A stretch of 26,893 bases of DNA. Source: a virus. The first letter of the stretch is position 1. Each line of letters begins with the position of its first letter. The notes beneath the pieces were generated by a model that ran no database searches, had not been told where the DNA came from, and saw only the letters and a program-made list of their open reading frames with translations. Shown here piece by piece: positions 1-26,893 of this stretch. The position numbers were made by a program, and so were the translations under genes. The DNA lies in the IMG/VR virus record IMGVR_UViG_3300044644_000225, positions 1-26,893 of that record; one strand, 5' to 3'.

Positions 1-391
1 AAGCTTTAAAATTTATTGAATAATCACCACGATAAAGAGATTTATCTGCGGGATCAAGGCCAAGCTTTACTAAAGTGCTTGTGCCAAATTGGGTTCCATT
101 TGCCAAAGTCTTTCCTTGGAAAAATGAATCTATTGAATCAGCAATATTGAATAGTTCAGTATCACCATTTCCTGCTTTAACAAAAATCGAAAGAATTAGC
201 AGTCCAGAGAATTTCTTCTTAAGACCATGAGCATCAACTGTTGAACTACCAGGCAATATAGATACTCTAATAAATGAGGTAGAGCTGTTAATATCTCCAC
301 TGTAATTATCAGGGTATGTCTTATATGTAGTGGCAACCCAAGGCGCTGAAGCAAATACTCCATAAATGTCGTTTCTTAGTTTATTATACAT
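1..391 (-). CDS. Putative tail terminator (tail completion) protein, 3' end cut by window edge
   Basis: An open frame starts at the ATG at 391 and continues without a stop to the left edge, giving at least 130 residues (begins MYNKLRNDIYGVF). It starts one base after the stop of the head-closure gene. The size and N-terminal pattern (short helix followed by a beta-rich region with VSILPGSS and LSIFVKAGNGD) fit the small tail terminator proteins that cap the tail tube in siphoviruses and myoviruses, and the position after connector and head-closure genes fits that order. No catalytic motif is expected in this family. The assignment rests mostly on gene order; another small neck protein is possible. 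Confidence 0.6.
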   Translation of the reverse strand, partial: MYNKLRNDIYGVFASAPWVATTYKTYPDNYSGDINSSTSFIRVSILPGSSTVDAHGLKKKFSGLLILSIFVKAGNGDTELFNIADSIDSFFQGKTLANGTQFGTSTLVKLGLDPADKSLYRGDYSINFKA

Positions 392-392
392 G

Positions 393-737
393 TTAAACTC
401 CCGCTAAAGAGAGTACAACAATAAACTCATCTTTCGAAATAATATTACAACCGTATTGAACGGAATCAATTGTTACCCGAGAGTAACGACTGAAGTTAAT
501 TGTTTTATCATTTTTAATTGTAAGCGAGGTTGTTGTTACAGGTATGCCAGCCTCAAAAGTTTTAGATGTACTTAAAAAACCAAAGGTTGTGTAAGTCTCA
601 TCTGTTTTAACAATTGAGCCGGAACTAAAGCTAAATCCACTAACGATTTTATTGTCAAAAGTAACAGATACAGATAGATCTTTTAATTTTTCAAAGGCAG
701 TATCTACGGATCCTTGTACTTTTGATTTGAGGGACAT
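393..737 (-). CDS. Putative head-closure / head-tail joining protein
   Basis: 114 residues starting at the ATG at 737, with a Shine-Dalgarno GGAGGG inside the end of the preceding gene. The stop TAA at 395-393 leaves one base before the next start. The protein has a short N-terminal helix (SVDTAFEKLKDL) followed by alternating hydrophobic/threonine-rich strands. This is typical of small beta-barrel head-tail joining proteins that bind the connector ring. I see no diagnostic motif. Order (capsid, connector, this gene, tail terminator candidate) is the main argument. Confidence 0.55.
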   Translation of the reverse strand: MSLKSKVQGSVDTAFEKLKDLSVSVTFDNKIVSGFSFSSGSIVKTDETYTTFGFLSTSKTFEAGIPVTTTSLTIKNDKTINFSRYSRVTIDSVQYGCNIISKDEFIVVLSLAGV

Positions 738-1235
738 TTAGTTTGCCCTCCACCATTGAGTAGAACCTTGATTTACTAAAAGTGGTTTCAAGTACTTTTT
801 AACAAGACTAGGAACTGTTGGAGTTCTAGTTGTGTCATTATTACTATCTTTCAATGTAATCGTACCAATAGAAATTTCTTCAAAGTTTTGAGATTTATTA
901 TCTAACAAATTTTCATTAGACAATAAATGATGAGCCATTTCTAAAACAGCTTGTTTCATTCTTTTTGGAATTTCAGATTCACCATAAGTAATACTTTGCC
1001 CTAATCTAGGATCAAAAGTTGAGGCCCCTTTACGAGGCCACGCAAGACTCTGTGTGGAACTGACAGCAACACCAATAAATTGATTTTCATCAAGTAAAAG
1101 AGTTGCAGTCACTAATGCGGACTCTTGGTCATCATCCTGAGCATTTATCCATGCACCCGCATCAATACGGGTATCAAAGTATGCTTCAGCTTCGACCATA
1201 GTTACATATGTGTTTGTACCTAGGACTAGTGCCAT
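738..1235 (-). CDS. Head-tail connector (gp6-like / DnaT-like fold) protein
   Basis: 165 residues. The start ATG at 1235 follows a strong ribosome site (AGGAGG). The N-terminus (NTYVTMVEAEAYFDTR, with DQESALVTATLLLDE further on) and the WPR segment near residue 67 match the phage family often labelled 'DnaT-like ssDNA-binding'. In structural clusters this family is the head-tail connector, forming a ring under the portal. IPKRMKQAVLEMAHHLL is the characteristic helix. It lies directly downstream of the major capsid gene, as expected for a connector. The DnaT label is probably a family naming artefact; no replication role is suggested by context. Confidence 0.72.
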   Translation of the reverse strand: MALVLGTNTYVTMVEAEAYFDTRIDAGAWINAQDDDQESALVTATLLLDENQFIGVAVSSTQSLAWPRKGASTFDPRLGQSITYGESEIPKRMKQAVLEMAHHLLSNENLLDNKSQNFEEISIGTITLKDSNNDTTRTPTVPSLVKKYLKPLLVNQGSTQWWRAN

Positions 1236-1252
1236 CAGTTCCTCCTAATGGA

Positions 1253-2344
1253 TTAAGCGTGGAGAATAGGCAAGATACCTAAGTTCAATGCGCTCATCTT
1301 ACGTGCCCATGAACCAGCAGTGGCATAACCAGCGTTGCTAGCGAAGGCATTAGTAGCGCCAGCCCAGTCGTAACCCATTGGGTGTACAACGAAGCCATAG
1401 CGATACCAGATAGCGGTAGAACCACCACCAGTGTAAGAAGCAGCTGAACGATCAACTTCAACAGGTGTAGGAACAGCAATGTTTGTAAAGCTGATAGCAC
1501 CTGGCTTGCAGATGAATGTGGTCTTTACAGAACGGTCATTCACGTTAGCAGAGGCAGACAAGTCACCTTGAGCAACACGGCTCAAGATCAAACGGAATTT
1601 ACCACCGAACACGGTTTGGAATGTCAAGTTACCATCGGTAACAGTTGTGACATCAACCAAGTTAGCAGCACGCAACTCAGCCAACACTTCAGGTGAAGTG
1701 ATCATGTACATGAAGTCTGGCTCATAATCCTTAAAGCCCATACCTAGAGCTTGGAATAAACGCTGACCACGAGCAGCACCAATAGCTGTAGCGTCAAACA
1801 ACTTACGCTGATCAGATGCAGAAGTAGCAGCAGCACCAAAGGTACCGGCAGCGTTAATATCTACGAAGCTACCAACACCAGCGCCATCAGCGTCTGTGTC
1901 ATAACCAACGATACCAGCACCACGAGAAACTTCGTATGCAGCTACACCTTTAAGTGTGGCGATAACAGCATCAGACTCGTCTTGGCTACGAACTTCAGAG
2001 AAGTCACGAGCAATCTTAGAAAGACCGTCTTGTTGTGAAACAACTTGTTGTAAATTGACTTGTTCAGAACCAAAGGTACGAACTGTCTTAATGTAGTCAG
2101 CAATTTCGGTAGACACATCAGTGTAAGTACCTGCATTGGCGACAGAGAGGCTAGCAACGTTAATGTTAGCTGCTAGGGGCTTGTACCAGCGCATTTGACC
2201 AATAAAGCTCTCGCCTGTTGGGTCAATACGGGCATCAGTACCAACGATGCCAGTGCTGTTAAGCTTCTTGGCATTTGTGTACATTTCGTCAGCGTATGCA
2301 GAAATAGCAATAGCTACGTTTTGGAACATTGTATGATTAATCAT
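1253..2344 (-). CDS. Major capsid protein (HK97-type fold expected)
   Basis: 363 residues from the ATG at 2344, preceded by AGGAG at good spacing. The protein is Ala/Gly-rich with no signal peptide. It has an N-terminal helical region, a middle domain containing FMYMITSPEVLAELRAANLV and GGKFRLILSR, and a C-terminal VHPMGYDWAG segment. The segment describing a test peptide region followed by 'FKDYEPDFMYMITSP' is a pattern common in phage major capsid proteins of the HK97 class. It follows the scaffold gene directly. Local base composition is more GC-rich than its neighbours, which suits a highly expressed gene. The fold is inferred from family and context. Confidence 0.88.
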   Translation of the reverse strand: MINHTMFQNVAIAISAYADEMYTNAKKLNSTGIVGTDARIDPTGESFIGQMRWYKPLAANINVASLSVANAGTYTDVSTEIADYIKTVRTFGSEQVNLQQVVSQQDGLSKIARDFSEVRSQDESDAVIATLKGVAAYEVSRGAGIVGYDTDADGAGVGSFVDINAAGTFGAAATSASDQRKLFDATAIGAARGQRLFQALGMGFKDYEPDFMYMITSPEVLAELRAANLVDVTTVTDGNLTFQTVFGGKFRLILSRVAQGDLSASANVNDRSVKTTFICKPGAISFTNIAVPTPVEVDRSAASYTGGGSTAIWYRYGFVVHPMGYDWAGATNAFASNAGYATAGSWARKMSALNLGILPILHA

Positions 2345-2364
2345 TTAAAAAATCTCCTGTGATT

Positions 2365-3060
2365 TTAAAAGGTGAAGCTACCAAGCTTTCCACCTGCGGC
2401 AAGTGCTAACACTTCCTCGGTGGTCATTTCAGTAATCTTCTTGTTGGGATCGAGTTTGGGAGTACCGTTCATATTGTTACTACCACCCCCTGAATTAGAT
2501 TTAGGTTTAAATAGGAAGGAATTATCTTCATTCTTCACATATTGTCCTACAAAATCTTTGATTGATACACCTGATTTATGAATCCATGCACCAGTCTCTG
2601 GATCTTGGATGAGTTGATCGATAATATCACGATAAGCCATTTGGCTAGATCGGTCATTACGGAAATCAAGGTTAGTTAATGCATTGCGAACTGCACCATC
2701 TCTAGTGAGTTCAGTTACTTTGCTTTCGGCCAACGCAAGCTTCTCAGTGAGTTCTGCGAGCTTCATCTCAGCAACTTCTTTATGCTTACCTTCGTCCTCC
2801 AAAGCTTTCATCTTACGTTGTTTAGCTTCATCTTCTAAACGAACACGCTCTTTAACAGCATTGTCACGTTCTTGATATGCTTTATCTAAACTAACTTTAA
2901 TTTTAGAAAGACGTTCTTCAACCAAACGGTTAATCATGTCTTCCGTATCTTTGTTATTAGTACCGCCTCCACCAGTATCAACCTGATCGGCTTGAAACTC
3001 TGGGTTAGGTGTGGTACCATCATCGAGGAACTCTTTGTTTCCGAACTTATCTACTTTCAT
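2365..3060 (-). CDS. Capsid scaffolding protein
   Basis: 231 residues, start ATG at 3060 with AAGGAA seven bases upstream. A flexible Gly/Asn/Asp-rich N-terminus (residues 1-40) leads into a long charged coiled coil (about 45-125, rich in Glu, Lys, Leu). A compact segment follows, then a second Gly/Asn-rich linker (SNSGGGSNNMNG), and a short C-terminal helix (EMTTEEVLALAAGGKLG). Coiled coil plus a C-terminal capsid-binding helix directly before the major capsid gene is the standard design of scaffolds. I see no protease motif, so maturation cleavage would need another enzyme. The ClpP-like protease encoded near 26.5 kb is a candidate only by association. Confidence 0.83.
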   Translation of the reverse strand: MKVDKFGNKEFLDDGTTPNPEFQADQVDTGGGGTNNKDTEDMINRLVEERLSKIKVSLDKAYQERDNAVKERVRLEDEAKQRKMKALEDEGKHKEVAEMKLAELTEKLALAESKVTELTRDGAVRNALTNLDFRNDRSSQMAYRDIIDQLIQDPETGAWIHKSGVSIKDFVGQYVKNEDNSFLFKPKSNSGGGSNNMNGTPKLDPNKKITEMTTEEVLALAAGGKLGSFTF

Positions 3061-3126
3061 CTTTGTTTTCCTTTGGCACAGCCATTTAATTTTAATTTTT
3101 TAGGGTTTAGTTACAAACATAAACTC

Positions 3127-6100
3127 TTACGGTCCAATACCATACCAATCCTTACCTTTAGGTATCGGAGCTAGTATATCTTTTCTCGTAATTTTATTTG
3201 GAGGATCTATTAAGCCGTCCTGTATTGCCTTTTGCCTAAGCTCACGATATGTCTTGTCAGACAGACCTTCTCTTTTAAGTGCTTTAAGCGTTTCTTCAAT
3301 TGTGTTTCCATCAAGGGCATCAGCATAGATTTCTCTAAGTGCTCCCTTGGATTTTGCTGCTAATCCGATATTAGTAAAGAAAGCATCATGAATAGTTGCT
3401 GTCTCAACATTGTTCTTACGACCCCACAAATGAAACTGTCTAACAATAGAGGCATCATTCATATGGTTGCCATTAACACCCATACCAATACCTGCTCTCA
3501 TTAGACTTGCCTTACCTAACAGTGTAGCGTCTTCCGCTTTATCTTCGTAAATATTCCTAACCATTCTATTAGCCTCTTTGTCATAGAACTCAATGCTAGT
3601 TTGAACTTTAGGTCTATACCTCTGGTATAAAGTCTTACCATCGAATGTTACCCAAGGTATGTCAACCTTCTGAGTTTCATCTACGTAAGCCTTTGCAGCT
3701 TCTTTCCAGAATTGTACGAATTTTTGAGTGACTGGCGCTCTCTCTGCTAGTTTCCTAGACATGATTTCTGATACCGCTTTGAAGTCCTGGGGGCCAACTA
3801 GACCGCCACGAGCATTCATAAGCTTATCAACAAACGCCTCTACATCTGGGTGAGAGTCACGAGCATGTTGTAAGAGTTCATTCCCCACAGGAGATTCACC
3901 TTCAACAACTTCGTTAAGCTCACGCTTAAGTTGTTTCAATCCAAACACAGTATTATCTGCACCGAGATATTCTGCATCTTTAATTGATTTATCTATAATA
4001 TTGGTTACTCCACGAAGTTCTTCACGGGTAACTACTGTATAACCTTTTTCCTCTAACACAGAAGCAAACTTGGCTTCAATATTGGCTGCTTGTGTTGCTT
4101 TGCCAGCACCATAAAAGCTAACCATGTTTTGTGCTTTAGCTGCTTTCTGTAGGTCTGTCCATTGAATATTAGCATCTCTTAATGCTGTTATTTTTTGGAA
4201 TTCAGGATCAGAAATAGTATCCATTGCTACTAAGTCGTACAACCTATTCTTTTGATCGGTAGGTAATACGTTTGAGTTAATAGCAATACTTCTATCTTTT
4301 GTACTTAAGCCAATGATTTGTGCTCCAGAGGAAGAAGCATCGTTTTCAATCATTAGTTTTGTTTTATAACTAGTTAGTTTATTTACATTTGTAAAATCGC
4401 CATTCACATGTTTATGAATTCTAGCATATTCAATTGCTAGCCTAGATATCTTTGCAATTTCCTCTGCATCCATTGAACGAATAAGAGGATGCTCTAAATA
4501 CTCTCGTATTCTACGATCACGTTGAGTTGTTTCCATCATAAGCCTACCAAGACTTAGAATATCTTTTTCGTTTCTTAAAAAGATTTCCATTCTACCTGCT
4601 TGAGTTAATGCCTCAGTAGCTGGACCAATCATAGCACCAGTCTGAATCATAAGTTCTTGAAAGGCTTCTACACTTAAGTTTTCAGCCTTAGAGGTATTAA
4701 TAAATGGACGTACAACTTCACCGCCTGTAGGTGTTAAATACCCTTGATAATACACACGACCCCGGCCATCAATATTAGCAATAACGCTAAATGGTTTTCC
4801 ATTATCTCGATGGTACTTAACAGTCTGCATAAAGCTATAACCTTGATCTCCACGAGTAAGAATAAGTTTTCTAAAATCATTTAAGTCATCATACTTTTTT
4901 ACATTCCCACGGGGATCTCTAAAGCGTACAACATCATCCATGAAAGCAGAAAACTCGTTATCTACTTCGTATTTAACTGACATAGTATGATTAAGCATAT
5001 CGGCAAAATCACGGTCAATTAACAGCTTATCGTAGTTGGCATTAGCTCTACGTGTAATAATAGGAATACCTGTATTATTGCCACGAGCATCAAAATAATT
5101 CTTTTGACCTGGCCTTACATACAGCCTATCTCTATCTTCAACAATACCTATACGTTGGCTAATAAGATTAGAACGATTGGCTCTTTGAAGATTTAACATA
5201 TTGTTATCTAAGATCTGCACCTCACGACTAATAGTATCTTTCCAAGGTCCACTAGCCCTACCCGTCTCAAGGTCTACTACTGAACGCCTAGTCTTGCCTC
5301 GTTTTACCACACGTATGTAGCCTTTATCTCTCAAGGCAGTAAGTATTTGAGAACCATCAGCATGATAGTCTTTTAGTGTTGGCTTAAAGAAAGGAAATTC
5401 ATGCTTCTCAGTAAGCTTGTATTCTTGCCTAAGCATTCTTCCAATATTAATTGCAAGCGAATCATAATCAGTAGACTTACCATCTGCAACAAGTCCGATT
5501 GCTTTGGTAATTACGCTAATAGCTTCTTTACCGCCAACCTTTTCTTCAATTAATTCATCAATATAGTTCTTCTTATTTCTTTGAAATAGAAATTCTAAGT
5601 CTACAATTTTCCTGTATTCTTCACGAGTGCCTCTAAGAAACTTTTGAATCATACTTTCAGTAGGCTCTACTTTATTCCGATCTAGCCATAAAGCACCACC
5701 AGGAATATCTTCTCTAATAATCTTTTCAATTCGTTTCTTAAATGAAACTCTATCACGACCTATTGGACCCTTAAACCATGTGTATAAAGGTGTTCTACCA
5801 GTATAAAGTAATCCACGGGCAATACTACGACCATATCTAGTTTCCCAAGATCGAATATATCTATCGTTATCTAATGCACTATCTTGAACGTCTTTAAAAG
5901 AGTAATACTTTCCAAAGATCTGAACTTTAGCTGGCTCACCCGCAACACCATAACTATCAAACTGCATTGATCGTGCTCTTGATCTACGGTCTAAAATACG
6001 ACTAGTATTAACAACAGAGTACTGCATTTCTCCACGAACAACGTTCATGAAGTTAACCCATGGTTGCTTGTCGTTATTATATCGTTCAAAGACAACACGT

Positions 6101-7560
6101 AAGTTTTCAGCAATAGCAGTTTGTTGGTTTATACTTACAGACTCTTCCATAGATGCTACAAAGTTTTGTATCCACTCTTTTTGATCTTGGTTTAATGATT
6201 TAGAGTTCTTAATAAAGTCAAGTCGTTCTTGTAAAACATTAAAGTCAGGGTCATAAAGTAATGTAGAACTTTGTTCTCCAGTAAAGGGATCAAAGCTTGT
6301 GTTTCTTTCATCAAACTCGTTATTAGCTCGAATTCGAACAGATCGTTTACCCTGAAGTGTTGTACCTCTAAAGTCTGTTAAGCTTAAACTTTGTGCTGCA
6401 TTTTCAGCGTCTGCAATATACATTACCTTTAGCTTATTAGTAAGCTCTGGGCTTCTAGTTAGATCATATGGTCTAGAGGCCTGAACAAATAGTAACTCAG
6501 CCTCCTTAGCATCAACAATAGCTTGCCTTGTTGGATAAAGGAATGTCCTTGCATTATCTAATCTTCTTAGTGCTGCAATACTTAATTGTTGACCCTTAGA
6601 TGTAGTGAATGACTTAACATCCAAAATACCCTTTTGTAATAGCCCAGCCTTTTCTTCAGAACCCAAATGGCTAACTTGAACCTGCATGGGTTGTCTTTTT
6701 AACCAAGTACTGTAAGTCTCTACAGGAGGTAAACTACCATCTAATAACTTATCTGGTGTTTCTTTTAATTTATTTGGTTTTAGTCTAGTATCTTTATTAT
6801 CTAAACCTGCTAGCAGTTGTGTTTTATTCTTCAGAATAGGAATCATAGAACTACGGCAATTCCAATGTAATGGAGGCCTAAATCGCATATCATTTAATTT
6901 GTATACCTCACCATCATGGTGTGCACAAATAGGAGATGTACGATTATCTAACACAGCAGTAAATCGATAGCCAACTAGTAGCTCTTCATTACGACTCATA
7001 ACTAGACTCATTGCTGTTGATTGCGTATTTGTAATAGCAGTACGTACCAAAGCCTTTGCTTGTACTTCAGTAACAGATGTGGTTCTGATTACATCATCGA
7101 TAATTGCCTTTGGTGACTTACCATCAGCTAGTCCAGACTTAATCTTACCATCAATTCTAGCTAGTTCAATTGTACCTATGCTATCGAAGTGATCCTTCAA
7201 GCTTTTAGAGGCAGTTATATTAGGTCCAATTAATTTAGGAATAGCGTCACTTCCTTTAGGTTTCTGAACCTTAAAGAAGCTTCCAGCAGATCTTTCTAAA
7301 TTGTTAGCGTGAAAGCTTGTAGATGCATCTGCATAGTCAGCAACAGAGTTACTAACAATCATATGAAGTTCCTTAGTAGATCTAACTACTTCGGTCCTAA
7401 CATCAGCCTTAATATTTTTAGATAATAAAGACTTAAGTCTCTTTTGATGTCTACGGATGCCCCTACTTACATTAGTAGAGGTTTCCGCCTCGTATAACCT
7501 TGTATCAGCTAAGTGCTGTACAATCCTATCATATATTTGCGTATTAATAGCAGTTGGCAT
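3127..7560 (-). CDS. MuF minor head protein fused to a single-subunit (T7/N4-type) RNA polymerase
   Basis: About 1477 residues. I prefer the ATG at 7560 because AAGGGA lies at correct spacing before it; an in-frame ATG at 7578 exists. Numbering is from 7560. Residues ~120-335 are a MuF domain: RTAITNTQS at ~173, then YRFTAVLDNRTSPIC, with C212, H215/D216 and a PPLHWNCR segment (H232, C235). Residues ~335-500 are unassigned. From ~500 the polymerase motifs come in order: DGRGR (D931-R935), motif A D1074 in NDASSSGAQ, motif B K1142xxxM1146xxxY1150-G, and motif C HD (H1391, D1392) in TIHDAFF. Spacings (139, 68, 250) lie near the N4 mini-vRNAP (about 135, 111, 281) and T7 (112, 94, 181). The gene sits between portal and scaffold, the usual MuF position. 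The family suggests template-dependent RNA synthesis; location inside the capsid is inferred. The Arg of motif B (T7 R627) appears to be Gln1138. Confidence 0.9.
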   Translation of the reverse strand: MPTAINTQIYDRIVQHLADTRLYEAETSTNVSRGIRRHQKRLKSLLSKNIKADVRTEVVRSTKELHMIVSNSVADYADASTSFHANNLERSAGSFFKVQKPKGSDAIPKLIGPNITASKSLKDHFDSIGTIELARIDGKIKSGLADGKSPKAIIDDVIRTTSVTEVQAKALVRTAITNTQSTAMSLVMSRNEELLVGYRFTAVLDNRTSPICAHHDGEVYKLNDMRFRPPLHWNCRSSMIPILKNKTQLLAGLDNKDTRLKPNKLKETPDKLLDGSLPPVETYSTWLKRQPMQVQVSHLGSEEKAGLLQKGILDVKSFTTSKGQQLSIAALRRLDNARTFLYPTRQAIVDAKEAELLFVQASRPYDLTRSPELTNKLKVMYIADAENAAQSLSLTDFRGTTLQGKRSVRIRANNEFDERNTSFDPFTGEQSSTLLYDPDFNVLQERLDFIKNSKSLNQDQKEWIQNFVASMEESVSINQQTAIAENLRVVFERYNNDKQPWVNFMNVVRGEMQYSVVNTSRILDRRSRARSMQFDSYGVAGEPAKVQIFGKYYSFKDVQDSALDNDRYIRSWETRYGRSIARGLLYTGRTPLYTWFKGPIGRDRVSFKKRIEKIIREDIPGGALWLDRNKVEPTESMIQKFLRGTREEYRKIVDLEFLFQRNKKNYIDELIEEKVGGKEAISVITKAIGLVADGKSTDYDSLAINIGRMLRQEYKLTEKHEFPFFKPTLKDYHADGSQILTALRDKGYIRVVKRGKTRRSVVDLETGRASGPWKDTISREVQILDNNMLNLQRANRSNLISQRIGIVEDRDRLYVRPGQKNYFDARGNNTGIPIITRRANANYDKLLIDRDFADMLNHTMSVKYEVDNEFSAFMDDVVRFRDPRGNVKKYDDLNDFRKLILTRGDQGYSFMQTVKYHRDNGKPFSVIANIDGRGRVYYQGYLTPTGGEVVRPFINTSKAENLSVEAFQELMIQTGAMIGPATEALTQAGRMEIFLRNEKDILSLGRLMMETTQRDRRIREYLEHPLIRSMDAEEIAKISRLAIEYARIHKHVNGDFTNVNKLTSYKTKLMIENDASSSGAQIIGLSTKDRSIAINSNVLPTDQKNRLYDLVAMDTISDPEFQKITALRDANIQWTDLQKAAKAQNMVSFYGAGKATQAANIEAKFASVLEEKGYTVVTREELRGVTNIIDKSIKDAEYLGADNTVFGLKQLKRELNEVVEGESPVGNELLQHARDSHPDVEAFVDKLMNARGGLVGPQDFKAVSEIMSRKLAERAPVTQKFVQFWKEAAKAYVDETQKVDIPWVTFDGKTLYQRYRPKVQTSIEFYDKEANRMVRNIYEDKAEDATLLGKASLMRAGIGMGVNGNHMNDASIVRQFHLWGRKNNVETATIHDAFFTNIGLAAKSKGALREIYADALDGNTIEETLKALKREGLSDKTYRELRQKAIQDGLIDPPNKITRKDILAPIPKGKDWYGIGP

Positions 7561-7582
7561 ATTTTCCCTTGATACCATATAA

Positions 7583-7600
7583 CATATGCATCAGGGATGC
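7583..7600 (-). promoter_or_regulatory. Candidate N4-type hairpin promoter before the MuF-RNA polymerase gene
   Basis: On the plus (template) strand GCATC (7588-7592), loop AGG (7593-7595) and GATGC (7596-7600) form a perfect 5-bp hairpin with a 3-base loop whose central base is G. Eleven bases from the loop centre is a C at 7583, which would be template position +1. The N4 virion polymerase promoter P2 has the same layout as I recall it: C at +1, four A/T bases, a 5-bp stem and a purine-centred triloop. Transcription from here would give a leader of about 22 bases with the AAGGGA ribosome site. Short hairpins arise often by chance, so this remains a hypothesis. Confidence 0.3.
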
Positions 7601-7605
7601 CCGTA

Positions 7606-9237
7606 TTATACAGTGTTGTCGTTATCGTCGTCATTGCCCCTTGTATTAGGGCGCATGTTGTCTGTTTCAGAAATACTAGAGTCAATCTTAGTAGCCATAT
7701 TATCTACTAAAGGGTCACTCTGAATCTCCGCTACACCGTCCTCATCATTGTACTCAGCTGGGAGCACATCATTGAACTTAGCAATAGAAATAAATGTAGA
7801 ACGTGGAATAATACCTTGCTGGTACCACTCTGTAACTAATCTCATCCAGTCTGCGCCTACAGGAGTAGGATTAAAGTCAGCACTCAAGGTGAACTTAATA
7901 TCTGTTGAAAGAACATCAATATTGTATTTCCACTTAAGCATTACTGTAATGATCTGTCTCATTGTCTCTGAGATACGGGTATTAAGCATACCTAATTGAG
8001 CAGTCTGAGCAGCATTACGGATTTCTAGACTTACGCCTGACTCACCTGAAGAACCCTCTGGCGAAAGCATACGGATGCCCATACGAGCCATTTCTTCAAT
8101 GGTAGCTGCAATGGCTTTTTCCATATCCGCTAAAGCGCCTGTTGGAGTGTCCAATGCTCTAATGTCGTCTCCAGCACGGAGTTTAATCCATGAGCCAAGA
8201 CCTGCCTCTACAATAGTTTCAAACTCTTCATCAGTCATATCTGACATGACTACTGGAGTGTATGTAGCTGCACCATAGAGCAAGTGATTACGTCGGCTAA
8301 TCTTATTATACAAAGCAATCTCACGATCAATCAATGATTGTAGGATTGGTTCAACAGGGTCGATCTGACCATTCAATGGATAGGCAGGAATGAAGTTCAT
8401 TCTCTCACCGTTCATCAAAGGTACTTCTGTACGTGTCTTTACCCATGCTGCATTAGCATTGTCTACTTGATACTTAGATGTAACGTTACCATTAATAACG
8501 CTTACAGACTCATTAGTGTCTCGTGTGTAAGTATCTACGACAAGCAGTCCTGACTCATCTAAATAATAGTGAGTAACAGTGTCTACATAGTCTGGGTGGA
8601 ATTCATTTTTAGAATAGTCTTCCATGTAGTAACGGAAAAGTAAACTTGTTAATACTTGTTTGTTAGTATTACGGTCCTGACCTCTACGCCAGTTAATAAT
8701 GTTCTCTGCTTGAATGAGCATTACATATGGGGACAAAGCCTTGGCCTCTTCCATAGTGAGAGCGTCTGGATTAGCTACTGTAGGGTAGTCTACTAGACAC
8801 CAAGCTCTAGATGACTGTAGCTCTTCCCAAATAGCCGCATCCAAAAAGCCATGTAGTGAAGTACCATCAGCACCAAAAGAAGTACGAATCCAGTCCTCAG
8901 TTCCTTCAGGAAATACATTCTCTGGAAGCTCAATAGCTGCTTGTTTACGTAATAAGCCGCCTACAAGAACCTTAGCATACTGTGCTGTTAGTCCAGGAAG
9001 CTCACCCTCAGCACGATAAAAGTTGTACTGTTGTGAACTCATTGTAGGAGAAAAGGGTAATAGTAAGTTATTGTACGTTATAGTATCAATCGAGTCATCA
9101 TATGCTCTTGCATGAGTCTGTCCATTAAGAACAGCTCTAGCCCTCTCCCAGAGAGGCCGCATAGACTCATATGCTGCGTTAGGATCCCCAAGGCTTTTTG
9201 TTTTAGCCTTTGATGGGGTCGTTGTTAGGTTTGCCAT
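7606..9237 (-). CDS. Portal protein (DUF4055-type)
   Basis: 543 residues from the ATG at 9237, with GGAGGAG upstream. The N-terminal region (YESMRPLWERARAVLNG, then LPFSPTMSSQQYNFY and LTAQYAKVLVGGLLRK) matches the DUF4055 portal family. The central KISRRNHLLYGAATYTPVV and the later GESGVSLEIRNAAQTAQL segments match the portal stem and crown-proximal parts. The protein forms the dodecameric ring at one capsid vertex through which DNA passes. The C-terminus is acidic and disordered (Asp/Asn-rich). It precedes the MuF fusion by about 45 bases, the classic portal-MuF neighbour pair. Length is normal for the family. Confidence 0.88.
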   Translation of the reverse strand: MANLTTTPSKAKTKSLGDPNAAYESMRPLWERARAVLNGQTHARAYDDSIDTITYNNLLLPFSPTMSSQQYNFYRAEGELPGLTAQYAKVLVGGLLRKQAAIELPENVFPEGTEDWIRTSFGADGTSLHGFLDAAIWEELQSSRAWCLVDYPTVANPDALTMEEAKALSPYVMLIQAENIINWRRGQDRNTNKQVLTSLLFRYYMEDYSKNEFHPDYVDTVTHYYLDESGLLVVDTYTRDTNESVSVINGNVTSKYQVDNANAAWVKTRTEVPLMNGERMNFIPAYPLNGQIDPVEPILQSLIDREIALYNKISRRNHLLYGAATYTPVVMSDMTDEEFETIVEAGLGSWIKLRAGDDIRALDTPTGALADMEKAIAATIEEMARMGIRMLSPEGSSGESGVSLEIRNAAQTAQLGMLNTRISETMRQIITVMLKWKYNIDVLSTDIKFTLSADFNPTPVGADWMRLVTEWYQQGIIPRSTFISIAKFNDVLPAEYNDEDGVAEIQSDPLVDNMATKIDSSISETDNMRPNTRGNDDDNDNTV

Positions 9238-9963
9238 TTAAAGTTTCTCCTCCATAAGCATCCTAACAATCTTCGCAACGATGTCTGAGCGAACAATATC
9301 GTCTACACCAAACTCGATGATAGGAATGTCAATGTTATGTTTCTTGCATAGTTGGACAAATTTTAGAATGTCCTTACCACTGTTAATATCGCTCTGGGCA
9401 GGATCGCCACAGAGGACCATTTTAGAGTTTTCACCAAGGCGTGTTGTAATTGCCTTTAACTCTTCAAATGTTAAATTCTGACACTCGTCCACAATGACAA
9501 GTGAGTTTTCATAAGATCGACCACGAATAGTTTCTAGTGGTTGGATCTCGATTGAACCTTTGTTTACTAGGTACTGATAGAAGCCTAACCCGAAAGACTT
9601 CTCTAAAACACTAGTAATAGGCATTAACCAAGGAGCCATCTTATCAGCGATGGTCCCTGGAAAATGTCCTAAAGATTTTCCCGTAGCTACGTTAGCTCTA
9701 CTTAAAATTATTTTGTCATACTTGCCTGTTAAGAACAAAGATGCTACCATAGATGAGGAGCAATAAGTTTTACCTGTACCAGCGCAGCCAATAGTGACAG
9801 TGATAGGGTAGTGACGAATTGCAGTAAGGAGATTGTCCTGTTTGTCATTCTTAGGTTGAACGTGGAATGGCCTTGGGGCCTTAATAACTTTAACATTAGA
9901 TTGGTAATCCTCAATATGTGATACTTGAGCTTGTTTACGTGGAACTTTACGGGTTTTTTGCAT
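9238..9963 (-). CDS. phoH: PhoH-like P-loop ATPase
   Basis: 241 residues, ending exactly where the portal start begins. Walker A GCAGTGKT is at residues 59-66 and Walker B LVIVDE at 155-160 is followed by CQNLT, the signature of PhoH/PhoL ATPases related to superfamily 1 helicases. Common in tailed phages, where its exact role (RNA metabolism, phosphate stress) is unsettled. The N-terminal ~35 residues are basic and may bind nucleic acid. Its placement inside the structural block, between the lysis genes and portal, means it would be expressed late if it is read from the promoter at 16.4 kb. Family call is firm, function is not. Confidence 0.9.
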   Translation of the reverse strand: MQKTRKVPRKQAQVSHIEDYQSNVKVIKAPRPFHVQPKNDKQDNLLTAIRHYPITVTIGCAGTGKTYCSSSMVASLFLTGKYDKIILSRANVATGKSLGHFPGTIADKMAPWLMPITSVLEKSFGLGFYQYLVNKGSIEIQPLETIRGRSYENSLVIVDECQNLTFEELKAITTRLGENSKMVLCGDPAQSDINSGKDILKFVQLCKKHNIDIPIIEFGVDDIVRSDIVAKIVRMLMEEKL

Positions 9964-9974
9964 TAGCTAAATCC

Positions 9975-10157
9975 TTACTTCTTTGGTACTTCAGTACCCT
10001 CTAGCTTTTTATGAACTTTAATTTCTTTACAGACTTCTTTAGACTTACCAGTCTTAGGGTCTTTAGTCTCTTTACAGACCTTTTTTGTTGTTGGCTCTGC
10101 TGAATAAACAGTAGGTGCAACAAACAAGAGAGCAAATAGTAGCGCTAATTGTTTCAT
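9975..10157 (-). CDS. Small secreted lysine-rich protein with Cys-containing repeat
   Basis: 60 residues. The first ~20 form a signal peptide (MKQLALLFALLFVAPTVYSA, cleavage likely after the final Ala). The mature ~40 residues are very Lys-rich and contain a repeated unit: KKVCKETKDP and KEVCKEIKVH. Two cysteines about 15 residues apart could form a disulphide in the periplasm. It sits between the holin and PhoH genes, so a role at the envelope during lysis or superinfection control is possible, but I do not recognise the family. Confidence 0.72.
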   Translation of the reverse strand: MKQLALLFALLFVAPTVYSAEPTTKKVCKETKDPKTGKSKEVCKEIKVHKKLEGTEVPKK

Positions 10158-10166
10158 TTTAATCCT

Positions 10167-10613
10167 TTAGATAGGAGGATGATCTGAGGGTGGAGGAGCT
10201 AGCTTACCGCCATAACCTGTAGTTACTTGCGGTTGTGGAGGTGGCGAAGCTTGTTGCATAGGTGCATTTTGAGGAGCTGCCATAGGGGTGGCCATAGGCT
10301 GACTTGGAGGTGGCCCTGAAGCAGCACCAGCCATCTTCTCTTGGCCTCTTGACCATGCAGTAATACCTAGTACAGCACCCATAGCCATATGGAACAGACC
10401 ACCACCCTGAAGGGTCAATGGAGCCCACTGCCTAAAGGCATCATTCTGAACAGCAGTTTCCCAGAACTGTACAATTGTGAACATAATAGGAAACAAGATA
10501 AAGTCAGAGGCACATACACACATGTACATTACTGCCATCATTGGACGCCACTTCTTCTGGATCCAACTCTCTTCTTCCTTCTTAGGGGCTTCATCCTTAA
10601 TTTCTTCTGACAT
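10167..10613 (-). CDS. Holin-like protein (GTA-type holin family)
   Basis: 148 residues. An acidic N-terminus precedes WIQKKWRPMMAVMYMCVCA. Two or three membrane segments lie at about residues 27-50 and 65-90 (GGGLFHMAMGAVLGITAW), followed by RGQEK and a Pro/Gln/Met-rich cytoplasmic tail of ~50 residues. The 'W-RP' entry to the first helix and the 'LTLQGGG...MGAVLGI...RGQEK' part resemble the GTA_holin_3TM family, proteins that permeabilise the inner membrane for endolysin release. Neighbouring genes encode endolysin and spanins, which agrees. The long Pro-rich tail is longer than usual. Confidence 0.68.
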   Translation of the reverse strand: MSEEIKDEAPKKEEESWIQKKWRPMMAVMYMCVCASDFILFPIMFTIVQFWETAVQNDAFRQWAPLTLQGGGLFHMAMGAVLGITAWSRGQEKMAGAASGPPPSQPMATPMAAPQNAPMQQASPPPQPQVTTGYGGKLAPPPSDHPPI

Positions 10614-10622
10614 AAGAATTCC

Positions 10623-11171
10623 TTAAATTGTTAGTGGTAGCCACAACCATACGGCTTGTGACATTAGCAGTGATGCTACAGCACCTACGCCAATACTGGC
10701 TCTGAATAGATTACGATTAACAGCAAGAATAGATGCGGTTAATAATACGATAGCAATCTGGAATAGTGATCCTGCATAGGTATAGAATGGAGAACGCTGT
10801 TTAGCTACTGCTCTCTCAGCCTCTAGCTTACGGGCCTTGGCCATAAGTTCTTTCTTACCTTCGCCTGTAGCAGGTTCAGACTCATATCTGTCGATTTTCT
10901 TTTGTAATTCTTCTACTTTAGTAGTGTTACCTTTGGCTAGAGCATTCTCCTGAGAGATCTCAGCTAGGCGACCTTTAATGTCTTTAGACTGATAAAACGC
11001 CCATGTGTTGTTTGCATCGATTGTGTTGTTCAATACCTTAGAACTATTAGATCCACCCATAAGAGTGTTAATAGCTAGCAATGCAGCGAGCACTGTAATA
11101 ACCCAACCAGCCTTATCTTTTAGTAGAGCTTCTCTTTCGCTTCTGCTTAGAGGTTTCTTTTCTTCTGTCAT
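10623..11171 (-). CDS. DUF4337-like membrane protein
   Basis: 182 residues from the ATG at 11171, preceded by AAGGAG. A membrane helix at ~22-40 (WVITVLAALLAINTLMGG) is followed by NTWAFYQSKDIKGRL, the hallmark of the DUF4337 family. A charged coiled coil follows (~65-125), then two C-terminal membrane helices (~130-150 and 155-178). The family occurs in bacteria and in phages; its function is unknown. It lies beside the holin candidate and three other membrane proteins, so it may modulate membrane lysis. Confidence 0.75.
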   Translation of the reverse strand: MTEEKKPLSRSEREALLKDKAGWVITVLAALLAINTLMGGSNSSKVLNNTIDANNTWAFYQSKDIKGRLAEISQENALAKGNTTKVEELQKKIDRYESEPATGEGKKELMAKARKLEAERAVAKQRSPFYTYAGSLFQIAIVLLTASILAVNRNLFRASIGVGAVASLLMSQAVWLWLPLTI

Positions 11172-11179
11172 AATGCTCC

Positions 11180-11332
11180 TTAGAAAGGTAGGTATTTATT
11201 GATTAGACCATTAACGATTCTGTCTGAGAGATCATTTGGTAAATATTTAAGGAAGCCTAGGAAATATAAAGCTACAGCACCGTAGCAAAATATTTTAAAG
11301 CATAGGTCTGCAGTCTTCTGATACTCGTTCAT
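11180..11332 (-). CDS. Small single-pass membrane protein, 50 aa
   Basis: Short ORF whose ATG at 11332 overlaps the stop of the preceding gene as ATGA, a translational coupling arrangement seen throughout this window. The sequence begins MNEYQKTADLCFKIF and has one hydrophobic helix at ~11-29 (CFKIFCYGAVALYFLGFL) and a charged C-terminal tail. Translation was done by hand and gives 50 codons plus TAA. Position in the lysis region suggests a holin/antiholin-like accessory role, but there is no family evidence. Confidence 0.68.
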   Translation of the reverse strand: MNEYQKTADLCFKIFCYGAVALYFLGFLKYLPNDLSDRIVNGLINKYLPF

Positions 11333-11823
11333 CGTCCACACCCACCTGGAGGACATAGATTGCTAAGTTCGTTAATGCCAACAAACAAGAGAAACAGTAC
11401 AAAGAACACAGCACCAACAGCAATAGCTATTTGTGTATAATACTCTTCATCCTCTTTAGCTTTCTTCTCTGCATCCTTAAGCTTTCGCATAGCAATGGCA
11501 TCATCACGATCCATCTCAGCTTGGCGAGACTTAATTTTATTCCATACATCTATCTTACCTGTCTGCATAAAGAGCATCTTTAACTCTTCTTCAAATGCTC
11601 GAGCTTGCTCAAGAGCCATTTCGATTTGCAGTGCAGTGCCCATATTAGAGCCTTTGCCAGATTGTTTAGCTTCGATCATAGCTCTAGTGGCTACGCTCTT
11701 AGCATCAAACATCTTACCGATCATAGGGGCTAATGAGCCCAGATCATTGGCTACCTTACTAGCCTTCTTAACCATGCTAATTGCTGATTGTATACCAGCA
11801 AGAGCTGTGATTGGATCAATCAT
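11329..11823 (-). CDS. Conserved phage protein with coiled coil and C-terminal membrane helix
   Basis: 164 residues. The N-terminus MIDPITALAGIQSAISMVKKA plus a central ETA/EQA-rich helical part (~60-125, with KIDVWNKIKSRQAEMDRD) and a single membrane segment at ~131-150 recall a small protein found beside lysis genes in many marine and freshwater podoviruses and myoviruses. A short Cys-containing tail (LCPPGGCG) follows the membrane helix. Function unknown. It is coupled by ATGA overlaps to both neighbours. Confidence 0.75.
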   Translation of the reverse strand: MIDPITALAGIQSAISMVKKASKVANDLGSLAPMIGKMFDAKSVATRAMIEAKQSGKGSNMGTALQIEMALEQARAFEEELKMLFMQTGKIDVWNKIKSRQAEMDRDDAIAMRKLKDAEKKAKEDEEYYTQIAIAVGAVFFVLFLLFVGINELSNLCPPGGCGR

Positions 11824-11975
11824 TTTCTTTTCCCTTTATCCGTTTTGTCATTGTTCTTCCACTTTAAACAACTGACCTTACGGTTATAAACGGGTCCCTG
11901 CCATGTCCATCTCTCACAGACGGGGGCTTTAGGGTCATAACCAGCTAACACTAAGGTAAGAAGAATAGTAGACAT
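11820..11975 (-). CDS. Small protein with hydrophobic N-terminus, 51 aa
   Basis: ATG at 11975, directly after the endolysin stop codon, with the stop TGA overlapping the next ATG (11823). It begins MSTILLTLVLAGYDPKAPVC, a short hydrophobic segment without a clear lipobox. A Cys/Trp-containing part follows (CERWTWQGPVYN) and then a basic tail. It may be exported and contains two Cys residues about 16 apart. No family recognised; reality is supported by coupling on both sides and by the absence of any other gene in this gap. Confidence 0.62.
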   Translation of the reverse strand: MSTILLTLVLAGYDPKAPVCERWTWQGPVYNRKVSCLKWKNNDKTDKGKRK

Positions 11976-12590
11976 TTACACACCTAGTACATGGAGTGCA
12001 TGTGCATAGTGCTTTTTACGGTCCTCGATACCAATGGTACCTCCGTTAATTTTTCTTGTTAATGTCTCTATATCGCCTTGATCTGCCCATTTATTTAGGT
12101 TATTAGTTTCCCAGAACCAGCAAGCACTCTGTGCAGCACCCTCAAAGGTACTCATGTACTCACTAGCTTCCTCTGCGGAAATACCAATAGACTCAGCAAA
12201 CCAAAAATAATTATCTTTACCTGTTAACTGTATTAGGCCTCTACCAGAGTACCTATATCCATCTCCTGAAGCCTCATCTCCATTACCCATACGATTAGCG
12301 TAGACCTTGTTAGCAATAGCTTCAGGCTTACCTGCGAACTGCCTTGCTAGTTCATCATTAGGGAAATACTTAGGGAAAATTCTTCGGAGTGTCTCCCAAC
12401 GATAGTTGAGATTTTCTTTAATCATTGTAAACTCGCCTGACTCATGAGCACATTGAGCAACGAATGCTGCAATACGCTTCTCGGTATCAATACCATAGTC
12501 GGGTAGGAGTTGTTCTAAGGCATGATGCCAATATGTGACATGCTTATTACGTGGAATAAGTTGTCTAAGCTGATCTAGTGTTAATATCAT
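11976..12590 (-). CDS. Endolysin, glycoside hydrolase family 19 type
   Basis: 204 residues. HESGEF at 49-54 with E50 as probable general acid, ENLNY at 59-63 with E59 as second carboxylate, and GRGLIQLTGKDNY near 127-139 are signatures of GH19 chitinase-like lysozymes, which many Gram-negative phages use to cut peptidoglycan glycan strands. There is no signal peptide, so release through the holin is expected. Its ATG at 12590 overlaps the o-spanin stop. Length is normal for phage GH19 endolysins without an added binding domain. Confidence 0.88.
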   Translation of the reverse strand: MILTLDQLRQLIPRNKHVTYWHHALEQLLPDYGIDTEKRIAAFVAQCAHESGEFTMIKENLNYRWETLRRIFPKYFPNDELARQFAGKPEAIANKVYANRMGNGDEASGDGYRYSGRGLIQLTGKDNYFWFAESIGISAEEASEYMSTFEGAAQSACWFWETNNLNKWADQGDIETLTRKINGGTIGIEDRKKHYAHALHVLGV

Positions 12591-12850
12591 TTAAGCGCCT
12601 CAAACAGTTTCTTTTGTTGTGTATACCACTCACTCCAACCTTCAACACGGTTAGCACATAAGTGATATTCGGAATAGTTAGTCACAATGGTCTTTGTGAG
12701 TTCTGATAGCTCAGGTTTTTCGTCTGCTACCTTTAATTTAGGGCACAGAGTAAGTAACTCTTTAGGTGCCTCTGGGAACTTAGCCACTACAGGAACTACT
12801 GTAGAGCATCCTGACAGTAATACAGTAAACAATAGTATAAGGTTCTTCAT
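12587..12850 (-). CDS. Outer-membrane spanin subunit (Rz1-like lipoprotein)
   Basis: 87 residues with a lipoprotein signal peptide: MKNLILLFTVLLSGC, lipobox LSGC with Cys15 as lipidation site. The mature part has CPKLKVADEKPELSELTKTI and a CANRVEGWSEWY helix near the end, the pattern of the LysC/Rz1-like family of phage lysis proteins. It would sit in the outer membrane and pair with the inner-membrane protein encoded just before it (ATGA overlap at 12850-12847). Longer than lambda Rz1 but usual for this subgroup. Confidence 0.83.
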   Translation of the reverse strand: MKNLILLFTVLLSGCSTVVPVVAKFPEAPKELLTLCPKLKVADEKPELSELTKTIVTNYSEYHLCANRVEGWSEWYTQQKKLFEALK

Positions 12851-13239
12851 TGTGTAGCCGCCTTATTGTGTATTGAGATGATCTCTGGGGGGATCTTACA
12901 TTGATCATTGTATTTAACAATCTCACGATCAATATATTTGATCTGCACATCAGCAGCCTCTTTAACGATCTTCTCTTTAGTTACTATTTTGGTTACTATT
13001 TGTGTGTTGACCTTCTCACTCTTAGTCTCAAGGCGAGCAATCTCAACCTCTAGCTCAGATATTTTCTGAAGCCAGTAGTTATTATTGGATATTACACCAA
13101 TCATAAATGTTGATGCAAAGATTAATGCAATGAATATTGGTTTATATTTATTTAATTTACCAGAGAATAAATATCCAAATATACCAATAAACATAGTAAT
13201 ATAGAATAACCATGCAGGTAAATACTTTAATATAAACAT
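12847..13239 (-). CDS. Inner-membrane spanin subunit (Rz-like)
   Basis: 130 residues, ATG at 13239 with AAAGGA upstream. Two or three hydrophobic segments lie in residues 4-55, more than the single helix of classic i-spanins. A periplasmic coiled coil follows (SELEVEIARLETKSEKVN) and a Val/Thr/Lys-rich strand (VTKIVTKEKIVK) leads into IKYIDREIVKYNDQC. The C-terminal CKIPPEIISIHNKAA motif recurs in phage proteins placed before Rz1-like lipoproteins. Together with the next gene it should bridge the periplasm and fuse membranes at the end of lysis. Confidence 0.75.
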   Translation of the reverse strand: MFILKYLPAWLFYITMFIGIFGYLFSGKLNKYKPIFIALIFASTFMIGVISNNNYWLQKISELEVEIARLETKSEKVNTQIVTKIVTKEKIVKEAADVQIKYIDREIVKYNDQCKIPPEIISIHNKAATQ

Positions 13240-13271
13240 TGGAATCCTTTTGGCTAACGCCAGTTATAAGA

Positions 13272-13343
13272 AGAGCGGTAGTGGGACTCGAACTCACATT
13301 CCAGAGATAACGTCTGATTCTACCTATTGAACTATACCACTCT
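13272..13343 (-). tRNA. tRNA-like element with canonical D and T arms but abnormal anticodon arm
   Basis: Reading the minus strand, AGAGTGGTA at 13343-13335 pairs with TACCGCTCT at 13280-13272 (nine pairs, one G-T). T8, A9, a D arm GTTC/GAAT with A14, G18-G19 and A21, and a T loop TTCGAGT closed by GTGAG/CCCAC (one mismatch) are all present. The anticodon arm is odd: the best stem TCAGA/TCTGG encloses CGTTATC, lacks T33, borrows a base of the D stem and leaves a 3-base variable loop, so about four bases are missing relative to a normal tRNA. GTT (Asn) is also visible in the loop but out of register. No CCA is encoded. It may be a decayed Asn-type tRNA or a tRNA-mimicking structure. Confidence 0.6.
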
Positions 13344-13394
13344 AGTGACGCCTTTTACTGTAGCGACAACAGCCCTAAGGTGGGTTCTTTATTG

Positions 13395-13685
13395 TTATTT
13401 AAATTTGTTTGTCCACTTAACTACCCATGCCCAGTAAGCAGCACTCATTCTGCCCTTCTGGATATCAGCCTTATGTCTAGCATAGAAGGCTTCTCTACGT
13501 GCTTGATAAGAGTCTGACTCACCATCCTTGGGAGGAGAACCAGTAACACCCTGAGCACCAAAGCGAATAAGCTTAATAGTGCTGCCTTCCTTGGCTAACA
13601 CTGCATGTGAGTTAGTTGAATTACCTGGGGTTTTCTTTGGTTTGTTATAACCTTCAAAGGTTTCACCACGATATTCAATAGCCAT
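13395..13685 (-). CDS. Conserved small phage protein next to large terminase
   Basis: 96 residues, basic. The core (KLIRFGAQGVTGSP, then SYQARREAFYARHKADI and KGRMSAAYWAWVVKW) is a recognisable conserved pattern in small phage proteins, with an Arg/Lys-rich helix that could bind nucleic acid. Function unknown. It follows the large terminase gene by about 15 bases and precedes the tRNA-like element, so a link with packaging is possible only by position. Confidence 0.75.
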   Translation of the reverse strand: MAIEYRGETFEGYNKPKKTPGNSTNSHAVLAKEGSTIKLIRFGAQGVTGSPPKDGESDSYQARREAFYARHKADIQKGRMSAAYWAWVVKWTNKFK

Positions 13686-13700
13686 AATATTTCCTTTAAC

Positions 13701-15026
13701 TTAGAACATAAAACCTTTAGTAACTGTCTTAGTACCTGAACGAACAGGGAATAAGTATTCAACAGCATAACGAAGAGCATCTGTCCAATGTTCCACATTC
13801 TCTGCTTTAGATATCTGTGCTGTATTAGGATTGTTCTCAACCCATACGGTTCTTTCAAGAGATCTGATAGTGTGCTCTGCTCTAGGATGAATATACATAT
13901 CGATATCACCATGAGCATTCTTAAACTTACGATTAACAGCAGCTACTGAGTCAACAATAGGAGGAGCGGCCTTATGTGCTCTACATATAATCCCATGACT
14001 CTCCAAGATAGAGAAATCGGTAGCTCCAGCAACAGCACTAGTCTTCCTAGCTCTTCCCGCAGGGTCTGGATAAGCAAATACCCTATGACCTTTATCCTTG
14101 AATTGCCCCTTAAGCTTCTTAGCTAATTGTTCTGTATCGAGAACATTCTGCATGTCCTCTAAGATATGAATCTGTCCAGCTCTAACAGCAAAGACTACAG
14201 CAGCCATAATGCCAATGTTAAAGTCAATAGCCACATGGACATCTTCTTTGTTTGTTGTCTCTACGTTAAAGTATGGTAGATCAGCAGTAACATGAGTCTT
14301 ACGATCAAACATGTAAAATACTTTAGCACCAGAGTCCTCAAAGGAACACTCATACTCTCGAGCAAACTTCATAGGGTCAATCAGGCGCTTAGTCCTCTCG
14401 ATCTCTTCCACAGATAAATATGGAGAGTCCTTATAGGTATATCTAAAGGTCTTCCAACGGTTGTCCATAGACTCAAAGTTAGTCATATCGTAGAAATAAT
14501 TCATACCCTTAGGTGTACCGATAATAAGAGCCTTATGGTTACCTGCCCAACGTGTAGTCATAGCAGGTTGAATAATAGATTCCCAAGATTCTTTAAGTCC
14601 TGGCTGACCAGTCCAGTCAGAGACCTCGTCTCCAACAACAAAGTACTGACCTGATCCCCGCATCCTTTCAGATGCTTCATAAGACCATAGCTTAAGCTTT
14701 ACATTGTTCTGAAACCAGAATGTTCCAGCTGTCTGAGATGACTTCTCAGCATAATCCTCTAAGCCTAGGTTGTAGGCTAATAGAGGCCAATAAATATCTA
14801 ACGACTGTTGGTATGTTGGACAGATAATCGAGACGTTCTTATTAGGAACATCTTCAGGCATCTCTAGCAACTCATGAACAGCCATTGTAGCAGCAACACT
14901 AGCAAGGTAACTCTTACCAAAGCCTCGTGAGGCTACTGTAGCAGCATATCTAGTGCCACCCTTCTCTGAGAACAAATACTTTAATACTTCAGACTGACCT
15001 CTGTGTAATTTAATTTCATTTGACAT
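13701..15026 (-). CDS. terL: Terminase large subunit
   Basis: 441 residues. ATPase half: Walker A SRGFGKS at 33-39, Walker B YFVVGDE at 128-134, and a coupling-type IIGTPKG near 168-174. Nuclease half: VAIDFN with D268, AYPDPAGR with D321, and HWTDALRY with D416, consistent with the three acidic residues of RNase H-like terminase nucleases. It drives DNA into the procapsid through the portal and cuts the concatemer. Length is usual. It follows a 68-residue gene and the candidate small subunit. Confidence 0.94.
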   Translation of the reverse strand: MSNEIKLHRGQSEVLKYLFSEKGGTRYAATVASRGFGKSYLASVAATMAVHELLEMPEDVPNKNVSIICPTYQQSLDIYWPLLAYNLGLEDYAEKSSQTAGTFWFQNNVKLKLWSYEASERMRGSGQYFVVGDEVSDWTGQPGLKESWESIIQPAMTTRWAGNHKALIIGTPKGMNYFYDMTNFESMDNRWKTFRYTYKDSPYLSVEEIERTKRLIDPMKFAREYECSFEDSGAKVFYMFDRKTHVTADLPYFNVETTNKEDVHVAIDFNIGIMAAVVFAVRAGQIHILEDMQNVLDTEQLAKKLKGQFKDKGHRVFAYPDPAGRARKTSAVAGATDFSILESHGIICRAHKAAPPIVDSVAAVNRKFKNAHGDIDMYIHPRAEHTIRSLERTVWVENNPNTAQISKAENVEHWTDALRYAVEYLFPVRSGTKTVTKGFMF

Positions 15027-15233
15027 TTAAACGATCACATCAACCTTATCCTTGGTTATGATGTCCTTTTTCTTGTTACTTTGTCTAAGCTCTTCGAGTT
15101 TCTTATTGAACTCAGCTAATTCGTATCGTGCTTGAATGCCTTCTTGGAAGATCTTGTTGGAGGCTTCTTTTAGTTGCATGATAGCATTTGTATAGTACTC
15201 AATGCTGTATTCTGCTGCTGATTGTACTCTCAT
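15027..15233 (-). CDS. Small helical protein between terminase genes
   Basis: 68 residues from the ATG at 15233 with AAGGAA upstream. Almost entirely helical/coiled coil (IMQLKEASNKIFQEGIQARYELAEFNKKLEELR) with a Lys-rich C-terminus. No family recognised. Its placement between the candidate small and large terminase genes and its coiled-coil nature suggest a packaging accessory factor, which is inference only. Confidence 0.72.
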   Translation of the reverse strand: MRVQSAAEYSIEYYTNAIMQLKEASNKIFQEGIQARYELAEFNKKLEELRQSNKKKDIITKDKVDVIV

Positions 15234-15249
15234 GTGTATTCCTTTTTAT

Positions 15250-15296
15250 TGTATACGTAACTGTAATAATTTTATCTATTTTATTTCAGTGTATAC
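15250..15296. repeat. Two GTATAC palindromes in an inverted arrangement after the candidate terS
   Basis: The palindrome GTATAC occurs at 15251-15256 and again at 15291-15296, both inside TGTATAC. With flanking bases the two copies form an imperfect inverted repeat, GTATAC-gta-ACTG and CAGT-GTATAC, separated by an AT-rich stretch. It occupies the 67-base gap between the candidate small terminase and the next gene. It could be a binding site for packaging or regulatory proteins, or an RNA hairpin between genes. Confidence 0.35.
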
Positions 15297-15300
15297 TTAA

Positions 15301-15699
15301 TTATTCATTTGTGAAGACAATCTTAAGCGGCTTTTTATCTTCAATTACTTGTTCACTCTTCTCAGGCACCTGTCTGTAACCATATCGCATGAGCGTATTC
15401 ATCACACTTGTCTGGATGTTCAAGAGGTTCGCTAAGGCCACTGCAGAGTACCTTGTTTGGCCACTCTCCATAGCATTAATCTTATCCTGCACCTTGTAGT
15501 AGTGATCCACAAGTTTCTCAATAGGGTCAAATCCTAGTGTTTGAAGCTTCTTAACTGATTCTTTTGAATAGATTGTGGTAGTTCCCTTTGGGCGACCCTG
15601 TCCAGGTCTAAGTCCACCACGGGTTCTCTCTGACACATTTGGGTCTTGAACTACCCCAGTTGAGGTATCTTTGACCTCTTTGTTTGTTGAGGTAGTCAT
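15301..15699 (-). CDS. Candidate terminase small subunit
   Basis: 132 residues from an ATG at 15699 with only a weak ribosome site. A disordered N-terminus ends in GGLRPGQGRPKGTTT, a GRP/AT-hook-like basic motif common in phage small terminases. A helical domain follows (VKKLQTLGFDPIEKLVDHYY, then ALANLLNIQTSVMNTLMRYGY), whose 'GFDPI-L--YY' and 'AL-NLL-IQ' parts recur in TerS-like proteins. It would recognise the packaging site and recruit the large subunit. The order TerS candidate, small gene, TerL supports this. Confidence 0.68.
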   Translation of the reverse strand: MTTSTNKEVKDTSTGVVQDPNVSERTRGGLRPGQGRPKGTTTIYSKESVKKLQTLGFDPIEKLVDHYYKVQDKINAMESGQTRYSAVALANLLNIQTSVMNTLMRYGYRQVPEKSEQVIEDKKPLKIVFTNE

Positions 15700-15705
15700 A
15701 ATGTA

Positions 15706-15846
15706 TTATTTTTTATTCTTTGGTTTATATTTCTTAGCTAAATCCAGAGCAATAGCCACTGCTTGAGCATGAGGTTTACCCTCTTTCTCAAGAGTCCTAA
15801 TGTTAGCACTTACGGTTTTATCACCGTAGCCCTTCTTAAGCGGCAT
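15706..15846 (-). CDS. Small conserved phage protein, 46 aa (MPLKKGYG type)
   Basis: ATG at 15846 overlaps the previous gene by 11 bases; stop TAA at 15708-15706. It begins MPLKKGYGDKTVSANIRTLE and continues with a KEGKPHAQAVAIALDLAKK helix. This MPLKKGYS/G...NI..L...GK...QAVAIAL pattern is a widespread tiny phage protein family of unknown function. Strongly basic and probably a helical hairpin. Its place beside the terminase genes is common for this family. Confidence 0.8.
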   Translation of the reverse strand: MPLKKGYGDKTVSANIRTLEKEGKPHAQAVAIALDLAKKYKPKNKK

Positions 15847-16126
15847 TTTTAGCTCCACGTCTGGTTGTGGTTTTAGCAGGAGGCTTTACAACAGGAACAA
15901 TGTTGTTGCTATGAAGTTGAATCTTTAGATCAGAGATCATAGTGAGCAATTCTTCCTTGTCTCTCAAAAGCTTATCAACTTTGCCTTCAAGCTTCTTAAC
16001 TTCAGACATAAGTAATTCAGTAAGCTTATCATGGGCCTCTTGGCGCTGTTTATCTTTGTTATGTAGATAGGTCCAGAAGGCACCTGTGCTTAACACAACA
16101 ATAGCTACTTGTACGATTGATTCCAT
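15836..16126 (-). CDS. Small membrane-anchored coiled-coil protein, first late gene
   Basis: 96 residues if started at the ATG at 16126 (MESIVQVAIVVLSTGAFW), which has AAAGGAA eight bases before it; a longer in-frame start at 16168 lacks support. An N-terminal membrane helix at residues 4-20 is followed by a coiled coil (HDKLTELLMSEVKKLEGKVDKLLRDKEELL) and a basic Pro/Thr/Arg tail. The layout resembles small phage membrane proteins near lysis or packaging genes. No function assigned. It is the first gene after the promoter at 16433-16414 and the long leader. Confidence 0.75.
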   Translation of the reverse strand: MESIVQVAIVVLSTGAFWTYLHNKDKQRQEAHDKLTELLMSEVKKLEGKVDKLLRDKEELLTMISDLKIQLHSNNIVPVVKPPAKTTTRRGAKNAA

Positions 16127-16171
16127 TTTAAATTCCTTTAGTATAAATCCATAGACACCGGGAAACACCTT

Positions 16172-16188
16172 CTACTGACAAACAGTAG
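16172..16188 (-). other. Leader hairpin
   Basis: CTACTG (16172-16177) and CAGTAG (16183-16188) are perfectly complementary around a 5-base loop ACAAA. Outside them AGACAC (16153-16158) could pair with GTGTCT (16188-16193), giving a competing or extended structure. It lies 46 bases before the ATG at 16126 in the transcript, so it could affect translation or mRNA stability. No U-run follows, so it is not an intrinsic terminator. Confidence 0.45.
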
Positions 16189-16230
16189 TGTCTCTACACA
16201 AGTGTTACAGAATGATATTTAAAATAATAT

Positions 16231-16343
16231 TTTAAAGTACTCTTTAAAGTACTCCTTTAAAAATATTTTATAATATTATTTTTAATAAACAACAACAATA
16301 ATTAATGTACCTTAATGCTACCGCTATTAAGTTACTCCTTTAA
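16231..16343. repeat. Iteron-like repeats in the AT-rich leader
   Basis: TTTAAAGTACTC occurs twice in perfect tandem (16231-16242 and 16243-16254). TTAAAGTACTCCTTTAA at 16244-16260 reappears as TTAAGTTACTCCTTTAA at 16327-16343 (15 of 17 identical). On the transcribed strand each copy reads as an AAAGGAG or AAAGAG box without a start codon. They may be protein-binding iterons, structural elements of the leader RNA, or decoy ribosome sites. Confidence 0.55.
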
Positions 16344-16413
16344 TATTAATCCTCTACACCCCCTACCCCCTCTTCTACTTTTAGGGTAATATTACAGGGT
16401 TTGGATGGGATTC

Positions 16414-16433
16414 TCTCTTTAGCGTCACCTGGT
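16414..16433 (-). promoter_or_regulatory. SP6-like phage promoter, copy driving the late block
   Basis: Minus-strand ACCAGGTGACGCTAAAGAGA. It shares 19 of 20 bases with the copy at 17055-17074. Compared with the SP6 consensus core AGGTGACACTATAGAAGAG, the part AGGTGACGCTAAAGA aligns closely (AGGTGAC identical, then CTA and AG). By that alignment transcription would begin near the G at 16417. It lies just after the terminator at 16541-16463 and before the late genes. No coding sequence overlaps it, so its conservation is not explained by protein. Confidence 0.72.
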
Positions 16434-16462
16434 GCAGTAGCCCAGCTGCTGGTACTTTTTGA

Positions 16463-16541
16463 CAAAAAAAAAAGAATTACCCCTCCAGAATACCCTCTAA
16501 CCAACCTCCGAAGAGATCAGCTAAAGAGTATCCTGGAGGGG
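16463..16541 (-). terminator. Intrinsic terminator after the SleB-type hydrolase gene
   Basis: On the plus strand CCCCTCCAGAATAC (16480-16493) is complementary to GTATCCTGGAGGGG (16528-16541) except one mismatch: a 14-base stem with a 34-base loop. On the minus-strand transcript the stem is followed by TAATTC and then ten Ts (16473-16464). This is a strong rho-independent signal for leftward transcription, 25 bases after the hydrolase stop. It separates the upstream operon from the late promoter. Confidence 0.82.
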
Positions 16542-16565
16542 AGGTCTAGGTTAAGTACCTAGGGA

Positions 16566-17039
16566 CTATACATAAAATAAATGGTTTCCGATTGTAACTG
16601 TGTAAGTTAGTCGTTTAGACCATTTGGGTAAGACGTAGTTAGCATGATAGAATAGTGATCCATTTGTAGGATCTTTAAGTCTACCTTGAAGGTAGTTAGT
16701 AGCAATACTCCTAGCTATCTCGTATTGAGCTTTATTCCTTGGAGAATGGTTCTTTAATAGCTTTACCCAAGAGAATTGGTAGGGTTGATACACAACCTTA
16801 CATACAGAGGAGGGATAGCCCTGAGCCAGTAGTCTGTTAATTGTGACTGCTGCTACTGCTATCTGACCTTTTATAGATTCTCCTCGAGCCTCATGGTAAA
16901 TGTTATGAGCTAGACAATCTATATCTTTCTTTCCAAAGGCTAAAATAGGCTTAGGAATAGTGTGAAATACAGCTGATTCGGTTACAGTGCTTATTTGCAA
17001 AGGAAAAAGAATCAGCAACAAAATTGCTAAATTTCTCAT
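16566..17039 (-). CDS. Secreted cell-wall hydrolase, SleB/Hydrolase_2 type
   Basis: 157 residues from the ATG at 17039, chosen because AGAAGG lies eight bases upstream; a GTG at 17048 is in frame but sits on that ribosome site. MRNLAILLLILFPLQIS is a signal peptide or membrane anchor. The domain starts at CLAHNIYHEARGE, followed by IKGQIAVAAVTINRL, YPSSVCKVVYQPYQFSW and SLFYHANYV, all hallmarks of the SleB cell-wall hydrolase family (Glu of HEARGE catalytic). With its own SP6-like promoter and terminator it is an independent transcription unit, distinct from the late endolysin. Confidence 0.88.
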   Translation of the reverse strand: MRNLAILLLILFPLQISTVTESAVFHTIPKPILAFGKKDIDCLAHNIYHEARGESIKGQIAVAAVTINRLLAQGYPSSVCKVVYQPYQFSWVKLLKNHSPRNKAQYEIARSIATNYLQGRLKDPTNGSLFYHANYVLPKWSKRLTYTVTIGNHLFYV

Positions 17040-17054
17040 AGTTTGCACCTTCTT

Positions 17055-17074
17055 TCTCTTTAGCGTCCCCTGGT
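17055..17074 (-). promoter_or_regulatory. SP6-like phage promoter, copy driving the SleB-type gene
   Basis: Minus-strand ACCAGGGGACGCTAAAGAGA, one base different from the copy at 16414-16433. By alignment with SP6 the start would be near 17058, giving a 19-base leader containing the AGAAGG ribosome site of the hydrolase gene. It sits in the short gap between the hydrolase and the upstream operon (last stop at 17080). The placement precisely between genes, twice, is what makes a promoter role likely. Confidence 0.72.
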
Positions 17075-17079
17075 AAAAT

Positions 17080-17301
17080 TTAGCTTACAAATACTGCTGT
17101 TTTAACTTCTGCTTCAGGATGACTACTAGGCTCAGTCACAAGGTCGTGGGGACCATAGTACCACTCATCAAATACATCTAATGCAATGTTACAGACTCCC
17201 ACCCCAGTAATCTCTACTACACCACCCTCATAGCCAGCTCTCACAATCATAAGATCAGGATCTAGCTTGCTTAGTTCTGCGATAAGTTGTTTAACTTTCA
17301 T
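17080..17301 (-). CDS. Small conserved phage protein (MKVKQLIAEL type)
   Basis: 73 residues. The start MKVKQLIAELSKLDPDLMIV followed by GYEGGVVEI matches a frequent small phage/prophage family in which a helix (LI..L..LDPD) precedes a beta strand and GYEGG. Function unknown. The ATG at 17301 overlaps the previous stop (17298). It is the last gene of the upstream operon, just before the promoter at 17074. Confidence 0.77.
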   Translation of the reverse strand: MKVKQLIAELSKLDPDLMIVRAGYEGGVVEITGVGVCNIALDVFDEWYYGPHDLVTEPSSHPEAEVKTAVFVS

Positions 17302-17495
17302 GGTTGTTTCCTTGATCTGATTAAGTCTTCATACTTTGCTATACCGTCCCAGAAGCCATCCTCGTAGTCTTTGGAATGTTTACCGACTAACTCTACCTCT
17401 TTACGGAGACCTGCACATTTCTCACGTTCATTCAAAATAGCTAGCTTAATAAAGTCTAGTACTTCAATTGTCTCTTGGTCGTCTATTGCCCTCAT
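17298..17495 (-). CDS. Hypothetical small protein, 65 aa
   Basis: Acidic helical protein with an ILNEREKCAGLRKEVE segment, the 'ERE-C' pattern common in small phage accessory proteins, and a GFWDGIAKYEDLIRS C-terminal helix. ATGA overlaps with both neighbours support it as a real gene. No family assignment. Confidence 0.7.
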   Translation of the reverse strand: MRAIDDQETIEVLDFIKLAILNEREKCAGLRKEVELVGKHSKDYEDGFWDGIAKYEDLIRSRKQP

Positions 17496-17734
17496 GAATT
17501 CTTCTGCCTAATATAAGCCTCAAGATCCCTAGCAATGAACCAAGTGTCACCATCATAGTACCTACCAAAGTTATTTACAACTTCTTTTTCAGTTAAACTC
17601 TTCCACTCTGCTCTAGATTCAAAGTGATAGGGTTGACCTGTAGCCTCTATCTCTTGACCTAACCTCTGAACTTCACGCATAGCGTTCTCCCTTTTAACAC
17701 GATCAAACTCATCATCTTCATCTGTGTGTATCAT
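17492..17734 (-). CDS. Hypothetical small acidic protein, 80 aa
   Basis: Begins MIHTDEDDEFDRVKRENAM, continues with a helix RLGQEIEATG and a WKSLTEKEVV...DTWFIARDLEAY segment that looks like a small globular fold. Overlaps both neighbours by four bases. Not recognised. Confidence 0.7.
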   Translation of the reverse strand: MIHTDEDDEFDRVKRENAMREVQRLGQEIEATGQPYHFESRAEWKSLTEKEVVNNFGRYYDGDTWFIARDLEAYIRQKNS

Positions 17735-17913
17735 TCTACAGTTATCCTTTTAAATTCCCCAGGCAATGGTTCACCTAGGCTTTCAGTCCAACAAATTTGA
17801 CACCATAGTCCTTCATGACCTTTGATATTACTCCTAATGGCATGTGGATGTTCACCATGTTTGGGGCAATGAACAACCCATGTCTCATAACTACTTATAA
17901 ACTTAGCGTCCAT
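17731..17913 (-). CDS. Small zinc-ribbon-like protein, 60 aa
   Basis: I place the start at the ATG at 17913 because GGAGG lies six bases before it; an earlier in-frame ATG at 17958 lacks a ribosome site. The protein contains HCPKHGEHPH and, about 17 residues later, CQIC, a CxxH...CxxC layout able to bind one zinc ion. The C-terminus is GEPLPGEFKRITV. Function unknown; a nucleic-acid or protein adaptor is plausible. It overlaps the preceding gene by 11 bases. Confidence 0.72.
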   Translation of the reverse strand: MDAKFISSYETWVVHCPKHGEHPHAIRSNIKGHEGLWCQICWTESLGEPLPGEFKRITVE

Positions 17914-18253
17914 CAATAGCCTCCAAGCATTTAGTGTGTTGATGCTGGTAGAACTCATTTATACTATTTGCTGATATAGTGTAACCTTTAGGATACCAGA
18001 CAATATTGTATGCACGAGCCTTTTCAACAGCATCCCTACAGGCCTTACGCTCTTTGTCTACTGCAGTCTTAACTAGGAGCTTAATGTTTTTATCTATAGC
18101 ATCGAGTACTGCTTTAGCATTCTCATCTACAGTCAGGTCAGGATTAACCGTCACTCCTGTAGCACTGATCCTTAAAGCTTCAACTGAGGGAGAACCATTA
18201 AAAAATACAATACTGTTTGTAACTTGTTTATGTAACTCGTATACCTCAGTCAT
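17903..18253 (-). CDS. Hypothetical protein, 116 aa
   Basis: Starts at the ATG at 18253, overlapping the previous stop. Helical N-terminus, a strand-rich VEALRISATGVTVNPDL part, and a helix with KTAVDKERKACRDAVEKA, a pattern recurring in phage proteins of unknown role. The C-terminal half contains YNIVWYPKGYTI. No catalytic motif seen. Confidence 0.68.
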   Translation of the reverse strand: MTEVYELHKQVTNSIVFFNGSPSVEALRISATGVTVNPDLTVDENAKAVLDAIDKNIKLLVKTAVDKERKACRDAVEKARAYNIVWYPKGYTISANSINEFYQHQHTKCLEAIDGR

Positions 18254-18428
18254 AGTTTAAACCTAATTGCCTAGCATTTTCAGCCTTCTCATCTAAGGCA
18301 TCTTGAATCTTATCAAACTCTTTATCACGTTCTTTTTGACCTTTATCACGACCAAAGATCAAATCCCATCTTTCATTGTACTGCTCTTGAGCCACGCTAA
18401 ATGGCCTTAACGTAGATCCTTTACTCAT
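18246..18428 (-). CDS. Conserved small phage protein (MSKGSxxRPFSV type), 60 aa
   Basis: Start set at the ATG at 18428 rather than the in-frame ATG at 18476, because MSKGSTLRPFSVAQEQYNER, followed by WDLIFG, is the conserved N-terminus of a tiny family found in many unrelated phages. It then begins two bases after the preceding stop. The rest is a charged helix. Function unknown. Confidence 0.78.
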   Translation of the reverse strand: MSKGSTLRPFSVAQEQYNERWDLIFGRDKGQKERDKEFDKIQDALDEKAENARQLGLNYD

Positions 18429-18429
18429 A

Positions 18430-18933
18430 TTAGTCCCATAGTCCTTGATAATATTTTCCAAATAGCCTAAATCCATTCTGGATTCGAGCCTCGTGTTTTT
18501 CTAGACCTTTCATATCAATCTTGAAATTATCATCTATGCCTGTTACTGCTTCTACATGAAAAGGATAGTCTCTAGATTTAATGAACTGGAAATCAGTTGA
18601 ACCTGAGTAAAATTGAGCATCATGATTATCATCTAGCTTTTGAGCAAAAGACCAGATCATTTGATCAAGCACCCAATCCCATCTCTTAAAGTAGTTTGCA
18701 TCACTCTCCCAAGGATGTTCTGTAGGAGGTGCGCTAGTGCTTTTAAGTTCATCAGGCACATCTTCGTCATCTACCTTAGGGGCTCCGCTTAGCTTCTGTC
18801 TAAACTTAACCAATGCAGGGTGAATAATATGCGCTAGTGTATGGTCTAAACTCCAAACGTCATAGTTATCAATTGTGACATCAATCTCTCGATCTTGGTC
18901 ATCGTAACGGTATTCACCAATTAAGACTTTCAT
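18430..18933 (-). CDS. Conserved phage protein of unknown function, 167 aa
   Basis: Recognisable conserved stretches: IDNYDVWSLDHTLAHIIHP, then GAPKVDDEDVP, then the FKRWDWVLDQMIWSF helix. These occur together in a widespread family in myoviruses and siphoviruses. The C-terminal part is a helix-rich GLEKHEARIQNGFRLFGKY. Acidic and Trp-rich, probably soluble. Function has not been established to my knowledge. It often lies beside the MSKGS-type small gene, as it does here. Confidence 0.83.
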   Translation of the reverse strand: MKVLIGEYRYDDQDREIDVTIDNYDVWSLDHTLAHIIHPALVKFRQKLSGAPKVDDEDVPDELKSTSAPPTEHPWESDANYFKRWDWVLDQMIWSFAQKLDDNHDAQFYSGSTDFQFIKSRDYPFHVEAVTGIDDNFKIDMKGLEKHEARIQNGFRLFGKYYQGLWD

Positions 18934-19244
18934 ATTACTATTACCGTCGCTGCAACCAGCTTATTTGTATTGCCATCAAACTCAAGAGAAAGATTTTCAG
19001 GTTCCCAATGCTCTGGAGACCTAACAACAACATCTTTACCTACTATCTTTGCCCGTAGTCTAAAAAAGACATTAGGCTTAACTACTGGCTTTAATCGATA
19101 TTCCGTATTATGGTTAAAAGGAGGCAAAGCACCTCCAAAAGCAGTTAATGTAGGAATATCAATCCACTCATTAAAACTTTTATATTGAATTACTTTATCT
19201 TCAAGATAAGCAATAATTAAGTCATGATGCGGATGAATTTTCAT
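18930..19244 (-). CDS. Hypothetical protein, 104 aa
   Basis: Begins MKIHPHHDLIIAYLEDKVIQ. The segment FNEWIDIPTLTAFGG...FNHNTEYRLKP resembles a family of small phage proteins with a 'W.d....P.F.....YRlKP' core. The C-terminal half is beta-rich. Overlaps the previous gene by 23 bases and the next by four. Confidence 0.72.
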   Translation of the reverse strand: MKIHPHHDLIIAYLEDKVIQYKSFNEWIDIPTLTAFGGALPPFNHNTEYRLKPVVKPNVFFRLRAKIVGKDVVVRSPEHWEPENLSLEFDGNTNKLVAATVIVI

Positions 19245-19467
19245 AAAACTCCTGGGTGATAAAATTGTTTCTCATAAGTTGGTTTCTTACATGATCAGGC
19301 AAGAAATAAACACCGTCATAGTCTTTTAGTTTCATATCTTCATCAAACCAAAGACCACCTCCGTTTTCATCTCCATAGATCTTGTCTTCAAACCAACCAT
19401 ATTTACCGCTTGTATCAATCTGAATAGTAAATCTATTAGTTGATAAGTCTAAATTGTAACGATTCAA
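19222..19467 (-). CDS. Conserved small phage protein (GGGLWFDEDxxLxDYDGVY type), 81 aa
   Basis: The signature GYF/GWFEDKIYGDENGGGLWF with DYDGVYFLPDHV is shared by a small family in diverse phages. The N-terminus is strand-rich. Function unknown. Its start overlaps the previous gene by 32 bases, longer than most overlaps here, but no later ATG fits the conserved region. Confidence 0.76.
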   Translation of the reverse strand: MNRYNLDLSTNRFTIQIDTSGKYGWFEDKIYGDENGGGLWFDEDMKLKDYDGVYFLPDHVRNQLMRNNFITQEFYENSSAS

Positions 19468-20071
19468 CTTCTGCCTCTTCTAATGATATAACGTTGTATA
19501 TTGTATTAAGCGTCTCATAAGTATTATCAGACAATTGTTCAACAATAGCGCTTGATAAGATCCATTGGTTTACTAGATCAGGCCTACCTTCATGGCTAGC
19601 ACAAATGCCTCTTAAGTGATAATTAGAGCTATCATGAGAAGCCTTGTAGAACTCACCTCCAATCCCATTAACCAAGATAGCTAATGGTTTTCCTTTACGG
19701 AATGCTAGCTCATCCTGAAACAATTTAGTCAGGTGTGCACGAGCATAACCTTCATCAAGAATCCGCTGAATATGGTCTGTAGATAAGAACTTAAGCTTTT
19801 TCCATGTAAGGGGCCCTTTACCTTCTTTACCATAAGTACCCCAACGAAACCATTCACGAATCTTAGAGTGAGGATCATCAGTATAAACTGAAAGGTCTTC
19901 ACCATTATCGTCCTCATACCAAGTACGCCTAATATACTGCACACCGCCATCAATCATATACAATCGACCATTGGCATCTATATGCTCTACATAGTCGTGA
20001 ACATGACATGACTGAAGTACAGTACCGTCAGGTGTCCTTAAAACATTAGCTAGTAGCTTTCTCTCGTTCAT
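19436..20071 (-). CDS. Conserved phage protein of unknown function, 211 aa
   Basis: The N-terminal half shows a recognisable phage family core: RTPDGTVLQSCHVHDYVEHID, DGGVQYIRRTWYED, PHSKIREWFRWGTYGK and PLTWKKLKFLSTDHI. The C-terminal half (RKGKPLAILVNGIGG onward) is less conserved and ends in an acidic helix. HVHDY supplies two histidines that could bind metal, but no enzyme family is evident. Confidence 0.78.
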   Translation of the reverse strand: MNERKLLANVLRTPDGTVLQSCHVHDYVEHIDANGRLYMIDGGVQYIRRTWYEDDNGEDLSVYTDDPHSKIREWFRWGTYGKEGKGPLTWKKLKFLSTDHIQRILDEGYARAHLTKLFQDELAFRKGKPLAILVNGIGGEFYKASHDSSNYHLRGICASHEGRPDLVNQWILSSAIVEQLSDNTYETLNTIYNVISLEEAEVESLQFRLIN

Positions 20072-20189
20072 TTTTTAATTTCCATATAATGTAAATACCA
20101 TTGGCATTTAGTTTAGCCCATTCAATAGCCTCTTTACGAGTCTTAAATTTTTTGTCAGGATTATCTTTAGTCCTACACAACCATTTCAT
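20046..20189 (-). CDS. Small basic protein, 47 aa
   Basis: ATG at 20189 overlaps the previous stop as ATGA; stop TAA at 20048-20046 lies 26 bases inside the next gene. Sequence starts MKWLCRTKDNPDKKFKTRKE and continues with EAIEWAKLNANGIYIIWK, a helix then a strand. Strongly basic; not recognised. Found by hand translation. Confidence 0.6.
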   Translation of the reverse strand: MKWLCRTKDNPDKKFKTRKEAIEWAKLNANGIYIIWKLKNEREKATS

Positions 20190-20329
20190 GATGCTAACAT
20201 CCATAGGCCAATATTAGCAAATGCATAACCCGTGTATGCAATCGTCATACCCATGTTACCTAGGTAAAACTGTTCAGCAGCTACATAGGTGTAGATAGCG
20301 CCTGTAAGTGCAATTAACCAACCACTCAT
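20186..20329 (-). CDS. Small membrane protein, 47 aa
   Basis: ATG at 20329 and stop TGA at 20188-20186, both in ATGA overlaps with neighbours. MSGWLIALTGAIYTYVAAEQ then a second hydrophobic helix (MTIAYTGYAFANIGLWML): two predicted membrane segments joined by FYLGN. Such two-helix proteins in early operons can be inner-membrane effectors, but no family is recognised. Confidence 0.68.
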   Translation of the reverse strand: MSGWLIALTGAIYTYVAAEQFYLGNMGMTIAYTGYAFANIGLWMLAS

Positions 20330-20550
20330 TTTATTTCCTCATAGTGTGTTCCATTATAGGATTCAATAAATTTCCATTTACGCTCACATGAACTACAACT
20401 TAAATTCCCAGTTGTAATATTCAAATCAGCTTGTAAGTTATTACCTTTACGGTCATATGCAGGTAAAGTATATGCAGCAGTTCTAGCAGTGTTAGTAATG
20501 TAGAATCTACAGTCACTTCTCAAACAACTTAATAATTCAAAATTTGTCAT
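20326..20550 (-). CDS. Small Cys-containing protein, 74 aa
   Basis: Contains CLRSDC near the N-terminus and CSSC near residue 52-55, a spacing that could form a zinc-binding ribbon, followed by ERKWKFIESYNG. ATG at 20550 overlaps the deaminase stop (20547). Function unknown. Confidence 0.7.
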   Translation of the reverse strand: MTNFELLSCLRSDCRFYITNTARTAAYTLPAYDRKGNNLQADLNITTGNLSCSSCERKWKFIESYNGTHYEEIK

Positions 20551-20849
20551 GTGTGTTCTATTATTTCAATTCCAGCTTCTTTTATAGCTGATAGGCAGAT
20601 TGGACAAGGTTTAGCATTTAATGGGTCACCCTGTCTACCATACCTAGCTACAAAGATTCTGTGTGCTTTACTAAGATCTTTGCATTTAAGAATAGCATGT
20701 ACTTCAGCATGAAGATAAATTTTATATGGTTCACCAACCTCTTCGGCATGACGTGCCATTAGAGGGTGGCTCTTCACATAATTGTTATATCCAACTGAGA
20801 GTACACGGCCCTTCTTATCATACACGATGGCAGTCAGGGCGTGTCTCAT
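20547..20849 (-). CDS. Deoxycytidylate (dCMP) deaminase-like protein
   Basis: 100 residues. Zinc-site residues of the cytidine/deoxycytidylate deaminase fold are present: H47-A-E49 (E49 the proton shuttle) and P81-C-P-x-C85. The family converts dCMP to dUMP, feeding thymidylate synthesis in the infected cell, or deaminates related bases. At 100 residues it is shorter than typical dCMP deaminases (about 140-190), lacking the usual N-terminal extension, so substrate is uncertain and tRNA/guanine deaminase-like uses cannot be excluded. Confidence 0.8.
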   Translation of the reverse strand: MRHALTAIVYDKKGRVLSVGYNNYVKSHPLMARHAEEVGEPYKIYLHAEVHAILKCKDLSKAHRIFVARYGRQGDPLNAKPCPICLSAIKEAGIEIIEHT

Positions 20850-20850
20850 A

Positions 20851-21117
20851 CTATTTGATATTAGCCTTAATTATAGTTTGCAAATCAACTAAGGTTTTAA
20901 TTTTCTTCTTAAAAAATCTACGATTAGTCTTTGCATGGTTTAGCATTATAAATGCATGCTTGCTATCACTACTAGTATCAGCCTTATCTGCTTTTTCATA
21001 ATAAAAAGATTCAGATCCTTTTATTGTAGCAGCAAATTCCTCAGCAAAACTAATTTGTTCTGCAATAATCTTTTCTAAACGCTGATAATGCTTCTTAGTC
21101 AAAGTACGCTGTGTCAT
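20851..21117 (-). CDS. Hypothetical basic helical protein, 88 aa
   Basis: Start chosen at the ATG at 21117 with GAGG nine bases before; an in-frame TTG at 21132 is less likely. Lys-rich helices (LTKKHYQRLEKIIAEQISF, and NRRFFKKKIKTLVDLQTII) flank an acidic Ser/Asp linker. No family recognised. Overlaps the previous gene by 23 bases. Confidence 0.65.
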   Translation of the reverse strand: MTQRTLTKKHYQRLEKIIAEQISFAEEFAATIKGSESFYYEKADKADTSSDSKHAFIMLNHAKTNRRFFKKKIKTLVDLQTIIKANIK

Positions 21118-21376
21118 TCTTTCTTTCCTCAAGTGTTGCTAAGTAATACTCTTTAATCTCGTCAATGATATTGTCAACAAGAATGTCTACAATATCAACT
21201 CCTTTAAGTGTAGCACTTAATACACAGACAGACTCTGCATAGTCTGGGTCTAACTTTAATCCAGTGCCCCATTCAGCAGCACCCTTTTCTTCAGGCATGT
21301 ACTCTACTTCTACCTCTAAATACAGAGGTTTATAATTTGTCTTGTAATAGACATTATAAGTAAATTTTTCAATCAT
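21095..21376 (-). CDS. Hypothetical protein, 93 aa
   Basis: Strand-rich N-terminus (FTYNVYYKTNYKPLYLEVEVEY) followed by an acidic helix (VDILVDNIIDEIKEYYLATL). ATG at 21376 overlaps the previous stop as ATGA. Not recognised. Confidence 0.67.
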   Translation of the reverse strand: MIEKFTYNVYYKTNYKPLYLEVEVEYMPEEKGAAEWGTGLKLDPDYAESVCVLSATLKGVDIVDILVDNIIDEIKEYYLATLEERKNDTAYFD

Positions 21377-21510
21377 CGTGTTAATGCTCCAAGGATAATG
21401 TTAATTGCTTGCACAATATGCATCTGTTCCATAGGTTCTAATTGATGCCAAGGTCTAGCACCAGGAAATTTAGCTCTAGCAGCTTCATAGAATCTTTCCA
21501 CATCACTCAT
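21373..21510 (-). CDS. Small helical protein, 45 aa
   Basis: ATG at 21510 and TGA at 21375-21373, both in ATGA overlaps. MSDVERFYEAARAKFPGARP, then WHQLEPMEQMHIVQAINIIL. The 'F.GarPW..L.p.EQ...v.Ain' pattern recurs in very small phage proteins of unknown role. Found by hand translation. Confidence 0.68.
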   Translation of the reverse strand: MSDVERFYEAARAKFPGARPWHQLEPMEQMHIVQAINIILGALTR

Positions 21511-21725
21511 GGTAGTTTTAAGTCCATTTCACAATAAACATCATCGTTAAATCTTTCACAGATCCATTCTTCAGGATCTCCAGTTCTAGCTTTTTTAATA
21601 CCATATGGCATTTCATCAAAGTAATAGTCATAGAGATCATCGAATAGCGCACTAGACATATCCCAACGTTCTAAGAACTCTGGAATTTCATCTTTATGCT
21701 TTTCACATATCTCGCTCAGTGTCAT
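21507..21725 (-). CDS. Hypothetical acidic protein, 72 aa
   Basis: Highly acidic with many aromatic residues (LFDDLYDYYFDEMPYGIKK, then DPEEWICERFNDDVYC). Such acidic small proteins can be DNA mimics that block host nucleases or polymerase, but I see no family match. Overlaps the previous gene by 23 bases and the next by four. Confidence 0.68.
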   Translation of the reverse strand: MTLSEICEKHKDEIPEFLERWDMSSALFDDLYDYYFDEMPYGIKKARTGDPEEWICERFNDDVYCEMDLKLP

Positions 21726-21942
21726 AAATTCTTTCTGCTAGGTCACAAATTTGAAAGAAGGGTGCTCTACGAATTGCTGGAGTATCTGGTAATTCAATCC
21801 AGAAATCATTCCAGAAATATGGCGTATTAGTCTTCATATTTCGATCAGCATAATACTTTCTTACTGCATTAAATATATGCAGGTAATAGTCATGTGCATA
21901 AACTAAGTCAACTACCTTTGCATGCTCTTCATCTGAGATCAT
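21703..21942 (-). CDS. Hypothetical protein, 79 aa
   Basis: Start at the ATG at 21942, with AGGA six bases upstream; an in-frame TTG at 21948 is less likely. Begins MISDEEHAKVVDLVYAHDYY; the middle YFWNDFWIELPDTPAIRRAP is aromatic-rich. No family recognised. Confidence 0.66.
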   Translation of the reverse strand: MISDEEHAKVVDLVYAHDYYLHIFNAVRKYYADRNMKTNTPYFWNDFWIELPDTPAIRRAPFFQICDLAERIYDTERDM

Positions 21943-22108
21943 ATTCAATCCTATTTAAAAATACTTCAGCTTCTTCTTTAGTTTTAAATGGGCCATACAT
22001 CTTATCGGAGTCATAATGATATGCACTGAATGTGCTATCAGTGGGATCCTCTGTAACATCTCCAATTGGATAGCCAAATAAGTCTTCGAGAGTATAAACT
22101 ACTTTCAT
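21929..22108 (-). CDS. Hypothetical protein, 59 aa
   Basis: Start at the ATG at 22108 (MKVVYTLEDLFGYPIGDV), which has AGGA at good spacing and an ATGA overlap with the previous stop; an in-frame ATG at 22132 is less likely. The C-terminal YGPFKTKEEAEVFLNRI looks like a short alpha/beta unit common in phage 'SPOR-like' tiny proteins. Function unknown. Confidence 0.67.
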   Translation of the reverse strand: MKVVYTLEDLFGYPIGDVTEDPTDSTFSAYHYDSDKMYGPFKTKEEAEVFLNRIEYDLR

Positions 22109-22359
22109 ACTGTGTTTCCTAAGAATGTCCATGTTTTAGGTAAAATAAAGTTAAAATCTTTCTTGAATTTAAACCTCATAAACACCTGAAGTTCTTCAAA
22201 TGTTTTAGACAACAAAATTTTCTTGACATAAATTTGTGCAAGTATCTGTCGTGTGTTTCTATCTAGTAATTGAACTTTAATTGTCCCATCACGTTCTGGT
22301 TTGAAACGGTTATAAGCAATAATGATATTATCTAGCTTAATGTTTTTCTTGGCGTTCAT
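22105..22359 (-). CDS. Hypothetical basic protein, 84 aa
   Basis: MNAKKNIKLDNIIIAYNRFK followed by a strand-rich middle (TIKVQLLDRNTRQILAQIYV) and a basic Phe-rich stretch. Overlaps the previous small gene by 23 bases and the next by four. Not recognised. Confidence 0.64.
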   Translation of the reverse strand: MNAKKNIKLDNIIIAYNRFKPERDGTIKVQLLDRNTRQILAQIYVKKILLSKTFEELQVFMRFKFKKDFNFILPKTWTFLGNTV

Positions 22360-22513
22360 TCTCGATTATCCTAGAAATGTCTTTCCTTAATGTTGCTAAC
22401 TCATCTAGTGTATCAAGAGTTGCTTCTCCTGATATTTGAATTAAACTTAATAACAAGAATCGCTTAACGAGTTTATCCTGCTCTCTCATTAGTCTATGTG
22501 CTATTCTATTCAA
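22337..22513 (-). CDS. Small helical protein, 58 aa (TTG start) or 50 aa (ATG start)
   Basis: A TTG at 22513 has GGAG about nine bases upstream and gives 58 residues; the first ATG at 22489 gives 50 (MREQDKLVKRFLLLSLIQIS). The helix LATLRKDISRIIENER ends the protein. It fills the gap between the peptidase gene and the 84-aa gene and overlaps the latter by 23 bases. No family recognised; the start is uncertain. Found by hand translation. Confidence 0.58.
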   Translation of the reverse strand: MNRIAHRLMREQDKLVKRFLLLSLIQISGEATLDTLDELATLRKDISRIIENERQEKH

Positions 22514-22519
22514 TCCAAA

Positions 22520-23659
22520 TTACTCCTTATACAAAATGTCGAACAAGTATTCAATAACTTGATGCTCTTCATAGCCTACACGTAGCATGTCTTCTGCATC
22601 AAGAATAACCTCTTCTGTCAATGCGTTTCTATTAAGAAACTTAATTGCAGTTTCAGGATGTTCAGGATGAATAAATGTAGCTACCATCTCTAATAATTCT
22701 GTCTTCAAACCAAACTTAGCGTCTGCTAAACAGTCAATTAATGTTGTAGCTTCCTCAGTATAAGTTATTGGACCTACTGGATCTTTCTCATAGTCATACT
22801 CGTAGTCAGCGTAGTTACTATAGCCATATGCATCTTTGTTATAAGTAGGGAAAGCTGTGTAGTTACTGTAATTAGTCTTAAGCTCATCTGGATCAGGCAC
22901 ACTTGGATCACGAACAGCTTCGAGAGAATCCCAGTTAATTTTCAATACAGCCTCGGATAAGTCTTGCAAGTGATAGAGATCAAGCTTTTCATTTGGTGTA
23001 TGCTCAGAGTAATAACCAGCACTAATGTTAGTACATTCAGGAATAATATCAGCAAACTCAGCAGTATCAGTGTAAACGCCTGTATCATCTGGTACAAACA
23101 TAAAGTCTGTACAAGCATCATTCAAAGCGTCTGACAATGCATAAGCAAAATCATCTGAACAAGTACGACCACACATTTGATGAGTAATAATACTATGAGT
23201 ACCTTTACGATCGAATGTAATAGCTCGTTTGAATTGTCCAACTAGTCCTGGATCATTTAATGCAAGCCAACTAGAACCGATGCCACCTTTCTCTTCACCT
23301 TGAAAGAACACATAGTAGCCAGGAACTCTATTGTCAATCATGTGAAGTAGTAAAGCAACGCCAGCACCATCGTCAGCACCGAGAGGTTTACCTCCGTCAG
23401 CTAGCAGATATTGACCTTCATACTTAAACACATTATCACCATCTTCACGGTGGACAGTATCTACGTGAGCAGTAAATAATGTCTCATTAGATGAGTCATC
23501 ACGCATGTCCACATGAATATTGCCGCAGAAGTCTACTGATAGGTCTCCCTCACCAACACGTTCTACGATATAGTTACAGAGCATAGTAACACCTGTACCA
23601 CCATGTGGTCTCTTCAGGGACAATGCGAATTCCAAGTCTTTAATTAATTGAGTTTTCAT
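22520..23659 (-). CDS. Zn-dependent peptidase of the M20/M28/M42 superfamily
   Basis: 379 residues. Metal-site motifs appear in order: TAHVDTVH (H65, D67), LGADDGAG (D96/D97 bridging), QGEEKGGIGS (E122 base, E123 ligand), FDRKGT (D150) and SEHTPNE (H220). These are the ligands of co-catalytic dizinc exopeptidases such as peptidase T and aminopeptidases. After ~240 the sequence becomes acidic and Tyr/Asn-rich (SNYTAFPTYNKDAYGYSNY), then ends in a helical domain. Substrate unknown; peptide salvage, host protein turnover or inactivation of a peptide signal are possible. It overlaps the preceding Cys-cluster gene by four bases. Confidence 0.85.
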   Translation of the reverse strand: MKTQLIKDLEFALSLKRPHGGTGVTMLCNYIVERVGEGDLSVDFCGNIHVDMRDDSSNETLFTAHVDTVHREDGDNVFKYEGQYLLADGGKPLGADDGAGVALLLHMIDNRVPGYYVFFQGEEKGGIGSSWLALNDPGLVGQFKRAITFDRKGTHSIITHQMCGRTCSDDFAYALSDALNDACTDFMFVPDDTGVYTDTAEFADIIPECTNISAGYYSEHTPNEKLDLYHLQDLSEAVLKINWDSLEAVRDPSVPDPDELKTNYSNYTAFPTYNKDAYGYSNYADYEYDYEKDPVGPITYTEEATTLIDCLADAKFGLKTELLEMVATFIHPEHPETAIKFLNRNALTEEVILDAEDMLRVGYEEHQVIEYLFDILYKE

Positions 23660-24999
23660 TCTGATTCACTTTCTGTTTCGGGAACATTCTCTGGATGATA
23701 TTCTTTTCCATCTACTTCTACTGGGGTAACATCATCCTTTAAATACCACTCATGAGATCCATTACAGTAAAATAACTCGCTCTTGGGATAAGCAAGGCTA
23801 TCAATCAAAACCCAATCTCCATTTGGGCCAATTTCTTCATCTAATACATACTCACCAGAGATAGTTTCGTATGTTCTTTCTTTTTCAGCAACACCGCCAT
23901 TATGAAGCTCAACTAGTTCATGATAATCTAAATTATCTTTATGATAGTAATTACCTTGATATTCAACAACATCATTTTCGCTTACTAACTCTGTATATCT
24001 AGTACTATCTGTGTATGCTCGAACATAATGGTTATCTGCGCAATTCTCACAAATATCACCATCTTCGTAAGTACTTCTCATATCATCAGCGTGGTAGTAC
24101 TCATCACAGCAGCTACAATGCTCAGTTTCACTAGCACATGTTTCACCGTCTGTTTGAGTACACTCATAGTCACCATCCTCAACAATATAAAGATTATAAT
24201 GTACGCCTTTATATACACGGGTACTACACTTACTTACTCGTTGTACTTCACCATCAATATACGGAGCTAAGAAATCATGACTATAACTAATTAGCTTCAA
24301 TGGTGTCTCATAAGGCCAGCCATCTACATGCCTGTAACCAGACTCCTTTAACCAATACTCTAATGCCTCATCAGCATAACTGTAGTCATTACCTCTCTTA
24401 TAGGTACGAACAAAGTATTTTTCTTTGTCATCCTCAGAGTGCCATACCAAGCCACGACCATTAATTGTACGTGTGTCTGGATCAAGCCTAACTGCAGTTT
24501 TCCAACCTAACTCTGGAGCATAAACCATGTAAGGATGCTTCAAGCTAGGATCATAGTACTCATGACCTGGAGTATAACTAGAATCCCATGTCATACAAGA
24601 ACGTGGGCCTAGCTGTACACTGGTAATAATACCTTCTTTTGTATCCCAGATCTCATAAGTATCATTACGGCATTTAGTAGCATAGTCACGAATTTCATGA
24701 TCCTTCAATTGAGGGAACATTCTACGAACATAGCGACCAAAGGTAGTAACAGTCTGACGATCGTTAATACCTGAACGCTCATCACGAGTAAACGCAACGT
24801 TGCTAGCATCTTTAATAGACTGATGAGGATATTCTAATGCTAATAACCGATGGTCTTGAGGTATATGCTTTTTCATAATCTCTTTGATAATCGGATGGAA
24901 CTCATAAGCCTTTTGCTCTCTTGCATGCCAATCTCTTGTCATGCGGAGAAGCTCTAATACTACAGGAAATCTAACTTCTAATTCTTGAATTGTGATCAT
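23656..24999 (-). CDS. Large Cys-cluster (zinc-finger-like) phage protein, 447 aa
   Basis: Residues 1-270 form an Arg/Tyr-rich domain with LKDHEIRDYATKCRND. At 280-320 a cysteine cluster (C280, C288, C295, C297, C298, C317, C320) includes CSCCDEYYHADDM and CENC, the type of zinc ribbon seen in eukaryote-like treble-clef fingers and some phage proteins. The C-terminal ~110 residues contain repeated units around YHKDNL, YPKSEL and YHPENV (pattern [strand]-Y-H/P-K/P-x-x-[VL]). The role is unknown; a binding adaptor is more likely than an enzyme. Coupled to the peptidase by a four-base overlap. Confidence 0.75.
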   Translation of the reverse strand: MITIQELEVRFPVVLELLRMTRDWHAREQKAYEFHPIIKEIMKKHIPQDHRLLALEYPHQSIKDASNVAFTRDERSGINDRQTVTTFGRYVRRMFPQLKDHEIRDYATKCRNDTYEIWDTKEGIITSVQLGPRSCMTWDSSYTPGHEYYDPSLKHPYMVYAPELGWKTAVRLDPDTRTINGRGLVWHSEDDKEKYFVRTYKRGNDYSYADEALEYWLKESGYRHVDGWPYETPLKLISYSHDFLAPYIDGEVQRVSKCSTRVYKGVHYNLYIVEDGDYECTQTDGETCASETEHCSCCDEYYHADDMRSTYEDGDICENCADNHYVRAYTDSTRYTELVSENDVVEYQGNYYHKDNLDYHELVELHNGGVAEKERTYETISGEYVLDEEIGPNGDWVLIDSLAYPKSELFYCNGSHEWYLKDDVTPVEVDGKEYHPENVPETESESE

Positions 25000-25325
25000 T
25001 TATTCTCTCTTGAAAGATTTAAAATATAGTTTGCTTTCTGGAAAACCCAAGGGTTTCTGTGTGGCAGGTGTGCTCCAGTAGCACCATCCCAATCTCTAAA
25101 TTCCCAGTCGTAAAAGTCTATTCTTAAACAATCTGGGTGTTTTTCTTGTAGTTTTTGTAGCTCATCAGCCCATGCTTGCCACTGATGATCAGAGATTATA
25201 CTGTCATTTAGCTCATAATAGATACACGAATGAACTAACATCTGTGCTCTTCGTCTTCTTACTAATTCCACTAGCTCAGGTGAACAAGTGACTTTAGTAG
25301 TCGTTACTTTCTTAGGTCGTGGCAT
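24996..25325 (-). CDS. Small protein resembling the N-terminal (Ia) domain of NAD-dependent DNA ligase
   Basis: 109 residues. After a basic N-terminus (MPRPKKVTTTKVT), the segment LVHSCIYYELNDSIISDHQW followed by W-ADELQKLQEKHPD resembles the ligase Ia domain pattern 'YY..D.P.ISD..YD.L..EL..LE..HP', which binds the nicotinamide half of NAD. No adenylation Lys or BRCT is present. Small proteins of this type occur in other phages, often labelled ligase-like. Function here is unknown. Overlaps both neighbours. Confidence 0.68.
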   Translation of the reverse strand: MPRPKKVTTTKVTCSPELVELVRRRRAQMLVHSCIYYELNDSIISDHQWQAWADELQKLQEKHPDCLRIDFYDWEFRDWDGATGAHLPHRNPWVFQKANYILNLSRENK

Positions 25326-25587
25326 TTTCTCTGTTTAACATTTGTGTAAAAACCTCGAAGTGTGGTTTTACAATTGGTCCATACTCTAGCATATCTAAAG
25401 TATCCTGAAAACGTCTAAGATCTTCCCAACTATAAGGGTCAGTTTCAAAGAAAAGATGACTACTTCTAAGTGTACGTATAGCTACATAAAAGACATCATA
25501 CTTCTGTTCCGAGTTAAAGTTGTTTACTTTGTTCAACTCCTGAAACTCTTCCATTAGTTCCAATGCCAATTTGGATAGTTGTTGCAT
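25312..25587 (-). CDS. Hypothetical protein, 91 aa
   Basis: Acidic helical protein (LSKLALELMEEFQELNKVN...YSWEDLRRFQDTLDMLE). The start at 25587 gives a 74-base overlap with the previous gene and lacks a clear ribosome site; the ATG at 25554 would shorten it by 11 residues and the overlap to 41. Not recognised. Confidence 0.6.
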   Translation of the reverse strand: MQQLSKLALELMEEFQELNKVNNFNSEQKYDVFYVAIRTLRSSHLFFETDPYSWEDLRRFQDTLDMLEYGPIVKPHFEVFTQMLNRENATT

Positions 25588-25858
25588 TTTGTATTTCGCT
25601 TATTAAAAAGTTTCTAACACGGTTTTTTGTAAGGAAGCGTGGGTTATAGCCATCTCTATACCAAAATCTACGACCACTGGCTTCAATAGCTTTTTTACGT
25701 TTCCTGTCAATTTCATTTATTGCTAAATGCATAATTCGTTCGCTATAAAAATAAAAATTATTTTCAGTAGGAATAAACTCAAAGTTTGCAATAGAATTAA
25801 TAAATATAAAATCCTTTAGTATTTTGTTAGATTCATAGAGTAATTGATTAGAGGCCAT
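25514..25858 (-). CDS. Hypothetical protein, 114 aa
   Basis: Begins MASNQLLYESNKILKDFIF. Aromatic N-terminal half and a basic central helix (INEIDRKRKKAIEASGRRFW), then a variable C-terminus that overlaps the next gene by 74 bases. Its start overlaps the previous stop by 11 bases. The long downstream overlap makes the last ~25 residues odd, but no alternative ORF explains the region. Not recognised. Confidence 0.6.
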   Translation of the reverse strand: MASNQLLYESNKILKDFIFINSIANFEFIPTENNFYFYSERIMHLAINEIDRKRKKAIEASGRRFWYRDGYNPRFLTKNRVRNFLISEIQNATTIQIGIGTNGRVSGVEQSKQL

Positions 25859-26066
25859 CGGTTACATCCTTCTTACATAATGCACAAACCTTATTTAATT
25901 TAGGTAATGATTCTAATGCTTCATAAAGTGCGTCATAGGCATAATGACTAGCACAAGCATATCCATTTTCGAATTGACTCATTTTATCATTTGTTTCACG
26001 TTCCTGTTTAAATCGATCTAGAAGTTTAAGCAATAGTTTATAGTTTTCAGTTGGGATTGTTACCAT
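25848..26066 (-). CDS. Hypothetical protein, 72 aa, with C-terminal CxxC
   Basis: Helical throughout (TENYKLLLKLLDRFKQERE, then YAYDALYEALESLPKL), ending in CALCKKDVTDGL. A single CxxC alone cannot form a full zinc site, though H51 region or dimerisation could complete one. Overlaps the previous gene by 20 bases. Confidence 0.66.
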   Translation of the reverse strand: MVTIPTENYKLLLKLLDRFKQERETNDKMSQFENGYACASHYAYDALYEALESLPKLNKVCALCKKDVTDGL

Positions 26067-26238
26067 TAAGTCTTTCTAAAATACGTTTTAGCCTATTTAC
26101 ACTACTCTCGTATTGCATGAGTAATTCTTTATCTGTACCAAACGAGGCAGAGAATTTCCAATAGTTGTCATTGATTTCTTTAGACACTTCTTTTAATTCA
26201 TAATGTAACCAATCTTCAATGTCTTTTTCACTTATCAT
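26047..26238 (-). CDS. Hypothetical acidic helical protein, 63 aa
   Basis: MISEKDIEDWLHYELKEVSK... with a second helix ESSVNRLKRILERL. Trp- and Glu-rich. Follows the ClpP-like gene after a hairpin; AAGGA lies before its ATG at 26238. No family recognised. Confidence 0.66.
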   Translation of the reverse strand: MISEKDIEDWLHYELKEVSKEINDNYWKFSASFGTDKELLMQYESSVNRLKRILERLNGNNPN

Positions 26239-26255
26239 GTGTTCCTTAATAAAAT

Positions 26256-26281
26256 AGCCCCAACTATTTCTAGTCAGGGCT
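26256..26281 (-). terminator. Hairpin after the ClpP-like gene, weak terminator or processing site
   Basis: AGCCC-CA-ACT (26256-26265) pairs with AGT-CA-GGGCT (26272-26281), an 8-bp stem broken by a CA/CA internal loop, around ATTTCT. In the leftward transcript it is followed by ATTTTATT, an imperfect U-run. It sits in the only gap between genes in this part of the operon, four bases after the protease stop. Partial termination or mRNA end protection is likelier than full termination. Confidence 0.45.
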
Positions 26282-26285
26282 TGGT

Positions 26286-26893
26286 TTACGGATTCTTAAT
26301 TACTTCATCTACAATACCATGTGTAACTGCCTCATCTGGGGAAAAGAAACAATCTGATTGTTGTAGCAAATGTTTACGGATATATGTAACAGACTTACCT
26401 GTGCATTTGCGATAATGATTTAACATTCTTAGCGAGTCTAGCTGAAAGTCCTTTGAGGCTGCAGCTATCTCATGTTCTTTGCCCACAACTCCACGAGAGA
26501 ATTGATGTGACATAACAGAACAATTTTCGGTAATAAACCGATTACCTTTATTTCCTGACATCAACAACATGACACCTGCTGAGGCTACTTCACCAGTACC
26601 AATAGTAATTATTGGAATATTGGATTGTTTAATAGTATCAATTAAATGGTATGCTGAAGAAACAAATCCACCTGGACTGTTAATAAACAATACAAGTTTA
26701 TCTGGTTGATCTTGCTTAGCCATTAGATTGTATTCCATAATAGCCATAATAATAGGCTGTACAGATTCATCTTCTACTTCTCCCATAAGATACATTACGC
26801 CATTACGCATAATATTCTTACCAAACCAGTAGTACCCATTATCACCATCTTCCTGAGTTACAGGTTGAGGTGGATTAGGGGAGTCTGGTGCTT
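26286..26893 (-). CDS. ClpP-like serine protease, 5' end cut by window edge
   Basis: The frame is open to the right edge; an internal ATG at 26810 gives 174 residues, but the upstream codons (NGYYWFGKNI before it) read smoothly and the real start probably lies outside the window. From that ATG: FINSPGG at 43-49 (oxyanion region), EVASAGV with Ser77, MSHQF with His102, and SDCFFSPDEA with Asp153, a full ClpP/SDH-fold catalytic triad. Host ClpP is a tetradecamer fed by AAA+ unfoldases; phage versions may process capsid proteins or divert host proteolysis. No AAA+ partner is visible here. Confidence 0.88.
   Translation of the reverse strand, partial: APDSPNPPQPVTQEDGDNGYYWFGKNIMRNGVMYLMGEVEDESVQPIIMAIMEYNLMAKQDQPDKLVLFINSPGGFVSSAYHLIDTIKQSNIPIITIGTGEVASAGVMLLMSGNKGNRFITENCSVMSHQFSRGVVGKEHEIAAASKDFQLDSLRMLNHYRKCTGKSVTYIRKHLLQQSDCFFSPDEAVTHGIVDEVIKNP

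Follow-up and report, generated by a model that had tools for sequence, protein, structure and literature searches.

Organization of the locus

The window, which is the whole stretch of viral DNA analysed (26,893 nucleotides), carries a head operon with the gene order portal, MuF-RNA polymerase (RNAP) fusion, scaffold and major capsid protein (MCP). The fusion adjoins the portal gene on one side and the scaffold and MCP genes on the other, in keeping with the first-pass annotation, which had noted that MuF genes are known to neighbour the portal. In three genomes that were checked, Pfam detects no MuF protein other than the fusion. A candidate suppressor tRNA at 13272-13342 was discarded, since it instead resembles a shortened tRNA-Leu.

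1253..2344, minus strand: major head protein (PHROG_247, E 4e-27)
2365..3060, minus strand: head scaffolding protein (PHROG_206, E 2e-11)
3127..7578, minus strand: MuF-RNAP fusion gene, 1483 codons from the ATG at 7578
7606..9237, minus strand: portal protein (PHROG_145, E 2e-58)
13701..15026, minus strand: terminase large subunit (PF03237)

The product of the ORF, ~1,480 amino acids long, consists of a MuF minor-head domain fused to a single-subunit RNAP of T7 type, which is present at full length. The ORF reported by the first-pass annotation exists and its start at 7560 fits most relatives, but the gene lies on the minus strand, where its longest form runs from 7578 to 3127. The ATG at 7560 (1477 codons), which is Met7 of the longest ORF, is the likely start of the gene, because most relatives open with MPTPINT or MAIND. 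Residue numbers below refer to the longest ORF (1483 codons) and exceed those of the first-pass annotation by six.

6844..7155, minus strand: MuF domain, residues 142-245 (Pfam PF04233; Cys218, His238 and Cys241 invariant)
5905..6546, minus strand: middle region, residues 345-558, after the MuF-like part and before the fold that resembles T7 RNAP (from models)
3130..5904, minus strand: single-subunit RNAP fold, residues 559-1483 (PF00940 and structural match)
4756..4770, minus strand: DGRGR motif, residues 937-941 (conserved in homologues)
4339..4341, minus strand: catalytic Asp1080 of polymerase motif A (conserved in 49/49)
4108..4137, minus strand: polymerase motif B, Lys1148, Met1152, Tyr1156-Gly1157 (conserved in 49/49; site of group I introns or gene interruptions at codon 1153 in relatives)
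3385..3390, minus strand: polymerase motif C, His1397-Asp1398 (conserved in 49/49)

Both halves of the fusion match known families

The Phage_Mu_F family (PF04233) matches residues 142-245 with an E value of 3.4e-12 and 47.5 bits (curated cut-off 29.6), and RNA_pol (PF00940) matches residues 1064-1437 with an E value of 8e-8 and 31.9 bits (curated cut-off 22). Against PHROGs, the protein matches both head morphogenesis (PHROG_241, E 7e-51) and RNA polymerase (PHROG_414, E 2e-25). An AlphaFold model of the RNAP half (residues 330-1483; pLDDT 79) superimposes on T7 RNAP with a Foldseek E value of 8e-20 and a VIA Z score of 32.3 (516 residues, rmsd 3.5), in an alignment that spans residues 559-1482 at Z values of up to 32; by VIA, mitochondrial RNAPs follow at Z ~28 and the N4 mini-vRNAP at 18.0. 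Residues 345-558 are mostly helical in the models and lie outside the T7 RNAP match, which begins at model residue 230. For the MuF half, Foldseek gave no significant match in the PDB but did so in BFVD, where model m55d289a74f82 resembles minor capsid proteins of phages. With support far beyond chance, Pfam, PHROGs and the AlphaFold model thus uphold the earlier reading of a MuF domain joined to a complete-looking T7/N4-type polymerase, and the structure prediction that had been proposed as a check yields a T7-type polymerase fold in the C-terminal half and a minor capsid protein match in the MuF half.

Across 49 non-redundant homologues, fifteen residues are invariant: Cys218, His238, Cys241, Asp937, Arg939, Arg941, Asp1080, Lys1148, Met1152, Tyr1156, Gly1157, His1372, Asp1375, His1397 and Asp1398. 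Gly940 of the DGRGR motif is kept in 47 of the 49. With the shift of six, the residues named in the first-pass annotation are correctly placed (C218, D222, H238 and C241; DGRGR at 937-941; D1080; K1148-M1152-Y1156-G1157; H1397-D1398), except that its Asp216, now Asp222, does not define the MuF domain: the position is variable, with Asn in 36 homologues and Asp in 13.

The possibility that the RNAP domain is a structural or DNA-binding cargo, non-catalytic in infection, could be raised from the distance of the sequence to T7 RNAP (phmmer E 2e-4). We regard it as very improbable given the full fold, the catalytic residues kept in 49/49 and the introns found at an active-site codon. These interrupt the fusion genes of some relatives at codon 1153, within polymerase motif B. 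Inteins at this residue were ruled out: the interrupted copies contain stops, and Rfam identifies group I introns. Group I introns in polymerase active-site codons fit the expectation for a conserved essential gene.

Distribution of the fusion

A survey for homologous fusions, suggested in the first-pass annotation, recovered the fusion in at least 549 viral stretches, each confirmed by tblastn; the phages concerned are tailed and form a widespread group. The cultured roseophages DSS3_VP1 and DSS3_PM1 also encode it (48% identity over 99%), although their annotation says no more than 'minor head protein-like' or 'head morphogenesis'. The 49 non-redundant full-length homologues and the independent cultured genomes rule out a chance fusion or an assembly artefact. 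One scan of genome contigs confirmed no host prophage with the fusion.

A second RNAP and two promoter-like motifs

Besides the fusion, a separate free T7-like RNAP is encoded in all 11 IMG/VR relatives of at least 36 kb and in DSS3_VP1, so that a structural fusion and a non-virion-type RNAP gene occur together in these genomes, as in the arrangement of P23-45. DSS3_PM1 shares the free RNAP with DSS3_VP1. In the partial record of EBPR siphovirus 1, neither the free RNAP nor the AT-rich motif B described below was found. Both are likewise absent from the 26.9-kb fragment that forms the window; we infer that its phage has them from relatives that are ~80% identical.

The GC-rich promoter-like motif A occurs in 39 copies, compared with 0.2 in shuffled sequences, typically directly after the free RNAP gene and ahead of the middle and late operons. 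Two copies are present in the window, the first upstream of the lysis, packaging and head genes, and DSS3_VP1 has both motif A and motif B. We propose that motif A is a promoter for the free T7-like RNAP.

17057..17074, minus strand: motif A, ACCAGGGGACGCTAAAGA (0 mismatches; 0.00 expected)
16416..16433, minus strand: second motif A copy, ACCAGGTGACGCTAAAGA (1 mismatch; 0.00 expected)

The AT-rich motif B, AAAAAGTGAGAAAA-N5-GCATCTATAATGA, spans ~38 nt, occurs in one to three copies per genome and stands where the early operon begins, ahead of the free RNAP gene to which this operon leads. Its ~50-bit PWM found one or two copies per genome, and none on the opposite strand, in the five genomes scanned. 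With the RNAP rather than the motif as bait, 55 loci were fetched, and 44 of them have motif B 5' of the gene for the free RNAP. In 35 the motif shows 0-9 mismatches, against at least 12 in the controls (reverse strand and shuffled). The fusion is present in 14/14 motif-B contigs of at least 46 kb. Conversely, motif B was not found in Kolga, a complete related genome that has the free RNAP and a MuF protein whose C-terminus is peptidase-like in place of the RNAP. Two other candidate controls, G038 and G042, considered as relatives without fusion or motif B, were dropped: each contig is interrupted at the MuF locus, and contigs related to them have both the fusion and variants of motif B.

The interior of motif B also varies with the fusion clade. 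An N4-style hairpin lies inside the motif B variant of the ~42%-identity fusion clade only, and tracks that clade (37-49% identity) in 6/6 contigs where the fusion was found; motif B of the main lineage forms no hairpin.

A model for transcription

We consider it probable that the fusion is a virion-carried RNAP, anchored by MuF, that, in the manner of the N4 and P23-45 virion enzymes, transcribes the early operon and thereby leads to the free RNAP and, through it, to the middle and late operons. The MuF domain would be built into the portal vertex of the head, a location suggested by the domain and the gene order, and the C-terminal two thirds, a complete T7-superfamily RNAP, would be carried in the capsid and enter the host with the DNA. 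The injected, catalytically active enzyme would then transcribe the early operon from the one to three AT-rich elements, giving rise to the free RNAP, which would read the GC-rich promoters ahead of the middle and late operons; one of these would make new MuF-RNAP for the next virions. The pairing of motif B with MuF-RNAP and of motif A with the free RNAP is presumptive, and the motif locations fit transcription of the free RNAP gene by the fusion. The idea of early transcription by the fusion, already put forward in the first-pass annotation, gains support from the free second RNAP, from two promoter-like motifs placed as a virion-to-non-virion RNAP cascade would require and from the absence of motif B in Kolga.

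Motif B could instead be read by the host RNAP, using a sigma70-like -10 element and a phage activator to make the free RNAP as in T7, while a virion-borne MuF-RNAP does another job such as transcription-driven genome entry or replication priming. The motif contains TATAAT, a perfect sigma70 -10 hexamer, in 30/30 cases, and its two-box layout of ~38 nt is longer than a T7-type promoter, so that the host enzyme could read it; most phages, moreover, begin with host RNAP (PMC4496689). Yet the motif has neither a TTGACA-like -35 at 16-18 nt nor an extended -10 TGn, its interior varies with the fusion clade, and Kolga, with a free RNAP and no fused one, lacks it; an AT-rich motif is likewise used by the virion RNAP of P23-45 (PMC10770324). 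We therefore hold a host-read motif B to be unlikely. Still less credible is a post-translational separation of MuF and RNAP, with the polymerase serving the producing cell at a late stage, for instance in late or packaging-coupled transcription, instead of being delivered. The gene does lie in a late operon, and a ClpP-type protease of head-maturation families at 26286-26810 makes processing possible, but late transcription would already be provided for by the free RNAP, which has promoter-like late sites of its own, and fusing a cytoplasmic enzyme to the sole detected MuF would be an odd route.

Delivery of MuF-RNAP, if true, provides a vRNAP-to-nvRNAP cascade that is testable with named promoter sequences in the cultured DSS3_VP1 and DSS3_PM1, and offers two candidate pairs of T7-type polymerase and promoter. 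The fusion indicates that the cargo of MuF can be a whole polymerase, and Kolga affords a natural comparison for how head proteins acquire injected cargo.

Comparison with known systems

N4-like, crAss-like, phiKZ-like and P23-45 phages are known to have virion RNAPs; to these the fusion would add the MuF head protein as a carrier, present in at least 549 viral sequences. DSS3_VP1 and DSS3_PM1 (Naomviridae) have the same fusion and free RNAP as the relatives of the window. Both have dU-DNA (PMC12697855), and a link to the fusion was rejected: the dTMP-phosphatase family is found in DSS3_VP1 and not in the other relatives tested, so that the fusion is independent as far as tested.

In MuF-effector fusions, too, the head protein is the carrier of an enzymatic cargo at its C-terminus, which is believed to enter the host (Iyer et al., 2017; PMC5512222). 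The part of that survey available to us lists PBECR, RelA/SpoT and other effectors, places virion RNAPs solely in N4-like contexts and contains no MuF-RNAP fusion (PMC5512222).

Like the N4 virion RNAP gp50, the fused enzyme belongs to the T7 superfamily of single-subunit RNAPs and is encoded with late genes, and a second phage RNAP is available for later genes, with few early promoters in N4 (PMC4496689) and few candidate ones here, which have a hairpin in one clade and none in the main lineage. The N4 vRNAP differs in its size (~3,500 amino acids, against 1,483) and in having other encapsidation domains and no MuF, whereas the fusion has MuF at its N-terminus; the structural likeness to N4 mini-vRNAP (Z 18) is also weaker than that to T7 RNAP (Z 32). 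In N4, RNAPII is a heterodimer and late genes use the host RNAP (PMC4496689). In crAss-like phages, the virion RNAP similarly resides inside a large fused protein, but it is a two-barrel enzyme of unrelated fold with carriers of unknown function (PMC10770324).

The idea of early transcription by such a fusion has a precedent in the Thermus phage P23-45, in which a different virion RNAP, gp96, is fused to the tail tape measure and transcribes the pre-early genes, including that of the non-virion RNAP gp64 (PMC10770324). There, too, an AT-rich motif serves the virion RNAP and a GC-rich motif the second RNAP, and relatives without the fusion also lack the AT-rich motif (PMC10770324). In both systems an RNAP is attached to a structural protein of the virion, and the phage encodes another RNAP besides. 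They differ in that the P23-45 enzyme is a two-barrel (DPBB), cellular-RNAP-related polymerase on a tape measure, whereas the enzyme on MuF is T7-type, both by Pfam RNA_pol and by its whole-chain match to T7 RNAP, and does not have the DPBB fold; moreover, the function of the P23-45 enzyme was tested experimentally and that of MuF-RNAP is deduced here. We lean, with some reserve, towards a two-tier cascade independent of host RNAP in a common, unrecognised phage group, in which a capsid-anchored T7-type RNAP would read an AT-rich early promoter (of hairpin form in one clade) to give a second T7-type RNAP, convergent with P23-45 but drawing on a different superfamily of polymerases and a different protein of the virion.

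The MuF–RNA polymerase fusion gene and its predicted fold

All sizeable genes of the 26,893-base virus record, which is the full window, are carried on the minus strand, and the gene order is terminase, lysis genes, PhoH, portal, fusion, scaffold, major head protein, head-tail adaptor and tail terminator. The gene that joins a MuF domain to a single-subunit RNA polymerase (RNAP) is

7578..3127, minus strand, MuF-RNAP fusion ORF, 1483 codons

The first-pass annotation had placed the start at 7560, and this position holds up as the equivalent of Met7, the start used by most relatives. Using hmmscan, Phage_Mu_F was located at residues 142-245 and RNA_pol at residues 1064-1437, both scoring above the Pfam cut-offs, and PHROG head-morphogenesis and RNA-polymerase families match the corresponding halves.

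For the AlphaFold2 models, computed from alignments of the family's own members, the pLDDT is 79 (residues 330-1483) and 79.5 (residues 7-519). The predicted RNAP half matches T7 RNAP (Foldseek E 8e-20, VIA Z 32.3), with alignments to model positions 230-1153 (fusion residues 559-1482) covering nearly the whole T7 chain, and N4 mini-vRNAP with a Z of 18.0; residues 345-558 fall outside the polymerase match. The BFVD matches of the MuF-half model are phage minor capsid and head-morphogenesis models, and a PDB search with this model gave no significant match.

Several other genes in the window are of note:

26286-26810, minus strand, ClpP-type protease with matches among the head-maturation protease families of phages; the major head protein lies ∼24 kb away
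22520-23659, minus strand, M28/M20-like peptidase with a match to a phage peptidase PHROG, within the block of non-structural genes
20547-20849, minus strand, small protein judged by eye to be cytidine/deoxycytidylate deaminase-like
13272-13342, minus strand, tRNA called by ARAGORN, anticodon TTA

The head proteins, the fusion included, might be substrates of the ClpP-type protease. The tRNA would read UAA, and two relatives share the call; because alignment with a tRNA-Leu(TAA) at a like place in relative G002 shows four bases of the anticodon arm to be missing, it is probably a decaying tRNA-Leu, and a suppressor tRNA is not proven.

Distribution, conservation and interruption of the fusion

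Scanning viral contigs twice yielded 57 loci, with relatives numbering at least 549; the fusion was confirmed in none of the 84,980 bacterial and archaeal genomes scanned. The cultured roseophages DSS3_VP1 and DSS3_PM1 have homologues with 48% identity over 99%. Across 49 non-redundant homologues the catalytic and MuF C/H/C residues are invariant except for D222 and, in two sequences, G940, and the two halves show a similar degree of conservation, with mean column identities of 65% for RNAP and 63% for MuF. One relative (L313) has an in-frame insert of ∼130 amino acids following residue 255, between MuF and RNAP.

In three metagenomic phages (L312, L058 and L383) and in EBPR siphovirus 1 (L060), the coding sequence is broken at codons 1149-1154, within polymerase motif B; a genome search yielded a fourth metagenomic copy (G064) broken at the same site. 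Rfam places group I introns at the break in L312 and L058, and an HNH/NUMOD1 homing-endonuclease gene occupies it in EBPR siphovirus 1. The active-site codons near V1153 are thus a homing hot spot. Since mobile introns favour essential, conserved codons, the position of the break provides indirect evidence that the polymerase of the fusion is needed.

A second polymerase and two promoter-like motifs

DSS3_VP1 and 11 relatives, 36-80 kb in size, were searched with Pfam RNA_pol; in addition to the fusion, each carries a separate T7-like RNAP of ∼720-770 amino acids (E near 1e-82). Both polymerases are also present in the more distant genomes G054 and G059; the partial record of EBPR siphovirus 1 shows the interrupted fusion only. 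In each of the three genomes tested (G001, G044 and DSS3_VP1), the fusion is the sole Pfam MuF match. The window is too short to include the free RNAP gene, which its phage would be expected to carry, judging from relatives ∼80% identical in the fusion.

The GC-rich motif A, ACCAGGGGACGCTAAAGA (AATAGGGTGCGTTAAAGA in DSS3_VP1), emerged when intergenic DNA was searched without supervision, and has 39 copies in six sequences vs 0.2 in shuffles. Most copies lie on the coding strand, immediately following the free RNAP gene or ahead of the middle, lysis, packaging and tail operons; one lies within the free RNAP gene in both G001 and G003, and some lie within annotated genes of DSS3_VP1. By position, these copies would be middle and late promoters of the free RNAP. 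The window has two:

17057-17074, motif A
16416-16433, motif A

The AT-rich motif B, AAAAAGTGAGAAAA-N5-GCATCTATAATGA, recurs where the late genes end and the early operon toward the free RNAP begins. To avoid circularity, loci were fetched with the free RNAP as bait, and motif B was found upstream of it in 44 of 55 with at most 9/35 mismatches; reverse-strand and shuffled controls always had at least 12. The remaining 11 loci comprise three with a weaker copy that reads TCTATAATG or CTATAATG, two in which the upstream sequence extends for <2.7 kb, and six from lineages whose related contigs carry variants farther upstream. A position weight matrix from 30 distinct copies (∼50 bits) gave one or two matches in each of five genomes and none on the opposite strand. 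Scanning all viral contigs yielded 63 stretches; the fusion is present in all 14 motif-B contigs of at least 46 kb, and those without it do not count against the association because they are shorter. In DSS3_VP1, a partial box (GCATCTATAATGA without the upstream box) lies ahead of hyp104 (L139:27787-27806).

Which polymerase reads motif B

Because motif B precedes the free RNAP gene, the first RNAP to read it could only come from the host or from the virion. The host enzyme could fill this role, and the perfect TATAAT within motif B and its 38-nt span speak against the fusion, but a −35-like hexamer at 16-18 nt and an extended −10 are both absent. The fusion is favoured by the complete relative Kolga EXVC016S (portal 48%, free RNAP 28%), whose MuF protein carries a terminal peptidase-like domain in place of RNAP and whose genome has no motif B at up to 3 mismatches, although Kolga is a distant control, which weakens this point. 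It is also favoured by the contigs of the 37-49%-identity fusion clade, in which the motif interior becomes GGGG..CCCC between unchanged flanks and folds as a hairpin (at best 6 bp with a 3-nt loop). A third point in its favour is that the same logic has been shown experimentally in P23-45, where an AT-rich promoter serves the fused virion RNAP and a GC-rich one the second RNAP, and relatives without the fusion lack the AT-rich motif (PMC10770324). On balance, the evidence tilts slightly towards motif B being the promoter of the fusion.

The Kolga MuF protein, gp59 (L377:19998-21899), has a metallopeptidase-like C-terminus where the MuF-RNAP family has RNAP, an instance of modular MuF cargo.

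Proposed cascade and comparison with known systems

Beyond the presence of the fusion gene in the head operon, we infer each step of the following cascade. Late in infection, the free RNAP would transcribe the head operon from motif A, and MuF-RNAP would become part of the head, at its portal vertex. It would then exit with the DNA and start the early operon at motif B, which would yield free RNAP.

Iyer et al. (2017; PMC5512222) describe MuF-effector fusions and place virion RNAPs only in N4-like contexts. A MuF-RNAP fusion was not found in the literature searched, which included few subscription papers, and priority is not proven. The fusion is widespread, and the candidate promoters are directly testable. 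The fusion may work as do N4 gp50 and P23-45 gp96, but it lies outside both groups, lacking the giant architecture of the former and the two-barrel fold of the latter.

Follow-up and report, generated by a model that had tools for sequence, protein, structure and literature searches.

A phage-encoded clan MH peptidase and the SCM/zinc protein gene with which it is paired

Described relatives and distribution

Peptidases of the family PHROG 4191 are encoded by an early gene of Drulisvirus, Phimunavirus and Maculvirus, such as KP34p11 of a Klebsiella phage and PhiM1_10 of a Pectobacterium phage; according to the accessible parts of two reports, the gene belongs to the conserved early-region genes of Autographiviridae (PMC6115819, PMC4411677). 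Among solved and classified enzymes, the PepT and PepT-like tripeptidases and PepD (M20B) share with it the catalytic core, the GADD motif, the EE pair and the final His, and the M28 aminopeptidases (PF04389) share with it a single catalytic domain without a lid. In the open-licence literature, as far as its texts were accessible, no functional study of the peptidase or of the gene pair described below was found, nor a description of the two-gene module and of the character of the partner protein. A toxicity screen with a drulisvirus identified, in the accessible part of the publication, three proteins as toxic, with lengths of 69, 182 and 146 amino acids (PMC7291057); by size, neither member of the pair matches any of these, and the word "peptidase" is absent from the main text in the form available.

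The stretch of DNA analysed here, in the following called the window (26,893 nucleotides, IMG/VR record IMGVR_UViG_3300044644_000225), contains a peptidase gene of the same family as PHROG 4191 (E 3.8e-72, aa 11-274, spanning the catalytic domain); the protein has 33-46% identity to four phage relatives. KP34p11 and PhiM1_10 directly follow genes of the family to which the upstream neighbour, here termed the partner, belongs (KP34p10, E 1.1e-38; PhiM1_09, E 2.1e-16, with a partner-core profile). The relatives of the window differ from the phages of PHROG 4191 by contigs of up to about 80 kb, compared to about 44 kb, and the partner in the window is shorter (447 aa versus 516-713 aa in four phages). 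A near-identical peptidase gene (99%) was present in an IMG/VR contig of 77,817 bases.

Using tblastn, the peptidase was matched in 380 of 50,697 phage records, mostly Autographiviridae of about 44 kb from Klebsiella, Pectobacterium and Vibrio with the annotation "putative peptidase", and three IMG/VR scans contained at least 577, 535 and 544 confirmed stretches, respectively. Taken alone, the peptidase is a known and annotated phage family. The notion of the earlier note that such exopeptidases are uncommon in phage genomes had to be abandoned, since this one is a core early gene of several genera of Autographiviridae and occurs in multiple copies in large phages. Six IMG/VR records of 228-476 kb gave 3, 3, 3, 4, 4 and 5 matches, where the record with five includes a marginal fragment (E 5.5e-4), and LR745206 (635 kb) gave 5. 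The copies in large phages (records of loci L179, L180, L197, L210, L230, L246 and L097; 3-5 copies each) are divergent and differ in frame length.

The peptidase: fold, active site and linker

The reading frame assigned to the peptidase in the earlier note is genuine and lies on the minus strand (Table 1); the plus strand over the same positions has many stops and is not open. The Pfam profile Peptidase_M28 (PF04389) passed its gathering cut-off with 24.3 versus 21.3 bits, covering only aa 47-212, whereas Peptidase_M20 (PF01546) did not reach it (18.6 versus 24.6 bits) and the PepT-like NCBIfam profile TIGR01883 stayed far below its curated cut-off (29.9 versus 274.25 bits). The nearest solved sequence was PepT 3gb0 (E 1.8e-5).

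Table 1. Coordinates of features in the window and of regions in the two proteins of the pair.
Feature	Position	Strand	Remarks
Peptidase ORF, 379 aa, ATG to TAA	22520..23659	(-)	ORF, family and model evidence
Peptidase, catalytic core	aa 1-250		AlphaFold2 model and structural alignment
Peptidase, linker	aa about 253-300		Disordered, acidic/Tyr
Peptidase, C-terminal helical domain	aa 302-376		
ATGA stop/start overlap, 4 nt	23656..23659	(-)	Translational coupling signature
Partner ORF, 447 aa	23656..24999	(-)	Directly upstream of the peptidase gene
Partner, N-terminal helices	aa 1-110		
Partner, SCM core	aa 112-250		Weak GNAT-fold similarity
Partner, LIM/FYVE-like zinc region	aa about 290-346		
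Partner, acidic beta-rich repeats	C-terminal part		
ORF, 1483 aa	3127-7578	(-)	Phage_Mu_F 3.4e-12 (Pfam, aa 142-245); RNA_pol 8.2e-8 (aa 1064-1437); phrog_414 1.8e-25
tRNA, anticodon TTA	13272-13342	(-)	ARAGORN
dCMP/cytidine-deaminase-like ORF, 100 aa	20547-20849	(-)	Pfam 2.8e-8
ClpP-family protease ORF	26286-26810	(-)	Pfam CLP_protease 1.1e-33

An AlphaFold2 model, calculated from an alignment of 73 sequences, had a mean pLDDT of 83.9. Its core (residues 1-249) aligned with structures of PepT, PepD, TET and M42 enzymes, at best with Z 25.7 and 2.6 A over 238 residues; the value of 25.7 was obtained with the PepT-type tripeptidase 3rza; 2qyv gave 25.6 and 3gb0 25.3. Z values of at least 8 were found in 629 of 1000 aligned chains, with PepT, PepD and TET/M42 enzymes at the top, and the model has the Zn-exopeptidase alpha/beta fold; the best structural matches listed were of the PepT, PepD and M42 types. 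The 238 residues aligned with 3rza stem from positions 1-247 of the model and stretch across residues 3-375 of that chain, which means that the lid/dimerisation domain of PepT, PepD and M42 enzymes is absent from the phage protein. D150 and H220 are separated by only 70 residues. A further difference from PepT and PepD is the additional C-terminal helical domain, which follows after a disordered linker.

The peptidase is a di-metal peptidase of clan MH (M20/M28/M42). The ligand set of the clan (HxD, bridging Asp, EE, second Asp/Glu and final His) is complete with H65, D67, D96, E122, E123, D150 and H220, whose roles we take to be those of the corresponding residues in PepT. These seven positions were invariant across five diverse phages, and no substitution was seen in 201 aligned rows (the window protein and 200 unique ORFs), one row being gapped at E122, E123, D150 and H220 and all informative rows retaining every position; the assignment in the earlier note to an M20/M28/M42-type enzyme with all expected ligands was thus borne out. 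For D96 and E208-N211, part of the invariance results from the scan patterns, which contained LGAD and ECTN; from each scan the best 80 loci were taken. The GADD motif is of the kind found in PepT alignments; deacylase-type members of the clan differ in this respect. Since the fold matches and all catalytic positions are kept, the enzyme is very probably active, as judged from sequence and model. The opposite case, a degenerate or regulatory paralogue without catalysis, would appear highly improbable: no point in its support was found, and the seven positions have stayed unchanged despite pairwise identities between lineages which drop to about 32%.

The earlier note had also pointed out an unusual acidic Tyr/Asn-rich insertion at residues 245-300. 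The composition was confirmed (Y+N 14 of 56 residues, D+E 11 of 56); the insertion was not. According to the model, in which pLDDT falls below 50 at residues 263-297, the stretch is a disordered and variable linker between domains and not an insertion within the fold. Its length ranges from 22 to 54 aa among 73 sequences, and mean identity to the window protein is lowest here, at 23%, with 40% for the C-terminal domain and 58% for the core.

The partner protein and the pairing of the two genes

For the partner, no match was obtained with Pfam or NCBIfam profiles and none (0 matches) with PDB sequences; weak Pfam matches in 71 members of the family were scattered and inconsistent, and no acetyltransferase domain was among the 25 of 35 Pfam families listed for them. 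The AlphaFold2 model (alignment of 71 sequences) had a mean pLDDT of 87.9 and a pTM of 0.51. With the core (residues 112-226), both structural searches retrieved almost exclusively GNAT acyltransferases, including the aminoacyl-tRNA-dependent MprF/PGS enzymes, at scores below the confident range (best Z 5.8 over 100 residues at 4.3 A; best Foldseek E 0.032). In GNAT enzymes, the motif [RQ]xxGx[GA] forms the acetyl-CoA loop between the fourth strand and the third helix. The motif is missing from all 71 partner sequences, which instead conserve a pattern of their own (SCM...HPY...VR..S..D). In nearly all or all of these, S134-C135-M136, H155, Y157, Y160, R182, V197, R198, S207, D210, P246, D249 and G250 are retained; C295, C298 and C320 are invariant (71 of 71). 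Residues 292-346 are weakly similar to zinc folds of the FYVE/LIM type (Z 4.6 with the FYVE chain 2yw8, 52 residues aligned). One weak structural match each to a "LIM domain containing protein" (rank 26) and to a phage "Amidoligase enzyme" (rank 31) was also recorded, the basis of a tentative idea of an amidoligase system.

The start codon of the peptidase gene lies inside the stop codon of the partner gene. When 81 non-duplicate IMG/VR loci that contain both genes were compared, the overlap was exactly 4 nt in 36; in 44 others the genes were within 50 nt of each other and in one at 321 nt. The coupling to a Cys-cluster gene, which the earlier note had proposed, is therefore supported and recurs in relatives; in the partner-bearing ones neither a loss of coupling nor a disrupted metal site was found. 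The two products may form a complex, as that note suggested.

The pairing was surveyed with 200 unique peptidase ORFs, comprising the scan loci (best 80 of each scan) and reference phages, by an unfiltered search with the partner-core profile, since the default filters of hmmsearch missed the partner in several loci. The partner was adjacent in 109 ORFs; it was located upstream across a gap of 304-1148 nt in seven and in the other orientation in one; no partner was found in 69, and in 14 there was no room for it. The first 96 loci (five of them, L018-L022, repeat contigs of others) showed the partner before the peptidase in 90 cases; five were truncated and one, from a huge phage, was without it. 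Presence or absence of the partner amounts to a single change on a peptidase tree of 199 rows (FastTree; rows of less than 230 aa excluded, long branches present, root unknown), on which the partner-less rows form one large-phage clade. In seven large records searched over their whole length the partner was not found, though the peptidase was present. Because this clade has the peptidase without a detected partner, the latter cannot be a strict requirement for every peptidase. For the reverse direction, 80 partner loci were used, chosen as closest to the window protein; they collapsed to 66 unique ORFs, and the peptidase was directly downstream of 64, slightly further away from two and missing from none.

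A scan of bacterial genome contigs gave 22 stretches that matched a pattern, 12 of which were confirmed as peptidase; in eight of the 12 the partner was nearby. In one of these contigs (L266) the gene order is swapped and the pair is still adjacent, and a Mesorhizobium contig (L265) carries the pair twice. Cellulophaga phage phi38:1 probably carries the pair in swapped order as well: here, gp37 comes after the peptidase (gp38). The match of gp37 to the partner profile is weak (E 0.0018 at 6.7 bits, search set of seven), and the motifs SSCM, GRALVW and PYMD can be recognised in it by eye. When the neighbours of 105 partner-adjacent loci were clustered, the most frequent family after the pair itself was present in 54. 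Gene distances of peptidase and partner were correlated (r 0.95 for 109 pairs, a value reached in 0 of 1000 permutations), for which shared phage ancestry alone could suffice. Close to the divergent peptidases of phages SecTim467 and P23-45, no partner was detected with the partner-core profile among the neighbouring genes tested. Brevibacillus phage SecTim467 (L260) encodes near its peptidase, at 770-2170 (-), a protein of 466 aa that combines an SCQ motif with a zinc region of the DnaJ-like CxxCxGxG type (E 0.0051 in Pfam, below the cut-off; no match to the partner profile) and which is possibly a remote analogue of the partner.

Since the two genes are paired in most phages examined, their products probably work together. 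A conserved two-gene module spans Autographiviridae, bacterial genome contigs, environmental phages whose contigs reach about 80 kb and, probably, a phage of Bacteroidota, its order being sometimes swapped, while a large-phage clade has multiplied the peptidase without the partner. The pairing bears also on a simpler explanation, namely a plain scavenging peptidase, by which small peptides from proteolysis, e.g., by host or phage ClpP, would be fed into phage protein synthesis, while the partner would serve as a stabiliser or would be an early protein with no relation to it that operon inertia has left in place. The closest solved relatives of the enzyme are indeed housekeeping di- and tripeptidases and TET-type aminopeptidases, the window has a ClpP-family ORF with the same direction as the pair, located upstream of it at a distance of five small ORFs, and large phages have three to five copies without a partner. 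However, pairing in the partner-bearing clade is strict both ways, and it has outlasted a swapped order (in L266 and probably in phi38:1) while other neighbours change, which makes operon inertia appear unlikely; on the whole, scavenging is considered a reasonable but rather unlikely explanation.

Possible function and other features of the window

We lean, with some reservation, towards a catalytically competent clan MH enzyme with two metal ions and no lid, an aminopeptidase or small-peptidase, which is co-produced with a dedicated SCM/zinc protein, its probable partner in function, and we propose that the pair is an early, host-directed module for peptide processing. By analogy with PepT, two metal ions would be bound at H65/D96/D150 and at D96/E123/H220, with E122 as the general base. 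Because the lid/dimerisation domain is missing, the cleft should be open, as in M28 enzymes, and could admit the N-termini of longer peptides or proteins. The partner, with its GNAT-like pocket, treble-clef and beta-repeat tail, may select, hold or modify the substrate and deliver it to the peptidase. In Autographiviridae, the pair is annotated in the early or leading region just before the primase, a placement supported for the peptidase gene by the accessible part of one report (PMC6115819). Because of this location, the most likely targets of the pair would be peptides or proteins of the host in the course of takeover, presumably early in infection; this is the weakest step of the proposal.

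The same early position would also suit a counter-defence enzyme, i.e., a pair that removes or destroys an immune peptide, a peptide tag or an acyl-amino-acid signal of the host soon after entry of the DNA. In Rhizobium phage Pasto, an antirestriction gene annotated as ArdA is the immediate neighbour of the pair; yet ArdA was found in only one of 30 partner-bearing records searched, so that the context in Pasto is not general and an anti-restriction neighbourhood was rejected as the common setting. Known defence substrates are not implicated either, and a role in counter-defence seems improbable.

A more specific and quite speculative idea, to which we would give little credence at present, is a phage system for N-terminal editing. 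The SCM protein would be an aminoacyl- or acyltransferase derived from GNAT, which no longer uses acetyl-CoA, similar to the aminoacyl-tRNA-dependent GNAT enzymes, and has the conserved Cys and His as its active site; it would tag or capture peptides of host or phage origin at their N-termini or amino groups, which would then be trimmed by the lid-less aminopeptidase coupled to it. If true, phages would have a means of control over protein stability or peptide-based immune signals. For the processing module as preferred here, and for its alternatives, KP34p10/KP34p11 and PhiM1_09/PhiM1_10 are of interest, since these early-region genes should render a very common pair of "hypothetical protein plus peptidase" accessible to experiments.

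The window contains further features (Table 1). The tRNA with the anticodon TTA would read UAA and thus be an ochre suppressor; the 44 ORF stops listed for the window comprise 25 TAA, 18 TGA and one TAG despite this call, and the base before the anticodon is, by eye, G and not T. The protein of 1483 aa is a candidate for a virion-carried single-subunit RNA polymerase which is fused to a minor head protein of the MuF type. Among eight related records searched, four contain it nearly full length at 80% identity, and two (those of L006 and L007) also have a separate ORF of 726 aa, which matches the polymerase part weakly.
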